A DNA stretch of 64,000 nt from Candidatus Poribacteria bacterium (GTDB lineage: Bacteria; Poribacteria; WGA-4E; JAJDTR01): positions 1 through 64,000 of the forward strand of contig JAJDTR010000029.1 of the NCBI GenBank assembly GCA_022827055.1, written 5' to 3'. Shown here piece after piece: positions 1 through 64,000 of the stretch. The translations under genes and the position numbers were made by a program. The number at the start of each line of letters is the position of its first letter. Positions within the stretch are counted from its first letter, which is position 1. The notes beneath the pieces are model-generated. The model was given only the letters and a program-made list of their open reading frames with translations. It ran no database searches and had not been told where the DNA came from.

Positions 1-2
1 TA

Positions 3-1355
3 ATTGCTCGTATTGCCGAATTGGAAGCTGAAAATCAGGCATTACGCGTCCGTATAACCGAATTGGAACAGCAGGTGTCGAAACTGTTAGCGGCCTCCAC
101 TTCACCTCCAAAAACACCTGTCCCCGAATTTGTCAAACCGAATCGACAGAAACGTCGTCGCAAAAAGCCGGGACAAAAACCGGGACACGCCGGCAGTTAC
201 CGACATCGTCCCACCGAAGCTGACGAAATTGTTGATATACCTATAAAGGACTGTCCCCATTGTCATGGAATGATTGAAAATGTCACAACCCACCAACAGT
301 ATGTTGAAGAAGTCATTCCGGCTCAGACGACAGTTGTCTGCTATCAGACACAGAGTGGATATTGCCCAAACTGCCAAAGGCGGGTGGAAAGCCGTCACCC
401 GCAACAAGTACCCCATCGGTTGATAGGCCCGCGGGCGTTGCTCATTGCTGCTGAATTGAAGCATGCCATGGGAGTACCGTATCGGAAAGTCGTCACAGTA
501 CTCAAACGACTGTGTGGGCTTTCTATTACCGCTGGCGCATTGGCGCAATCCATGCAATCGTTGGCGAAGTGGTTCACGCCCGAATATCAAGCCATTCAAA
601 CCGGATTGCGACAGAGTCTTTGTACCTATGTCGATGAAACCGGCTGGCGGTTAGACGGTCAATTATGCTGGCTTTGGGCATTCACCACAGACAGTTACAC
701 GCTTTATGAAGTTAATGCGAGTCGTGGACATCAAGTGGTTTTAGAACAATTGAGTGCAGATTATGACGGAGTCATTGTCAGTGACTTTTATACCGCTTAT
801 AACCCACTTCCCTACACCCAACAAAAGTGCTTGGTGCATTTGCTGCGTGAATTGTCTGACGTGAGAAAGACCAATCACACCCAAGAATATGCAGCATTCG
901 CCAAAAAACTAACGCGTTTGTTACGCGATGCCATTCGCCTCAAGCAGAAGCAGTCGGACATCACTCAATCTACCTTAGAGCGCCGATTCAAAAGGCTAAC
1001 CCACCGATTGGAGGAACTTGCTAAAGCCGACTATCACGATTCTGATTGTCAAAGGCTTGCCAAACGGTTAGCCAAACACAGCGATTCGTTATTTACCTTT
1101 CTGTCACACATGCAGGTGTCCACCGATAACAATCGCGCCGAGCGCGCTATACGACCCGCGGTGATAACTCGCAAAATATCGGGCGGTAATCGTTCACCCA
1201 AGGGCTCTGAAGCGTTAAGTATCATTACCAGTGTGATTCAAACTTGCAAACAACAGAACAAGGATTTCGTAGAGATTGGCTTGGAAATTATCCGCCGCTA
1301 TCATCAAGGACTTGATGCCGGCGTTCTGACTGTTGAGGCAACCGCACCAACCTAA
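3..1355 (+). CDS. tnpC: IS66 family transposase (TnpC), 5' end outside window
   Basis: DDE transposase of the IS66 family, which moves the element by cutting and joining at its inverted ends. The frame is open to the window edge and the first residues form a leucine-rich heptad coil typical of the IS66 N-terminus, so the start lies upstream; a TTG at 21 is only an internal codon. Numbered from 21, the protein shows a basic linker, two CxxC pairs (C78/C81 and C115/C118, the IS66 zinc finger) and the catalytic triad D205 (VDETGW), D255 (VSDFY) and E374 (NNRAERAIRP). No frameshift is seen. The accessory genes tnpA and tnpB, if present, would lie outside the window. Identification is secure. Confidence 0.95.
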   Translation: MARIAELEAENQALRVRITELEQQVSKLLAASTSPPKTPVPEFVKPNRQKRRRKKPGQKPGHAGSYRHRPTEADEIVDIPIKDCPHCHGMIENVTTHQQYVEEVIPAQTTVVCYQTQSGYCPNCQRRVESRHPQQVPHRLIGPRALLIAAELKHAMGVPYRKVVTVLKRLCGLSITAGALAQSMQSLAKWFTPEYQAIQTGLRQSLCTYVDETGWRLDGQLCWLWAFTTDSYTLYEVNASRGHQVVLEQLSADYDGVIVSDFYTAYNPLPYTQQKCLVHLLRELSDVRKTNHTQEYAAFAKKLTRLLRDAIRLKQKQSDITQSTLERRFKRLTHRLEELAKADYHDSDCQRLAKRLAKHSDSLFTFLSHMQVSTDNNRAERAIRPAVITRKISGGNRSPKGSEALSIITSVIQTCKQQNKDFVEIGLEIIRRYHQGLDAGVLTVEATAPT

Positions 1356-1425
1356 CCGCTTTTTAGTCAATTCAATGTTTTGTGAATTGATATTCACCAT
1401 AGAAATCAATGGACTAAACAGTTAC
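3..1425 (+). mobile_element. IS66 element, right-hand part
   Basis: The right end is placed at 1425 because the stretch 1413-1425 reads ACTAAACAGTTAC. Its complement starts with GTAA, as IS66-family ends do, and the same end recurs at the other small elements in this window. The next 8 bases, GAAAAAAG (1426-1433), would be the target duplication; the left copy is outside the window. Confidence 0.75.
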
Positions 1426-1433
1426 GAAAAAAG

Positions 1434-1568
1434 GTAACTGTTTAGTGCACGTCCGTTCTGGGCATGTAAGCCCCCGATTCGTCTGAATTAACATTGTACT
1501 TCCATACTCGGCGCGTTCTCTGCCCGCTCGATCTGGGGCAAATCCAAACCGGTGGACTAAAAAGTTAC
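1434..1568. mobile_element. 135-bp MITE-like element with IS66-type ends
   Basis: Left end GTAACTGTTTAGT (1434-1446) and right end ACTAAAAAGTTAC (1556-1568) are inverted repeats matching at 12 of 13 bases, and they match the IS66 end at 1413-1425. Flanks are GAAAAAAG before and CAAAAAAT after, an imperfect 8-bp duplication (6 of 8). No coding capacity is visible. It sits 8 bp from the IS66 right end, so arms 1413-1425 and 1434-1446 form a perfect 13-bp hairpin. Confidence 0.65.
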
Positions 1569-1704
1569 CAAAAAATAGATATGATGAAAGCATCCAATCT
1601 TGTTGGCGCAGCATTCGGAGTATTCACGTAGAGAAGAATTTATCCTTTGAACAGTGGTTTTGAAGAAGCCTTAGCTCGACTTTGTGTATCTGTAGCCTCT
1701 AAAA

Positions 1705-1768
1705 GCCCCAGCGGGGCGGAAGGTGTGTAGAAGCGCCAAAACCCCGTATGTCCAAGCCTCAGCGGGGC
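1705..1768. repeat. Two short GC-rich palindromes in tandem
   Basis: GCCCCAGCGGGGC at 1705-1717 and GCCTCAGCGGGGC at 1756-1768 lie in related contexts (an AAG before, GG-AGGT or GATAGGT after). They could be a degenerate REP-like repeat or hairpins in the 3' region between IS66 and the minus-strand permease. Nothing else is seen in 1569-1928. Confidence 0.5.
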
Positions 1769-1928
1769 GATAGGTTGCAGGATGTCAGAAATCGTTGGCG
1801 ACTTTTTCAATGGTCGACCAAAATAACCAGATGGTTAAAATCTCCCCCGCTTTTCTCCAACGCTTGATTGACACCGTCTGTTATACCGCTTGTAGGCATA
1901 TATGAAATGGGCGAGCGCTGACGCTCTG

Positions 1929-3332
1929 TCAAACCTGTGCGCGCAGAAAGGCGAGATAGGCACCGGACATGAGAATTACGACAACAACTGCCAACAGTAG
2001 CAAATCAGTTGTTACGGCATTGAAGTCACGACCTAGACTGAGTATATCTTCAAATCGCGGAATCGAATCCGGACTGACGGGTTTCCGAGACATTCCCTCG
2101 CGGACACCAATGATATGGGGGCTGTCAGGATCAGCGCTATCCGTGTCAGTGACGAATTCGCGGTATTGATGGGCGTATCGTTTGACATTTTCCAAGAATT
2201 GAAGGTGGCGATTAAAGCCGGTCCCGGCAAAGGATTCCAGAAGGTGTTGGACAAGCGACGCGGGAGAGATACGGATAATGGAACGCGCGAACTTAACCTG
2301 AGCAATTTGCTGGGTCAAATGTTCCTCATTCAGTTTTTCATTACGCTCCGCATCATCGATGACAAGTCTTCCGTTCGCCAGCATTCTCATTGAAGGATCA
2401 ATTTCTTCTATTCGGATTTCCTCGGCTCGGACCTCATCCATTAACAGGGTTTGTCGTTGCCGGTAATCGTCGGCGGTCATTGGTGCAGGTGAAAATCTAC
2501 TGGCTATTGAGGCTAGGGTGCCAGGTGAGAAAACGACAAAAGTAACCCAGGTCAACAGGAGGATTACGAGACCTACGGCACTCTGTCGTACGCGCGCCGA
2601 TATGAGCAATCCTAAGGCGATAAAAAGACCGGTGTAGAGAAGCGCCAGAAAGAAGATGATGCTCAAACGTCTCCACGTCTCGACGTCAAGGTGGACATCG
2701 CCTGAAACGTAGATTACAAAAAGGTTAATTAGCACAGCAAGCGTGAAAGGCATAAATATGCTCAGTAGTGCCCCTAAGAACTTTCCGATTAACACAGTGT
2801 GACGCGGCATCGAGTTTGCCAATATCAAGCGCAGCGTGCCACGTTCGCGTTCTCCCGAGATTGAGTCAAATGTGAACAGTATCGCAATCAGGCTCAAGAC
2901 ATAGCCGGCAATGAATCCCCAATCGATTTTGACGGCATCCGAACGAATATTCTGGAGATTGGGAGCGGCAGATGGGTATTCCAGTCTCCAGAAACCCTTT
3001 AAACCACTAGAGGAGGACCAACCGAAGCGGCTGGCGTCAACCACGTCTGACAGAAAATCTTCACCGCCTTCTGCGCAAAAGCGAAGAGGTGAGGGTTTTT
3101 TATATAGTAATCCGGGGCCCTCCTGGGCAAGCGCGTACAGATTGGTTCGAGAGGTTAGAGTGTTCCAATAATCGGTGACAGAGGTACGGTATCTTTGTAT
3201 TCGTTCCGGATGTTCTCGGAGATGTAAGACTGCATTGGTCAGCATCAATGCAACCAGCAGAAGTGTCGCAAGGGCAAAGCGAAGGCTATTGAGGTTGTCG
3301 TAAATTTCGCGTTTCGCGATGTGCCAAATCAT
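1929..3332 (-). CDS. ABC-2 type transporter permease (second of a pair)
   Basis: Integral membrane subunit of an ABC-2 exporter. It shows a first membrane helix near residues 18-36, then a polar, presumably periplasmic, stretch of about 100 residues, a block of about five hydrophobic helices (roughly 145-285) with the conserved GERERGTLRL segment found after helix 2 in NosY/GldF-like permeases, a second polar region, and a last helix at the C-terminus. It lies 127 bp downstream of a paralogous permease on the same strand, so the two may form a heterodimer. The likely ATPase partner is divergently encoded at 6082-6813. The substrate cannot be told from sequence. Confidence 0.85.
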   Translation of the reverse strand: MIWHIAKREIYDNLNSLRFALATLLLVALMLTNAVLHLREHPERIQRYRTSVTDYWNTLTSRTNLYALAQEGPGLLYKKPSPLRFCAEGGEDFLSDVVDASRFGWSSSSGLKGFWRLEYPSAAPNLQNIRSDAVKIDWGFIAGYVLSLIAILFTFDSISGERERGTLRLILANSMPRHTVLIGKFLGALLSIFMPFTLAVLINLFVIYVSGDVHLDVETWRRLSIIFFLALLYTGLFIALGLLISARVRQSAVGLVILLLTWVTFVVFSPGTLASIASRFSPAPMTADDYRQRQTLLMDEVRAEEIRIEEIDPSMRMLANGRLVIDDAERNEKLNEEHLTQQIAQVKFARSIIRISPASLVQHLLESFAGTGFNRHLQFLENVKRYAHQYREFVTDTDSADPDSPHIIGVREGMSRKPVSPDSIPRFEDILSLGRDFNAVTTDLLLLAVVVVILMSGAYLAFLRAQV

Positions 3333-3459
3333 AATGTCCCGATTTCAAATTGCAGGTCATATAATTGATGGGTTTCCAAGATAAAGATTCTTTGAAGGCG
3401 AGATGTGTTTATTCCATCGTTCTTTCTCGTCAATCTTGTCCGCTCCCACATTCTATTGA

Positions 3460-4968
3460 CTACACTTCGCTTCTTTGAAATATCAGAAATATCGCCATGA
3501 ACAGCGCTAGGTTGATTATCAATAGTAAGAATAAATCGGGGAGTGCTCGTGTCGCGTTTGTTGCAACATCACTTCTCTGAAAGGAAAACTGTGGCAGCGT
3601 GCTCCAGTCTGCCGCGCTTTCGTCTGAAGAAAACCAATGTCGAGATCCGAACGTTTTGTTATCGGCGAAATAGTCAATCACAGTCTGCCGGTACTGTCGC
3701 GCGGCGTCAAAAAAATCTCGAACGCCGCGCAGATCGGTGCCAGCCCACGCCTGTGTCGCCGCTTCGTATACTCCCACTGGTGAGAGTTTGAGCAAGATTC
3801 CTTCCGTGTTCGCCGGTTGAACGAAGAGATGTTCCAGTGCTGGCTTGCGGACGAGCCACGTTTGTTCTGCGGTGTCGATAGTTTGAGACCCAAGGAAACT
3901 GAAATACTTCTGCAAGTGAGAAACTTGAGATTCGAGTTCGTCATCCAGAGCAGTGAAGTGTACGAAGTCGCGGCGGAAGCAACTTAACGTCGACAACTTG
4001 GCCGCATGATAATTGCCGGAGGAGGCGACGCCCAGAATCTCATAAAAAATCCAATCCTCCCCCGGTACGGCGTCGTTGGCAAGGAATTGTTTCCGTTCTC
4101 TCTCAAATTCGTCCCACAACTGTTTCATCTGATTGAATGCGGAATTCGCGCGCGATTTAAGGTTCTCTGAAGAATGGGTCATGGCAAGAATCATGTTGGG
4201 GTACACCAACACCAAGAATCCCCAGACAAACAGGGAGATCATGAGCGCAGTGCTGGTCCTTCGCGTCATTGCTGAAATCAGTAATCCGGCGAGGTAGAAC
4301 ACGGAGAGATAAGCAAGCGATGCAAGGACGATTCCTCCGATGCGCAGGAAATCAGGTACGCCGAGCGAGAAAGGAGCAGTAGTCGTTAACAGAATCAGCG
4401 AGAGCAGTAGACTCAGCATCAGCGGGATAAGCAGGCAGAGCATTGCGCCGATGTATTTTGCCAGAAGCACATGTCCGCGGCTAAGGGGGTGTGTCAATAC
4501 CAAACGCAACGTCCCCCGTTCGCGTTCGCCCGCCAGCGCGTCATAGGCAAAAATTAGCGCCATCAAGCTGAGCACTACCTCAAATATGAAAACAATATCA
4601 ATCGAATTGAAGATGTTGAGAAACGGATTGTCCGAGCCGCTCATCTCGGCATCCCAGAGTGTGGGCACGAGGGCGTAGGATACCTCAACCTGGTTTCCCA
4701 GCCGTTTATCCAATCCGACATTGAAAATGCTCAGCGGATTCGGGGGCCGGTCAACGACCACCTTTCCCGCCGAATAGGTTTTTGTTTCCTGCAATTGCTG
4801 TCGATGCGTTTCGAGGGCGGTGTAATAACTAGCAAGTCGCCCCTCATAATCTTCGATGAGGACAGCAGTATTGGCGACCACGAGCAACAACGTAATCAGC
4901 GTTGTGGCAGCGAACCGGAATGTCATCAGATTGTCAAGGAGTTCTCGACGTATAAGTGTAATCAGCAT
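3460..4968 (-). CDS. ABC-2 type transporter permease (first of a pair)
   Basis: Paralogue of the permease at 1929-3332 with the same plan: N-terminal helix (LITLIRRELLDNL context), polar loop of about 130 residues, a helix block containing GERERGTLRLVLTHPLSRG, a further polar region, and a C-terminal helix. The frame is open to 5010, but the ATG at 4968 has GAGGG 7 bases upstream and its protein aligns with the start of the paralogue, so I use it. The two permeases differ mainly in the soluble loops. Transcription is away from the ATPase-TolC genes, with about 1.1 kb between. Confidence 0.85.
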   Translation of the reverse strand: MLITLIRRELLDNLMTFRFAATTLITLLLVVANTAVLIEDYEGRLASYYTALETHRQQLQETKTYSAGKVVVDRPPNPLSIFNVGLDKRLGNQVEVSYALVPTLWDAEMSGSDNPFLNIFNSIDIVFIFEVVLSLMALIFAYDALAGERERGTLRLVLTHPLSRGHVLLAKYIGAMLCLLIPLMLSLLLSLILLTTTAPFSLGVPDFLRIGGIVLASLAYLSVFYLAGLLISAMTRRTSTALMISLFVWGFLVLVYPNMILAMTHSSENLKSRANSAFNQMKQLWDEFERERKQFLANDAVPGEDWIFYEILGVASSGNYHAAKLSTLSCFRRDFVHFTALDDELESQVSHLQKYFSFLGSQTIDTAEQTWLVRKPALEHLFVQPANTEGILLKLSPVGVYEAATQAWAGTDLRGVRDFFDAARQYRQTVIDYFADNKTFGSRHWFSSDESAADWSTLPQFSFQRSDVATNATRALPDLFLLLIINLALFMAIFLIFQRSEV

Positions 4969-6081
4969 TAAGTTACCCTCGCGCATCAACGCCCGAAACC
5001 ATGCGTGCATTGCAGACCCGACAGCCGTAACCCTTTGGATCTGGTATAATCTAGAACTGCCATTTTCTCATGAGAATCGCCCGAATGCCCGCTACTTTGT
5101 GAGCATTGGTTCGACATATATGATAGCATAATCACACGACATTCTCACTTAGGTCCTGAATAGCAAACGCTTGGCGCCCATTGTATTGCAAACCGTATTG
5201 ACTTCTGGTACCATCTCAATGGGATTTTGCTTTGGTGTTGGAAGGTCTTATGCACATGAAATCTATCACCAGATACTTAATGTGTTGTCGAACGTGCTTT
5301 CGATAAGCAATCGGAAGCATTTGTCACAGTGAAATCTCCAAACAATCATCATTGATGCCACCGATCAACCCTTTAAACGTCTAACAACAGGACAGTGTGT
5401 TTAATACAGCGGTAGAAAATCGGCCACAATGAAACTTCAGTAACTGTTTAGTCTTTCACTCTGTTTTGGAATGTCGGACCGTCGTTCTGCAGTTTAATCC
5501 CCGTTCCTACATCATGAGCATCATGTAGGAGCGATCTCCAGGTGGCGATTTCCTGTTGGCGTGTAAGTTCTGGACTGAACTAAACAATTACGAACTTCAA
5601 CTGATCGCGTGTTTGGCGCTGTTAGTAATACTGTCGGTTAGCCGGCGCAAAGGTAGCGCTTACGATTACACAATTCTAAAGGTGAGACGTCCGGAAATCC
5701 TTCCCTGATACCGAGAAGTCGGCTGTTAGGGGTTAACGGGGCATAGCCAATCTGTATGCCAGCAGTTTCATTCCCATCAAATAAAGTCGGAGCAAGCTCT
5801 TAACTCAGGAGGCAAGGCAATTCAACCGGCAGTTGGTAACGAATAGGATCACCAATGTGCGCGTCGTCAGATGGTGTAAGAACTATCACATCACCAATGA
5901 AATCTATATAGATAAACGTTGCACGAATTGGAAAACTTGGAACGTGATTGCTGCGGTCGTTAACACGGTACACTTCTCCACACGTTGGCAAGCAGCCTGG
6001 AAATTTCGATCTCCAAGATTACAGCAACCAAATAAATCTGTTATAGAAAGATGTCAAATCCGATTATAGGAGGGCTTTATC
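4969..6081. other. 1.1-kb divergent intergenic region
   Basis: Separates the permease pair from the ATPase gene. It holds the MITE at 5440-5591. Elsewhere I see no convincing gene. A minus-strand frame at 5800-5991 (63 codons from a TTG, no Shine-Dalgarno) reads fairly protein-like but matches nothing I know, so it is left as a possible remnant. Confidence 0.5.
5440..5591. mobile_element. 152-bp MITE with IS66-type ends
   Basis: Left end GTAACTGTTTAGT (5440-5452), right end ACTAAACAATTAC (5579-5591), matching as inverted repeats at 12 of 13 bases. Flanks AAACTTCA (5432-5439) and GAACTTCA (5592-5599) agree at 7 of 8, as expected for an 8-bp IS66-type target duplication. It contains a small inner palindrome around CATCATGAGCATCATG but no gene. 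Confidence 0.8.
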
Positions 6082-6813
6082 ATGTTAGAAACCAGAGACC
6101 TGACAAAAGTCTATGATAATACGATTCGCGCCGTCAATGAATTGAACCTGAAGATTGGATCGGGAGAGATCTACGTTATCCTCGGCGCAAATGGCGCCGG
6201 CAAAAGCACCACCATCTCCATGCTATTGAATTTCATTGCCCCAACGAGCGGTACGGCGTTTGTCAATGATATTGAGATTCCCAAGTTTCCGCTTGAGGCG
6301 AAGAAGCATCTCGCGTACGTGTCCGAAAACGTTGAACTCTATCGAAACTTCACCGCTCGACAAAACCTCGAGTTTTTCACCAAACTCGGAGGCAATAAGA
6401 AGGTGACCCGCGACGAACTGGACGCGACGCTTGCCCGCGTCGGTTTGCCGGAAGAATCCTTCAAACGTCGGGTGAAGACTTTTTCGAAGGGTATGCGGCA
6501 ACGGTTGGGGATTGCAATAGCCATAATGAAGGGCGCCGATGCGATACTTCTTGATGAACCGACATCCGGATTGGATCCGAAGGGCGGAGCAGATTTCCTG
6601 AACCTATTGCGCGAATTAAAGAGCGAAGGGAAAGCCATCTTCATGTCCACGCACGACATATTCCGCGCCAAGGAGATTGCCGATCGGATTGGGATTCTTG
6701 TCCAGGGAAACCTGGTGCGCGAACTTTCACGTCACGAGATTGAAACCGAGGATTTGGAAGCCCTGTACCTCCGTTATGTGGCGGGATACGAGTCGGAAGA
6801 GGAAGTGGCATGA
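6082..6813 (+). CDS. ABC transporter ATP-binding protein
   Basis: Cytoplasmic ATPase expected to drive the ABC-2 permeases encoded divergently upstream. All nucleotide-binding motifs are present: Walker A GANGAGKST at residues 35-43, ABC signature FSKGMRQR at 134-141, Walker B AILLDEP at 154-160 with catalytic E159, and the switch histidine H191 in MSTHD. GGAGGG lies 7 bases before the ATG. It belongs to the CcmA/NatA-like group that pairs with ABC-2 permeases. The next gene starts about 130 bp downstream on the same strand, so ATPase, NEW3 protein and TolC-like channel probably form an operon. Confidence 0.93.
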   Translation: MLETRDLTKVYDNTIRAVNELNLKIGSGEIYVILGANGAGKSTTISMLLNFIAPTSGTAFVNDIEIPKFPLEAKKHLAYVSENVELYRNFTARQNLEFFTKLGGNKKVTRDELDATLARVGLPEESFKRRVKTFSKGMRQRLGIAIAIMKGADAILLDEPTSGLDPKGGADFLNLLRELKSEGKAIFMSTHDIFRAKEIADRIGILVQGNLVRELSRHEIETEDLEALYLRYVAGYESEEEVA

Positions 6814-6942
6814 ATCGCTGTGTCGCGTTCCTATTGTCGTGCCCACCTCCTCTTTTGCTTCGTCGTCATACAGCCTTATATTTGGCAGCACAGTTCTGCC
6901 ATTTATGTGTGCTTTCCCATGTTTTTGAAGGAGAAACTCCGC

Positions 6943-9249
6943 GTGCAAAGAATGTACCTCTTCTTGATAGTCAGTCTGATGTTGCTATCAGGTCATGAAC
7001 CGGTCCGGTCACAGCCGGCGGATTCCCAGTTTGCGCCAGAATCTGAGGAGGCGCGCACCAGGGATGAGCAGCTTCGGCAGATTCAGATTGACAAAGCAAA
7101 GCTTAAAATGGAGCTAGCCAAAAAGCTGATGGAGAAGAAAGAAGACGAGCTTAAGAACCTAAAGACTATGCTCCAAGAAGCCAATAATATCGTGACCGTC
7201 CAAGAGGTGAATCGTGCCGAGGAGGAATACGAGGTCGCCAAGTCAGACTATGAGGACGCAAAACTGGACTTGCAAAACACCGAACTCGATTCACTGAAGG
7301 CGGCTTGGCACATCACTATCTTGGACACGCGGCGGTATGAAGCACGAGATGGTAGGGAAATGTTCTCTATTACGTTAAAAAACAGCTCACTGCCGGTCAA
7401 ATTAGAGGAAAGTTCACGGGTTCTGGAACGGGACGTTATCATCAGCGCGCAAATAGACGACATATTGGTCTCGATTAAAGATCAAGGGGACTTTGGGCGA
7501 GAAGGTGCGATTGTCGCCACTCCGTACGAGGTACGTATTCCCTCCCTGAAGGAAGGTGAGGAGAAGACCCTAGAGTTTGAACTCGTCAAAGATGAAGTGC
7601 AGGACGTGGTCGTTAGCTTAGCATATCTTGACCTTAAGGATGACCGTAACATCCATCTCAAACAGGAGGAACCCTATATCTCGGTGCTGTCTGCGCGGCG
7701 GTACAAGGAGGGAGATCGGCGAAGACTTGAAATTGTCCTCAAGTACGGAGCGACTTTGGATCGTTCCGTACCCCAAGCTAATCAGGACATTGGCGATGGG
7801 GGACCGCCTACTGGGCTAGATGAGATCGCACAAGAGATTAACAACGTCTACGTTTCAATTAAGGATGAAAAGGATGCAATAATCGGCGTACCGTATGAAA
7901 TTCGTATCCCGAATCTAAAGAATCAGCAGTCAAAAACCCTGGACTTTGAACTGCGCCGCAACGTGGACAGCATTATCGTGAGCCTGCGGTATCTTGAGCA
8001 GATATATCCTTACAAGATTCATCTTGAGGAGGACACCCGCCACATCTCAATTATTAGTGCCAAAAAATATCGCGAGAACAATCAAATAATGGTCACCGTC
8101 CGCCTGAAGAACACCTCGACAACGGAATCTATGCCGATTAACGCCACACCGGAAGAAATCGCCGCCGCCAATGAAATTCGTTCCATCTTCGTTTCTCTCA
8201 AGGACATTGACTCGACAAGCGGGGCTGAATCGACGAATATTGCCCAGCCGTATGAACAAAAGATACCGCTGCTGGGCTACAATGATAAGGTCGACCTGAC
8301 GTTCCAACTTCAGAAGGATGTGGACTCAATCATGATCGCATTGAAATACCCTGATCTCGTAGAGACGGACAATCGCTTGGTATATCTACAGAAGGAGTCG
8401 GAAGAGGATGTGGTCAATGTGAGTTCGCTGCAGTTCTCCCAAGAAGGTAAGCTCGGAAGTATTGTTACCTATGATATGACACTGGATCGGTTGGCGGAGA
8501 CAGAGAATACTTTCCAGTTGCGGATTATCAATCTTCTCAATCGCTTGACTTTTGAATTTCAAGATACCGAGAGCAAGTCGCGTGTGTCCCAAGTTAAATT
8601 TACACAGGCGCAGTCCAAACGAGATCTGTCTCTCATTATCCACCTGACCGAAGAGCTTGATGCCTCCTATCTTGATAAGACGCTGGAATTTTTCGTAGCC
8701 GTCATTGATGCAGAGGAAGCCCAACAACTCGGCGGCGTGAACAATCGCCTAGATCTCACCCCGGATCAGATTAGCGCGATTAAAGGCGGTATCGAGCGGT
8801 TTGAACTTATACCCAAAGGTGTGCCGGAGATTGAGTTATTTATCCCAAGTTCGTATCACACCATCAAAATCGGAGAACAGATAGACATGACGCTAAAGTT
8901 ACGGAATATTGGAACACGAGATCTAGTCGATATTCGTATGATGGTCGATGTTTACACCGATTGGCGTTATGTCGTCGAACCGGAAGTCGTCGCGGAATTG
9001 CCGCGGAGTGAAGAAACCGATGTGCATCTGACGCTTATCCCATCTCCGGATGTAGGGGTGGGAGAGTACGAGGCAAAGGTCAATGCGGAACTCACGGTTG
9101 ATAATCGTTTTGTTGAAGCGCGAGAAAAGACGGTGCGAGTTCACATCCAATCGCAGGCTAGGCTCTCGGTAACAGCAGTTCTGTCTGGGGTGCTCGTACT
9201 ATTGGTCATTGGGATAGCCATTGTCACCGTACGACTCAGTCGGCGGTAG
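6943..9249 (+). CDS. Membrane-anchored periplasmic protein: helical hairpin, three beta repeats, NEW3 domain
   Basis: Start chosen at GTG 6943 because AAGGAG (6928-6933) lies 9 bases upstream and the first residues then form a signal peptide (MYLFLIVSLMLLSG). In order: two long charged helices separated by a short turn (about 7045-7190 and 7200-7300), like the alpha-hairpin of HlyD/MacA-type membrane fusion proteins; three tandem repeats of about 122 residues starting at 7309, 7675 and 8041, each with an Ile-Ser-x-Leu-Ser-Ala-x-x-Tyr-like entry and a PYE-x-x-IP core; a further beta region; an NPCBM-associated NEW3-like domain (about 8827-9150); and one C-terminal membrane helix (9163-9237). 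It sits between ABC ATPase and TolC genes, so I infer an export adaptor. Function is not established. Confidence 0.8.
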   Translation: MQRMYLFLIVSLMLLSGHEPVRSQPADSQFAPESEEARTRDEQLRQIQIDKAKLKMELAKKLMEKKEDELKNLKTMLQEANNIVTVQEVNRAEEEYEVAKSDYEDAKLDLQNTELDSLKAAWHITILDTRRYEARDGREMFSITLKNSSLPVKLEESSRVLERDVIISAQIDDILVSIKDQGDFGREGAIVATPYEVRIPSLKEGEEKTLEFELVKDEVQDVVVSLAYLDLKDDRNIHLKQEEPYISVLSARRYKEGDRRRLEIVLKYGATLDRSVPQANQDIGDGGPPTGLDEIAQEINNVYVSIKDEKDAIIGVPYEIRIPNLKNQQSKTLDFELRRNVDSIIVSLRYLEQIYPYKIHLEEDTRHISIISAKKYRENNQIMVTVRLKNTSTTESMPINATPEEIAAANEIRSIFVSLKDIDSTSGAESTNIAQPYEQKIPLLGYNDKVDLTFQLQKDVDSIMIALKYPDLVETDNRLVYLQKESEEDVVNVSSLQFSQEGKLGSIVTYDMTLDRLAETENTFQLRIINLLNRLTFEFQDTESKSRVSQVKFTQAQSKRDLSLIIHLTEELDASYLDKTLEFFVAVIDAEEAQQLGGVNNRLDLTPDQISAIKGGIERFELIPKGVPEIELFIPSSYHTIKIGEQIDMTLKLRNIGTRDLVDIRMMVDVYTDWRYVVEPEVVAELPRSEETDVHLTLIPSPDVGVGEYEAKVNAELTVDNRFVEAREKTVRVHIQSQARLSVTAVLSGVLVLLVIGIAIVTVRLSRR

Positions 9250-10692
9250 ATGATGGTGGAAGTGGGGAGTGGAGGATTTTGGATGGGGGGAGCGCGTCAC
9301 ACGTCGGCTATCGTCGGGTACGCACTAAGCTTCGTGTTTTGCGTACTGCTTGCATGGCTTTCGAATCTTTCAGAGCCGGCGCTGGCACAAGATGAAGTGA
9401 CACTGACGCTAGAAAAAGCATCTCGCCTCGTGTTGAAGAACAATGAAAAAGTGCTTAAAGCGCAGAAAGTCCTGGAACGTGCGAAAGCGAACCTGCAAAC
9501 TGCCCGCTCTGTTTACCTTCCTCAGATCGGACTCACCGGATATTATGAACGGCGCAAAAACGACGATCTAGACCTAGACGAAAGGGATTATCTCACCACC
9601 GTTTACCTCAGTCAAGTGCTTGCGCGGTTCGGGGAGGTTCCGGCAGATCTTGATCAAGCGCAGGAAAGCGTGCGAAAGTCGGGCATCGAGTTGGAAAGCG
9701 CCAAGCAAGAGGTCATCTTCGCCCTTAGAAGGCTTTGGCACGACACTACCTTGACGGAGGAGGAGATTCAACAACGTAGCGTTGTCGAGACCACTTTGCA
9801 GGAAAAGCTTGTAGTCACGAAAAAGAAGCATGCAGAAAAGAGAATCCCTATCCTCAACGTATTAAACACGGAGCTGGAGTTGGCAGAGCAGCAGTTGGCG
9901 CTGAACGAGTTGAGACGGAGGTTGGATATCGACAAAGCGGAACTGATTCGATTGACAGGTTTGGACCCATTGACAACGGTTCGTCTGTCCGGTGCTATTC
10001 CCGATGACGAACTTACGTTGGAACGTGCGGTAGAGTTGGCGTTAGCCCACCGATTGGAACTTGAGGATCTGTCCGGCGCGATAAACCGCCAGGAAAGGTT
10101 GGTCAAGGAAACATTCTGGAATCGAATCCCTGAACTTGATGCCGGTATACGCTTCCGCGATGCAAGTCTATTTCTGAACCAGAGAGATCGGACGTGGGAT
10201 ACGACCGCGGCGTACGATTACCCTTTTCTAGAACGGAAGGCAGATAGCAGCGCTCCGTTTGAAGAAATGCGCTACAACCGGGACGGTTGGGAGGTACGCC
10301 TGAACCTCAATTTTCCTCTTTTCGACGGTGGAGCGGTGGACGGTCATCAGGCGTCGGAGCGCGCTGAACTGGCCCGTCTCCAGCTAGAGCTTGTTGATCT
10401 ACAGAAGCAGATTAGAGTTGAGGTCCGCCGCGCCTATCGAGAAGTGGCGAACGCCAAAGAGCGGATGGAAATTGAGGAAAAGCGCGTGCAAATCTTCGAG
10501 CAGCGCCTTCGGACGATTGAACGGGTTCTGGACGAAGGGCGCGACCTACCAAGCTATCGCGGCTTGACATTTGACGACGCTTTTCAAGCCCAAGCCGAGT
10601 TCACCGAAGCGCAGCGGGTGTTCTATCGCACACGCCGGGACTATGCGTCGGCAAAAGAACAACTCCGCGAGGTAATGGGGTGGACAAATTAA
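9250..10692 (+). CDS. TolC-family outer membrane channel protein
   Basis: Outer membrane efflux protein forming the beta-barrel/alpha-tunnel of tripartite exporters. The ATG follows the stop of the preceding gene with no gap, so translation is probably coupled. A hydrophobic segment near residues 22-45 ending in ALA is a signal sequence after a polar leader of about 20 residues. The two repeated halves of the TolC fold are visible: LTLEKASRLVLKNN near the N-terminus and LTLERAVELALAHR in the middle, each followed by long coiled coils. Length (480 residues) is normal. With the ATPase and permeases it would complete an envelope-spanning system. Confidence 0.9.
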   Translation: MMVEVGSGGFWMGGARHTSAIVGYALSFVFCVLLAWLSNLSEPALAQDEVTLTLEKASRLVLKNNEKVLKAQKVLERAKANLQTARSVYLPQIGLTGYYERRKNDDLDLDERDYLTTVYLSQVLARFGEVPADLDQAQESVRKSGIELESAKQEVIFALRRLWHDTTLTEEEIQQRSVVETTLQEKLVVTKKKHAEKRIPILNVLNTELELAEQQLALNELRRRLDIDKAELIRLTGLDPLTTVRLSGAIPDDELTLERAVELALAHRLELEDLSGAINRQERLVKETFWNRIPELDAGIRFRDASLFLNQRDRTWDTTAAYDYPFLERKADSSAPFEEMRYNRDGWEVRLNLNFPLFDGGAVDGHQASERAELARLQLELVDLQKQIRVEVRRAYREVANAKERMEIEEKRVQIFEQRLRTIERVLDEGRDLPSYRGLTFDDAFQAQAEFTEAQRVFYRTRRDYASAKEQLREVMGWTN

Positions 10693-11074
10693 TCGCTGTC
10701 CTCCAAGTTTGAAACCTAGAGATTACGCGCGTCGCACTTTCGGAGTCCCGAGCGATCCCTTTCTCACTCAAGACAATCGCACCCAACTCTATCGGTGAAT
10801 CAGTTCGCGTTTATCGGATCTATCGGAAATCTCTAAATCGCCAATTTCGTTCTTGTATGGAACATCGCAACTGTAGCTCCTTCTAGCGACAATCTCCTGA
10901 TCGTAATTCCCCCTCCTCCTTCATTGCACTCCCGGTCTATACTGAAGTAGATGATTTCCTGTGACCAGAAATTAGGTGTAACTGCGCCTATCCTGCCGAC
11001 ATTTTGAGTTGACTGTATTTTCGAGGAAATGTATCATGTGCACGTGGACAACATCATTTAGGAGGAACAGGGAG
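10693..11074. other. Intergenic region before gnd
   Basis: About 380 bp with no gene, clear promoter or terminator hairpin that I can support; only AGGAGG at 11060-11065 belonging to the next start. Confidence 0.5.
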
Positions 11075-12541
11075 TTGGAGAAAGCTGATATTGGGCTCAT
11101 CGGACTTGCAGTGATGGGCGAAAATCTCGCCTTGAATATCGAAAGTAAGGGGTATCAAGTTGCCGTCTTCAATCGCACGGTTTCAAAAGTGGATAATTTC
11201 ATTAACAGCCGGGCGCGGGGCAAGCAAGTGGTTGGAACATACTCTGTTGAGGAACTGATTCAGGCGGTAGCTACGCCGCGCAAGATCATCCTAATGGTCA
11301 AAGCCGGGGAGCCGGTCGATCAGTTTATCGAAATGCTGAGACCTCTGCTCTCCGATGGAGATCTAATCATTGACGGCGGCAACGCGAATTTCGCCGACAC
11401 CATGCGCCGGCACGACGCGCTTACGGCGAGCGGGTTGCTCTTTATTGGAACTGGCATCTCAGGCGGTGAAGAGGGGGCTCTCAAGGGGCCGGCGATGATG
11501 CCGGGCGGGTCAAAGAAAGCATATACCTTGGTGGAACCGATTTTCACGAAAATCGCTGCTCAAGTTGACGGGGTACCATGTTGTTCATACATAGGTCCCA
11601 ACGGCGCCGGGCATTACGTCAAAATGGTGCATAACGGCATCGAATACGGCGATATGCAACTCATCGGTGAAGCCTACGCGCTCATGAAACAGGCGCTGGG
11701 GATGAGCGCCGATGACATGCATCAACTGTTTAACGAATGGAACCTAGGCGAACTGAACTCCTATCTCATCGAGATTACGGCAGACATCTTCACACAGTTA
11801 GATACGTCCGGCGTACCGCTCGTGGACACTATCCTCGATCAAGCGGGCCAGAAAGGAACCGGAAAATGGACAAGCACGTCGGCGCTAGACCTTGGCGTCG
11901 CTGCGGGGACAATTGCCGAAGCCGTCTTTGCGCGGTATATATCCGCGATAAAGAACGAACGGGTTGAGGCGGCACAGATCATCGAAGGTCCCAGGGGAAA
12001 ATACGAGGGTGACAAATCTGACTTCTTGAAAGCAATTCATGATGCACTTTACGCCGCCAAAATCTGTTCCTACGCTCAAGGATTCGCGCTAATGCACCAG
12101 GCGAGCCGGGAATACGAGTGGAACCTAAACCTCGGTAATGTTAGCTTAGGGTGGCGCGGGGGCTGCATTATCCGTGCTCGCTTTCTGCATCGAATCGCCG
12201 ACGCTTATGAAAACAATCCGAATCTACCTAACCTGCTGCTGGACCCCTACTTCCGAGGAGTGATTGAATCAACCCAGGAGAACTGGCGCGACGTGGTATC
12301 GACCGCAACACAGCTTGGGATTCCGATACCGGCGTTCAGTTCTGCGCTCGCTTACTTTGATAGTTATCGCAGCGCTCATCTCCCGGCGAATCTTATCCAA
12401 GCGATGCGCGACTACTTCGGTGCGCACACCTATCACAAAATTGACCCGAATGGAGATCCGATCGTAGGGAACGATGGTACGCCTACCGTCTTTCACACCG
12501 AATGGATGGTGGATGGAAGACCGGAGATCGCGGTTGAATGA
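11075..12541 (+). CDS. gnd: 6-phosphogluconate dehydrogenase, decarboxylating
   Basis: Converts 6-phosphogluconate and NADP+ to ribulose 5-phosphate, CO2 and NADPH in the pentose phosphate pathway. The N-terminal Rossmann fold has GLAVMGENLALNIESKG; the substrate site shows ISGGEEGALKGPAMMPGG and the HNGIEYGDMQLIGEAY segment that carries the catalytic Lys/Glu region. Length of about 488 residues equals the long-chain Gram-negative type. The frame is open from 11009, but TTG 11075 has AGGAGG 9 bases upstream and directly precedes the family start (ADIGLIGLAVMG), so it is preferred. No pathway neighbours are adjacent. Confidence 0.95.
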   Translation: MEKADIGLIGLAVMGENLALNIESKGYQVAVFNRTVSKVDNFINSRARGKQVVGTYSVEELIQAVATPRKIILMVKAGEPVDQFIEMLRPLLSDGDLIIDGGNANFADTMRRHDALTASGLLFIGTGISGGEEGALKGPAMMPGGSKKAYTLVEPIFTKIAAQVDGVPCCSYIGPNGAGHYVKMVHNGIEYGDMQLIGEAYALMKQALGMSADDMHQLFNEWNLGELNSYLIEITADIFTQLDTSGVPLVDTILDQAGQKGTGKWTSTSALDLGVAAGTIAEAVFARYISAIKNERVEAAQIIEGPRGKYEGDKSDFLKAIHDALYAAKICSYAQGFALMHQASREYEWNLNLGNVSLGWRGGCIIRARFLHRIADAYENNPNLPNLLLDPYFRGVIESTQENWRDVVSTATQLGIPIPAFSSALAYFDSYRSAHLPANLIQAMRDYFGAHTYHKIDPNGDPIVGNDGTPTVFHTEWMVDGRPEIAVE

Positions 12542-13083
12542 ACACGCGATTGGGATCGGATGCTGCTGCGGCATCTTCCTTGAGCCGGTAGTATTTTTTG
12601 ATAGCATGCCATTATCCCTGTCGGAAGAATTCTTTCAGCAAGTAACACTCTCGTACCGCAAACTGTTAGTTTGCGATCACAATCCAACAGACTGTGGTAC
12701 AGAGCACGCCATTATGCGCAACGATACGATTCCCTCATTTCGCAACTCGTTTTCCGCTCTATCACTTACTTTGGAGAAAGTGTTACTTGGGAAACATACA
12801 ACTGGAGATTATTTTCCCAAGTTGCTACTAACAAGGATTTAGTAATGTACCGTCGTTATTAATTGAGAATAGTTGGTCAACCGCGGAGATTTCGTAGCAC
12901 GGCCTGTCGATTAGCGCCTCGAAAGCACAAACTGACAGATTGTTCTACAAAGGTAGCTAATGGTTGTTCGCGTATGTTCGACGAACGAATCTTATTCCAA
13001 CATGCCAGTGATGCCAGAGCCAAAGTGCGCAAAGTTCTGTTTCATCCAAAACCAATCGAGAGCATGTTCGCAGTGGAGGTGTC
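12542..13083. other. Intergenic region with nested inverted repeats
   Basis: 540 bp without a supportable gene. It contains three perfect inverted repeats: CGCAAACT/AGTTTGCG (12657-12675, 3-nt loop), CAAGTAACACT (12639-12649) with AGTGTTACTTG (12779-12789), and ACTTGGGAAA (12785-12794) with TTTCCCAAGT (12813-12822). None has a T-tract typical of a terminator. It could be a decayed small mobile element or an RNA structure. GGAGGT just before 13084 belongs to the next gene. Confidence 0.5.
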
Positions 13084-14277
13084 ATGGCTCCTAGTGCGTT
13101 AGACGGTGTGAAGGTGTTGGATTTGTCGAGGCACCTGGCTGGACCCTACTGTGCCATGATGCTTGGGGATTTGGGCGCCGAGGTCATTAAGGTTGAGCGA
13201 CCCGGCACAGGCGACGAAACACGTCAGTGGCAACCGCCGTTTGCAGGCAGCGAGTCGGCGTATTACCTATGCTGTAATCGCAACAAGAAGAGCTTAACGC
13301 TCAATCTCAAAAGCGAGCAAGGCGTTGAAATTGCGCGGACGCTCGCCGAGAACAGCGACGTGTTAATTGAAAACTTTCGTATCGGTGGGGCAAGCGAACT
13401 TGGTCTCGGCTATGACGATCTCAAGCAGGTAAATCCGCGTTTAATCTACTGCTCGATCAGCGGCTTCGGACACACGGGACCAGATCGCGAGTTGCCCGGT
13501 TACGATCTCATGATTCAGGCTAGAGGCGGCATCATGTCAATCACCGGAGAGCGTGATGGCACACCTACAAAGATTGGAGTTGCCGTAGCCGATGTCGCGA
13601 CGGCGTTATTTGCCTGTAACGCCACCCTCGCGGCGTTATTTGTACGCGAGCGCACCGGCAAAGGACAGCATCTTGATACTGCGCTGCTTGACTCTCAGAT
13701 TGCCTTGCTGGCGAACGTTGGAAGCAACTACCTCTGCTCGGGCGAAGTGCCTCAACGCTGGGGAAACGCGCACTCCGGTATCGTCCCGTACCAAGCCTTC
13801 AAAGCGGCGGATGATTATCTCGTGTTGGCTATCGGTAACGATGGGCAGTGGCAGCGATTCTGTAAGGCAGCCGGGGCTGAGTGTTTGGGGACTGACGAAC
13901 GATTTGCTACGAACTCACTTCGGGTGGCAAACCGTGACGCCTTAATCCCGTGTCTTGAAAATCTGTTTCTGGGACGAACGGTCGCTGAGTGGCTGCAACT
14001 CTGCGGTGATGCAGACGTGCCTGTAGGCCCTGTAAATTCACTTGACGCGGTCTTCGCGGATCCCCAGACGCTGGCACGAGGCATGTTGGTAGAGATGCCG
14101 CATCCGACATCCGACACGATGCGGTTGGCTGGATCGCCGCTTAACCTCTCCGAAACGCCGGTGCAGATGCGCCTCTCGCCACCGCTTCTTGGTGAACATA
14201 CGGACGAGATCCTCGCCGACGTACTGGGATTCGATGAAACCACCATTGCCAATCTGCGACAAATCGGCACCGTCTAA
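13084..14277 (+). CDS. Family III CoA-transferase (CaiB/BaiF type)
   Basis: Moves CoA between carboxylic acids. The protein (397 residues) starts with the family segment LDLSRHLAGPYCAMMLGDLGA, followed by EVIKVERPGTGDETR. D170 in AVADVATALF corresponds to the catalytic aspartate (D169 in formyl-CoA transferase), and GKGQHLDTALLDSQ follows. The C-terminus has the usual SPPLLGEHTDEIL. GGAGGT precedes the ATG by 3 bases. Substrate is not predictable; family members act on oxalate/formate, carnitine, mesaconate, 2-methylacyl-CoA and others. The next gene begins about 20 bp downstream on the same strand but looks unrelated. Confidence 0.92.
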   Translation: MAPSALDGVKVLDLSRHLAGPYCAMMLGDLGAEVIKVERPGTGDETRQWQPPFAGSESAYYLCCNRNKKSLTLNLKSEQGVEIARTLAENSDVLIENFRIGGASELGLGYDDLKQVNPRLIYCSISGFGHTGPDRELPGYDLMIQARGGIMSITGERDGTPTKIGVAVADVATALFACNATLAALFVRERTGKGQHLDTALLDSQIALLANVGSNYLCSGEVPQRWGNAHSGIVPYQAFKAADDYLVLAIGNDGQWQRFCKAAGAECLGTDERFATNSLRVANRDALIPCLENLFLGRTVAEWLQLCGDADVPVGPVNSLDAVFADPQTLARGMLVEMPHPTSDTMRLAGSPLNLSETPVQMRLSPPLLGEHTDEILADVLGFDETTIANLRQIGTV

Positions 14278-14296
14278 GGAGGGGAAGATCGGAGCA

Positions 14297-15826
14297 TTGT
14301 TCAAGGCGACCTCTTACATCACACGTTGGACCTGCGGTGTGATTCCTCCGGTGTCCCCCCTTCTGTTTTTCTGCATCCTCTTTCTAAACAGTTGCGCAAA
14401 ACCTGTCAACAATGACGTTTCTGAATCACTGGGACAGAGCGACCCAATCCAGCGGTTGCAACAAGAAATCAAGACTATTCTGAATGATCCGCTGCTTGCT
14501 CCGTCAAATGTCGGCATAAAGGTCGTGTCAGTCACAACCGGTGAAGTTCTCTATGAAGCCGGCGCCGACAAGTTGTATCATCCCGCCTCTACTATGAAAC
14601 TGCTTACCTCTGCGACAGCACTCGAAAAGCTAAGGCCTAACTATCGCTTCCACACAACGCTCTACGCCGAAGGCATTGAAGGAAATCGTGTCCGAGGAAA
14701 TACCTATCTCAAGGGTAGAGGCGATCCTCTGTTCACCGTCGAAGACTTGGCAAAAATGGTTGACATCCTCGTCCAATCCGGCGTAAAGGAGATTGACGGC
14801 GATATTGTCGTCGATGATACTTACTTTGACGACGTTCCCATGGGTGAGGGCTGGATGTGGGATGATGGTCCGATTGGGGGGTACTATTCACATCAGAGTG
14901 CGTTGACAGTTAATCACAACGGAGTGAAGGTTACGGTGTCGCCCGGCGCTGAAATCGAAGAACCGGTGCGCCTACGACTGGATCCGCCGACGGAATACTT
15001 GGAGGTACTCAACGACGCGGTAACAGTCGGCGCCTCCGAGAGTGGGACTTTGCGCGTTGAACGTCAAACGAACCCCGTCCCTGCCAACGTGCTAACGATT
15101 AGCGGCTTCATGCCGGCCAACCAAGACGCGATGCGCAGGCATGTGGACATTGTTGATCCTGCATTATTTTGTGGCACGCTGTTTAGGGAGGCGCTTGCTC
15201 GAAACGGAATCCTAGTTCAAGGCGTGGTTCGGCAGGGGGTGGTTCCCGATGGTGTGTCCGAAGTTGCCGTTCACACCTCGCTGCCGCTATCTCTCATCGT
15301 TCGGAAGATGAATAAGCGAAGCGACAATCTCATCGCGGAGTTGATGTTGAAGACATTGGGTGCAGAGGTGATTGGCGCGCCTGGCACCTCGCAGAAGGGT
15401 TTGCGGGTGATTAACGAGTTTTTGAGCGAATCCGGAATCGCAGCAACCCAGTCTACCCTGGCGGATGGGTCGGGCGTTTCACGCTACAATTTGTTGTCTG
15501 CGGCAATGCTTACGGATCTGCTGGGGCGCATGTTCCAAGATTTTTCGGTGATGCCGGAGTATGTCATGTCGCTCCCGGTCGCCGGTATTGATGGAACGCT
15601 TTCGTGGAGGATGAGAGATTCGGGCGCCGAAGGAGTTTTGCGGGCTAAAACGGGCACGATGAGAGGCGTAACCACCCTTGCCGGGTATGCTATGATGGTG
15701 GATGGCGAGATTCTCGCGTTTGCTATGCTCATGAGCCATTATGTGGGCTCGCCCAATCCGCACCGCGCGTTGCAGGACAAAATCGGTAACATTCTTACAC
15801 GATTCAGCCGGATGCGCGGCGGATGA
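14297..15826 (+). CDS. dacB: D-alanyl-D-alanine carboxypeptidase/endopeptidase, PBP4 (DacB) type, lipoprotein
   Basis: Trims peptidoglycan by removing terminal D-Ala and cleaving crosslinks in the periplasm. The three serine-penicillin-binding motifs are present: STMK (near 14590), SDN in KRSDNLIAE (near 15318) and KTG (near 15647). TTG 14297 is preferred: a GGAGGGG run precedes it by 12 bases, and the product then begins with a hydrophobic helix ending in LNSC, a lipobox, so the enzyme may be lipid-anchored, unlike the soluble E. coli protein. The frame is open from 14189, but that part overlaps the CoA-transferase gene. A large domain lies between the first two motifs, as in DacB. Confidence 0.92.
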   Translation: MFKATSYITRWTCGVIPPVSPLLFFCILFLNSCAKPVNNDVSESLGQSDPIQRLQQEIKTILNDPLLAPSNVGIKVVSVTTGEVLYEAGADKLYHPASTMKLLTSATALEKLRPNYRFHTTLYAEGIEGNRVRGNTYLKGRGDPLFTVEDLAKMVDILVQSGVKEIDGDIVVDDTYFDDVPMGEGWMWDDGPIGGYYSHQSALTVNHNGVKVTVSPGAEIEEPVRLRLDPPTEYLEVLNDAVTVGASESGTLRVERQTNPVPANVLTISGFMPANQDAMRRHVDIVDPALFCGTLFREALARNGILVQGVVRQGVVPDGVSEVAVHTSLPLSLIVRKMNKRSDNLIAELMLKTLGAEVIGAPGTSQKGLRVINEFLSESGIAATQSTLADGSGVSRYNLLSAAMLTDLLGRMFQDFSVMPEYVMSLPVAGIDGTLSWRMRDSGAEGVLRAKTGTMRGVTTLAGYAMMVDGEILAFAMLMSHYVGSPNPHRALQDKIGNILTRFSRMRGG

Positions 15827-15833
15827 TGATTTT

Positions 15834-15900
15834 GAACGGTCAGCGGTCTGTTGTTGTAGGGGACGCAGATCTGCGTCCCCCACGAGGATTACATTCCAGA
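15834..15900. repeat. REP-like palindrome with duplicated transposase segment
   Basis: About 67 bp that closely match 16141-16205 inside the neighbouring transposase gene. Its core at 15859-15880 is a 22-bp perfect palindrome (GGGGACGCAGA followed by its reverse complement). It lies 3' of the PBP4 gene. Confidence 0.85.
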
Positions 15901-15953
15901 GCATGTGATTGATTTTAGATAATCTTTACTCTATTCGATTCGCAGGGTTTTCT

Positions 15954-16442
15954 TCATCCGATGCCCAGTTCAGCGGGTTGTTGTTGGTAGGCACGAATTT
16001 CATCCAATGATTCGTCGGTCCGGATCACATGGTCGTAGAAGGAACGTTGCCATGCAAAGATGTGATCTTTCCAACGTCTTTTAATGATTCGACTGACGGA
16101 CGATTTGAATCCGTGGATAATCTTTGACAAATACATCTCTGAACGGTCGGCGGTATGCTGTTGTAGGGGACGCAGATCTGCGTCCCCTACAAGGATTATG
16201 ATTCCGTGTATGTGATTCGGCATTACGACAAATTCATCTAATGCCGTGTTTTCAAAATGTTCCGGAATATGCTGCCAACAATCCGTTGCAATCTGCCCAA
16301 TACTGCTTAACTTCATCCGATCTCTGACAATCTCACCAAAATAGTTACCTCGGTTGTGCGTACAGATTGTCACAAAATAATATCCCGCACGCGAATAATC
16401 GTACCTCTGCAAACGGTTTGATTTTCGGGTTCGGTTATTCAT
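15954..16442 (-). CDS. REP-associated tyrosine transposase (RAYT, Y1/IS200-like)
   Basis: Single-strand DNA transposase of the HUH class linked to dispersed REP palindromes. The 162-residue protein has the N-terminal R(G/A)-x-YFVTICTHNR segment, the HUH pair H77-I-H79 in VMPNHIHGII, and the nucleophile tyrosine Y136 in WQRSFYDHVIR. It ends in a short helix close to the usual family end, so it may be intact. Residues 85-95 (VGDADLRPLQQ) are encoded by the REP palindrome itself (16161-16192), so the repeat lies within the reading frame. Two more copies of the palindrome occur at 15859 and 58476. Confidence 0.9.
   Translation of the reverse strand: MNNRTRKSNRLQRYDYSRAGYYFVTICTHNRGNYFGEIVRDRMKLSSIGQIATDCWQHIPEHFENTALDEFVVMPNHIHGIIILVGDADLRPLQQHTADRSEMYLSKIIHGFKSSVSRIIKRRWKDHIFAWQRSFYDHVIRTDESLDEIRAYQQQPAELGIG
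16161..16192. repeat. 32-bp perfect palindrome inside the RAYT gene
   Basis: TTGTAGGGGACGCAGA followed by its exact reverse complement. It is the longest of three copies in the window; the others are 15859-15880 (22 bp) and 58476-58495 (20 bp). Confidence 0.9.
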
Positions 16443-16545
16443 AACCTGTGTTGATTGTAGAAATACTCTCCGTGGTTGCCGGTAGGATTTGAATCCGCGT
16501 TACATCGGTCGGCACTGGGGCCGTCCCCTGCAACACTAAAGACTC

Positions 16546-17652
16546 TTAAATCAATCGGTCATAAATCGCTTGCACCTGTTCCACATGCTTGGCGATGCTG
16601 AAATGCCTCTCGGCGTACGCCCGCGCGGCACTTCCCATCTCCTCGCAAAGTGACGGATTCTGTATTGCGTGCACGATTTTGGCGGCGATTTCTTCTATCG
16701 GGTGTGGTGGAACAATCCACCCTGTTTTACCATCCTCAATCATGTCTGTCGAACTTCCTACCGGGCTGGCAATGACCGGTTTGCCCGCCGCCATGGCTTC
16801 CGGGATCACACTTCCCGCCGAGAGAGTCACAAGAAGATCCAACCCCTGCATGACCGCCGGCATGTTCTCACGGTGACCTGTGCAGGTGACATAATCCGTG
16901 AGATTCAGTTCCGAGATTAACTGGCGCAGTTCCCGCTCATACACAAGGTGCTCCGGGTTAGTTTGAGTACCGCCGATAATCAGAAAACTGACATCTTGAT
17001 ACGCTTTAGTGACGTGCGATGCGACCTCGACGAATTCCTTCTGACGCTTAAACGGCTCGATACGTCCCACCATGCCTATCGCGAATCGCCGCAGAGGAAA
17101 TTCGCTGCGGAGGGTATTCTGTTTAACTCCCGTTGATTCAAATGCATCTAAATCCACACAGTTGACAATGACATCGATTTTGTCGGGTGGAATGCCCGCC
17201 TCAAGAAAAGGCGGTGTGTATTGCTCCGAGATTGAGATAATCGCGGACATGTCGTGAAAGCCGTACTTTGCCACCTGATCGGGGCGGATAGGAGCCTTGA
17301 CATGAGACACGATCGGAATCCCGCACTGGCGAGCGACGCGAATCGAGTAGGGATTGTGCCACGAGTCGGAGACATGAATCAACTGCACTTGCCGCTGTGC
17401 GGCGAGCTGTGCAAGTCGAGACGCTGCGGAGTAGCGATGGAATAGGTATTTCCATTTCCGCCATGCTGGAAAGGGATGGATGACGGAATCAATTCCCGCG
17501 GCACGCAACCGGTCGGGGAACATCCCCTTGCCGGGACACACAACGGTGGGTTGAAATCGCCTCCGATCCAGATTGGTAACGAGGTGGAAAAGTTGGCGTT
17601 CAGCGCCGCCGAAGATCGAACCGCTCAGGTAAAGGACTCGTGTCATAATCAC
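16546..17652 (-). CDS. Glycosyltransferase family 4 (GT-B fold)
   Basis: Retaining GT-B glycosyltransferase probably acting in cell surface polysaccharide synthesis. The N-terminal acceptor domain starts with VLYLSGSIFGGAERQ; the donor domain begins at IGMVGRIEPFKRQKEF, where R and K bind the nucleotide sugar, and ends with IPEAMAAGKPVIASPVGS. In the EX7E motif only the second glutamate (PEAMAAG) is present; the first position reads as leucine, which may alter donor handling. Start ATG at 17652 or two codons later cannot be separated. It stands alone between the RAYT and a divergent ATP-grasp gene. Confidence 0.9.
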   Translation of the reverse strand: MIMTRVLYLSGSIFGGAERQLFHLVTNLDRRRFQPTVVCPGKGMFPDRLRAAGIDSVIHPFPAWRKWKYLFHRYSAASRLAQLAAQRQVQLIHVSDSWHNPYSIRVARQCGIPIVSHVKAPIRPDQVAKYGFHDMSAIISISEQYTPPFLEAGIPPDKIDVIVNCVDLDAFESTGVKQNTLRSEFPLRRFAIGMVGRIEPFKRQKEFVEVASHVTKAYQDVSFLIIGGTQTNPEHLVYERELRQLISELNLTDYVTCTGHRENMPAVMQGLDLLVTLSAGSVIPEAMAAGKPVIASPVGSSTDMIEDGKTGWIVPPHPIEEIAAKIVHAIQNPSLCEEMGSAARAYAERHFSIAKHVEQVQAIYDRLI

Positions 17653-17865
17653 AGTTGAGGCTGGAACGATGAGGTGAATAGAATTCGCGTATCTTCATAC
17701 AAATCTAATTGACTGTCAAGAGTAATCCTTCTACTTCAATTTATCGCTTAAAGAGTTTGAAACTAATTCGTACTCCTCAAGTGAAAAGAACATAAGATTG
17801 GGTGTAACATTGAAATGTAGAAGTCGCAACGATATGAAGCGGTTCGCGTAGTTACATCCGCCATT

Positions 17866-19176
17866 ATGCAAACTGTTTCCGTACAACCCCATACCCGTGT
17901 CTCATTGCCAGAAAAAATGAAACTCAACCTTGTCGACCGTAAACCGCGAGTTCTTCTGTTGCTTCCCACGCGAACCTACCGCGCGAGTGATTTCTTGTCC
18001 GCCGCACGGCAACTGGGCGTGGAGGTGGTTGTTGCGTCAGATCAACCGCAAACCCTCTCCGAACTTTCACCGCTAAAGTCGCTTTCGTTGGACTTTCGTA
18101 CCCCGGAACCAGCCACGCTTGAGATTTCTTCATTTGCGAGAACCTATCCGATTGATGCCGTTGTCGGCGTGGACGATGACACGACCATCCTTGCCACTAT
18201 GGCAGCAAAGGAATTGTCTCTTCCACACAACACAATTGAATCCGCTTACGCAACGCGGGACAAGTATCAACTGCGAAAAGTTCTTGTCAAGGCAGGTCTG
18301 CGCGCGCCATGGTTCAAACTTCTGTCTGCCAATGAAAATCCGGAGATGATTGCGAATCGTATTGATTACCCTTGTGTCCTAAAGCCTCTTTCCTTTTCGG
18401 CGAGTCGCGGCGTTATTCGGACAGATGATCCGGGGCAGTTCGTGGACGCCTTCCATCGAGTAGTTGCCGTTATCCAATCGTCGCGTGAGGAGGATGAGCA
18501 TCACAGGGCCGTAGAACAGTTGCTCGTCGAAGGATTCATCCCCGGCACCGAGGTTGCGCTTGAAGGCATGATGCTGCAAGGGGAACTCAAGGTGCTCGCC
18601 ATTTTCGACAAGCCGGACCCGCTTGACGGACCCTTCTTCGAGGAGACGCTCTACATCACGCCATCCCGACTTCCAGCCCACGTTCAGCAGGAGATTACCT
18701 CGTGCACGCAAGACGCGGCAAGGGCACTGGGTCTGAGAGAGGGACCGGTGCATGCCGAACTTAGGGTAAAGGACGACTGCGCTTGGATGCTCGAACTGGC
18801 TCCTCGGTCAATTGGAGGGCTGTGCGCTCGTACGCTGCGCTTCGGTACAGGGATGTCATTGGAGGAACTGATCATTCGTCATGCCATCGGTCAAGACGTG
18901 AATTCGTTTAAGCGGGAAGAGAACGCTGCCGGCGTTATGATGATCCCCATTCCGCACGCCGGAGTCTTGCGGGAGGTGAGCGGTCAGGAACAAGCGGAGG
19001 TGGTTGAAGGGATTGATGAGGTTACAATTTCAATTCCGATCGGTCAGGAGGTGGTGCCGTTGCCGGAGGGCAAGCGGTATCTTGGATTCATCTTTGCGCG
19101 TGGCGGCACTCCCGCTGATGTGGAAACGGCTCTGCGGGAAGCACATTGTCAACTTGAATTTGTCATTGAACCCTAG
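17866..19176 (+). CDS. ATP-grasp domain ligase (carbamoyl-phosphate synthase/biotin carboxylase-like)
   Basis: ATP-grasp enzymes join a carboxylate to an amine or thiol through an acyl phosphate. The protein (436 residues) has an N-terminal Rossmann-like pre-domain (RVLLLLPTRTYRASDFL), the ATP-binding segments TRDKYQLRKVLVKAGL and YPCVLKPLSFSASRGV, the glutamate-containing hinge VEGFIPGTEVALEG, and the metal-binding MLELAPRSIGGL. The C-terminal region resembles the lid of dipeptide ligases such as carnosine synthase. Substrate unknown. It is monocistronic as far as seen; the divergent glycosyltransferase need not be related. Confidence 0.88.
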   Translation: MQTVSVQPHTRVSLPEKMKLNLVDRKPRVLLLLPTRTYRASDFLSAARQLGVEVVVASDQPQTLSELSPLKSLSLDFRTPEPATLEISSFARTYPIDAVVGVDDDTTILATMAAKELSLPHNTIESAYATRDKYQLRKVLVKAGLRAPWFKLLSANENPEMIANRIDYPCVLKPLSFSASRGVIRTDDPGQFVDAFHRVVAVIQSSREEDEHHRAVEQLLVEGFIPGTEVALEGMMLQGELKVLAIFDKPDPLDGPFFEETLYITPSRLPAHVQQEITSCTQDAARALGLREGPVHAELRVKDDCAWMLELAPRSIGGLCARTLRFGTGMSLEELIIRHAIGQDVNSFKREENAAGVMMIPIPHAGVLREVSGQEQAEVVEGIDEVTISIPIGQEVVPLPEGKRYLGFIFARGGTPADVETALREAHCQLEFVIEP

Positions 19177-19264
19177 CTGCGATAACGGCCGACTACCGCG
19201 CGAAACACCCGAGCAACCGCTACGCCCATCATGGCCCCCCCGTGAGTTCCGAATGACAAAACGA

Positions 19265-19293
19265 TTGCAAATCCCTTGGAAATCCATTATAAT
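19265..19293 (+). promoter_or_regulatory. Sigma70-type promoter of the tat operon
   Basis: TTGCAA (19265-19270), 17-bp spacer, TATAAT (19288-19293), about 80 bp before the tatA start. A typical housekeeping promoter. Confidence 0.7.
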
Positions 19294-19374
19294 TAGATAA
19301 TCTCCTGTTCACGATTGTCAGCCTCTGGATGTGCAATTGAGTTGATAAATAAGGCTTAAGGAGGAGTTGTAACG

Positions 19375-19617
19375 ATGGGTGCACCAGGCGTATGGGAAGT
19401 GATCATTATCCTCGTGGTTGTCCTTGTAATATTTGGGCCTAAACGTCTACCGGAAATGGGACGATCACTTGGAAAGGCAATTCGAGAATTTAAAACCGCC
19501 GGTAAGGAGGTCCAAAGAGAATTCACGGAATCGATAGACCCTGATGCGGATTCGACAAAGCCTGCACCCCAAGACACTAAGGCAGGTTCAACCAAGCCGG
19601 AGAACAAAGGGGCGTAG
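19375..19617 (+). CDS. tatA: Twin-arginine translocase subunit TatA/E
   Basis: Pore-forming subunit of the Tat system, which exports folded proteins across the inner membrane. The 80-residue protein has one N-terminal membrane helix (WEVIIILVVVLVIFG), the conserved FGPKRLPEMGRSLGKAIREFK hinge and amphipathic helix (read in parts), and a hydrophilic tail. GGAGG lies 11 bases before the ATG. tatC follows 15 bp downstream. No tatB is seen nearby, so this may be a two-component TatAC system. Confidence 0.95.
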   Translation: MGAPGVWEVIIILVVVLVIFGPKRLPEMGRSLGKAIREFKTAGKEVQREFTESIDPDADSTKPAPQDTKAGSTKPENKGA

Positions 19618-19632
19618 CCGACGAACAGCACC

Positions 19633-20463
19633 ATGTCAAATCCCGAAGATGCGTCGATGACCTTTTGGGAACATCTCGAAGAATTGAGACGGCGTCTTGT
19701 TGTGATAGCAATCGCAATTGGCGCTTTCACTTTTCTAAGTTTAGGTTTTAGCCGACCAATCGAGAATGTCCTGCGATTCCCGATGGAGACCTCCATCAAT
19801 ACCATACTGGCAGGCATCATTGACCGTACAGTTGGCATAGAGGGGTCAATGATGGGTTTTCTGTCTGTTTCCCTAAAAGCAGGCGCATCAATTGTTGAAG
19901 CCGAACTGCTTAAAATAGGGCCGGTCGAAGGGATTATGGCATACCTCAAGATTAGCATCGCTTGCGGCTTGCTGCTCGCTTCTCCGATTGTACTCTATCA
20001 GATTTGGGCGTTCATTTTTCCAGCTTTGACACAACAAGAAAAAAAGTTTGCTCTACCGCTTTTCCTCGTTATCGTCGTCTTTTTTGTGGTCGGCGTCATA
20101 TTTGCTTACCTAATTGTCACTCCGACCGTCCTTCACTTTTCCGCCAACCTCTTTCCCAACATGGCGAATCGTTGGGACATTGAGAAGTATGTGAACTTTA
20201 TTACCCGACTACTACTGGGGTTCGGGATCGCGTTTGAGCTTCCGATTGTCATGGCGTTTCTGTCGTGGATCGGTGTTGTAAACTCAAAGGGATTTCGGGA
20301 AAAACAGAGGTATGCCGTGGTCGGAATCTTTGTAATGTCGGCACTTCTGACTCCGGCGGACCCGCTCTCCATGTTCCTGATGGCGGTTCCACTTATCGTA
20401 CTGTATCAACTCGGTATCTTTTTCGCCTTTCTCCTTGAACGGGAATCCGAAAGCTATGCCTAA
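19633..20463 (+). CDS. tatC: Twin-arginine translocase subunit TatC
   Basis: Receptor for twin-arginine signal peptides. It begins with the family motif MTFWEHLEELRRRL and carries the six membrane helices, including KISIACGLLLASPIVLYQIWAFIFPALTQQEKK. The first periplasmic loop is longer than usual: about 35 extra residues between FPMETSINTI and GPVEGIMAYLK. The 3' end overlaps the start of the zinc-ribbon gene by 8 bases, suggesting coupled translation. Confidence 0.96.
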   Translation: MSNPEDASMTFWEHLEELRRRLVVIAIAIGAFTFLSLGFSRPIENVLRFPMETSINTILAGIIDRTVGIEGSMMGFLSVSLKAGASIVEAELLKIGPVEGIMAYLKISIACGLLLASPIVLYQIWAFIFPALTQQEKKFALPLFLVIVVFFVVGVIFAYLIVTPTVLHFSANLFPNMANRWDIEKYVNFITRLLLGFGIAFELPIVMAFLSWIGVVNSKGFREKQRYAVVGIFVMSALLTPADPLSMFLMAVPLIVLYQLGIFFAFLLERESESYA

Positions 20464-21208
20464 TTCCCACCTACAAGAGCAACTTGGCTTGCTTCACCAA
20501 CTTCAACAGCTTGAGTTGGCCATTTTGTCGCTGCACCAGCAACGCCAATCCATACCGCTAAAGATTGCAAAGCTGGAAGAAGGTTTTCAGGTTCATCAGG
20601 GGGCATTGGACGAAAAGAAAGAAACGCTGGCAGTAGCGGAACGAGAGTTGCGTTCAAAAAACGCGGAACTCGCCGACCATCAGGAACAACGTCAGAAGTA
20701 CGAAACTCAACTGCGCGAAGTGAAAACCAACAAAGAGTATCAGGCACTGGACACAGAGATTAGTTATTTGCAGAAGAAAGAATCGGAAGCTGAAGATGCT
20801 ATCCTCGGAATCATGTTGGATATCGATCAAATTCAAGAGGAACTTCGGCAGGAGCAGGCGTCCTTTGATGCGGAGAAGGAGAAAGTCGGTTTACAGAAAG
20901 CTACATATGAACAGGAAGAGCGAGATTTAGAAGCGGCGGTCGCGGCGCAGCAACAGGAACGCAAACGTTTTTCGCCTGACATAGATAAGGATTTGATGAC
21001 TGGTTACCAAGCGTGGGGTAGGCGCAGCAAAACAGCGTTTGTGTCGATAGTAAAAAATAATGCGTGCGGCGGTTGCCGAATTGCAATTCCGCCCCAGACG
21101 TTGAAGGAAGCCCGAAAGTTTGAAAAGGTTGTTCAGTGCTCAAGCTGTAAACGTATTCTTTACCCTCTGCCCGAAGACGAAAAAGAAACTAATCAAGCGA
21201 GTGAATAA
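20456..21208 (+). CDS. Coiled-coil protein with C-terminal zinc ribbon (COG1579/CdsZ type)
   Basis: About 250 residues: a long antiparallel coiled coil (residues 5-180) followed by a C4 zinc ribbon with CGGC and CSSC pairs (CGGCRIAIPPQ and VVQCSSCKRILYPL). Members of this family are widespread and are thought to act as nucleic-acid or ribosome-associated factors; the role is not settled. Start at ATG 20456 overlaps the tatC stop by 8 bases; a longer frame from 20435 would lie inside tatC. The association with tatA-tatC is positional only. Confidence 0.88.
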   Translation: MPNSHLQEQLGLLHQLQQLELAILSLHQQRQSIPLKIAKLEEGFQVHQGALDEKKETLAVAERELRSKNAELADHQEQRQKYETQLREVKTNKEYQALDTEISYLQKKESEAEDAILGIMLDIDQIQEELRQEQASFDAEKEKVGLQKATYEQEERDLEAAVAAQQQERKRFSPDIDKDLMTGYQAWGRRSKTAFVSIVKNNACGGCRIAIPPQTLKEARKFEKVVQCSSCKRILYPLPEDEKETNQASE

Positions 21209-21627
21209 CGAGCAGGATTTTCCATCGCAGTCGCTGTCCGTTTCTTTGATCGGTAGAGAATAGCTCCCGGTTCCGACTCTTTGTAGCATGGAATCTACAA
21301 TTATCATACCTCCGATTTCCTCTCTTACTGCCAACCCGTCTTTTGAAAGAACTAGTCGGATTCTTCGATAACCAAATCGGAGATAGTCAAACAAGCGAGC
21401 AGTGGCCGCGATAGTGGTCCCATAGTAATTCCTTTGTCAGCCAGTGTCTGGGATGTTCAACCGGACGGAGTTGAGGCTGATTACATCCCTCGAGATGCCA
21501 CCATAACTGTACGTGAAAATAAGATAATCGAGTAGTATACGTACCGTTCGATTTAACTGCGAGACAAATCGCGATTGTGGAGCAAGCAGGTGATCACGGT
21601 GTTTAACCTCGTCAAAGTGATTGTGTT
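21209..21627. other. Intergenic region
   Basis: About 420 bp between the tat operon and the small GIY-YIG-like gene. I see no gene. The stretch CAAGCGAGTGAATAACGAG at its left edge (around 21194-21212) resembles sequences at 49739 and 56300. Confidence 0.45.
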
Positions 21628-21656
21628 TTGACAATCCTTTAAGCGTATGTTAAAAT
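21628..21656 (+). promoter_or_regulatory. Sigma70-type promoter
   Basis: TTGACA (21628-21633), exactly 17 bp, TAAAAT (21651-21656), 26 bp upstream of the GIY-YIG-like start. Perfect -35 and near-consensus -10. Confidence 0.75.
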
Positions 21657-21682
21657 GCATGGAGCACGAGGAGGTGAGAACC

Positions 21683-21886
21683 ATGGCATTCCGCAATACC
21701 TACAAGTACCATCTGAAACGAGGCAATAAAATTATTCGCAGTGGAATTACTAATGACCTAGATCGGCGTGAAGATGAGCATCAGCGAGAACACGGAGAGG
21801 ATGTTCATATAAAAAAGGTGGGGCGAGCTACAACACGAGAAAGTGCCAAGGATTGGGAAAAAGGGCAGAAGCACGGCACCCCTTAG
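21683..21886 (+). CDS. Mini GIY-YIG-like protein, 67 residues
   Basis: Start ATG 21683 has GAGGAGGTGAG just upstream. The product reads YKYHLKRGNKI, then IRSGITNDLDRREDEHQ, then a short basic tail with DWEKGQ. This matches the first half of the GIY-YIG nuclease fold, in which the usual GIY is YHL-like and the YIG is SGI, followed by the typical ITNDLxRR-x-EH helix. The C-terminal part carrying the catalytic Glu and Asn is missing, so nuclease activity is doubtful. It has its own promoter (21628) and terminator (21999). Role unknown. Confidence 0.75.
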   Translation: MAFRNTYKYHLKRGNKIIRSGITNDLDRREDEHQREHGEDVHIKKVGRATTRESAKDWEKGQKHGTP

Positions 21887-21998
21887 GTAATAGGCTCATT
21901 TTTCGTTTCTGGGTTGCATCGGCATGAATACGCCATACAGTTGAAGTTCAGATGTCTCGGTCATTGCTGAGTTTCTCAAGTGTATGCTGTTTGATATT

Positions 21999-22035
21999 GG
22001 CGGCAGGGTTGAATCATACCTCTGCCGCCTTTTTT
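21999..22035 (+). terminator. Rho-independent terminator
   Basis: Stem GGCGGCAG (21999-22006) and CTGCCGCC (22022-22029), further pairing inside the loop, followed by six T. It would end the transcript of the GIY-YIG-like gene. Confidence 0.85.
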
Positions 22036-22081
22036 GCATTGTTACCGAGAAGTTTAATCCGGATTTGTTACGCTGGATTTT

Positions 22082-22330
22082 AACAATTGCGACAGCGTGT
22101 ACCATGCTAGAGGAGAACATAACAAGGCGGCAGAAAAAACCGGAACGCGACGCGGCACATTGCAATTGTGGATTAGCAAGTTGGTATTTCCGAGAATGGG
22201 AAAAAGCCAATTCAAAGCTGACGACTGCTGGAGAAAAAGGAATTGACATTATTTCCTTGTGTCGGAGCCGCTACAGAAGTTTCGCATTATTTAAGCGGAG
22301 ACTCTTGTCAATATTTTTGACAACAAACCG
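22082..22330 (+). pseudogene. Decayed TPR-repeat gene fragment
   Basis: One frame from 22082 reads NNCDSVYHARGEHNKAAEKT, a TPR-like motif. After a shift to another frame, 22140-22310 reads CGLASWYFREWEKANSKL...EKGIDIISLCRSRYRSFALFK. This second part parallels the last TPR of the intact gene at 22517-23035 (RGEAWLHLREWHKAQEDL...DKGADIIAAFHNDYESVRDFK). The two parts together look like a frameshifted copy of the same kind of gene. Confidence 0.65.
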
Positions 22331-22386
22331 GCGACTTTCGGTCCCTGTTTTCTGGATAGTTGAGAATAACAATTGGAGTCCACGGG

Positions 22387-22524
22387 ATGGATATTGGGTT
22401 TGTATGGGATGAAAACAAATACCAAAGTGTACAACAGAAACACGGTGTCCAGTTTTATGAAGTGGTTTCTGCATTTGACGATTCGGATGGATATGAATTT
22501 CCTGATCCTGCAGGACATGACGGA
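22387..22524 (+). pseudogene. BrnT-type toxin N-terminal remnant
   Basis: The ATG frame at 22387 reads MDIGFVWDENKYQSVQQKHG, then VQFYEVVSAFDDSDGYEFPDPAGH. This is the start of the BrnT ribonuclease family (F-x-WDENK ... KHGVxFxEAxxxFDD). BrnT proteins are about 90 residues; here similarity ends near residue 45 and the frame runs into unrelated sequence and a stop at 22560. No BrnA antitoxin gene follows. The break coincides with the beginning of TPR coding sequence in another frame. Confidence 0.7.
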
Positions 22525-23035
22525 AGGCGGAGTTGCTCACGCCGAAAAAGGCGAGATTGAAAGCGCGATTGAAGATTTTACCACAGTGATAAACCTGACG
22601 TCCGATGATAAATCCGATTATGTCGAGGCACATTACAATCTCGGTCTGACTTACGCCAAACACGGTAAGATTAACCTTGCTATCTCCGTCTTTAACAAAG
22701 TGCTACAACTGGCACCGAACGAACTAGATTTCTACAACAATCGCGGCATTGTTTACTACGAACACGGCGAATATGAACGTGCCATCAGTGATTACAGCAA
22801 GGCGATACAACTCAAACCTGATGACATCCATGCATATCATAATCGTGGTGAGGCTTGGTTACACTTGAGAGAATGGCATAAGGCCCAAGAAGATTTGGAG
22901 GTTGCTAGAGACAAGGGTGCGGATATCATCGCTGCATTTCATAACGACTACGAAAGCGTCCGAGACTTCAAGGAGAAAAACGACGTGAAATTGCCACAAG
23001 ACATCGCCGCGATGCTGGAAGGCTCAGGGGAATAA
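22517..23035 (+). CDS. TPR-repeat protein, 5' end probably lost
   Basis: About four tetratricopeptide repeats, e.g. GGVAHAEKGEIESAIEDF, AHYNLGLTYAKHGKINLAI, NRGIVYYEHGEYERAISDYS and NRGEAWLHLREWHKAQEDL, then a short tail. TPRs mediate protein binding. The frame is open from 22373, but codons before 22517 are only a shifted reading of the BrnT remnant. ATG 22517 begins in the middle of the first repeat (a YNNRGVAHAEKG-like start is missing), so the gene seems truncated by a recombination. No Shine-Dalgarno is visible before it; expression is uncertain. Confidence 0.65.
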   Translation: MTEGGVAHAEKGEIESAIEDFTTVINLTSDDKSDYVEAHYNLGLTYAKHGKINLAISVFNKVLQLAPNELDFYNNRGIVYYEHGEYERAISDYSKAIQLKPDDIHAYHNRGEAWLHLREWHKAQEDLEVARDKGADIIAAFHNDYESVRDFKEKNDVKLPQDIAAMLEGSGE

Positions 23036-23123
23036 ACGACTACAAGCCGAGGTTCCCATCCCTAAACGGAAAATTGCAGCGTATGCGCTGACCACTAGCA
23101 GGCAGGAGAGAAGGCACGGATTT

Positions 23124-23300
23124 CTACGTAGCGGCGGATTTCAGTTCCGACAATAGGCGGGTGATGCCCTCTAGGATTTGTGCTTCCACGGACGGTTCCG
23201 GGGGCACTCGATGTTTAAGCGACGCCTCGTAACCACCGGCAAATCTAAGGTAATAGTCCTTTTTTGCAACGATGCAGCCCGATTGCGATAGTTTGCTGGG
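23124..23300 (-). pseudogene. Orphan reading-frame remnant
   Basis: On the minus strand, between a TAA at 23301 and a TAG at 23124, 58 codons stay open and read protein-like (VAKKDYYLRFAGGYEASLKH, then EAQILEGITRLLSELKSAA). No ATG, GTG or TTG start sits near its beginning and no Shine-Dalgarno is seen. It may be the 3' remnant of a gene cut off downstream of the BioF-like gene. I do not recognise the family. Confidence 0.3.
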
Positions 23301-23312
23301 TTAGCACTCGAT

Positions 23313-24491
23313 TCAGCAAAACCCTGCCGTGGCTATTCGTGCCGCGATAAACCCTTCAAGCGCTTTCTCCAACTCTTCACGCGTGTGGCTTGCCGTCGGC
23401 GTAATTCGCAGGCGGCTCGTGCCGTCTGGCACTGTCGGAGGGCGGATGGCAGGGGCAAAAACGCCTTTGCTTAACAACGCATCCGCAAATTGTGTGGTCG
23501 TTTTCGCCTCCCCGAGGATTAGCGGGAGGATGTGCGTCTCGTTAGGAAGCAGTTGAAATCCGGCTTCCGATAATCGGGTTCTGAGGCTGTGGACATTTGC
23601 GAACAACCGGTAGCGAAATTCGGGATTAGAGCGGATTATATCAATCGCGGTTGACGCCGCCGCCAATGTGCCGGGCGGCAGAGCCGTGGTGAAAATGAAA
23701 CCGCGTGCCCGGTTTATCAGTAAATCGATGAGGGATTTACTCCCGGCCACAAATGCCCCCACACCTCCCACCGCCTTGCTCAACGCACCGATCTGGATAA
23801 TTCCGCGATCTGCCACCCCCAAGTAATCCACCACGCCGCCGCCAGATTGTCCCAGTATCCCGAACCCGTGTACGTCATCCACTATTAACATGGCGTCATA
23901 CGTCTCGGCTATCTCGCAGATTTCGGCGAGAGGCGGAAAGTCGCCATCCATACTGAATACTCCGTCGGTAACAATCAGTCGACGACGGAAGTTCGAAGAA
24001 TCAGCGAGCAGTTCCTTTAGGTGTTCCGGGTCGCAGTGTCTATAAATTCGCTTGGCTGCCCTACTGAGACGGCATCCCTCAATGAGGCTAATGTGGTTGC
24101 GTTCGTCGCTCAGGATGAGATCTCCTTCGCCAACGAGGGGGGGAATAGTGCTAATGTTGGCGAGGTAGCCGGAACTAAAAACCAACGCGGCTTCCGTATT
24201 CAAGATCGCCGCAATATTCGATTCAAGTATTTCATATAGGTGGCTATTGCCCGCGATAAGCCGTGACCCGCTTGCGCCCGTTCCATACTCCAGCGTCGCC
24301 TCGTTGCAAGCCCGGACTACCTCGGGATGAGCGCTCAAGCCGAGATAATTTGTCGAGGCAAGCGAGATTACCTCACGGCCGTCAAGGAGAACACGTCCTG
24401 CCGGGGCACTCATCGTGGGGCGCAGCGAACGCCAGTGTCCAGCCTGCTCCAGTTCGCGTCTTTCGTCTTCCAGCCAGCGATCTGTGTCCAT
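23313..24491 (-). CDS. 8-amino-7-oxononanoate synthase / 2-amino-3-ketobutyrate ligase family (BioF-like)
   Basis: PLP-dependent alpha-oxoamine synthase that condenses an acyl-CoA with an amino acid. Key residues: NYLGLSAHP near residue 48, ring-stacking H133 in ERNHIS, DDVHGFG (205-211) holding the PLP nitrogen, and the Schiff-base K239 in GALSKAVGG. Length (392) is normal. No other biotin genes are nearby, so the substrate could be pimeloyl-CoA/alanine (BioF), glycine/acetyl-CoA (Kbl) or another pair. It lies 8 bp after the GH36-like gene on the same strand and is probably co-transcribed with it. Confidence 0.88.
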   Translation of the reverse strand: MDTDRWLEDERRELEQAGHWRSLRPTMSAPAGRVLLDGREVISLASTNYLGLSAHPEVVRACNEATLEYGTGASGSRLIAGNSHLYEILESNIAAILNTEAALVFSSGYLANISTIPPLVGEGDLILSDERNHISLIEGCRLSRAAKRIYRHCDPEHLKELLADSSNFRRRLIVTDGVFSMDGDFPPLAEICEIAETYDAMLIVDDVHGFGILGQSGGGVVDYLGVADRGIIQIGALSKAVGGVGAFVAGSKSLIDLLINRARGFIFTTALPPGTLAAASTAIDIIRSNPEFRYRLFANVHSLRTRLSEAGFQLLPNETHILPLILGEAKTTTQFADALLSKGVFAPAIRPPTVPDGTSRLRITPTASHTREELEKALEGFIAARIATAGFC

Positions 24492-24499
24492 TCCCGCTT

Positions 24500-26899
24500 T
24501 TAACCCGACGTTTTCTCGAATCGTACACTGGCATGTACCAAATCGTTCGTCGGGCTGAAGGTCAGCTCGTAAATCGGGGCGTTCAAGCTGTATTGATAAT
24601 TCGCGCCGTAACAGGATGTCCCGGCGGGAACATACCCCTCCGGCACATGGATAAATAGTGTCCCCTTACCATGTCGGGGTGATTTGCAGACGGCTAGGAA
24701 ACTCTGACTTTTTCGATCCCACCCGGCAGAAAGAATTTCTACACCACCCTGAGTAAAGTGAATGTCCGTGGAAACCAGTTGGGGTGTATCTCGTTCAGCA
24801 CGTAAACAGAGGAGTCTTGCCGAACGTGACGGCATATCTGACACAGCTACTCGTCCCCGAACGACACCTAAATACTGTCGATTCCAAAAATCATGTACGA
24901 GATAGAATTTAGATGGATCCAAACCGAGCGAGCCCAAGTCTAGATTGACATCATCGACCTGATCCCTCCAATTGAATACACCCAAAATGTTCCAAGAATC
25001 AAACGACGCCTGCACCTGCATGTTCCAAATCTGCGGATATCTATTTTGATAAAGGTCAACTGGCGTTGCCGATTTTCCCGTTAGAGGGAACAGTTTCGCC
25101 AACATTTCCGCACGTGCTGGGGTCAACGATGAAAACTCATCGGCACATGTTATAATCCCTCCACTCAAGGCTGCCGCCGTCAATGCGACAATAACTTCGT
25201 TGATAGGACGTGGTTCATTGATTGCTATTGCACCGAACTCATTCGTCCACGCGGTTTTGTGCATTGACATATACGCGGCGTGCGCGCTAATCATGTGCTT
25301 CAACCCGCGCGAATCGTCCCATTGCCCACTGCCAAGATAGCCCCCATTGCTGGAAAGCGGGGAATTCAGCGAGAAGCCTCCTATACTCGGCGCCGAGCAC
25401 GCATTGCGCCCTTCGAGAAGTGCTTCCCTTGGGCTCTCGCTGATAACTTGGTTCAGTAGCTGGATTCCGAGACGGTAGAGTTCAACAGAGGTGAGCGATT
25501 TATCGTGCCAAACAAAATCGCCGAATTCTGCCAGTGGTCCAACGGTATAAGACAGCAGATCGACCTTGACAAGATCGCACCCCCACTCATCAATAATCTG
25601 ACGGAGGCGCCCCCGTATATTCGCCCGTGCTTTAGGCTGAGAAGCGTCAAGTAATGCGACCGTCATACCATCTTCCAGTGCCAACGTGGCAGGTTTGTTA
25701 TTACGATCTTTCAGAAAATATTCCGGGTGGTCTTTGACTAAATTGGAGTCAACGGCAACACTGTATGGATCGAATCGAATTCCGGTCCTCAGGCCCTTTG
25801 CGTGGATTTTGTCGACAACAGATTTAATCCCTTCCGGAAAGCGTTGCGGGTGCACCGCGTTGCTCCCGATCGAGTGCTGCCACTCATCTTCGATCTGGAT
25901 GTATTCCACGCTGCCCGGTTGGGAGGGATAGAACAATCGATTTTGTGAAATCTGGTTGACTTGACCAAGAATATAGGACGCATCTCCCCTCTTCTTCTTA
26001 CCGGTACGTTGGGCGTTCCATCCGGAAAACACACCGTCCAATTTTTGTGCATTCATGTGCTTCGCGGCCATTTCAGTGTAAAGTTGATAGGAATCTATGG
26101 GAAGATTACAAAAATTGAGATAGGCGAGTTCCGACTTTATTTCCATCCCCGGTGCGCACGCTTGATATTCACACCGATGACGCAATGCCCAACCGTCAAT
26201 CCCTTTCTCTTTCTGATCTTTTTGCGTTTGAGAATCGTATCCGACATCAACGGTTGACCACCACTTGCGGGCGCTAAGAAAGCCAAAAACTAGAGAGCGC
26301 TGGCTGCTCGTATCATAAAGGACGCCGTCGTAACAAGCCTGCGTTGAGATTTTCTTGTTGATGCTGAACCCGTCATATATCTTCCTAACCCCTTGATTAA
26401 GAGACGGGTTCACATTAAGAAAAAGATGGTAATCCGAAGGAGCACCCCCCAAGTAAACACCTCCACGAGCATCCGGATTGAGCGTGGATACACCTATAAC
26501 GGTAATTCGATCTAACCTAATGTCAGCATCACCCAAGTTCTCGACTCCGACTGTCAGAATAACGTAAGGTGCTTTGCTATAGCACTTCATGTACAGGTTG
26601 ATTTGTACGCCCTTCGCGTCCGATCGACATGAAAACTTCACTGGCTGATAAACGCCTATTTCATCTTCTTGGGTGGCATCTGCGATAAATTCACGTATTC
26701 CATCAGATTCTGAAGTGGCAAGTGCTGTCCCACCCTGAAGTACAATCCTCGCGTAAGCATTTCTGATAATCGTATGTCCCGTCTGATCTACATAATCCCA
26801 TGTTCCTTTTGAAAGATCGAACTTTACTCCAAACTGTTTGTTTTGTGCCACGACGGAACGACCTTGCCTCGTGACAGCCAAATCACTCACTCTTTGCAT
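24500..26899 (-). CDS. GH36-like alpha-galactosidase/melibiase family protein
   Basis: Retaining glycoside hydrolase of clan GH-D. An N-terminal beta-sandwich of about 250 residues is followed by a TIM barrel with YIQIEDEWQ, RFPEGIKSVVDKIHAKGLRTGIRFDP and CDLVKVDLLS, whose aspartate fits the GH36 nucleophile (KxD); a later WDDSRG may supply the acid/base. A C-terminal beta domain follows. The frame is open from 26959; ATG 26899 (MQRVSDLAV) is preferred because GGAGGT lies 12 bases upstream. No signal peptide is seen, so it is probably cytoplasmic. Substrate not provable. Confidence 0.82.
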   Translation of the reverse strand: MQRVSDLAVTRQGRSVVAQNKQFGVKFDLSKGTWDYVDQTGHTIIRNAYARIVLQGGTALATSESDGIREFIADATQEDEIGVYQPVKFSCRSDAKGVQINLYMKCYSKAPYVILTVGVENLGDADIRLDRITVIGVSTLNPDARGGVYLGGAPSDYHLFLNVNPSLNQGVRKIYDGFSINKKISTQACYDGVLYDTSSQRSLVFGFLSARKWWSTVDVGYDSQTQKDQKEKGIDGWALRHRCEYQACAPGMEIKSELAYLNFCNLPIDSYQLYTEMAAKHMNAQKLDGVFSGWNAQRTGKKKRGDASYILGQVNQISQNRLFYPSQPGSVEYIQIEDEWQHSIGSNAVHPQRFPEGIKSVVDKIHAKGLRTGIRFDPYSVAVDSNLVKDHPEYFLKDRNNKPATLALEDGMTVALLDASQPKARANIRGRLRQIIDEWGCDLVKVDLLSYTVGPLAEFGDFVWHDKSLTSVELYRLGIQLLNQVISESPREALLEGRNACSAPSIGGFSLNSPLSSNGGYLGSGQWDDSRGLKHMISAHAAYMSMHKTAWTNEFGAIAINEPRPINEVIVALTAAALSGGIITCADEFSSLTPARAEMLAKLFPLTGKSATPVDLYQNRYPQIWNMQVQASFDSWNILGVFNWRDQVDDVNLDLGSLGLDPSKFYLVHDFWNRQYLGVVRGRVAVSDMPSRSARLLCLRAERDTPQLVSTDIHFTQGGVEILSAGWDRKSQSFLAVCKSPRHGKGTLFIHVPEGYVPAGTSCYGANYQYSLNAPIYELTFSPTNDLVHASVRFEKTSG

Positions 26900-27568
26900 G
26901 ATGCGGGTTAAACCTCCATCTGAACAAAAAACTGAAACCAGAGGTACTTCGCGAATCAAGTTCTTTGGGGAAATCGTGCATTTGCGGGTTTACGCCATAA
27001 GTAGGTATGATTCGTCTTTCGGGCATTCGACAGCGTGATTGACCGAGGTCAGTCGAAAGAGGAAAAAACTCCTCTTTTTTCACGAATAATTCTTTGACTG
27101 TCGGGGCGTCGAAGGGAGTAGCAGAGCGAAGTTGTGTCTATTCTGGAAGTTATCTCTTGAACTTCAGATTGATTGCCTAACGTTAGCGTTTCAATCCCAG
27201 ACTCCAAAGTGACCCTTGAGAACCGATAATCACGACGAATTTGATAAGTGTTACACACCTCGAATGGTGAATCACCATCGGTTAATTAGGTAATACAGTA
27301 TAGCTTAGAGCCCCCAACAAAGTCAAAAGCAAATACCGAATCTGTCGAGGCAGAGATCTCGATCAAAAAATCTGGATTGAATCCATCTGCGATCATCAGG
27401 TCGGCGACTTCTCTCATTCTTAATTACGCACCGCTCTTGACTAGTGACTGACCACCAGTCACCGCATTTTGTTTTGTGTTCAAATCTCGATTGATGTATA
27501 ATGGCTTTCCGCTGGCAGCCGCTCAGACCATAGGAAATATCCACCATACACCTGTGTAAGGAGAGTTC
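26900..27568. other. Intergenic region between GH36-like gene and moaD
   Basis: About 670 bp without a supportable gene. It contains a hairpin AAAGAGG/CCTCTTT followed by T residues (27056-27080, plus orientation) and a hairpin GTGACTG/CAGTCAC (27444-27462) followed by a T-rich run, either of which could be terminator-like. A TATAAT at 27497-27502, with a weak TTGTGT 17 bp upstream (27474-27479), may be the moaD promoter. Confidence 0.45.
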
Positions 27569-27814
27569 ATGAAAGTTACGGTAAAGTACTTTGCTGTGTG
27601 TCACGAAGAGTTGGGAAGAGAGGAAGAGCAGATGGAGTTGCCAGAAGAGGCGACCTTGAGAGATATTCTCGATCGTCTTGAGGAGGAATGGCCCGAGATT
27701 ACAGAATTTTATCAGGTAATGCAGATGTCTGTTAATTGGGAGTATGCAACAGAGGGCACTCAACTCTCCGAGGGAGATGAAGTCGCACTGATTCCGCCGG
27801 TGACGGGAGGTTAA
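27569..27814 (+). CDS. moaD: Molybdopterin synthase sulfur-carrier subunit MoaD
   Basis: Ubiquitin-like protein (81 residues) that delivers sulfur from its thiocarboxylated C-terminus to precursor Z during molybdenum cofactor synthesis. The family C-terminus IPPVTGG with the terminal GG is intact. AAGGAG precedes the ATG by 6-7 bases. moaE follows after one base, so the two subunits of MPT synthase are co-translated. Confidence 0.95.
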   Translation: MKVTVKYFAVCHEELGREEEQMELPEEATLRDILDRLEEEWPEITEFYQVMQMSVNWEYATEGTQLSEGDEVALIPPVTGG

Positions 27815-27815
27815 A

Positions 27816-28271
27816 TTGTTCAAGATTACCGATGAAGTAATTGACACTCAACGCGTAATCAGCGCAGTCGAAGCGGACAATGCGGGAGCAATTGTCCATT
27901 TCTTGGGCACCGTGCGCAATAACACAGGCGGGCGCAGAACGTTGTATCTTGAATATGAAGCCTACGCGCCGATGGCGGAAAAAAAGATGGCGGAGATTGG
28001 TCATGAAATTCGGGAGAAGTGGGGGCTGGATCGCGTCGCCATGATGCATCGCGTCGGGCGCGTGGAAATTGGCGAGGTGAGCGTTGCCGTCGCCGTGGCG
28101 TCTCCGCACCGCAGCGACGGGTTCGAAGCGTGCAAGTACGCCATGGATCGGCTCAAGCAAGTTGTGCCGATCTGGAAACGCGAAATCTGGGAGGACGGCG
28201 AAGAGGAGTGGGTGAAACCGGATCCCGTTTATTTCGATGCCGATCGGGGAGTTCGTACGTCGGACGGATGA
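27816..28271 (+). CDS. moaE: Molybdopterin synthase catalytic subunit MoaE
   Basis: Large subunit of MPT synthase, which converts cyclic pyranopterin monophosphate to molybdopterin using MoaD thiocarboxylate. Motifs: GAIVHFLGTVRNNT, LEYEAYAPMAEKKM, HRVGRVEIGEVSV, and the active-site lysine region IWKREIWEDGEEEWV. It starts at TTG 27816, with GGGAGG inside the end of moaD 5 bases upstream. Other Moco genes (moaA, moaC, moeA) are not in the window. Confidence 0.95.
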   Translation: MFKITDEVIDTQRVISAVEADNAGAIVHFLGTVRNNTGGRRTLYLEYEAYAPMAEKKMAEIGHEIREKWGLDRVAMMHRVGRVEIGEVSVAVAVASPHRSDGFEACKYAMDRLKQVVPIWKREIWEDGEEEWVKPDPVYFDADRGVRTSDG

Positions 28272-28337
28272 CTCCCATTTCACGTGCGATGTGCCACGGA
28301 GTTTTTGCGGTCGCGCTATTCTCAATTCACTGCGTCT

Positions 28338-29366
28338 TTACTGCTGCCACCACCTCTTGCCCCTAGGTTTATTCCCAGTCGCCTCTTGGCCGGCAGTGGA
28401 CTCCAACGACTTTAACAAACGCGAAATCTCCTTATCCTTTCCGGATATTGCCAGCGCGTCTTGACACGCCTTGATAGCGCGTTTACCGATCGTTTCATTT
28501 CCCTCCGATTGATAAGCAACCCCGTAAATTTGTGCGACTGCTCGATAATAGTTGGCTGGATCCGCATCTCCTGTCGGGGCATCCCCGGTCTGCTCCAGCG
28601 TCAATAATCCGTCTTCCCATAACTGAGCATTGGCATCACAAATTACCTTGTGACATAGTACGTCTAAGTTTGAACCATCCAACCAATGTGCTTGTTCGTA
28701 GCAGGCGGCGGCTTCGTCATAGACTTCATTGAGGACGTGCAATTTCGCCAATTCGGTGTAGAAAACGCATAAACCGGTGTCTTGAATTGCGTAGCGATTC
28801 GATTGTTCACTCGTGAGCCAGCCTCGTTCCTCCAGAAACTCAATCGCGCTGTTTTTTTCCTCGTCGGTAATAATCACGTCGGTGAGTAGATGTTTTGCCA
28901 CGGCGGCGTTCGGGTAAATTTTTGTGCGGCTCTTCATCAGCGGGTATGCTTGTACGCCTTTATCCATTTGTATCAGTTTCAACCCGGTGGCGACGCGGAA
29001 GAGCGAAACAATTTGATCGCTATTTTTCCGTGCTCTCTCCTCAAAAACCACATGCTGGTTTTTCGCTATCTCTTGATTTAATGCGCTCAACTCATCCTTA
29101 TATTCCGCGACCTCGGGACTGAGTTGGTGCGCCCTGCCAAAAAACCTTTGCGCCGCGAATATTTCATTCCATTCTCGGTAGATTAAACCGAGTCGAAAAT
29201 TGGATTCGGCGAGCACTTCGGCTTCCGAGGCGGCGAGCAAAACAGTATCATAAGCTTGGATCGCACGCCCTAGTTCCCCCTCATCGGTCAGAGATTGGGC
29301 GTGACCGATAAGTTCATCCAGTGAAAATTGCGCGCCGTCCTTGTCAAGAAGGTAATTCTTCTGCAT
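28338..29366 (-). CDS. TPR-like repeat protein
   Basis: 342 residues, no signal peptide or membrane helix. TPR-like helix pairs are visible at the N-terminus (AQSLTDEGELGRAIQAYDTV and NFRLGLIYREWNEIFAAQRF) and in the C-terminal half (YTELAKLHVLNEVYDEAAACYEQA). The middle part (QIVSLFRVATGLKLIQ) is not recognised. Probably a cytoplasmic scaffold or assembly factor. It begins 14 bp after a 72-residue gene on the same strand, so the two likely form an operon. Confidence 0.75.
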   Translation of the reverse strand: MQKNYLLDKDGAQFSLDELIGHAQSLTDEGELGRAIQAYDTVLLAASEAEVLAESNFRLGLIYREWNEIFAAQRFFGRAHQLSPEVAEYKDELSALNQEIAKNQHVVFEERARKNSDQIVSLFRVATGLKLIQMDKGVQAYPLMKSRTKIYPNAAVAKHLLTDVIITDEEKNSAIEFLEERGWLTSEQSNRYAIQDTGLCVFYTELAKLHVLNEVYDEAAACYEQAHWLDGSNLDVLCHKVICDANAQLWEDGLLTLEQTGDAPTGDADPANYYRAVAQIYGVAYQSEGNETIGKRAIKACQDALAISGKDKEISRLLKSLESTAGQEATGNKPRGKRWWQQ

Positions 29367-29380
29367 TTGTCAGTTGAATA

Positions 29381-29599
29381 TTATATCTCGGCAGGATTAT
29401 CAGACACCCAGTCTTGGGTGTTCTCACTAAATCGATCCGCCAATTCGTCCGAGATCGTCTGTTTAATCAGTTCAATGAGATCCTGTCGAAATTTCGCCCA
29501 GTCTTCCCCTCGCCGCGTGAATCGATACTGGCTATCGATCTCGACGTACATGGTGTCCTTTGGATGAGAAAGAGATTCGAAGTAGCGCACAACTTTCAT
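29381..29599 (-). CDS. Small conserved-looking protein, 72 residues
   Basis: ATG 29599 is chosen because GGAGG lies about 5 bases upstream; the frame remains open to 29683 but that extension has no signal. The protein (MKVVRYFESLSHPKDTMYVE, then RFTRRGEDWAKFRQDLIELIKQT) is charged and mostly helical with no membrane segment. I do not recognise the family. It is probably co-transcribed with the TPR-like gene that follows. Confidence 0.65.
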   Translation of the reverse strand: MKVVRYFESLSHPKDTMYVEIDSQYRFTRRGEDWAKFRQDLIELIKQTISDELADRFSENTQDWVSDNPAEI

Positions 29600-29803
29600 A
29601 CCGCCTCCGCGAATTGTTGTAAATTGAAAATTGAAACCTGCTAATGGATGCGATCTTTTAGGTTTTAACCTTGGAGATTCCACGTAGGGAATAATGATCG
29701 TTATTCCCTAAAATCTCAAATTCATTCGCTAACAATTATTGCGTCAAGGAACTGTCTTTCAGTCTCCCAGATTCCAGATCTGTAGATTCGAACAATTCTA
29801 ATC

Positions 29804-30541
29804 TTATTTAGAACTCCACTCGCATATTTGCCAGCCCGATTCACTCGCAATCTGACGCAGCCCTTTTCTCGGATTCACCACAACGGGAGTGCCAACGCAG
29901 CGTAACATCGGCAGGTCGGCGCGGCTATCCCCGTAAGCGAAACTTGCAGGGAGGTCTATCCCGTGCTCGTGAGCGAAGGCTTTCACTACGCGAGCCTTTT
30001 CCTCCTCCCCCAGCGGCGGGGACATCAACTCACCGGTGAACTTCCCATGATGTTCCCGGAGAGACATGGATAACATGTGGTCAGCGCCCAGATAGTCCGC
30101 AAGCGGGTTCATGATGAAATCGAGCGAACCGGTCGCGAGCACGACAAGATCTCCCTTGGCTTTGTGTTCACGAATCTGGTCCGCCGCCGCCGGGAAAATC
30201 TTCGAGCCGAGAAGTGCATCGAATGTGTCTTGAGCCAGTTCTTTCAGCCGTTCCACGTCCATCCCGCGGTAGTTCCGGTAGAAAACTTGATTGAACTTGG
30301 TACGGCTCAGGCTGTCCAATAGGAGATAGTAAGGGATTTTCAGCAGGAAGCCTGCCAGCCAAAACGGGCGTATCAAAGGATGAAGCAACTGCAATCTAAA
30401 CCGCACATAGTAGTGAACAATAGTCGAGTTTACAAGGGTGCCGTCAACGTCGAAGAAGGCTGCCACTTGCAGGTTGACACCATTGCCGTTCGTGCGCACC
30501 ACCGCACCGAGAGATTCCATAGTTATTTTGGGGTTATTCAT
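29804..30541 (-). CDS. HAD-IB family phosphatase (SerB-like)
   Basis: Haloacid-dehalogenase phosphatase of subfamily IB. Motif I is FFDVDGTLVNST with nucleophile D31 and acid/base D33; motif II is VLATGSLDF; motif III/IV is K-rich EEEKARVV followed by AYGDSRADLPML. A hydrophobic stretch in the cap (FWLAGFLLKIPYYLLL) suggests membrane association. HAD-IB enzymes of this type often occur fused or adjacent to PlsC acyltransferases and act on phospholipid intermediates. ATG 30541 overlaps the stop of the giant lipid enzyme by 8 bases, so translation is coupled and a joint pathway is likely. Confidence 0.88.
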   Translation of the reverse strand: MNNPKITMESLGAVVRTNGNGVNLQVAAFFDVDGTLVNSTIVHYYVRFRLQLLHPLIRPFWLAGFLLKIPYYLLLDSLSRTKFNQVFYRNYRGMDVERLKELAQDTFDALLGSKIFPAAADQIREHKAKGDLVVLATGSLDFIMNPLADYLGADHMLSMSLREHHGKFTGELMSPPLGEEEKARVVKAFAHEHGIDLPASFAYGDSRADLPMLRCVGTPVVVNPRKGLRQIASESGWQICEWSSK

Positions 30542-33500
30542 GAGCCGCGTCATGCAACCGTTCAATTCGAGTACGCACTTCGTCGGCAATTCTCTGGTAG
30601 ATTTCTCGCTTACTCGGCTTCATGGCAGAGTCTTGAGGGCGTCCGGGCGCGACCGGTTCACCGAAAACGACGCGAACCTTGCTTTTTCGGGGTAACGACT
30701 TGCCTTTGGGCAATGCTTCATAGGTACCGCTCACGTGCGCGGGCACAACAGGGACACCCGCTTCGTACGCGAGCAAACCGAGCCCGGGTTTGAAGGGTTG
30801 AAGCTCCCCGTTTAAGGAGCGTGTGCCTTCGGGATAGATGAGCAGGTTTTCGTTTCGAAGAAGCGCGTCCTGTGCAACGCGCAAGCTTTGGAGGGAGTTG
30901 TCCGTCCGATCGAACGGCAATGCATTGAGACACTGGCTAACAAACCACGCTTTCATTCGACGGTTGTAGAAGTAATCACTCGCGCTAAGGGGGCGTAAGT
31001 TTTTTGACCCCGCCCCCAGAGCGGTTATGATCGCCGGTGTATCGAGGTGGCTGCTGTGATTTGAAGCGATGATGTACGGTGCCCCGATTGGAATATGCTC
31101 TATCCCGTCGCACTGAAGCGAGAACCGGCGTCGGAAGATCGTCCGAATGCCGAAGCGAATGAGTTTGGCAAAATGGCTCGGATGCAAGGCTAGTTCACTA
31201 TGCTCCGCGGCGACTGAGGAATCGAGGGACGTATCAACGGCATCCGGAGCGATCTGCGAGTCTAACGTGTTGACGACTTCAATCACATCCCCGACCGTAC
31301 GAACCCCGGCAGCAAGCTCGTCCGGCACCTGTTTATCCAGCTTGGATTCAAGCAGCAACAGCAGTTCTACACGGGTCATCGAATCCAATCCGAGATCCGT
31401 GTCTAGCGCGCTGTCCAGACGGATACGATTTGGCGGAACACGAGACAATCGCCCAAGCTCGCCGACAACCTCGGCTTCTCGGCTGCCCGGTTTCCACTCC
31501 CCAACAGCCCTATCTGACGAGGATTCTTCGGCTGAAACAACCGGTTGGGCGGCGTCCGCCACGAATTGTTTGAATAGCATTGCTTTTATGCGGATACGGT
31601 CAATCTCGCCATCGGAAGTCTTGGGTAACTCCTCAACCCAGAAATGCACCTTTTGGAGATTCTGATGTGTGGGTAAGCTGCGGGCGCAAGATTGCAGATG
31701 TTTCTGAATCGACTCTTGGATATCCAACCGAGCGTCATCGTCGGGGCAATTCGGCACAATTACAGTGTGCACTTCCTCGCCGAACGAGTCTGGCGGGTCT
31801 ATTCCAACGACGCAAATCTCGGAGATGTGAGGGCTGTGTCGATATAATTCCTCAAGTTCGACCGGATAGATGTTTTTGCCGGTGCTGGCAATGATGACAT
31901 CCTTTTTGCGTCCTGTAAGAAAGAGGTAGCCGTCATCATCAATGTAGCCGAGATCGCCGGTATAGAGCAGCCCATCTCGCAGGACCTGCCGAGTCGCCTC
32001 CGGATTTCGGTAGTATCCCGCCATGGTGCTCGGACTCTTCGTGACAATTTCGCCAATCCCGTCGGCGTCCGGATCGGAAATCTGGAATTCCACCTCATTT
32101 ACCGGCAGCCCGACGGAACCCGCTTTGCTCCTCCCGGCAGGATTCACGCTTAACACGGGCGCCGTTTCCGTCATGCCGTAGCCTTCAAGGATTGTGAAAC
32201 CATAGCGCTTGAACCCATCGTAAACCTGACGCGGCAAGGCGGCACCGCCGCTTATAAAGATGCGGAGATGCCCTCCCAAGCCGTCTTTGACTTGCTCAAT
32301 CACGGCTGAATCAACCGGCTCGTCTGCGTTAATCGCGGTTTTCAGGATATACCTTTCAATGGCGTCAATCAGTAATTTGTACAAGCGCGGAACCCCGATA
32401 ATGGCCGTCGTTTTCGTTTCCCGCATAGATTCCAAGATTGCGGTTGGTTTGAATGTGTTGATGTAGGTGACACTGGCGCCGCCGTAGATAGCCATCAGGA
32501 AACTACACGAGAACCCAAGGGCGTGATACAGCGGTAGAATGGCTAGGACTCGATCTGTTTCCGCTGGGGGCAGCACCTGTGCGACAGCGTGGAGATTAGC
32601 CATAAACCCGTTATGAGACAGCATCGCGCCTCTCGGGTCTACGGTCGTACCCATCGTAAATATGATGGAGGCCGTTGCCTCCGGCTGGACTTTTACATTC
32701 GGAAAATCAGCAGGAATCTCATCAATCGGAGACACATCCTCTTCGGCACCCGATGGTGTGCAAAGCTGATTCAGATTCAATACGTCCAGCTTCTCCCTTT
32801 CGTCGGAGATAGAGTGCAACTGTTCAAAAAGGGATTCGGACGCGAGAACCGCTTTTGCCTCGGTAAAGTCGGCAAGCGCTATCACTTCGACTCTAGCCGT
32901 CTGCGGATCGATAGGCACAACGATGGCGCCAATTTGGATAGCGGCTAGGTAGGTAATTCCCCACTCGGGTTGATTTTCGGAAATGAGAATCACCTTATCG
33001 TCTTTGCGATAGCCGCGTTCCCAAAAGGTAAACGCAATCTCTCGCGATAAATCATAAAGTTGACGGTAGGAATACCGTACCCATTCCCCGCCTCGTTCAA
33101 TCTGCAAGGCTGTATTTGCCGAATAGACCTCGGCCTGCCGCTCAACGAGATCCAAAATCGTTTGACAGTTCCGTATTGATCCCTTGTTGCACGGATCGGC
33201 GTCGTCGCGTACGGCGTTTGAACGCTCGATTTCTTTGAGCATTTTCACCGACGGATCAGCGTCCATTTTGAGAATGAACCGCTTAATTCCCGGTATATGG
33301 ACATTCTGAAGATAGTGTTGCCAATCGAACTTTGAAATATTAAGGTCAAAACGACGCTGATCGGCTGCCGTTAACGATGCGGATAGCTGTCCAATCTGGG
33401 TGGTTTCAAATTCAAAGCTAATCCGCGTATACGGACCGTAGATGCGAATGTAATACTGAAGACCTTCTAATGCATTTTGCATCACGGCGATACGACGGTT

Positions 33501-34859
33501 TCGCTGTCTCGCCCATCTTAGCGGGATCAAATCAAGAAGTCGACTCGCCGCTCTGAGCGCTCCCAACTTGCGTGACAATTTGCCCTGAAATTCCCCAAGA
33601 CCGGGATACTTCCATACCGGTGGGGGAATGGGCTTTCCACTATCCAGCATCGGATACTTGATAAAGTGGTCGTGAGCGCCGTCCACTATGTTTCGGAAAT
33701 ACAGTGGGTTTTGGGAGCCGGTCGCCACATGGTAGACCTCAATTCCGCGTCTGTAATAGGTCTGTTTTGCCGCGATTAAAATGGCGTTCACTACAAAGTC
33801 CACGGGGATGATATCAAGGATAATATCCGGATCCGCAGGAAAATCGGGCAGGCGCCCCTTCCCAAAACCAACGATAAGCGGATCCGCCATGCGTAACCCA
33901 TCAAGCCAACCCGGCCGTGGGTCCGCTAGGCTGCTCTCAATTATCGAAGGGCGAATGATTGCAACCGGCAAATCGCCCCGCGTCTTGGCGACCATCTGTT
34001 CGCCTAGCGCTTTCATGTAGGTGTACGTGTCATTCCAGCCTCGTGACTGTGCTCGTTTCAGCCCTTCATCGACCAAGCGCTGTTCAATCCACTTCTTGCG
34101 AATGGTATCATACTGACGACGATAACCGTCGCTGTCTTCCCGCTCTTCTCCTACCTGTTCCAAAGCCTCGCGTCGAAATTGGTCGCTTCGAGCGGATTCA
34201 CCCGCCTCGGTTCTTATTTTTTCCGCAATTTGTTGGACATCTTCAATTTCTTCCTCAAGCGAGCGAGGGATTCTTTCTCCGGTCTCTTCGGCAATCTTTT
34301 GGGCAGAAACTTCGTATGGTGGGTGTAATTCCTCACTGATCCTCCCTGGCGTTGTTCCGCACACATAGGCGGTCGAAACGTGAAGAAGTACGGCGTCATT
34401 GCAGCCTCGGACGAATTTAACAGCCTGTTTTGCGCCAATTACATTGCTATGCAATGACATATCCATCGGCGGATCGAAGTTCACCAATCCACCGCTGTTT
34501 ATGAAGATTTGGACTTCGTCTTGCAGCTCTTTGTACCGGGCATCAGACATCCCAAGCCGTTCGTAGGTCAAGTCGCCATCTACGGCATGCACCTTTTCGC
34601 GAATCCAGCTATCGAACCGGTCTCCATGAATCTGTTTAAGTTTTGCAAAAACGCTTGACGTGAAGAACTCGTCCTCTAGTCGATCAGCGGCGGAGCTCAC
34701 CTTGCCGTTTGGGTCGGTTCGACTGCGAACGAGCAAGTAGATCCGTTTTATATCCGGCAAATCCGTGAGAATCTTGGCGACCACCGGCTTGCCCAGGAAG
34801 CCCGTAGCACCCGTAATCAGCACAGTTTTGTTTTGAAAAAAATCGGAGATGGTGTTCAA
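30534..34859 (-). CDS. Four-domain lipid enzyme: acyl reductase, AMP-dependent ligase, acyl carrier, PlsC acyltransferase
   Basis: 1441 residues. Residues 1-480: NAD(P)-binding thioester/fatty acyl-CoA reductase (male-sterility type) with GATGFLG at 17-23 and Y279-x3-K283. About 560-1090: AMP-dependent acyl ligase with YGMTETAP and YTGDLGYIDDDGYLFLTGR; its phosphate loop at 734-744 is FTMGTTVDPRG, not the usual YTSGTTGxPKG. About 1120-1190: phosphopantetheine carrier with S1160 in LGLDSM. About 1230-1430: PlsC-type acyltransferase with NHSSHLD (1267-1273) and YPEGTRS. Carboxylic acid reductases share the modules but in the order ligase-carrier-reductase. The layout resembles, from memory, the myxobacterial ether-lipid protein ElbD. 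A HAD phosphatase is translationally coupled. Probably makes a fatty alcohol- or ether-type lipid; product unproven. Confidence 0.88.
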   Translation of the reverse strand: MNTISDFFQNKTVLITGATGFLGKPVVAKILTDLPDIKRIYLLVRSRTDPNGKVSSAADRLEDEFFTSSVFAKLKQIHGDRFDSWIREKVHAVDGDLTYERLGMSDARYKELQDEVQIFINSGGLVNFDPPMDMSLHSNVIGAKQAVKFVRGCNDAVLLHVSTAYVCGTTPGRISEELHPPYEVSAQKIAEETGERIPRSLEEEIEDVQQIAEKIRTEAGESARSDQFRREALEQVGEEREDSDGYRRQYDTIRKKWIEQRLVDEGLKRAQSRGWNDTYTYMKALGEQMVAKTRGDLPVAIIRPSIIESSLADPRPGWLDGLRMADPLIVGFGKGRLPDFPADPDIILDIIPVDFVVNAILIAAKQTYYRRGIEVYHVATGSQNPLYFRNIVDGAHDHFIKYPMLDSGKPIPPPVWKYPGLGEFQGKLSRKLGALRAASRLLDLIPLRWARQRNRRIAVMQNALEGLQYYIRIYGPYTRISFEFETTQIGQLSASLTAADQRRFDLNISKFDWQHYLQNVHIPGIKRFILKMDADPSVKMLKEIERSNAVRDDADPCNKGSIRNCQTILDLVERQAEVYSANTALQIERGGEWVRYSYRQLYDLSREIAFTFWERGYRKDDKVILISENQPEWGITYLAAIQIGAIVVPIDPQTARVEVIALADFTEAKAVLASESLFEQLHSISDEREKLDVLNLNQLCTPSGAEEDVSPIDEIPADFPNVKVQPEATASIIFTMGTTVDPRGAMLSHNGFMANLHAVAQVLPPAETDRVLAILPLYHALGFSCSFLMAIYGGASVTYINTFKPTAILESMRETKTTAIIGVPRLYKLLIDAIERYILKTAINADEPVDSAVIEQVKDGLGGHLRIFISGGAALPRQVYDGFKRYGFTILEGYGMTETAPVLSVNPAGRSKAGSVGLPVNEVEFQISDPDADGIGEIVTKSPSTMAGYYRNPEATRQVLRDGLLYTGDLGYIDDDGYLFLTGRKKDVIIASTGKNIYPVELEELYRHSPHISEICVVGIDPPDSFGEEVHTVIVPNCPDDDARLDIQESIQKHLQSCARSLPTHQNLQKVHFWVEELPKTSDGEIDRIRIKAMLFKQFVADAAQPVVSAEESSSDRAVGEWKPGSREAEVVGELGRLSRVPPNRIRLDSALDTDLGLDSMTRVELLLLLESKLDKQVPDELAAGVRTVGDVIEVVNTLDSQIAPDAVDTSLDSSVAAEHSELALHPSHFAKLIRFGIRTIFRRRFSLQCDGIEHIPIGAPYIIASNHSSHLDTPAIITALGAGSKNLRPLSASDYFYNRRMKAWFVSQCLNALPFDRTDNSLQSLRVAQDALLRNENLLIYPEGTRSLNGELQPFKPGLGLLAYEAGVPVVPAHVSGTYEALPKGKSLPRKSKVRVVFGEPVAPGRPQDSAMKPSKREIYQRIADEVRTRIERLHDAAHE

Positions 34860-35270
34860 ATTAATTTACGCCTTTATGACACATCATAGGGCCAAGTAAT
34901 GTGGCAATCGCCCTGAATGGATTCCATAGTCAACACATTGTGCGATGCCCCATCTCTTCCCGAAATCTCGGGTAGTCGCCGAGGATTGCTCTTCTATCGG
35001 CATTGACTGCGCACAAACTTGGAGCGAGCAAAATTTGACAAGGTGAAAGTATAAGGGAATCGCTCGTTTTGTGTCAATGCAAAACCAAGTTGTTTTCAGT
35101 GTGAGTGTATCTGATTGTAGGGTCCAAGCGAATGGTTCGCGGTCAAGAAAGCGAATAGAGAGCGTGATAGAATTCCCGGACCATAATGCTCTCCATCCAG
35201 ATTTGCGTTCCCCACATCCCCTAAGGTTCACAGAGCAGACAGGGGCTCATTCATGTGCGCTGGATAGTCC
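34860..35270. other. Divergent intergenic region
   Basis: About 410 bp between the giant lipid gene and the CYTH gene. A minus-strand frame at 34884-35231 has no ribosome site and biased composition; I do not call it. No terminator seen. Confidence 0.45.
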
Positions 35271-35300
35271 TTGAGATTGCCTCGATGGTGCGATATAATT
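35271..35300 (+). promoter_or_regulatory. Sigma70-type promoter of the CYTH gene
   Basis: TTGAGA (35271-35276), 18-bp spacer, TATAAT (35295-35300). Transcription would begin near 35307, which excludes a TTG at 35299 as start and favours ATG 35398. Confidence 0.6.
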
Positions 35301-35397
35301 GAACCGTTTGGGTATTTGGCTCAGAGTATTTCGCCGTGTGCTTGATGCTTTAAGAAAGATAGGAATAGAATCTCGAAATCGGGAAAACGAATCCCAA

Positions 35398-35925
35398 ATG
35401 TCAGAGTTTCCACTCCGAAACCTGGAATTCAAGGCGGCATCCGAGTCGCTCGAATTCCTACGCGCGAACCTTAATGCACTTGAGGCGGAATGTTCAGGCA
35501 GGCTGTTTCAGGTCGATACCTATTTTCATGTCCCAAAGGGGAGATTGAAACTGCGTGAAGTCGAAGATAACGCGCCGACACTGGTCTACTATGAACGTCC
35601 CGATGCGGCAGAATCGCGGTACAGCCACTACCAATTATGCGATATTGCCGACTGCGCGACGTTTAAACAGATGATGTCTGACGCTCTTGGGGTGAAGGTA
35701 ATCGTCGAAAAGAACCGTGAGTTATGGATTTACGGAAACACACGGATTCATCTAGATGAGGTTCTCGACCTCGGCGAGTTCGTTGAGCTGGAAACCGTGA
35801 TTCGGGATCAGAGCGAAGCAGAGGCGCAAGCGGAACACAATTATCTCAAGGCAACACTTCGCATTGCGGCTGCCGACTTGATTCCGGTTTCCTATAGCGA
35901 TCTGTTGTTAAAAAGCAACTCGTAA
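35398..35925 (+). CDS. CYTH domain protein (class IV adenylate cyclase/triphosphatase-like)
   Basis: CYTH proteins form an eight-stranded tunnel and act on triphosphates: class IV adenylate cyclase, thiamine triphosphatase or inorganic triphosphatase. The protein (175 residues from ATG 35398) begins with RNLEFKA, the CyaB-like variant of the ExExK motif, and continues with QVDTYFHVPKGRLKLRE, YYERPDAAESRYSHY and HLDEVLDLGEFVELE, which give the charged residues lining the tunnel. The frame is open from 35299, but the promoter position and the family start favour 35398. Which reaction it performs cannot be told. Confidence 0.85.
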   Translation: MSEFPLRNLEFKAASESLEFLRANLNALEAECSGRLFQVDTYFHVPKGRLKLREVEDNAPTLVYYERPDAAESRYSHYQLCDIADCATFKQMMSDALGVKVIVEKNRELWIYGNTRIHLDEVLDLGEFVELETVIRDQSEAEAQAEHNYLKATLRIAAADLIPVSYSDLLLKSNS

Positions 35926-36107
35926 AACCGGGATTGCGGCTTGACACCTACACTGCTCCCACTCCGTCATAGGACTTACAGAAGTGATGGACTTCTGCGA
36001 AAATTTCTGCTGCACCACTGTGGGAGGGAATAACGAGGGAACTCAATAGTAGGTTTATCGCACGGCGATTTGCTAACGAGCGCCTTGTCCAGTCGTTTGA
36101 TCGCTTT

Positions 36108-36962
36108 TCAATCGTTTAATCGGTAAAAGCGAATCGCGTTTTCACGGAACAGTTTCTTCATGTCATCTTCGGTACACCCATCCACCGCCCACGCTAAGGT
36201 TTCAACCCACTGTGGATAGGCGATTGCTTGCGTTGAAACTGGCCAATCCCCGCCGTAGGCGACGCGATCAAATCCGAAACACCCAATAACATGATTAATA
36301 TACGGCTTCAAATCAGTCGGTTTCCATGTCTCAAAATCTGCGGAGGTTGCAACGCCCGACACTTTGCAGAATACATTAGGAAATTTCGATAACGTTTCAA
36401 TTTCACGCGCCCATGGCTGAAAGGCCTCATTCCTGATGTCCGGTTTTCCGAGGTGGTCTAGCATGAATCGGTTGTTTGGACATTGCTGAACGAACTCAAT
36501 CACGTTGGCAAGTTGCGGCTGGACAATGCAAATGTCAAAACTCAGCCCATGTTCCTCCAGCAGTTGGACGCCTTTGATGAAAGCGGGCTGCAAGCAGAAA
36601 TCTAGGGATTCCGCCTGAATGAGGCGGCGAATGCCTTTGACCAACGGGTTTCCTGCCAGTTCCTCAAGTACAGGTCGCACACCCTCCCCATTTTCCAGTG
36701 GCGCCGACGCCACAATCCCCTTAATCCGCGGCTCATCTCTCACCAGGGATGTTACCCATTCAGCCTCAGCCACACGTTCGTCCGGGTGAACATCACACTC
36801 GACAAATACCAACGACCCGACACTGATAGATCCGCAAGCAGTCCTAAAGTCATCCAACAGATAAGGTTTAGCTATAGCAGGAACTTCTTCAAGCCAAGGG
36901 TAGCGCAGACGTCCCGGATGCCACAGATGCACATGCGTGTCTACGATTGGAAAACTAATCAT
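36108..36962 (-). CDS. Amidohydrolase family 2 protein (fuconolactonase-like)
   Basis: Metal-dependent TIM-barrel hydrolase related to L-fuconolactonase and 2-pyrone-4,6-dicarboxylate lactonase. ATG 36962 is chosen because the protein then starts FPIVDTHVHLW, the N-terminal HxH metal motif; GGAGG lies about 11 bases upstream, and codons up to 37058 add nothing. Later motifs: FMLDHLGKPD, NVFCKVSG and FDRVAYGGDWPVS with the C-terminal aspartate. A role in sugar lactone breakdown is likely by family; no pathway partners are adjacent. Confidence 0.87.
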   Translation of the reverse strand: MISFPIVDTHVHLWHPGRLRYPWLEEVPAIAKPYLLDDFRTACGSISVGSLVFVECDVHPDERVAEAEWVTSLVRDEPRIKGIVASAPLENGEGVRPVLEELAGNPLVKGIRRLIQAESLDFCLQPAFIKGVQLLEEHGLSFDICIVQPQLANVIEFVQQCPNNRFMLDHLGKPDIRNEAFQPWAREIETLSKFPNVFCKVSGVATSADFETWKPTDLKPYINHVIGCFGFDRVAYGGDWPVSTQAIAYPQWVETLAWAVDGCTEDDMKKLFRENAIRFYRLND

Positions 36963-37168
36963 GAATCCTAATGCCTCCTTTCCTGATGCGAGAGCGATTC
37001 TATAGCAGGCGCAGATTGGTGTCAATAGTAAATGCCGATTGTTCGATGGCAATAGCATTCGATTACGCGTGATGTATGAGGAGGGGAGAAATGATGGGCA
37101 GAAAGATGGGAAATCGGTGATTTCATGATTGCTAATCTTATCCTACAACTGGCTTCGGTGAGCACAAC

Positions 37169-37198
37169 TTGCCAAGCCCCATCCCTACGTGCTATAAT
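37169..37198 (+). promoter_or_regulatory. Sigma70-type promoter of argH
   Basis: TTGCCA (37169-37174), 18-bp spacer, TATAAT (37193-37198), about 50 bp before the chosen argH start. Confidence 0.6.
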
Positions 37199-37250
37199 AC
37201 CTCTTGCGTTTAGTTCGCGTGTTACTCGCCATGCGGGGAGCCTTTGGATA

Positions 37251-38780
37251 TTGTCAACCACACCTTCCACAAAACTATGGGGCGGACGATTTAGCTCAGA
37301 GACAAAGACTGAAACCCAAGATTTCACCCAGTCTGTAGATGCTGATTCGCGTTTGGTCGCTTATGACATTTGGGGGAGCCAAGCACATGCCATCATGCTG
37401 GCGCGGGGCGAAATAATCTCCGATGAAGACCTCCGACAAATCTTAATTTGGCTCCGGAGGGCGGAGGAAGATTACGACAATCGCACCTTTGTTCTAAAGC
37501 CCGAAAAAGAAGATGTCCACATGAATGTGGAGTCTTATCTCATTGACGGCGCCGGCATTGAGTACGGTGGAAAACTTCACACTGCGCGTTCCCGAAATGA
37601 TCAGGTCTTGGTTGACGCACATCTCTATGTCCGTGAACAGATTCTAGGAACACAAATCGGACTGTCTCAACTTTGCCGCGCGTTTCTGAGAATTGCGTCG
37701 AACCATGCCGAAACGGTGATGCCGGGCTACACGCATATGCAGCATGCCCAGCCAATCAGCCTCGGGTTTTGGGCAACCGCGTATGTCAGTATGTTACTCC
37801 GCGACCTGAAGCGGTTGGATTCCGCTTACGTCCTCGCCAACATGAATCCGTTGGGCGCCTGTGCAATTGCTGGCACCTCTTTCGCGATTGACCGCGATCT
37901 TACCACCAAACTTCTTGGATTCGACACCGTTCATGAGCATGCATTGGATGTTATCAGCAGTCGGGACTTCATCGCGGAAACGCTATTTTGTCTGTCTCTG
38001 CTCATGACGAACCTCTCAAGATTGGGAGAGGAGATTGTGTACTGGACAACCCATGAGTTTGGCACTGCCGTTCTTGACGACGCTTACTCAACGGGTAGCT
38101 CGATTATGCCACAGAAGAAAAATCCGGACATCGCCGAAATGGTTCGCGGACGTTGCGGACGCGTTTATGGCGAACTGCTAGATGTTTTGACGAATCTCAA
38201 AGGGCTTCCACTTGGTTATAATCGAGATCTTCAGGAGGACAAACCACCACTTTGGGACGCTTTTGACATCGTGCAATCCTGTTTGGGCATCCTTCCCGGC
38301 TTACTAGAAACGACCCGCTTCAACACAGATCGAATGGCAGAACTCTGCAACGCGAACTTTGCAGCAGCAACAGAATTGGCGAACTATCTGGTACGGGAAC
38401 AGGGCATCGCGTTTCGCGAAAGCCATGAAATTGTTGGAGGCATCATTGGCGATCTGGTGAAAGAGGGGGCGACCTTCGACGATTTGGATAAGACCCGGAC
38501 ACTATTACAACTGAGAAGTGTCAACCTTTCTAAGTCGCAGCTTCAAGAGGTTCTTGACTCCAATCTCATACTCCGCGGCAACCTGAGCTTGGGAGGCACA
38601 TCCCCCGCCGAGGTACGGCGAATGACATCTGAATTTGATGCCGAACTAAGAAACATTGATGCGGAAATTTTGTTGCGCCAAGAACAAATTGACGTTTCAT
38701 ATGCACAGACGCATCAAATTATTGAAGAAGTCATTGCAGGAAAAGCAATTTCTGAGATCGAGTCTCCGTGTTGGGCATGA
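37251..38780 (+). CDS. argH: Argininosuccinate lyase
   Basis: Last step of arginine synthesis: splits argininosuccinate into arginine and fumarate. Family landmarks: KLWGGRFS at the N-terminus, DVHMNVES, HTARSRNDQV, GYTHMQHAQPIS, and the superfamily signature GSSIMPQKKNPD near 38098. About 509 residues, slightly longer than the usual 460. The frame is open from 37125, but the promoter at 37169-37198 and the GGGGAG 10 bases before TTG 37251 place the start there, seven codons ahead of KLWGGRF. Other arg genes are not adjacent. Confidence 0.95.
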   Translation: MSTTPSTKLWGGRFSSETKTETQDFTQSVDADSRLVAYDIWGSQAHAIMLARGEIISDEDLRQILIWLRRAEEDYDNRTFVLKPEKEDVHMNVESYLIDGAGIEYGGKLHTARSRNDQVLVDAHLYVREQILGTQIGLSQLCRAFLRIASNHAETVMPGYTHMQHAQPISLGFWATAYVSMLLRDLKRLDSAYVLANMNPLGACAIAGTSFAIDRDLTTKLLGFDTVHEHALDVISSRDFIAETLFCLSLLMTNLSRLGEEIVYWTTHEFGTAVLDDAYSTGSSIMPQKKNPDIAEMVRGRCGRVYGELLDVLTNLKGLPLGYNRDLQEDKPPLWDAFDIVQSCLGILPGLLETTRFNTDRMAELCNANFAAATELANYLVREQGIAFRESHEIVGGIIGDLVKEGATFDDLDKTRTLLQLRSVNLSKSQLQEVLDSNLILRGNLSLGGTSPAEVRRMTSEFDAELRNIDAEILLRQEQIDVSYAQTHQIIEEVIAGKAISEIESPCWA

Positions 38781-38929
38781 GAATTGAGAGATCCGAATGA
38801 AAATCATGCCTCGGCGACCGCAGGAGAGTAACTCACACTATCGATTCCTAGTCCGAGGCTAGTGATGTATTTGGCATGGCTTGCACTATCGGGCGCAAAT
38901 TTTGAAAAATCTAATTGTAGGAACTCAAG

Positions 38930-39649
38930 ATGACTGACAATTTTTTAAAACTGCACTTCTGGATTGCCATCTGTATACTGATTTGCGGAAGTGGTCTTAC
39001 TGCATACGGTTCATCAAGCGGGAAACCTGAAGTGGGACTAGTGAAGTGGCAGAATAAATCATACCATGGTAAGCGAACAGCAAGCGGTGAGAGGCACAAT
39101 CATAGAGACTTTGTGGCAGCTCATCCGACACTACCCTTTGACACTTATCTTAGAGTCGAGAATCCCAAGAACGGGAAAATGGCTTTCGTTCGGGTTAATG
39201 ACCGCTGTCCGAAAAGGAGTGACAGATCGCTTGTGGTCTCGTGGGGCACTGCGAGATTACTCGGTATCCTTCAGCGCGGTGTCGCACCGATGCAAATCAG
39301 CAACGCAAAGTCACATACCGGTTACGCCTCATGGTACGGCAAACAATTTCACGGGAGGAAAACGGCAAATGGCGAGGTGTATGACATGGACGCTATGACG
39401 GCAGCCCACAAAGAGCTCCCATTCAACACGCGGGTGCGGGTGGTAAACCTGCGGACCGGGAAATCTGTCGTCGTTAGAATCAATGACCGCGGGCCATTTA
39501 TTGAGGGGCGGATTATCGATCTCTCCCGCCGCGCCGCGGGCAAACTGGGTATGTTCTTTTCGGGCACGACCAAGGTTCGGGTAGAGATTTTGCCGCCGCG
39601 TAAGAAGGTCGGCAGCCTAGCTAAGGCGACGAAGGATGTCAAACGGTAA
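38930..39649 (+). CDS. RlpA-like protein with two double-psi beta-barrel domains
   Basis: RlpA proteins bind or cleave denuded peptidoglycan strands. A signal peptide (residues 8-27) is followed by a first degenerate barrel (about 36-123) and a second, canonical barrel (about 130-222). The second has [20 protein letters not shown]160 in TAAHKELPF and D186 in NDRGPF, the RlpA active-site pattern. The first keeps H65 (AAHPTLPF) and D91 (NDRCP) but lacks the SWYG start. Most RlpA proteins have one barrel plus a SPOR domain; no SPOR is present. Its 3' end overlaps pyrF by 14 bases. Confidence 0.85.
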
Positions 39650-40361
39650 GTTAATCGTCGCGCTCGATTTCGACAACCTCCATTCGGCGAATCAAACCGT
39701 CAGCCAACTCCGCGGCTTCGTTGAATGGTTCAAGATTGGCGGGCAACTGTTCACTGCCGCCGGGCCTACCTCGGTTGAAACCTTCCGTAATCTGGGGAAA
39801 AAGGTTTTCCTGGACCTCAAATTTCACGACATCCCTAACACAGTGGCAGGCGCTGTTGCGGCGGCGGCGAAAACGGGGGCGAACATGATAAACATGCACG
39901 CCTCCGGTGGGCTTGAGATGATGCGCGCCGCGTGTGAAGCCGCCGACATGCAAGCCGACGCGCTCGAAATCCCGAGACCGCTGCTGCTTGGTGTGACAAT
40001 CCTCACCAGCATTGATGAAAGGAGTTTCCAGCGCGACTTCGACACAAAACGGAAGCTGAGGGATCAGGTCGCCTATCTCGCGGAACTGTCCCAACAGGCG
40101 GGACTGGATGGCGTGGTTGCGTCGCCGCTGGAGATTGAGATTGTTCGGCGCGTCTGCGGCGAGAGATTCCTGATTGTCACCCCCGGCGTTCGACCTCGGT
40201 GGGCGGCGGCCGGCGATCAACGCCGCATCAGGACGCCGTCGGAAGCCATAGAAGCCGGAGCGGATTACATCGTCATCGGACGTCCCATCACCGGAGCCGA
40301 CAATCCACGCGAAACGGCAGAAAACATCCTGCAAGAGATCCGAGACCATAGTGACCTGTAA
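39636..40361 (+). CDS. pyrF: Orotidine 5'-phosphate decarboxylase
   Basis: Final step of UMP synthesis. The 241-residue protein has the start IVALDFDN, the catalytic tetrad region [13 protein letters not shown] (D60, K62, D65), [10 protein letters not shown], and the phosphate-binding end [17 protein letters not shown] and [14 protein letters not shown]. The ATG lies inside the end of the rlpA-like gene; GAAGG is immediately upstream, and coupling seems likely. Confidence 0.96.
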
Positions 40362-40700
40362 CTCGGGAAGTGGCGTCGATGACGCGAGCAGAAGCCTTAC
40401 GAATTTTGGGACTGCAGACCGCTGCAACACCGCCAGCGATAAAACGAGCGTATGGCCAGCTTGCGAGAGCCATACAGCCCCAAAAGAACTTAGCCCCGAA
40501 TGCTTGGTTGTCTTAATTCTTTCCCCGTAAATACGAACGGTGGAAAATAGTCGTCGGCAGAATGTAAGGTTTTCTGCTAACCACTCACCAGTGTCCGCGA
40601 ATCAGATGGATTTGTCACGTATTTTTCAAACAAACTCTTAACATCACTACCCAAACAGACCTAAAATCTTCTGCTCGCCACTAATTACAATCCACCGTCA
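40362..40700. other. Intergenic region before lepA
   Basis: About 340 bp. No gene, clear promoter or terminator that I can support. Confidence 0.45.
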
Positions 40701-42503
40701 ATGACCGACCAAGAGAGAATTAGAAACTATTGTATTCTGGGCCACATAGATCACGGCAAAAGCACACTGAGTGATCGTCTGCTCGAATACACCGGCACCC
40801 TAACCCAACGCGAGATGCGTGAGCAGGTACTCGATCAGATGGACCTTGAGCGGGAACGTGGTATCACTATCAAAGCTACCGTGGTGAAACTCGAATACCG
40901 CGCCAAAGATGGGCACTCCTACGAACTCAATCTGATTGACACGCCTGGACATGTCGATTTTACCTATGAAGTCTCAAGAAGCCTCGCGGCATGCGAAGGA
41001 GCCGTTCTCATCGTTGACGCGGCACAGGGGGTTGAAGCGCAAACGCTCGCAAACGCCTATCTCGCGGTAAATCATGACCTCGAAATCGTCCCCGTTATCA
41101 ACAAAATCGACTTGCCGACAGCACGTCCCGATGAGGTGAAGGCCCAAGTCGAAGATATTGTCGGTCTTCCTGCGGCGGATGCGCTTCTCGTGAGCGCGAA
41201 AGAGGGACTCGGAATTGCGGAGATATTGGAAGCCATTGTTACCCGCATTCCGCCTCCAGGTGGAAAAAGAGATGAGCCGCTCAAGGCGCTGGTTATCGAT
41301 TCGATGTACGATAACTATCGAGGCGTCATTATGTACGTCCGCGTCTTCGACAACGCCATAAAACCTGGCGACAAGATACAACTGATGGCAACCGGCAAGG
41401 CATTCGACGTGGAAGAGGTAGGGGTCTTTTTGCCAACCATGACGCCGGTCGACCAACTTGATACCGGAAGCGTTGGATACATAATCGCCGGAGTCAGAGA
41501 GATTGCAACTGCCAAGATTGGCGATACCGTAACGCACGCCAGTCGTCCAACATCCAGTCCGTTGCCGGGATATCGAGAGATGAAGCCGCTCGTCTTTTGC
41601 GGACTTTATCCGGCGGATACAAGCGATTTTATTACGCTCCGCGAGGCTTTAGAGAAACTTAAGCTCAACGACACCTCCTTTAACTTTGAGCCGGAGACCT
41701 CCGTTGCACTTGGATTCGGGTTTCGCTGCGGTTTCTTGGGACTGCTGCACATGGAGGTAATTCAGGAACGGCTTGAGCGAGAGTTCGGTTTGTCACTGAT
41801 TCGCACCGTTCCAAGTGTTAAATACCATATATACACCACAGACGGGAACTGGCTTGAAGTTGATAATCCTGCCCACGTGCCGCCGCGTGACAAAATAGAT
41901 TACATCCAAGAACCTCATATTACCGCTGACATTATCGTGCCGAGGGACTACATCGGGAACGTGATGGACATCTGTCAGAAGCGGCGAGGAGCGTTCATCA
42001 GGATGAACCAGCTTGATGAAACGAGGGTGCAGGTATTTTACAATCTCCCCCTCAGCGAAATCCTGGTGGACTTCTACGACAAGTTGAAATCGGTGACGCG
42101 CGGATACGGTTCGCTCGAATACGAGATCGGCGAGTATAAAACGGCGGATCTCGTCAAATTAGACATTTTGCTCAATGGAAAGTCGGTGGATGCGCTATCA
42201 AGCATTCTTCACCGGGATATGGCATATACGCGCGGGAAGACATGCATCGACAAACTGCGCGAGTTGATTCCGCGCCAGATGTTCGAGATTCCGATTCAAG
42301 CCGCAATCGGAAACAAAATTATCTCACGGGAGACAGTGCGTCCCTTGCGAAAGAACGTCACCGGCAAGTGTTACGGGGGTGACGTCACAAGAAAGCGAAA
42401 ACTGCTGGAACAACAAAAGGAAGGCAAGAAACGCCTGAAACAGATTGGCAATGTTGAGGTGCCTCAAGAGGCTTTCATGGCGGTTTTATCAGTTGACGAT
42501 TGA
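40701..42503 (+). CDS. lepA: Elongation factor 4 (LepA), ribosomal GTPase
   Basis: Translational GTPase that acts on ribosomes stalled or mistranslocated and helps initiation complex assembly. The P-loop GHIDHGKST is at 14-22, followed by the switch region [23 protein letters not shown] and NKIDLP. The LepA-specific C-terminal domain follows [20 protein letters not shown], ending in [22 protein letters not shown] and the lysine-rich [12 protein letters not shown]. Exactly 600 residues, as usual. lepB follows, a pairing seen in many bacteria. Confidence 0.97.
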
Positions 42504-42767
42504 GCTCTAGACTGGGATACCGATTGTCGTCACGTTTCAATAATGATCTTTACAAATTATGGATGGTGCGGAACGGAATACTCCAACCGTCCACTCTTCC
42601 ATTCTTCCTATCCTGATCTTCGGCGTCGCGCCAGAAAACAGATATTCGAAAGTATGCCTACATAAGTTAAACCTCTGGAATCTATGGCGGATTCGCGATT
42701 CGGAGATCGCTTTTACTCAATTTTGCATTTAGATGTGCTTTTTCTTAGTATTGGAGGCTATGCATTC

Positions 42768-43568
42768 ATGAACACACCCCAAATTGACACAGCTGAGCAG
42801 CTAAGCCGATGGCAAAGATTCAAAAACACCGTTGTATGGGAATACATACAAGTTGCCGTTGTTGCTTTTGTGCTTGTCTTTGGGTTTATCCGCCCCTTTA
42901 TAATCGAACCGTTCAAAATTCCATCGGGCTCCATGGAGAATACTCTACTCATCGGAGATCGTATACTTGTCTGTAAGTTCATCTACGGTATTAAGATTCC
43001 AGGGACAGATATCAAACTCTTCGATTTTCATAAGCCCACGCGCGGAGATGTGTTCGTGTTTATTCCGCCGCATGAAAAGGCGAAGAACTTCATTAAACGC
43101 GCCGTTGCCATTGAAGGAGATACCGTGGAAACGAAGAAGGATACACTTCGTGTGAATGGTAAAGCGATTGATGACAGCAACTATACCAAACATTTGTCAC
43201 TCCCTTATCACAGGCGTGATTTTCCGCCCTTTCTCAGGCCGCAGTATGTCCCTGATGGTGAAGCGTTTGCCGATTTCAAGATTTCGCCGAATCGATTTTA
43301 CCGCAAGTTTCCTGATGGCAAGCCATTCTCGGTTCCCGACGGTTTCGTTTTTGCGATGGGCGACAATCGAGATCAGAGTAGCGACAGCAGAACATGGGGG
43401 CCCGCCATGCTCGACAACGTCAAGGGTCAGGCGTTTATGGTCTATTGGTCGTACGACAGCATCAGCAAGCGTAGTAGGCCATGGGCAATCTGGGAGATTC
43501 CAAAAATGATTCGATTCAACCGTATCGGCAAGTTAATCCGCTCAGAATTTGATGGAAGTCAAGAGTGA
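42768..43568 (+). CDS. lepB: Signal peptidase I
   Basis: Membrane serine-lysine protease that removes signal peptides. ATG 42768 has GGAGG 10 bases upstream and the product starts shortly before the single membrane helix (residues 27-45); the frame is open from 42684 without a signal. Catalytic S55 lies in IPSGSMENTL and K110 in FIKRAVAIEGD; the later box FAMGDNRDQSSDSRTWGP is complete. Length of about 266 residues is normal. Confidence 0.95.
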   Translation: MNTPQIDTAEQLSRWQRFKNTVVWEYIQVAVVAFVLVFGFIRPFIIEPFKIPSGSMENTLLIGDRILVCKFIYGIKIPGTDIKLFDFHKPTRGDVFVFIPPHEKAKNFIKRAVAIEGDTVETKKDTLRVNGKAIDDSNYTKHLSLPYHRRDFPPFLRPQYVPDGEAFADFKISPNRFYRKFPDGKPFSVPDGFVFAMGDNRDQSSDSRTWGPAMLDNVKGQAFMVYWSYDSISKRSRPWAIWEIPKMIRFNRIGKLIRSEFDGSQE

Positions 43569-43595
43569 CGTGCGAAAGGTATCCCTGAGTTATCC

Positions 43596-44690
43596 TTGGA
43601 AATCCGTTTAGATCATATTGTCAAATCATTCGATACCACGAAGGCTGTTAATGATGTCTGCCTTGAGATTGCGGAAGGCGAGTTATTTTTCCTTCTAGGT
43701 CCCTCGGGGTGCGGCAAGACGACATGTCTGCGGGTTATCGCGGGATTCTATCAACCCGATGCAGGTCGATTAATGTTCGGTGATCGTGTCATGAATGGTG
43801 TGCCGCCCCATAAACGAAACACTGGAATGGTCTTCCAGAATTATGCGCTGTGGCCACACATGACCGTGTCCGAGAATATCGCTTACGGTCTGTTACTCCG
43901 CAAGGTTGACAAGGGGACAAGAGAAAAGCGTGTAGCGGAGGCGCTTGAGATGGTGCAGATGCCGGAGTTCGCTGATCGTCCCGTGAACAAGCTATCCGGC
44001 GGACAACAACAGCGAATCGCGCTGGCGCGCGCGTTGGTCGTTGAGCCAAGCGTACTGCTGCTTGACGAACCCTTGAGCAACCTTGATGCTCAGTTACGCC
44101 TCGAAATGCGCCGCGAGATTAAACAGATTCACTCGCGCTCTCGAACTACAGCCGTCTATGTCACCCACGACCAGGCCGAGGCCCTCTCTCTCGCAGACCG
44201 CATGGCAATAATGCAAGACGGCGAAATCGTGCAGGTGGGCACGCCGCGTGAAATCTACCGTTTCCCTGCCAACGCTTTTGTCGCCAGTTTCGTCGGCGAG
44301 ACCAACTTCATCAGTGGCAAGATTCGCTCTCTGTCCAACGGCTCGGCCGAGATTGATACACCGATTGGCACTCTTCATTCCGCGTCCGTCTACCATAACT
44401 TTGCCGTAGGTGAAAAAGCAAACTGCTCAATTCGTCCCGAGGCGATAAACTCAGCCGATAACATCCCGCCGACCACACCCAATCAGTATCACGCCAAGGT
44501 TCTTGATGCAACCTATCTTGGGCGCGTTGAGGAATATCAACTCATAATAACCGGCGATGTCCGAATCAAAGCCGTGCTTCACAACCCCGGCACCTCTAGT
44601 AAACTGACGGGCGATGCGCTCCAGTTTTGGATTAACCCTGAAGATGTTGTTCCGTTGCCCGCTCGTGACTCGCATCAACAGACAGGATAG
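43596..44690 (+). CDS. ABC importer ATP-binding protein with TOBE domain (MalK/PotA/FbpC group)
   Basis: ATPase for an importer of sugars, polyamines or iron. Walker A GPSGCGKTT is at 35-43, the Q-loop in VFQNYALWPHMTV, signature LSGGQQQR at 133-140, Walker B LLLDEP at 154-159, then the H-loop VTHDQ. After about residue 235 a TOBE-type regulatory domain begins (FVGETNFISGKI, CSIRPEAI). Start is TTG 43596, 28 bases after lepB. No permease or binding protein is adjacent, so it would have to work with subunits encoded elsewhere. Confidence 0.9.
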   Translation: MEIRLDHIVKSFDTTKAVNDVCLEIAEGELFFLLGPSGCGKTTCLRVIAGFYQPDAGRLMFGDRVMNGVPPHKRNTGMVFQNYALWPHMTVSENIAYGLLLRKVDKGTREKRVAEALEMVQMPEFADRPVNKLSGGQQQRIALARALVVEPSVLLLDEPLSNLDAQLRLEMRREIKQIHSRSRTTAVYVTHDQAEALSLADRMAIMQDGEIVQVGTPREIYRFPANAFVASFVGETNFISGKIRSLSNGSAEIDTPIGTLHSASVYHNFAVGEKANCSIRPEAINSADNIPPTTPNQYHAKVLDATYLGRVEEYQLIITGDVRIKAVLHNPGTSSKLTGDALQFWINPEDVVPLPARDSHQQTG

Positions 44691-44871
44691 AAGTATCTGC
44701 CTTCAATTCGCATGGAACCGTTTGGTAAGGTTCCTCCCAATTTTCACGTTAAATGCGCCGCACCCCAGCGGCATGAGGCATAATCGCCAATCCATCCATT
44801 CAAGCACAAGTGACCACGGGGGCAAACTCATCAGTCAGCGTCATTGAGCCGCACATTGAGGAGAACTGGTC

Positions 44872-47800
44872 GTGCAATACACGCCTAATCAGAAGAAAGC
44901 CCACGACATAAATCGGCATATCGGAGTAACAGCCGGTGCAGGATCGGGCAAAACCGAGGTGTTGGCAAACCGTTACCTCAAGATTCTGCTGGAATCCGAT
45001 GTCTCAGTGCGAAGTGTCGTCGCCATCACCTTTACGGAGAAAGCCGCCGCCGAACTCAAAGTGCGGGTGCTAAAAAAGATTGACGAGAAGACACTCTCAA
45101 GCGCCGGAAACGACCGGCTGCTGGCGAAATTGGAAACCATCCGTGAAGAATTCACCGCCGCCCCCATCTCGACAATTCACGAGTTCTGTGCGCGCATCTT
45201 GCGACAATATCCGATTAAAGGCATCGGCTCAGGATTCGACATTTTGCAGGGAGTCGATCATTGGCTGGTTCTTCGGGACACAATCGATTCAACGTTGAGA
45301 TGTATTGCCAATCGTCCACGGGGAGATGATACACGGGAAAAGCTTGCTAATCTGCTGCGATTGTTTGGTCGAAGGAAACTTGAGAGGATCCTCAATAAAC
45401 TTTTGAGCAATCGTGATGTGACCAATAACTTGCTTAAATCGCTGTACCGTGAATCGGACGAGCAAATCATAACAGCGTGGGAGGAATTTCTAGGCGCGGA
45501 ATTCGGACGAAGCCTGAGAGAGCGGTTTCCGATCGACCAATGGGTAAAATCTCTAAACAACACTCTCGGTGTTGCGACAGGGAAGAATGCGTCCAAAGTC
45601 AAAGATCTGACGAAGCAGCTTCAGAACAAGGGAAACATCACGGCCTCACGGCCGATTCTCTCCGAGATTTCCCTCTTAATTTTGACCCGGGCTGGGGATA
45701 TTGCCAAACAGAATTTCCTAGGAAAAGGGACTGACACTACCGCGGTTGAAACCGATATCAAGTTCCTCACCGAAGCGGCACAACATTTCCGGTCTTTTCC
45801 GTCCCTTACCGATGACGATGCCTTTCTCATCCGCGTCACATATCCGCTGTTAGCTATCTATGATCTGATACACGAGCAATACACGAATTACAAACTGACA
45901 CAGGGCGCATTAGATTTTGAAGACCTTCAAATCGAGGTCAAGAATCTGTTGGGTGATGACAAGATCCGCAGCCGCCTTGCTCGTCAATACTCCCATATCA
46001 TGATAGATGAATATCAGGACACCAACGGTTTGCAGTACGATATCATCAAGCCGCTAGTCTCCGGCTTTGAATCGGGCAATCTGTTCATCGTCGGAGACCA
46101 AAAACAGAGCATTTACGGTTTTCGAGGCGCGGATGTGCGGATATTCCGCCAAACCTTGGCCGGCATGAGCACGTACCAGTCTGGAAAAACTGATGATTTT
46201 CTGTGGGAGACTGAAATCGTTCAAGCGGAGGAATCCGAGAAGCGAGGTGATATTCATATCCCGGAGGCATTTCGTTTCCTGCGGAACCTTGTCGGTTTTG
46301 TCAATTTGATCTTTGGGAGAATTATGGGAGATGGCAGTCTCAATGAATTTGAAGTGGCGTATGAACCGCTGATTATGGGCCGGAAAAACGAGGCGTCCGG
46401 TGACGTAGAATTGATCATTGGTCAGGAGCCGGAGGTCCAAGAAAACGAGCTAATCGCCTCACGTATACGCCACTTGATTGAGTCCAACGATCTCGTCTGG
46501 GATCGCGATACCGAAAAACCGCGTCCAATGCGATACAGCGACATCGCTATTCTCATCAGGAGCCGTACTCGACTCCCGGAAATCGAGTCTGCACTAATCA
46601 AAGCGAGGATTCCATATTGCGTCACAAGCGGGATTGGGTTTTATCAGCGGCAGGAAATCTATGATATCTGGAATTACCTGCAATTTCTCGAAGATTCAAC
46701 CAATGATGTAGCGTTGATTGGAATCCTGCGAGGTCCGTTTTTCAGTATCTCCGATGTGGAACTGTTTGAAATCTCACAACGTTCCAATCAGGGTTCATTT
46801 TGGGAAAGGGTCAAGAACTACGCAGTACAATCCGGCGCATCTGCGACGAATGGCGATAGCCACAGCCAAGTACAGGATTCAAGTGGTCAGTCCGAAGCGA
46901 GGGCCTCAGACTTTCTCCTATACGCCTGTGAAACTTTTGAAAAACATCTGAAGATTTACGGCCGTCTGCCCATCGCAACATTAATTCGTCGGATAGTCAA
47001 TGATACAGGTATGATTGGAACGCTGTCCGTGGGGTTTTCCGGCGGACAGCGATGGGCAAATTTTGAAAAACTGTTGGAAATGGCACGCGACTTTGACAGA
47101 TCGGAATTTTCCGAACTGTCCGATTTCATAGAACGGTTGAATCTGTTGATTGAAGAGGAGGACCGCGAAGGTCAAGCAAGGATCGAGTCTTCAGAGGACG
47201 TCGTTCAAGTGATGACCATCCACGCCGCGAAAGGGCTGGAGTTTCCAGTCGTTGTCCTGCCGTACCTAAGTCGAAAATTTAAATTCGATCAGGACCCGTT
47301 CATTGACGAGGAGGTTGGCATCGGTTTCAGTCCGGCAAGGCCCGACAAGAACTACGAAAGAAGTAACCCATCAATTGCCAGAGTCATGAAAAAGCGCCAA
47401 GCGCAGAAAACCGTCGCCGAGGAAAAGAGACTCTTTTATGTGGCTGCAACCCGTGCTCGCGACAGACTTATCCTCTCGGGATCTGCCAGTTTAAGCAGCA
47501 AAACGCCTAGTGATTGTTGGTTCAATTGGATGCTAAACTCTCTCGAACTGACAGAAGTCCCTAACGAATCTCGGATTGAATTCCCCGTGACGATTGAAAC
47601 CTTCACTGAAGACTCGCGAACGCCAATTTCGTTCAATCTCCCTATCCGACTATTCCATTCCACTGAGCAGATGAATCTCCCAAGCGAATCGCCGAAACCT
47701 TCGTCACCTCCCGTCGACTTTCCCGAGATTCACATAGAGCCGGTGGAAAGCACACCGGCTGGTGAAAATCTGTCTGTGCCGCAACTATTGAGCTATATCC

Positions 47801-48495
47801 ACTGTCCCACGAAGTTCTACCTTAAACATCGCCTCGGTTTTCCGGAAACAAATGTCCTCGTCCCGGAGGAAAACGACTCGGATCTGCAAGATGCCGCAAT
47901 TCGCAGCGTACTTGGTCAAATAAGAACAAATGCGGATTGCAATCGCGATCTGGGCATGTTAATCAACATTGCCGTGGAATCCGTATCGGACGCCCTCACT
48001 GAAGATGGCGTGACTTTCCACGTCGAGCACTTCCTGGATTCTGATCTCGGAAAGCTGGCGTTAGCCGCCAACGAAAGCTGCTGCGAACAAGAGATTCACG
48101 CACTGCTCGACAATCACGTTATTCATGGCGTAGTAGACCGACTCTACAAAGGCGCGGACGGGTTATGGCGGATTATCGATTATGAAACCAATCAATTCGA
48201 CTCGCCAGAGATTGAAACGTGGTTAGACTTTTACCGTCCGAAAGTCGAGTTGTGCGCGCTGCTGGTTCATCGACTTCACCCGGAACAGCAGGTAATACCG
48301 GCAACAATTTTCTTTACCTGGCTCGCCGAATCCCATTCAATGAACCTGACCGCGGACGAATTAGAACATCTGGAGCGGCAGTGGATTGAGAGAATTAAAG
48401 CCATTCAGACGGGGACGTTCGATAAAAACAGAGAGCACTGCTCGCATTGTCCCTACTTTGTAGAAGAGCAGTGCCTGCTTTCGGATTCGGAATAG
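44872..48495 (+). CDS. AddA-like UvrD/Rep helicase with C-terminal nuclease-like domain
   Basis: Large SF1A helicase (1207 residues) of the double-strand break end-processing type. Motifs: AGAGSGKTEV (21-30), AITFTEKAAAELK, IDEYQDTN, VGDQKQSIYGFRGAD, MTIHAAKGLEFPVVVLP and YVAATRARDRL. A PD-(D/E)XK-like domain follows, but its DYKT motif reads D1103-Y-E1105-T, i.e. the lysine is glutamate. C978, C1190, C1193 and C1201 match the iron-sulfur pattern of AddB/Cas4 nucleases. No AddB-like partner lies beside it. GTG start, with GAGGAG about 8 bases upstream. Confidence 0.88.
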   Translation: MQYTPNQKKAHDINRHIGVTAGAGSGKTEVLANRYLKILLESDVSVRSVVAITFTEKAAAELKVRVLKKIDEKTLSSAGNDRLLAKLETIREEFTAAPISTIHEFCARILRQYPIKGIGSGFDILQGVDHWLVLRDTIDSTLRCIANRPRGDDTREKLANLLRLFGRRKLERILNKLLSNRDVTNNLLKSLYRESDEQIITAWEEFLGAEFGRSLRERFPIDQWVKSLNNTLGVATGKNASKVKDLTKQLQNKGNITASRPILSEISLLILTRAGDIAKQNFLGKGTDTTAVETDIKFLTEAAQHFRSFPSLTDDDAFLIRVTYPLLAIYDLIHEQYTNYKLTQGALDFEDLQIEVKNLLGDDKIRSRLARQYSHIMIDEYQDTNGLQYDIIKPLVSGFESGNLFIVGDQKQSIYGFRGADVRIFRQTLAGMSTYQSGKTDDFLWETEIVQAEESEKRGDIHIPEAFRFLRNLVGFVNLIFGRIMGDGSLNEFEVAYEPLIMGRKNEASGDVELIIGQEPEVQENELIASRIRHLIESNDLVWDRDTEKPRPMRYSDIAILIRSRTRLPEIESALIKARIPYCVTSGIGFYQRQEIYDIWNYLQFLEDSTNDVALIGILRGPFFSISDVELFEISQRSNQGSFWERVKNYAVQSGASATNGDSHSQVQDSSGQSEARASDFLLYACETFEKHLKIYGRLPIATLIRRIVNDTGMIGTLSVGFSGGQRWANFEKLLEMARDFDRSEFSELSDFIERLNLLIEEEDREGQARIESSEDVVQVMTIHAAKGLEFPVVVLPYLSRKFKFDQDPFIDEEVGIGFSPARPDKNYERSNPSIARVMKKRQAQKTVAEEKRLFYVAATRARDRLILSGSASLSSKTPSDCWFNWMLNSLELTEVPNESRIEFPVTIETFTEDSRTPISFNLPIRLFHSTEQMNLPSESPKPSSPPVDFPEIHIEPVESTPAGENLSVPQLLSYIHCPTKFYLKHRLGFPETNVLVPEENDSDLQDAAIRSVLGQIRTNADCNRDLGMLINIAVESVSDALTEDGVTFHVEHFLDSDLGKLALAANESCCEQEIHALLDNHVIHGVVDRLYKGADGLWRIIDYETNQFDSPEIETWLDFYRPKVELCALLVHRLHPEQQVIPATIFFTWLAESHSMNLTADELEHLERQWIERIKAIQTGTFDKNREHCSHCPYFVEEQCLLSDSE

Positions 48496-48711
48496 CCGGC
48501 AAGATTAAGGAGTCGGGTGCCTCGGTTCGTAGTAACGCAGGGAAGAACCGACTTCCGATTGACACCGTCCAGTCCAAACCGTACACTTCGGAAGTTAATG
48601 GGGAGCAACCAGTTGAAGCATATCTTTGATGCGATGGTTGAAATCCCACTACAATCCGAAGCGCGACCATCCCATTAACCATCAAGAAACACAACTTCAC
48701 GAGGAGTATAC

Positions 48712-49722
48712 ATGAATCGACCTCCGGAGTCATTTGTGCGAGTGTGGGAAGACCGCTTGCTCGATTTTTCAACCGCTTGTCACGAGAAAGCCGGATTGAC
48801 TCACGACCACGCGGCGCTGATTAGCCGACTCTTGGTCAATTCGGATCTGCGCGGCGTACGCACGCACGGCACACGGAACACCAACGGCTACTGCGGCGGG
48901 TTTGAGAGCGGGAGCCACAATCCACAACCTGACATTCGAGTTATCCATGAGTCGCCGACCGCGGCGGTGCTGGACGGGAACGGCACACTCGGCTATCTTC
49001 CGATGGTGCGCGCGGCCGAATGCGCCATTGGGAAGGCGAAAGAGTTGGGTATGGGCATGGGGCTTGTGCGCTATATCGGGCATTACGGCTCGGCAGGTCA
49101 CTATGCGCGAATGTGCAGCGAGGCTGGCTGTATCGGGTTCTCGGTGCAGGGGTATTCCGATCAAGGCAGAGCCGGAGGGCGCGGGGCGCAACTGGGTTAC
49201 TTCGGCAATCCGCCCATCTGTTTTTCCATACCGTCAGGAGAGGAGCCGACGGTAGTGCTTGATGCCGCGACCTGTATCTTGGCGGATTACCAACGCGGAC
49301 CAGAATTCGACGAACTCCTGTCCCTAATCCCGGCGGCATTTTTCAAGAGCATCGGGTACACGGCGGTTGCCAGCTTGCTGGGCGGCGCGTTGACCGGATT
49401 CACCGAACCGCCGCCGGAGGACACCGCCAAATGGAGCGGGGCGCAGTTGGGAGGAATGGTTCTCGCCATCCGCATCGATTCCGTGGTGCCCGAGGCGGTC
49501 TTCAAAGCGGAGGTTGACCGGATGGTGAGGGATGTACGCGAGACTTACGAGCCGATGCCGGGGTATGACCGCGCGTTACTGCCGGGCGCGATGGAAGCGG
49601 AATTAATGGAGACGCACCGCCGGGAAGGCATCCGTTACGGCGCGGAGGAGCAGCAGTCGGCGCGGGCGGTGAGCCAAAGACTTGGCGTGCCGCTGCCGTG
49701 GGATCAACCGAACAAACAGTGA
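48712..49722 (+). CDS. LDH2/MDH2-family NAD(P)-dependent oxidoreductase
   Basis: Malate/L-lactate dehydrogenase-like (YlbC/ComC family) enzyme that reduces 2-oxoacids or ureidoglycolate-type substrates. The segment SDLRGVRTHGTRN holds the catalytic histidine, GNGTLGYLPMVRAAECAI and GHYGSAGHYA are the cofactor-binding parts, and the protein ends with LGVPLP as usual. The typical third-domain segment (DMATS) appears as VVLDAATCILADYQRG, somewhat diverged. GAGGAG precedes the ATG. Stand-alone gene. Confidence 0.87.
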   Translation: MNRPPESFVRVWEDRLLDFSTACHEKAGLTHDHAALISRLLVNSDLRGVRTHGTRNTNGYCGGFESGSHNPQPDIRVIHESPTAAVLDGNGTLGYLPMVRAAECAIGKAKELGMGMGLVRYIGHYGSAGHYARMCSEAGCIGFSVQGYSDQGRAGGRGAQLGYFGNPPICFSIPSGEEPTVVLDAATCILADYQRGPEFDELLSLIPAAFFKSIGYTAVASLLGGALTGFTEPPPEDTAKWSGAQLGGMVLAIRIDSVVPEAVFKAEVDRMVRDVRETYEPMPGYDRALLPGAMEAELMETHRREGIRYGAEEQQSARAVSQRLGVPLPWDQPNKQ

Positions 49723-49840
49723 CGGATCACATGAGATTAAGCGAGTGAATTACGAGTACGATAGTAGATCCCATGGTCAATAGCGTACGATTATGACTTT
49801 GGTACTTGCTAACTGAACAGCCTCCAATAGACTCATTCTA

Positions 49841-50311
49841 TCATTCTTCTATTTGCTCGAACAAGCGGCCATGGTTCTCGCGACAGTGCTCAAGCACCAA
49901 GTGGGCTTCAGCTGTTTCCTGCTGCTTCTCTCTTAACTCTTGATTGGCGGTCAGAATCTCGTTTATTGGAGGGCGAAGCCCCGATGAAAAGTGTAGCGCC
50001 AGTAGCATTGCCCACAGAGCGCCTACGTGAATTAGCTTGCGTCGTGTCTTGGATGGCGCTCTGCCGAGAACACCGATGGCCCAGATACCGGCAACGGATC
50101 CCCCGACTGCACAAGCAAATCCGCCAGCGATGGCGTGAGAAACAGCACGCCTCCGAGCATTAAGCCAAGCGCCCAAAATGGCGCCGCTAATGACAGTGCC
50201 AATCAACATGAGAATGGCAGATTCAACGCCGTCCTCCGCATACGTTTCGAGTTGCACAGTTCGCTCGTGAACCCGCTGTTCTGCCTCGCATGCGCCTTCA
50301 TCCGATTCCAT
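49841..50311 (-). CDS. Membrane protein with C-terminal coiled coil, unknown
   Basis: About 156 residues from ATG 50311: an acidic N-terminus, two or three membrane helices (SAILMLIGTVISGAILGAWL, and VGGSVAGIWAIGVLG, then GALWAMLLALHF), and a coiled coil (TANQELREKQQETAEAH). No clear ribosome site is seen at this ATG; a TTG further up at 50347 is possible. I do not recognise the family. Convergent to the LDH2 gene. Confidence 0.5.
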   Translation of the reverse strand: MESDEGACEAEQRVHERTVQLETYAEDGVESAILMLIGTVISGAILGAWLNARRRAVSHAIAGGFACAVGGSVAGIWAIGVLGRAPSKTRRKLIHVGALWAMLLALHFSSGLRPPINEILTANQELREKQQETAEAHLVLEHCRENHGRLFEQIEE

Positions 50312-50365
50312 GGAACCGCGCGCCCGAATAGTTGCCCTCCCGACCAATTGAGGACGATTGTCACT

Positions 50366-50527
50366 ATGAGGATGCCAACTAAAGTAGAAATTCGGTTTGT
50401 TTTCACCGAGCTGCGCCTCGAAAAACAGGTTATTATCAGAGATCTAGAGTTGCTAGGCTTCAGCATTGTAGAAGAGGCCGTCAACGAAGTATATCACAGA
50501 CTACAGGGAAGTATCGCACGAAAATGA
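50366..50527 (+). CDS. Possible small protein, 53 residues
   Basis: ATG 50366 has GAGGA about 11 bases upstream. The product (MPTKVEIRFVFTELRLEKQ, then LELLGFSIVEEAVNEVYHRL) is charged and helical. It ends 13 bases before the thrC start, so it could be a leader gene in the same transcript. No family recognised; it could also be chance. Confidence 0.35.
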   Translation: MRMPTKVEIRFVFTELRLEKQVIIRDLELLGFSIVEEAVNEVYHRLQGSIARK

Positions 50528-50540
50528 CAGAGCAGAATAG

Positions 50541-51665
50541 ATGACTGAATATTGCTGTCACGCTTGCAACAGAACGTACTCCATCGACACCCTCCGCTAC
50601 AAATGCGATTGCGGCGGTGTGCTGAATCTCAAGAAGGAGGGGAACGCCTTCCCGCTTGACGAAATTTCGGGGCGGAGCAGCACGCTTTGGCGTTATCGTG
50701 AAGCTATCCCCGTTAGCAACGATTCATCGATTGTGTCGCTCGGCGAAGGCATGACGCCGCTCCTTCCGTTCCATGATATTGAGTCCAAACACTACCTGAA
50801 ATTAGACTTCATTTCTCCGACCGGATCGTACAAGGATCGTGGTGCCTCCGTACTAATCTCCAAACTGAAGGAACTCGGTATCCGGGAAGTCGTCGAGGAC
50901 TCATCGGGGAATGCCGGCGCCGCGATAGCCGCTTATTGCGCGAGATCCGAAATCGGTTGCACGATCTACTGTCCCGCGTCCACGTCCAAAGGAAAACTCG
51001 CGCAGATCGGCGCCTACGGAGCACGTTTGAAGCTAATTGAAGGCAACCGCGCGGCGACCACGGAGGCAGTGCTAGAAGCGGCGGAAACCACCTATTACGC
51101 CTCTCACAACTGGAATCCGTTCTTTCTGGAGGGAACAAAAACGGTAGCGTTCGAGATTGCCGAGCAACTTGGATGGAGAGCGCCCGATCATGTCATCTGT
51201 CCTATCGGGTTCGGAAGTGTCTACCTCGGCTTGTACATCGGGTTCGGCGAGCTATGTCGGAAGGGAATTATTGAGAGGATTCCCCACCTACACGGCGTGC
51301 AGTCGGCCGCGTGCTCCCCGATCTACACGGCGTATAGCGAAAATGGCAAGATTAAACGAACCCCTCAGACCTACGAAACACTAGCCGAGGGAATTGCGGC
51401 GGAATATCCGATTCGGGGTGAGATGATTTTGGAAGCGCAGCGAGAAACGGACGGGGTGTTCACCGTCGTGAGCGAGGAGGATATTAAAGCCGGGATTCAA
51501 GCGCTTGCCGGGAGGGGAATTTACGTCGAGCCTACGTCCGCGGTTGTCGTGAAGGCGTTCGACAAGTTTGTGGAGGCGGGGATTACCGGTCGGGGTGATA
51601 CGGTTGTTTCGATACTTACGGGGTCCGGGTTGAAGGCGACGGAGAAGTTAATGAAGATTTTGTGA
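50541..51665 (+). CDS. thrC: Threonine synthase
   Basis: PLP enzyme converting O-phosphohomoserine to threonine. An N-terminal zinc-ribbon-like part (C6, C9, C22, C24) precedes the catalytic domain with the PLP lysine K98 in TGSYKDRGA, the SSGNAGAAIAAY phosphate loop, and ILTGSGLKA at the C-terminus. Length (374) fits the short, archaeal-type threonine synthases; related threonine dehydratases lack the N-terminal ribbon. Start ATG 50541 has no strong Shine-Dalgarno, only AGAG. Confidence 0.9.
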   Translation: MTEYCCHACNRTYSIDTLRYKCDCGGVLNLKKEGNAFPLDEISGRSSTLWRYREAIPVSNDSSIVSLGEGMTPLLPFHDIESKHYLKLDFISPTGSYKDRGASVLISKLKELGIREVVEDSSGNAGAAIAAYCARSEIGCTIYCPASTSKGKLAQIGAYGARLKLIEGNRAATTEAVLEAAETTYYASHNWNPFFLEGTKTVAFEIAEQLGWRAPDHVICPIGFGSVYLGLYIGFGELCRKGIIERIPHLHGVQSAACSPIYTAYSENGKIKRTPQTYETLAEGIAAEYPIRGEMILEAQRETDGVFTVVSEEDIKAGIQALAGRGIYVEPTSAVVVKAFDKFVEAGITGRGDTVVSILTGSGLKATEKLMKIL

Positions 51666-51713
51666 GAAGCAACGACTAACGGACTTAAACCATCCAAACT
51701 TTCACCCAGTGAG

Positions 51714-51951
51714 CGTAGGTTGGGTTGAACGGAAACCGTAATCAAATGCAGAGGGAAGTTGGAAACTCTGAAGTCACATATTGTTTATGCCGCTAAAACA
51801 CGAGTGAAACCCAACTCTCCTTAGCAAATGCGGCGAATCGATTGAGGTGTTGGGTTTCACTAGCGATATCTGGTGGGTCCGTTTACTGGAAGAAAAGAGC
51901 GTTATTTGAACGTAACAATCAACCATCTATTACCGTTCAACCCAACCTACG
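51714..51951. repeat. 238-bp element with 19-bp perfect inverted ends
   Basis: CGTAGGTTGGGTTGAACGG at 51714-51732 and its exact reverse complement at 51933-51951. Inside lies a second inverted pair, AGTGAAACCCAAC (51803-51815) and GTTGGGTTTCACT (51849-51861). No gene. A degraded relative lies at 59501-59600. Probably a MITE-like repeat; no clear target duplication was found. Confidence 0.7.
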
Positions 51952-52071
51952 TACTGTAACTGATTCATCGGGCGGCTGTACCTTTCTTCTTCCGATCGTC
52001 AGCAGAGATTTTCAAGGACTAGCAATTCGCTGTTGCTTCAGCGTTTCGATTTCCCGTGCGAGTTCTTCAAT

Positions 52072-52461
52072 CTATTTCGCTTGTGCGCGATTCACTCTAC
52101 TGCTCCATGCAACGATGCCCTGCGGGATAACGACAGCCACCACAATTAGCGCCATGAGCCAATTGATATGTTTATCAAGACTATCGAGTTTCCCACGTAC
52201 CCATGAAACACTCTGCTCTACGGTTTGAAGTCGGGTAGCTAACGCTTCAATCTTTGTGTGGGTTGCGGTGATGTCCGATTGTAATTCCTGCTTGACTGCA
52301 GTGATTTCCGCCTTCAGTTCCCGCTTGGCTGCACTGAGTTCCGCTTTGACCTCGTCCTTAACAATCAAGCGGATCTTATCAAGGTCTTGAGGCGTTAGTT
52401 CGGCGAATGCTGGAAACGCTATTGTGCAAAGGAGTATTGGAAGAAAGAGAATAGATCTCAT
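52072..52461 (-). CDS. Small secreted coiled-coil membrane protein
   Basis: Start ATG 52461 has AAAGGAG 6 bases upstream. The 129-residue product has a signal peptide (MRSILFLPILLCTIAFPAFA), a heptad coiled coil (about 25-95, e.g. VKAELSAAKRELKAEITAVKQ in parts) and a single membrane helix near the C-terminus (WLMALIVVAVVIPQGIVAW). It would be anchored in the inner membrane with the coil in the periplasm. Family not recognised; role unknown. Confidence 0.75.
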   Translation of the reverse strand: MRSILFLPILLCTIAFPAFAELTPQDLDKIRLIVKDEVKAELSAAKRELKAEITAVKQELQSDITATHTKIEALATRLQTVEQSVSWVRGKLDSLDKHINWLMALIVVAVVIPQGIVAWSSRVNRAQAK

Positions 52462-52635
52462 GGGGTTCTCCTTTTGGATATAGCAGATCGCCAGCAAGTC
52501 TCATTTTATATCTGCTGCGCGATTGTGCCTAAAATAGCCTGTCTGAACAGTAGGTCTCAAGTTCATTTTTCATTCTGAGGAACGATCTTATAGTATTATA
52601 CGAATTTGCCCATGAATGAAGGTTCACACCAACGG

Positions 52636-54723
52636 CTAAAGGTCTAACTCGGCGGTAAGCTTACGCTCTGGGTCGTGATAGCGGATGAGCCGCCCGACGG
52701 AGGACACCCAGAATAACTGCCCGTCAACATTGATGCGGAAGCAACTCAACTCTTGGTCGTTGACGACAATCTCTTCGGCATCTTCGACAATGATGTGCGA
52801 CGAACGAAGCGCCGCATTCCGCGGATTGAGCAGGTTGACTTCCCACTGCAATTCGGTCGAGAGCTCCTGTTGACGGAAGATAAGGTCCCACCCCCAGAAC
52901 GAAAAGTCTCCGATGAAATGGGGAACCTTCTCGACCCACATTTTGAATCGCTCGCCGTCCTTCGTGAATCGAAACCGAGTCCCTTCGCGGGTATATTCAT
53001 AGGATGTCGTCTCGCCGTTTACATCCATCTCCGATTGATAATACAGCGCCTTCCCGTTAAGCGTGAGATATAGACGCGAATGAGCGATGATTTGGCCATG
53101 GACCTCATCATCAAGCGATAACGCCCCTTCGATTTGATAACATTGGATGCCGTCATGGGTGATAATCCGTTCGACGCGATTCGCGCTCTTACCGATAGGT
53201 CCCCCGTCACGCTCAATGGTATATTGGTTTCGTTCGCTGACTTGCAGCGGAATCAAATCTTGCCACGTAATCATGGCGCTCTGAAAATCGAGCACCTCCA
53301 TCTTGCCGGGTTTCGCCGCCAAGCGACCATTTCCTCTCCACAAGGCAACGTGCGCCGCGCCGATCCCTTCGGTCTCGCCCGTGAGGGGGTCCATCGCCAG
53401 CCAATCTTCATTGCCGCCAAGGTTTACCTCTACCCAGTGATGTTGAACAAATACACCGTTATTTGTGTACAGCAGTCCCCCGAGAACGTTCGCAGGAACG
53501 CCAAGCGAGCGAATTAACTCGACCGCAAGCCGCGATCTTGCCAGCGCATTGCCGGATTTGTTCGAAAGACATTCCTCAACAGAAACCATCTTTGGAATGT
53601 GGGAGATTTCTTTTGTCACCCAATGGATGACCGCTTCCACCGCATCGTAGCTTGCATCAGCCCCGGCAGCAATCTCCCTAGCTTTAACTTCAATCCCCCC
53701 GGGGGATTCGTCTGCGCGGCTATCCTGAATAGGTCTCGGTTTTGGCGCTCGCTCAGGGAGTTCATACGACTTGACGTTAAGGACGCCGACAATATTCGCG
53801 GTCCCGGTACTTGGGTGCACCTTACCCTCAAACCACTGATTTGAGACATCTAGCCCCAATTCACCTGATACAGTAACCTGGAGGTCGAGGCGCATTTGCA
53901 ACGCGATGAGGTCTGCCGCAGCACCAAGTTCTCGATTAACGTTGAGACGAGGCAGATCGGAATCTTGACGCAGCGCCGCCAAACGGTTCTCAATCGCATC
54001 TTGCCTCGGCAGCACGGAATCGTCCGCAAGTAAAATCTCGGTACTCTGTGAAGGCATGTCCCATTTCACGATCCGCCGGCTCTGTTTATCAAACCAGAAG
54101 TCCATCTCCAAACCGTTGTGATACCCTTGAAGCCATTCGGTTTGGTAGACAGTTTCCCCAACCGTAAGTTTCTCCCCGCCAGCCCACGTCAACCGAAATT
54201 CAACGGTTTTGGGTTGGCGCGGTACGGCGAGCGGGGTAACAACATTGAACGACTGTGTGCCGCGCTTCCTAAAGTCGAACTGTCGGAGAACGACGTTGTA
54301 GTGGTCAATTCTGAAATTGTCGTCAACGAGATAGGTTGGCTCGGGAAGGGAGATCTCGTTATCGAAATTTTGACCACCAGCGACGATTCGTTGGGTTGCT
54401 GTGTCACCTTCAAATGTGGTCTCAACTGTAGATTGAGTAAACCCGTTGATGTACGTGGAAAGCTGGTATTCAATCGGCAATTGTGTTTGAGAGTTTAACC
54501 GAGTATCAGCCGCCAGCTTGACTTTCTGGTTCAGTTCGCTTTGACCGATGTTGAACAGCACGATCGTTTGCATCGTCAGATCATCGCCGTCAGGCTTTAC
54601 CTCATAGGTGATGTAGCCGACGGGGTTGCCGGACATCTTGATTTGGTAGTACACCCGATCCGCATGAGCGGACAGGGATAGAGACAATAGAATTATTTGG
54701 ATGATGAAAGGTAGTCTTCTCAT
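52636..54723 (-). CDS. Secreted transglutaminase-like protein lacking the expected catalytic cysteine
   Basis: 695 residues with a signal peptide (residues 1-21). The N-terminal two-thirds is beta-rich (YYQIKMSGNPVGYITYEV). A transglutaminase-like fold follows at about 355-450: AVIHWVTKEISHIP, GNALARSRLAVELIRSLGVPANVLGG, FVQHHWVEVNLGG and WLAMDPLTGE. The histidine and aspartate positions are kept, but where the family has GDC or GxC this protein has GNA, so the cysteine is alanine (A393). It may be a non-catalytic binding protein. A C-terminal beta domain of about 200 residues ends the protein. Confidence 0.78.
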   Translation of the reverse strand: MRRLPFIIQIILLSLSLSAHADRVYYQIKMSGNPVGYITYEVKPDGDDLTMQTIVLFNIGQSELNQKVKLAADTRLNSQTQLPIEYQLSTYINGFTQSTVETTFEGDTATQRIVAGGQNFDNEISLPEPTYLVDDNFRIDHYNVVLRQFDFRKRGTQSFNVVTPLAVPRQPKTVEFRLTWAGGEKLTVGETVYQTEWLQGYHNGLEMDFWFDKQSRRIVKWDMPSQSTEILLADDSVLPRQDAIENRLAALRQDSDLPRLNVNRELGAAADLIALQMRLDLQVTVSGELGLDVSNQWFEGKVHPSTGTANIVGVLNVKSYELPERAPKPRPIQDSRADESPGGIEVKAREIAAGADASYDAVEAVIHWVTKEISHIPKMVSVEECLSNKSGNALARSRLAVELIRSLGVPANVLGGLLYTNNGVFVQHHWVEVNLGGNEDWLAMDPLTGETEGIGAAHVALWRGNGRLAAKPGKMEVLDFQSAMITWQDLIPLQVSERNQYTIERDGGPIGKSANRVERIITHDGIQCYQIEGALSLDDEVHGQIIAHSRLYLTLNGKALYYQSEMDVNGETTSYEYTREGTRFRFTKDGERFKMWVEKVPHFIGDFSFWGWDLIFRQQELSTELQWEVNLLNPRNAALRSSHIIVEDAEEIVVNDQELSCFRINVDGQLFWVSSVGRLIRYHDPERKLTAELDL

Positions 54724-54766
54724 ACGGGAAATCTTCGACGTGACAGCGGTTTTAGCAAGGTCATGG

Positions 54767-55477
54767 CTATTCTAGAGTTTCGCCGGGCTGGAGATTGACA
54801 ATCTCGACACCCAAGGATTTTGTCAATTCACGCAGGGCATCAGGTGTTCCGGTGAGTAGTGGGAACGTGCCGTGGTGAATCGGCAGAATCGCGGGGACAT
54901 TAAGCAACTCGGCGGCATAAGCGGCTTCGCGCGGGCCCATGGTGAAATGATCGCCAATGGGCAACATCGCCAGATCGGGCTGGTAGATTGACCCGATAAT
55001 CTGCATGTCGCCAAAGACGTTCGTATCGCCAGCGTGGTAGATCTTATATCCGTTCGGAAATTCAACGACATATCCCGCCGGCTCACCGAGGTAGACGGTT
55101 GTGCCGTCGTCTTCCGTGAAGCTGCTGCTGTGGTTGGCGTGAACCATTGTCGCTTTGATCCCGTTGGCTTCAACAGTGCCGCCTTTGTTCATGCCGACTG
55201 TGTTTTGGACGCCCTTTTTTTCAAGCCAACCGGCAACCTCGACCATCCCGATTACGGTTGGCGAGTGTTTTTTCGCCAGTTCCTCCGCGTCACTGGTATG
55301 ATCGAAATGTCCGTGCGTGATGAGCATGGTGTCGATTCTATCGAAAGTCTTCAGCTCGTCGGGGCAGCCAGGGTTGCCCATAATCCATGGATCGATTAGG
55401 GTCGTTTGACCTCCAAACTCAAGTTTAATCGTGGCATGCCCTAGCCATGTCAACCGAAGACCGTTATCAAGTTTCAT
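54767..55477 (-). CDS. Metallo-beta-lactamase fold hydrolase, UPF0173 type
   Basis: 236-residue metal-dependent hydrolase. The metal motif THGHFDHTSDA (HxHxDH) and later metal-binding GDTNVFGDM, IGDHFTMGP and HHGTFP are all present. The order and length match UPF0173 (YtkL-like). AGGAGG lies 5 bases before the ATG. Biochemical role of the family is not settled. Confidence 0.92.
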   Translation of the reverse strand: MKLDNGLRLTWLGHATIKLEFGGQTTLIDPWIMGNPGCPDELKTFDRIDTMLITHGHFDHTSDAEELAKKHSPTVIGMVEVAGWLEKKGVQNTVGMNKGGTVEANGIKATMVHANHSSSFTEDDGTTVYLGEPAGYVVEFPNGYKIYHAGDTNVFGDMQIIGSIYQPDLAMLPIGDHFTMGPREAAYAAELLNVPAILPIHHGTFPLLTGTPDALRELTKSLGVEIVNLQPGETLE

Positions 55478-55584
55478 CTAAACCTCCTGAACAAAACTGG
55501 AGAATTATGGTTGGAAACCCGTACCTTCCGCGCCGCTCCGAGGCAAGACGGTGAAGTCCCGAAAGTACGTTCCAATAAAGGCGG

Positions 55585-56172
55585 TTACTCTTTGAGAACC
55601 ATGTCGATACACATGACCGCCGCAAGAATGAGTTGGCGAATCGGACTGTTCTCCTTCACACGACTCGAAATTTCGAGCATGTAGTTATCGGCGCTGGTAA
55701 AAAATTCCTTTCCGACGCCAGCCCATTTCTTTGTGACATGCGCAAATTCGATGTCGTTATGGATGAACCGAAAGTCCCATCCCGTCCATTTTCCTCTCAG
55801 GCTACACAAAGAGTTCCCCTGCGCGTCGAGTATGTCGAAAGCGCCGCCGATGGAAAAGAATTTCTGCTTGAACCCACCGATGACAGCGTCGTTTTCGTCG
55901 TGCACTTGCACGTCGGACAGGAATATGGCAACTCCCCGCTCAACTCGTACCAGTGGCTCGCCATCGGCAGTTCTGATTCGGATATTGAAGGGTGTATGCC
56001 GTTTCCAATCCGTAAACCGGAGGAGTTTCGTAAAGGAACCAAGGTCGTCCTCCCGGCACACCATGACCATCTTCCCGGTTTCGGGGTCGTAGATGTCATA
56101 ATTGTTCGCCGCCTTGAACACGCCAACGTGTTCTTTGACGAGGAACCGGTTCATGTTTAGCAGTTGGTGCAT
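55585..56172 (-). CDS. Scramblase/LURP-one-like protein (tubby-like beta-barrel)
   Basis: ATG 56172 has GGAG 7 bases upstream; longer frames to 56217 are not supported. The product (195 residues) has repeated beta hairpins such as YDIYDPETGKMVMVCRE, FNIRIRTADGEPLVRVERG, VHDENDAVIGGFKQKF and FDILDAQGNSLCSLRGKW, the spacing seen in phospholipid scramblase and LURP-one proteins, and a hydrophobic C-terminal helix. Bacterial members have unknown roles; binding membrane lipids is a guess. Confidence 0.75.
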   Translation of the reverse strand: MHQLLNMNRFLVKEHVGVFKAANNYDIYDPETGKMVMVCREDDLGSFTKLLRFTDWKRHTPFNIRIRTADGEPLVRVERGVAIFLSDVQVHDENDAVIGGFKQKFFSIGGAFDILDAQGNSLCSLRGKWTGWDFRFIHNDIEFAHVTKKWAGVGKEFFTSADNYMLEISSRVKENSPIRQLILAAVMCIDMVLKE

Positions 56173-56247
56173 ATTGCATCTCCAGAGAACACGGGAATCG
56201 GAGATAAATGGATTCACATCTTTTTTCTCGTACTGAATGGTTTTTTG

Positions 56248-56483
56248 GTAACTGTTTAGGCCATCAATCTATATCGCCGATGTCGGTTTGTAGTAGTAAT
56301 CAAGCGAGTGAATAGCGAGTGATCAACTGAATGGATAACGAAGACGATAGTAGATCCTGATAGAGATCCCATTCATTGCGCGTCCGCCGTAATTAGTATC
56401 GGGGCAGGGATGCTCCTCCCACAGAAGGATACAGCAGAGGGGATGTTCCTCCTACCAACGATCAAACCGAACTAAACAGTTAC
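56248..56483. mobile_element. 236-bp MITE with IS66-type ends and perfect 8-bp target duplication
   Basis: Left end GTAACTGTTTAG (56248-56259) and right end CTAAACAGTTAC (56472-56483) are exact inverted repeats, identical to the IS66 end at 1414-1425. GTTTTTTG occurs on both sides (56240-56247 and 56484-56491). No gene inside. The middle holds a CAAGCGAGTGAAT...GATAGTAGATCC segment that also occurs at 49739-49770. Confidence 0.88.
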
Positions 56484-56620
56484 GTTTTTTGTTTATCAAT
56501 CTTGCGGAGAATCTCATGGGAACTCTATCACAGTGAATTTGGCAATCCACTGTGAGCGGTAATTGACGCGATTTAGTTCGCATTCTCGCGATTTAAAAAC
56601 ACCCGCCGCAATTTCGGCGC

Positions 56621-57562
56621 CTAATATCCCTCTCTGGGAATGCCGGCGTCGGGTACCGGAGTTGACCGCGGATCAAAGACCTCTTCCACGCCGTAATACT
56701 GCACGCCGTCTCTTCCCGTTCCGCGCTCGATCACGTCTACCCCAGCCTCGTTATTGCCGCGAAGAAAATTGTCGCGTAGCCGGCCGCCTTCGTACACAGC
56801 CCACCCGCGATTCATGATGATGTTGTTTGCGATAATCTCCGGAGAGGCGGTGGAGTAGCACAGGATAGCGTCGCGGTAATTGGCGATAATCTCGTTACGT
56901 TGAATCTTTGGTCTAGAATCGTCGTCGCAACTGATTCCGTACTCGTTCGCTCTGATCTCGTTGTGCGCCAGGTCCGGAGCGGAATTACCGAGACACCTGA
57001 TTGCGGTGCCGTTCGTATCAAGTTGATTTCGGCTGGCAATTGGCGAGGCGTTGTCACAAATAATGGCAACTTCGTTATTGCTCAATAGGCAGTCTTCGAT
57101 CTGTACGGCATCCGACTGGCAAATGATGCCATTTATGGCGTCCCGGATGCGGCAGTAACCTAGACGGGCATTTTGACTTGTGCTATCAATGAAGATGCCC
57201 GCCCAATCCCCCGGTTTCGGCCCTTCATCCGCCGTACCGAGAGAACCGAACGTGATGAAATTGTCGGGTTCCCCCTCGGCATATAACGTACCTTGAACAA
57301 TCAACTGGTAGGGCGTATCAGCGGGCTCAAAACCAACGACCGCCCCAGATTGGATGGTTAATGTCACGCCTTCGGATATAAGAACATCCCCTGAAATCAG
57401 TACTTTGCCCGCCCAAACCTCGTCCGTTATCAGTTCGCCCGATTTGACAAGCGGATTCGCGCTCGTTCCGATATCCGCGATGTTGAGCGTGGTTGTTTGG
57501 CAACCAAGCCAGAGGGTAAGGAGGGGAATAAAGAGCAAAAGAGAATTTTTCAGAATTTTCAC
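56621..57562 (-). CDS. Lipoprotein with right-handed parallel beta-helix
   Basis: GTG 57562 is preferred since the product then starts with a signal peptide ending in the lipobox LWLGC, followed by QTTTLN; an ATG at 57634 would add 24 residues before it. The rest consists of repeated short strands, each with NNE/RNQ/HNE turns (LLSNNEVAIICDNASP, QRNEIIANYRDAILC, ANNIIMNRGWAVYE), typical of right-handed beta-helix (NosD/PbH1) repeats. Such proteins bind or cleave polysaccharides. No clear catalytic residues recognised. Probably outer membrane-anchored. Confidence 0.82.
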   Translation of the reverse strand: MKILKNSLLLFIPLLTLWLGCQTTTLNIADIGTSANPLVKSGELITDEVWAGKVLISGDVLISEGVTLTIQSGAVVGFEPADTPYQLIVQGTLYAEGEPDNFITFGSLGTADEGPKPGDWAGIFIDSTSQNARLGYCRIRDAINGIICQSDAVQIEDCLLSNNEVAIICDNASPIASRNQLDTNGTAIRCLGNSAPDLAHNEIRANEYGISCDDDSRPKIQRNEIIANYRDAILCYSTASPEIIANNIIMNRGWAVYEGGRLRDNFLRGNNEAGVDVIERGTGRDGVQYYGVEEVFDPRSTPVPDAGIPREGY

Positions 57563-57692
57563 GTTATGAATTGCGGCGACCGCTCCGTTGTGCCTGGCGC
57601 CGGTGATTACCGCGCCACATTGATGCTTCGGCATGAGTTCTTTTTATTTGACTTAATGATCTTTCGGTATGAATCAAGGCGCATGATATGTG

Positions 57693-58385
57693 TTAAGACA
57701 GAATTAGATACTGTTTGGCAAGATGGTTAAGCGCGCCCTTGTAGACCTCAAACATAATCGATAACCTGAAAAAGACTTCGTCCAGCTCATACTCCCGTGC
57801 GATTGTATGCCCGGAGGCCTGTTCATAGTATTCACGTCCGAAATCTATGTAAAATTGCGCCCCTACCGGGCGGTTCTTGTAGCGCTGCCTGTATTCGATA
57901 GACTTGGGAAATAGTCCGGTTATATAGAGCGAATAGTTGCCGATATGGGAGTATATCAGGAATTGACGGCGGGGATCGGCGTTCTGCGCCTCCTCAATCA
58001 TATCAGTCAGATAGCTGACGGTTTGTCGATCATGCTGATAGACTCGGTACAGTCGATTTGTCTGAACGAAGATACTTAGCAGATTGGAGAGATAGTTGAT
58101 TACGCGCCGGTCGCCCAAGATGCGGCAGTCGGTAAGGCTCCGCCGCAACAACACACTAAAAAAGAGAAACGGAGAGATCTGTAGTATGCGCTCGCTCGGA
58201 TCGCGAATCCTGTCAAATAGGGATTGGCTATTTAATCTTGATTCCAAGGTCTCCGGGAGTTCGTGAATCAGCGAAGCGATTTCCTCATAGCTGCGACCCG
58301 GCTTGGGAAAATTCTCAATGAGGAACTGTACGTCTCCGTCGGTCAAACCACTAAATTCCGTGCGGGCAAAGTCGGGTGCTGGCAT
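57693..58385 (-). CDS. Conserved-looking protein of unknown function
   Basis: 230 residues, all-helical in appearance, no signal peptide. GGAGG lies 9 bases before the ATG and a good promoter is present at 58412-58441, so the gene is real. Notable segments are LRRSLTDCRILGDRRVINYL, FLIYSHIGNYSLYITGLFP and FYIDFGREYYEQAS. I do not recognise the family. It ends 58 bp before the beta-helix lipoprotein gene on the same strand. Confidence 0.75.
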   Translation of the reverse strand: MPAPDFARTEFSGLTDGDVQFLIENFPKPGRSYEEIASLIHELPETLESRLNSQSLFDRIRDPSERILQISPFLFFSVLLRRSLTDCRILGDRRVINYLSNLLSIFVQTNRLYRVYQHDRQTVSYLTDMIEEAQNADPRRQFLIYSHIGNYSLYITGLFPKSIEYRQRYKNRPVGAQFYIDFGREYYEQASGHTIAREYELDEVFFRLSIMFEVYKGALNHLAKQYLILS

Positions 58386-58411
58386 TGTAGGTTCCTCCTT
58401 GGATTCGGTAA

Positions 58412-58441
58412 ATCATAGCATAACAAAAAAATCGGTGTCAA
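58412..58441 (-). promoter_or_regulatory. Sigma70-type promoter, minus strand
   Basis: On the minus strand TTGACA (58441-58436), 18-bp spacer, TATGAT (58417-58412), about 27 bp before the start at 58385. Confidence 0.7.
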
Positions 58442-58475
58442 CGGGATTTCCCGCGATGAAACATCATGGGTGTAG

Positions 58476-58495
58476 GGGACGCAGATCTGCGTCCC
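58476..58495. repeat. REP-like palindrome, third copy
   Basis: GGGACGCAGATCTGCGTCCC, a 20-bp perfect palindrome preceded by TGTAG, identical in its core to those at 15859 and 16161. It is far from the RAYT gene. Confidence 0.85.
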
Positions 58496-58744
58496 GTTCG
58501 AATGCCGAAAGGCGATCATTACTGTGATCGGACCATATTCCGCTTGCGGTGGGTTCGTGATCATGATAGGATACGCGTGGTTGCGCATCGCGGCGACGCC
58601 CGCCCTCATCGCACTCGCGATTCACACCAAACATGAAATCTCGCCGGTTGATGCCGCGAATTCGCCGTTAGCTGCAACGTTCGGTCACCTACCGAAGATT
58701 ACCGTTCAACGGGATTAGTCGTTAAGAAGGAGAGATGCAGCAGC

Positions 58745-59470
58745 ATGAAAACCGTAGGAGTCATCCCCGCGCGGTACGCGTCAAGCCGGTTTGAAGGCAA
58801 ACCGTTGGTGGACATCCGCGGCAAACCGATGATTCAACATGTTTATGAGCGCGCCTCGCGCGCCAAGGCGATGGACGCGACCGTGGTTGCCACCGATGAT
58901 TCGCGAATCTACGATGCAGTCAAGGGCTTTGGCGGGGACGTGATTATGACGCCGGAGTTTCCTACCGGGACGGATCGGGTTGCGTACGTCGCGCAAAGGG
59001 TGGAGTGTGATGTCGTTGCCAATATTCAAGGCGATGAGCCGCTGCTCGAACCCGCACTGCCTGATCAGATGATTGAGCCGTTTAACGTGGATCCGAGGGT
59101 GCAGGTCAGCACGCTAAAACAGCGTGTCGATAATGAAGCGGATTTCCGGGATTGCAATATCGTGAAGGTTGTCACCGATCTGGAAGGGTTTGCCCTGTAT
59201 TTCTCCAGAGCGTCCGTTCCTGGCAATCTCTCGGGCGAGTGGATAGAAGCCAATCCGATTTACCGGCACGTCGGGTTATACGCTTACCGGAAGGAGTGCC
59301 TACTGGCTTTCACAACGTGGGAACGCGCGCCGTATGAGAGCTCGGAAGGTTTGGAACAGTTGCGTTTCATGGAACACGGCGTGAGGATTCGCGTCGTCGA
59401 GACGGAACACCGGTTGATTGGAGTGGACGTGCCGGCAGATTTGGAGCGCGTTCTCGCGATTATGGAATGA
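58745..59470 (+). CDS. kdsB: 3-deoxy-manno-octulosonate cytidylyltransferase
   Basis: Activates KDO as CMP-KDO for lipopolysaccharide core synthesis in the cytoplasm. Motifs: GVIPARYASSRFEGKPL, VVATDDSRI, TGTDRVAYVAQ, VANIQGDEPLLEP, and RHVGLYAYRKECLL. 241 residues, normal. AGGAGAG precedes the ATG. Its presence implies an LPS-type outer membrane. Confidence 0.96.
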   Translation: MKTVGVIPARYASSRFEGKPLVDIRGKPMIQHVYERASRAKAMDATVVATDDSRIYDAVKGFGGDVIMTPEFPTGTDRVAYVAQRVECDVVANIQGDEPLLEPALPDQMIEPFNVDPRVQVSTLKQRVDNEADFRDCNIVKVVTDLEGFALYFSRASVPGNLSGEWIEANPIYRHVGLYAYRKECLLAFTTWERAPYESSEGLEQLRFMEHGVRIRVVETEHRLIGVDVPADLERVLAIME

Positions 59471-59500
59471 CTCGGACCTGATATGAACCGTCTACAATTT

Positions 59501-59600
59501 TGTAGGTTGGGTTGGACGAGGAGTGCGACATCCCCAAAACTGCACTCGGATTAGGAAGTCACAGTTCACTTAAATACCGCATGTCCGAGCGAAACCCGAT
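59501..59600. repeat. Degraded relative of the 51714-51951 element
   Basis: TGTAGGTTGGGTTGGACG (59501-59518), and GAAGTCACA (about 59556) followed by GCGAAACCC, parallel CGTAGGTTGGGTTGAACGG and GAAGTCACA...GTGAAACCC of the larger copy. Ends are no longer paired. Confidence 0.55.
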
Positions 59601-59626
59601 TGAAAGCGGCTCCTACAATTTTTCTC

Positions 59627-59655
59627 TTGCACTCCACTAGCTGTTAGGGTACAAT
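59627..59655 (+). promoter_or_regulatory. Promoter of tRNA-Ala
   Basis: TTGCAC (59627-59632), 17-bp spacer, TACAAT (59650-59655), 11 bp before the tRNA. Confidence 0.75.
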
Positions 59656-59666
59656 ATCCGCAAGGT

Positions 59667-59742
<76 letters not shown>

Positions 59743-59771
59743 TTTTTTTGCCCGCTATTTCAGATTGTCTT

Positions 59772-60254
59772 CTACTTCTTGCCGCTCTCCCGAACGCTGC
59801 CTGCCTTTCTTTTTGACTCCTCGCCTCCGTCTTGCGTCCGTCCCCGTCCGATTCGACGAGTCAAACCGTTATCCAGTACCCCCAATATGGTGAGGTGAAG
59901 TTGGGCGCGAACCGGCAAAGTTTCGATGAGCGCCTCTTCAGCCGTTTGTATCTCCTGTTTCTGCGTCAGCCGCCCTTGACGGAGTATTTGAAGTGTTTCC
60001 CCGATTTTATCCTCGGAGGCAACTTTGTCCCGGGCTAATCGGTTCAGGATTTTCAGATCGTTGAGCGCCTGAATATGGGCTTGGCGTTTGAGTTCCCAAA
60101 GCGCTTTCACTTGAGTTTTTTGGGCTTCTGTTACGCCGAGTTGGGCTAGCGTGACGTTATCTTCAGTCGCCGCATCGTTTTTCTGCGCCATCAACCCGAA
60201 CACGATGGCGAGCACCGCCAGAGAACACACCACGCCAACAATTAGCTTTCGCAT
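59772..60254 (-). CDS. Spy/CpxP-like periplasmic protein
   Basis: 160 residues with an N-terminal signal or anchor (LIVGVVCSLAVLAIVFGL), then a helical body with LTxxQ-like segments (LGVTEAQKTQVKALWELKR and LPVRAQLHLTILGVLDNG), as in Spy, CpxP and heavy-metal sensor proteins, and a basic tail. Such proteins act as envelope chaperones or metal sensors. Convergent to the tRNA gene. No two-component partner nearby. Confidence 0.65.
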   Translation of the reverse strand: MRKLIVGVVCSLAVLAIVFGLMAQKNDAATEDNVTLAQLGVTEAQKTQVKALWELKRQAHIQALNDLKILNRLARDKVASEDKIGETLQILRQGRLTQKQEIQTAEEALIETLPVRAQLHLTILGVLDNGLTRRIGRGRTQDGGEESKRKAGSVRESGKK

Positions 60255-60343
60255 ATCTTGTCCTTTTGCGGACGAATCAGAGCGGCGATGGAGATCCCAA
60301 CGCGATAGAAGATCCTGATCGTTGTCCCCTCGCTCGATCGTTT

Positions 60344-61966
60344 CTAAAGCGCTCCTTCCATTTCACCAGCTTCGCCAGCTTTCGCTTTGTAGGACTCCCG
60401 GATCCAACTCTCAAGCACCTCGTCGGGATCTTCTACCACCTCTTTGGTGAAAGTAAACTCTTTCCGTCCCGTATTCTGTTTAATCAAATTGAGACCGTGC
60501 TGGCAACTTTGAAGTATGTCTTCGCAGATCTCTTCGGGGAGGCAATCGCGACCTTCCGCTTTTTTACAGATGAGTTTTGTCGCCTCATCGTCAAAGGACA
60601 CCTGCATCTTGTGTTCCTCTCTGAACCGCGCTTCGTATTGGCGAACGTGCTCGCGCATCACAATGTGGCGGTTGTAAACGGCATCCCCTATAATTCGTGT
60701 CAGTTCCCCTGCCGGATCATCAACCACCTTCTCAGCGACCACAAACTCCTTGACCGGAGTAGAGGGGAGTTCGAACTTATAATCACGGAGCACCTTCTCG
60801 CACACGGTCATCAGAGCACGCGCTCCAGTTTTCTGAACATGCGCCTTTTCAGCGATTTGTCGCAGCCCTTTGTCTGAAAACATCACATTGATTCCATAGG
60901 CGCGGAATGCCTGTTCATACTGACGGATGATTGAGCCTTCGGAGTGTTTCAAAATATAATGCAGGTCGTCGACAGACAGATTCTGACAGATGACATGGAC
61001 CGGTAAGCGTCCAATAAATTCGGGTTCAAATCCGTACTCGATAAAATCCTGCGGTGTCACAAACTGATGGTAATCTTCCTCCTCTGCATCGCTTTGCACC
61101 GATGCGTTAAATCCCAGTTTTCGTTGGTTCAAGCGTTTTTTGATTATATCAGCCAGACCTGTGAACGCGCCGCTGATGATAAAAAGAATGTGGCGAGTGT
61201 TGACAATCTGTTTGTCGACTTTGCCTTTCTGCTGAAACTCCATCATCGCTTGCATCTGAGAGGCAACATCGTGTCCGCCTCGAAGATCTACCTCGGTTTC
61301 TTCCATCAACTTGAGCAGCCCGATTTGAACGCCGCGCCCGCTGACATCTCGTCCGATGATGTTCGGGGGTGTGGCGATTTTGTCCGCTTCGTCGAGGTAG
61401 ATGATTCCGTATTGTGCGAGTTCTACATCGTCCTCCGCTTGAGTGACTAGATCGCGTATCATGTCGTCGACGTTTGCTCCCACATATCCGGTTTCGCTGA
61501 ATCGGGTTGCATCCGCCTTGACAAACGGCACGCCGATCAGTTTTGCAATATGACGGATAAGGTACGTCTTACCTACCCCGGTCGGACCAAGCATGACGAT
61601 ATTTTGCTTCGAGTAATCGGTGTCCGCAAGTTTCGGATCTTCATGGCATTCACGCACATGGTTATAGTGATCGCATACCGCGATTGCCAGTGCTTTCTTC
61701 GCTTCGTCCTGTTGAATTACATAGCGATCGAGATACTGCTTAATCTCTCTAGGCTTGAGATCGAACTTCGGATCGAAGGTGCGCTTGGGTTCGGGCGGTT
61801 CTTCGTCCGTTGTTTCGGCTGTGGTTGGTTGGGCGCCCGCCATGACGAGGCGCACGTTTCCGCCGTATTTTTGTTTGACTAAATCCTCAAACTCCTTCTG
61901 AAGTTCCTCCGGAGTCGGAATTTTCTTGTTGTTCGTTTGATTTGACATGGTCATATTCACTATCAA
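60344..61966 (-). CDS. ClpX-like AAA+ unfoldase without zinc domain and with duplicated small domain
   Basis: 540 residues. Walker A GPTGVGKT (127-134), Walker B IIYLDEADK (188-196), pore loop YVGANVDD (160-167, usually YVGEDVEN), LGF (284-286) at the place of the ClpP-binding IGF loop, and arginine-sensor segment EFIGRLP (316-322). The N-terminal C4 zinc domain of ClpX is absent; about 70 other residues precede the AAA core. After the normal small domain (347-424) a second, similar one follows (441-521), sharing QYExxFR, F-D-x2-A/L, K-A and KEF...VVxDP positions. It is probably a protein unfoldase; whether it works with ClpP is open. No clpP beside it. Confidence 0.87.
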   Translation of the reverse strand: MIVNMTMSNQTNNKKIPTPEELQKEFEDLVKQKYGGNVRLVMAGAQPTTAETTDEEPPEPKRTFDPKFDLKPREIKQYLDRYVIQQDEAKKALAIAVCDHYNHVRECHEDPKLADTDYSKQNIVMLGPTGVGKTYLIRHIAKLIGVPFVKADATRFSETGYVGANVDDMIRDLVTQAEDDVELAQYGIIYLDEADKIATPPNIIGRDVSGRGVQIGLLKLMEETEVDLRGGHDVASQMQAMMEFQQKGKVDKQIVNTRHILFIISGAFTGLADIIKKRLNQRKLGFNASVQSDAEEEDYHQFVTPQDFIEYGFEPEFIGRLPVHVICQNLSVDDLHYILKHSEGSIIRQYEQAFRAYGINVMFSDKGLRQIAEKAHVQKTGARALMTVCEKVLRDYKFELPSTPVKEFVVAEKVVDDPAGELTRIIGDAVYNRHIVMREHVRQYEARFREEHKMQVSFDDEATKLICKKAEGRDCLPEEICEDILQSCQHGLNLIKQNTGRKEFTFTKEVVEDPDEVLESWIRESYKAKAGEAGEMEGAL

Positions 61967-62086
61967 TTGTTCGCTTAAATCTTGCCGAAATCCTTAATGT
62001 TGTGTGCGTCTGGAGTTTATAAGAATCCGAGTCTTCAAAAAAAAACTCGGTTCCAAAGAAGGCGTGCGGAAACTTGAACCGCCAAT

Positions 62087-62338
62087 TCAGCCTTTTTTGT
62101 CGCCGACCGGCGAACCTGCTTTGTATAGATTGAAATCATCCATTTGAATCACGACGGTCCTCAAATCCGTTTTAATCTCGTCGAGATCGGTTTGCATGGT
62201 GGAGATTACATCACGAAGTTTGATTAGTTCGTCTTTGCCAACGGTCTTTGACTTTGCACGGGTCTTGATGAAAAACTTCGCGAATTCCGATGCAATTGCA
62301 AGAACTGCAACAATCATAATCATGTCCCATATTCCCAT
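62087..62338 (-). CDS. Small membrane-anchored coiled-coil protein
   Basis: 83 residues: one N-terminal membrane helix (MIMIVAVLAIASEFAKFFI), a basic linker and a short coiled coil (LRDVISTMQTDLDEIKTDL). The plan resembles PspB-type proteins, but I see no specific match. GGAGG lies 8 bases before the ATG. It lies between the LarA-like and ClpX-like genes on the same strand and is probably co-transcribed with them. Confidence 0.75.
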   Translation of the reverse strand: MGIWDMIMIVAVLAIASEFAKFFIKTRAKSKTVGKDELIKLRDVISTMQTDLDEIKTDLRTVVIQMDDFNLYKAGSPVGDKKG

Positions 62339-62384
62339 TTCAGATTCCTCCTTGTTGTGATACTGGATAATTTTCCTGAATACC

Positions 62385-63932
62385 TTATTGGACGTTCACA
62401 TAAATAAACGGCGGCATCGTCAGCGCCACAACATCATCTTCACCAGATATTTCCCTAGCCATACCAAGGGCGTCCTTCAAATTGCGAGCCCAATCCACGC
62501 CTAGTCGCTTGGCAACTCTGTCATCTTTGGGGCCAACGAGGACAATCTTGGACAGATACTTCAACGCATAGGTTGCCCAGTACCAAACCGTAAATGGATG
62601 AAACCCGTGATACGCAAATTTGTTGCGGTAACAGTCGATCAGGAAGGGGTCGCGGGCGTATTTCTCTTGAAAATTGTTCCGCATTTCAAACGGGTCGGTA
62701 GTTTCGCTGAGCACCTCTTCGTAGAATTGCCGGTAAGGCACATGATACTCGTCGTGGAAGATTTCGAACGTCGGATTCATGATTATCACGACACCACCTT
62801 CCTTGATAAGCGGCTTGTTGTAAAACCAGTTGAAGATATAGCCGAGGATGTCGCTGACGACCAAGATTGGGTTGATTCGCGCGCCGATGGCGTAGGGTGT
62901 CAAGTCGGGAAGGCCAAAAACCAATGTGCTGTATTGTCTCGGGACATCAATCATTAACTGGTCTTTCATGACTTGCAGCGTTTTCGGGTGTACGCCGTCA
63001 ATTGACCCGACGTTAATCTCAACGGGGTCATAATCGGTGCGAATACTCTTGAAAATCTTCGACCTCAATCCCTCCGGCAGCATTGACATCGTTCCCGGCG
63101 TGCAGGTTTTGATAACCCGCTCGAAAAGGTTGCATCGCTCGTTCGGCTTACCCAGATAGCGCAGGTGTAAGGGGTAAATGGCGTCATTCATTGCGGCTTC
63201 CAGCACCATAATCTTGCTGTTCCCTTCAATGACGCGGCTCATTCGCTCAATGCTATCGTGCATATTCGAGTGCTCCGGCTGCATGACGTGCGGGTTCTCC
63301 GCCGTCATGTGCGGCGAATGGTGCGGCGCGATTGAATTGTAGGTGCCCATTCCCACGGCAACCGACTTGTGCCCGCCGTTGAGCGGAATCTGAATGGTAT
63401 CCACATAGATGACCAAGTCGCTCTCTACAACGGCGCGGTCCGTTTCAACGATCTCATCGTGCTCCGTTTTGCCCAAACTGACGATGTTGTCGGGGTCTTC
63501 AGCGTCGTAATTTCTCAATTGATGAGGGAAAAACTCGTTCATGATGTTTTTGCCCAGCATATACGCCAACTCGGGCGTCTTCATCTTGCGATGCAGCCCT
63601 CCCGCACACACGAGTTGGATGTTCACCTTCTCGGCGCCGTAGGAGTAGAGCATGGAAAGCAGGGGTTCAATCATGACTTGTCGCAGGTCGGGCTTTTTCG
63701 TCATCGGAAACGGCTGGCAATTGTTGTCAAAAGCGATTAAGATCTTGGTGTTTCCATCAACGAGTTCGCGCAACGGCGGCATCCCCAACGGATTTTCAAA
63801 GGCTTTCTTCACCTGGGCTGGAATGTCGGCGCGTTTGATGCCGGCGATTGGCGGTTTCGCATAGTAAATCTGTGAGTTATCAGGCAATTCCGCGTTGATT
63901 AGGTGATTGCCAAAATAGGTCAAGTATTTCAT
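62385..63932 (-). CDS. LarA-like protein (lactate racemase domain, DUF2088 family)
   Basis: 515 residues. LarA uses a nickel-pincer nucleotide to racemise lactate; many paralogues act on other 2-hydroxyacids. The N-terminal domain shows CAGGLHRKMKTPEL (the GxHR motif), IVSLGKTEHDEIV, and NGGHKSVAVGMG, the place of the lysine and second histidine of LarA, then HHSPHM. The C-terminal domain is longer than in LarA and includes an unusual FEIFHDEYHVPYRQFYEE segment. GGAGG precedes the ATG by about 8 bases. The cofactor-synthesis genes larB, larC and larE are not in the window. Substrate unknown. Confidence 0.85.
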   Translation of the reverse strand: MKYLTYFGNHLINAELPDNSQIYYAKPPIAGIKRADIPAQVKKAFENPLGMPPLRELVDGNTKILIAFDNNCQPFPMTKKPDLRQVMIEPLLSMLYSYGAEKVNIQLVCAGGLHRKMKTPELAYMLGKNIMNEFFPHQLRNYDAEDPDNIVSLGKTEHDEIVETDRAVVESDLVIYVDTIQIPLNGGHKSVAVGMGTYNSIAPHHSPHMTAENPHVMQPEHSNMHDSIERMSRVIEGNSKIMVLEAAMNDAIYPLHLRYLGKPNERCNLFERVIKTCTPGTMSMLPEGLRSKIFKSIRTDYDPVEINVGSIDGVHPKTLQVMKDQLMIDVPRQYSTLVFGLPDLTPYAIGARINPILVVSDILGYIFNWFYNKPLIKEGGVVIIMNPTFEIFHDEYHVPYRQFYEEVLSETTDPFEMRNNFQEKYARDPFLIDCYRNKFAYHGFHPFTVWYWATYALKYLSKIVLVGPKDDRVAKRLGVDWARNLKDALGMAREISGEDDVVALTMPPFIYVNVQ

Positions 63933-64000
63933 AGGCTGTATTCCTCCGCAGGTTTACCATATTGTGTGCACCGGAAAGTTACTCCGTCCACTGCTCAACT

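Follow-up and report, generated by a model that had tools for sequence, protein, structure and literature searches.

The elbD-type gene of the Candidatus Poribacteria bacterium studied here and the HAD phosphatase gene that overlaps it are relatives of the myxobacterial ether-lipid gene elbD and its phosphatase partner, as shown by domain order, gene coupling, and conservation. Both genes lie in the window, the whole stretch of 64,000 nucleotides analyzed (contig JAJDTR010000029.1, assembly GCA_022827055.1; Table 1). Judged from sequence, the pair would make ether lipids with a ligase domain that does not activate fatty acids and would be fed ready-made acyl groups; the probability of this reading as a whole is put at about 0.64.

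Table 1. Features of the elbD-HAD locus, in window positions
Feature	Position	Strand	Details	Basis
elbD-type gene (P0001)	30534..34859	minus	1441 aa, TTG start; full-length homologues across Candidatus Poribacteria	
Fatty acyl (thioester) reductase domain, NAD_binding_4	33780..34817	minus	residues 15-360 (E 2.9e-65); predicted catalytic YTYMK, 279-283	Pfam, PDB match
FAR_C ("Sterile") domain	33267..33485	minus	residues 459-531 (E 1.4e-11)	Pfam
AMP-ligase (ANL) fold	31608..33143	minus	residues 573-1084; AMP-binding 573-950 (E 2.9e-69), AMP-binding_C 1001-1084 (E 9e-7)	Pfam; model pLDDT 88.6
Degenerate A3 P-loop, FTMGTTVDPRG	32628..32660	minus	residues 734-744; Ser to Met736, Gly to Val740	alignment
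A10 catalytic Lys position	31605..31607	minus	here Glu1085 (LPKTSDGEIDR)	alignment
Acyl/peptidyl carrier domain, PP-binding	31275..31469	minus	residues 1131-1195 (E 8e-8); Ser1160 in GLDSM	Pfam
PlsC-type acyltransferase	30732..31115	minus	residues 1249-1376 (E 9.7e-21); NHSSHLD and PEGTRS	Pfam
HAD-IB phosphatase gene	29804..30541	minus	ORF opens at 30589; likely ATG at 30541	PF12710, TIGR01490
Small ORF between HAD and TPR genes	29381..29683	minus	up to 100 aa; downstream of elbD in 11 loci	
TPR-repeat protein after HAD gene	28338..29366	minus	follows the elbD-HAD pair in 30 Poribacteria loci	

A single polypeptide carries, in this order, the Pfam domains NAD_binding_4, Sterile/FAR_C, AMP-binding, AMP-binding_C, PP-binding, and Acyltransferase, and its TTG lines up with the start methionine of homologues in the alignment. 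An earlier note had proposed a reductase-ligase-carrier-acyltransferase fusion coupled to a HAD phosphatase and had likened it to ElbD; the domain search bears out the order and the pairing, and both the domain order and the HAD partner match those published for ElbD and ElbB (PMC9131029). The window genome is 92% complete (5.57 Mb in 171 contigs), and the genomes behind the comparisons are metagenome-assembled and incomplete. The fusion is no assembly accident, since a genus mate, in a record titled Candidatus Poribacteria, has an ElbD 90% identical along the whole protein, and 76 of the 83 genomes of the class encode ElbD, as a single ORF or as two adjacent ORFs.

In M. xanthus, ElbD is described as a FAR1-like reductase followed by ACS, ACP, and an AGPAT-like acyltransferase (Lorenzen 2014, via PMC9131029). 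This is the order of the window protein, and the two are likened by published architecture. According to PMC9131029, the M. xanthus operon comprises elbA-elbE, with elbB the HAD-family gene; disruption of elbD strongly lowers ether lipids; and the ACP and ACS activities of ElbD were confirmed in vitro, while the reductase and acyltransferase activities were not. The window operon also has a HAD-family gene, which differs from that of M. xanthus in lying directly downstream of elbD and overlapping it. Neither elbC nor elbE was identified: Pfam gave no NAD-dependent epimerase/dehydratase (elbE) among the window genes flanking elbD, and apart from the HAD gene no elb gene was recognized beside it. 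Myxobacterial elbD and elbE do not always lie with elbB and elbC (PMC9131029). The genus Pontiella has elbD homologues yet gave no ether lipids in culture (PMC11868695), which counts against the ether-lipid reading.

The ElbD-HAD locus itself is of a known kind, already reported for Poribacteria, for which PMC9426513 cites Lorenzen 2014 on elbD homologues. Loureiro 2022 (PMC9426513) describes elbD homologues as widespread sponge gene cluster families, classed as NRPS-like. The core gene of these elbD-like, VEPE-related families of sponge symbionts likewise encodes reductase, ACS, thiolation, and acyltransferase domains; the families are assigned to Acidobacteriota and Poribacteria, and hydrolases and dehydratases flank the core gene. 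The degeneration of the ligase, the HAD fusion elsewhere, and the lack of a detectable AGPS may be the new parts; the sections of PMC9426513 available to us say nothing of lost ligase motifs, of HAD fusions outside Poribacteria, or of a search for AGPS. The NRPS-like class assigned in the sponge metagenomes would fit a specialized-metabolite pathway with a lipid amide or ester as product, but such a pathway is very improbable: condensation and thioesterase domains are absent by Pfam, the HAD and TPR genes are the only ones seen to be conserved alongside elbD, and a protein encoded in nearly all genomes of the class looks like a part of core lipid metabolism. The small ORF between the HAD and TPR genes has no Pfam match. 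Elsewhere in the window are a BioF/serine-palmitoyltransferase-like PLP enzyme, above the BioF cut-off (23313-24491, minus strand), and a protein with a lactate racemase N-terminal domain (62385-63932, minus strand), relatives of which lie near elbD in the Poribacteria loci L053, L054, and L060, possibly by chance.

In the ligase domain of the window ElbD, intact acyl-CoA synthetase motifs are not found: A3 and A10 are degenerate, whereas M. xanthus ElbD showed ACS activity in vitro (PMC9131029). Within the Poribacteria group to which the window protein belongs (62 sequences), the A3 serine is replaced by methionine in 59 and the A3 glycine by valine in 60. The A10 lysine gives way to at least eight other residue types, while the flanking leucine and arginine are invariant. 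The A8 arginine is histidine in 50 of the 62, the window ElbD being among those that still have arginine; A5 (YG.TE), A7 (TGD), and the GKN..P loop of A8 do not vary among the 62. Other ANL ligases from the window genome and from the genus mate have canonical motifs, so sequencing error or general drift is an unlikely cause. The A10 lysine has an established catalytic role in the ANL family, and by that role the loss of A3 and A10 would be expected to abolish adenylation; the degenerate domain may be active by another route.

In a tree computed without the A3 and A10 columns, all 39 rows lacking the A3 glycine fall in one ElbD clade (starred), and the degenerate motifs run through this entire clade, whose members share the ElbD architecture; the tree requires at least four changes of state at the A10 lysine. 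A second ElbD clade and the ACS-ACP-AT paralogues of other genomes have the A10 lysine and the A3 serine in 22 of 22 cases; these paralogues are arranged like ElbD from the ligase through the carrier to the acyltransferase but lack the reductase. Two further full-length ElbD clades (L153-L171), from genomes related to a Deltaproteobacteria record, were seen, one with a canonical and one with a degenerate ligase.

An ordinary ElbD, with a working ligase that tolerates the A3 and A10 changes and lets the protein act on fatty acids from activation and loading through reduction to transfer, would explain why the modeled domain keeps the ANL fold, with CoA ligases as its structural PDB neighbors, and why the A5, A7, and A8 loops are intact. 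It would also agree with the ACS activity of the M. xanthus protein (PMC9131029) and with the A10 lysine kept by three members of the 62-sequence Poribacteria group and by two of the four f7 Poribacteria sequences. We nevertheless consider it unlikely: A10 varies freely between invariant neighbors, A3 is altered in parallel, and both motifs are intact in other ligases from this genome.

The remaining catalytic residues of the protein are conserved in the same Poribacteria sequences that have a degenerate ligase. The carrier serine is present in 62 of 62, as are the histidine, aspartate, glutamate, and arginine of the acyltransferase HX4D and EGTR motifs, while the YxxxK of the reductase and most of its Rossmann motif (GxT..FxG) are kept in all 61 aligned. 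Among solved structures, the reductase comes closest to 7eoz (E 9.1e-75), a fatty acyl-CoA reductase, while PDB matches to carboxylic acid reductases rank far lower and fall in the ligase region. Given the FAR_C domain, an alcohol-forming type is plausible, with an aldehyde product also possible. Carboxylic acid reductases (CARs) have the order ligase-carrier-reductase and no acyltransferase. They share the ligase, carrier, and reductase domains with the window ElbD, but their C-terminal reductase is not found here: the reductase is N-terminal and the acyltransferase C-terminal, in agreement with the earlier suggestion that the order is unlike that of CARs. CAR-type and NRPS readings both failed on domain order.

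Most ElbD proteins of the class are one ORF, while several consist of a reductase beside a ligase-carrier-acyltransferase ORF. There are at least three split designs (L084, L095, L120, and L133; L125, L126, L128, L129, and L140; L137, L141, L144, and L145), so that the reductase is probably able to work as a separate protein, in trans. The first design has a single in-frame TAG between reductase and ligase; recoding was considered and rejected, since a Shine-Dalgarno-like GGAGG before the stop and a new ATG after it make a simple gene split likelier.

The HAD gene is coupled to elbD. Its likely start gives an 8-bp overlap with the ElbD stop (ATGAATAA), and the ORF matches PF12710 (E 3.7e-40) and TIGR01490 (HAD-IB; 145.9 bits against a curated cut-off of 98.3), with the motif residues Asp, Thr/Ser, Lys, and Asp conserved in 25 homologues. 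Of the 64 Poribacteria loci with enough flank, 62 have the gene directly downstream of elbD and on its strand, and both exceptions come from one family. The same arrangement was seen in one locus each from records titled Verrucomicrobia, Phycisphaerales, and Planctomycetota, and once in a further clade. In six Latescibacterota/Gemmatimonadetes records (L132, L134, L136, L142, L143, and L147), one protein of about 1200 aa combines the reductase, an AMP-binding domain with the P-loop FTRGMAAESHG, and a C-terminal HAD (about 46% identical). The ligase of each of the six ends after A7 in the alignment, and in the one fusion checked by Pfam (L188, from the same genome as L132) the AMP_C, carrier, and acyltransferase domains are absent. 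These observations argue that reductase and phosphatase form one functional core and that the full ligase is dispensable. The HAD model (pLDDT 87.4) resembles an uncharacterized Bordetella protein and phosphoserine phosphatases; the cap contains a hydrophobic helix (residues 76-94), as would suit an enzyme acting on a lipid.

These features suggest a scheme for the preferred reading, that of an ether-lipid pair with a non-activating ligase. Acyl groups would be delivered ready-made as acyl-ACP or acyl-CoA and held on the carrier domain; the reductase module would convert a fatty acyl thioester to a fatty alcohol or aldehyde; the PlsC-type domain would transfer an acyl group to a backbone of glycerol phosphate; and the HAD enzyme would take a phosphate off a lipid intermediate, with alkyl-acyl glycerolipids as the predicted products. 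The ligase domain, which has probably stopped activating free fatty acids but retains its fold together with the A5, A7, and A8 loops, may serve as a scaffold or thioester-handling module. In the scheme first put forward for this locus, reduction, carriage, transfer, and dephosphorylation thus stand as inference, while the activation of a fatty acid by the same protein, which was also part of it, is unlikely in view of the degenerate A3 and A10.

That scheme had left a choice between ether and wax-type lipids, and the ElbD architecture favors the former. A route to fatty alcohols and diacylglycerol-like neutral lipids or waxes in place of ether lipids would suit a FAR-type reductase, and a HAD phosphatase beside an acyltransferase would fit the dephosphorylation of phosphatidate. 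It is nonetheless improbable, more so than a working ligase, since the characterized protein of ElbD architecture acts in ether lipids (PMC9131029); the wax reading also went unsupported in a search for wax synthase/DGAT (PF03007), which gave nothing in 81 genomes, an absence weakly shown because the control set was silent too.

As to the ether bond, a PF02913 search of the window genome found no AGPS-like protein; with the genome 92% complete, this speaks only softly against a route through AGPS. The three PF02913 proteins present are a glycolate-oxidase-like protein, its GlcE-like neighbor, and a 975-aa fused dehydrogenase; for two of the three, comparison with solved structures scores glycolate oxidase far above AGPS chains. 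In M. xanthus, disruption of the AGPS homologue lowers ether lipids only slightly (PMC9131029). A bolder proposal, which we hold only tentatively and think rather doubtful, is that in the ElbD clade that includes the poribacterial proteins the ligase is now non-adenylating and works on acyl-ACP or acyl-CoA, and that with the HAD enzyme the protein makes ether lipids without AGPS, the core containing or recruiting an as yet undescribed ether-forming step. Literature on sponge alkylglycerols and on ANL pseudoenzymes yielded nothing useful.

The Ger/PlsA glycerol ester reductases are another bacterial route to alkyl ethers, by proteins unrelated to ElbD (BcrAD_BadFG, DUF2229). PF09989 proteins of 1010-1180 aa with BcrAD_BadFG and DUF2229 (L183, from the window genome, and L184, L185, L186, and L187) occur in the ElbD-less families f5, f6, and f8 and in three ElbD-positive genomes, and are possibly an alternative lipid route. 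No claim is made for a Ger/PlsA-like role: the HGD-D domain is absent from both of the proteins tested, none reaches the length of Ger, and the number of independent lineages involved is small.

The findings bear on how ElbD makes ether lipids, from the choice and sequence of active domains to the site of ether-bond formation, and they are relevant to the origin of the ether lipids found in sponges, which is still undescribed. That the HAD domain is fused to the reductase in other phyla points to the phosphatase as a part of the core. If a whole clade has dropped the adenylation residues but kept the reductase, carrier, and acyltransferase, then fatty-acid activation would be dispensable, and the chemistry of ElbD would narrow to acyl thioesters, their reduction, and acyl transfer.
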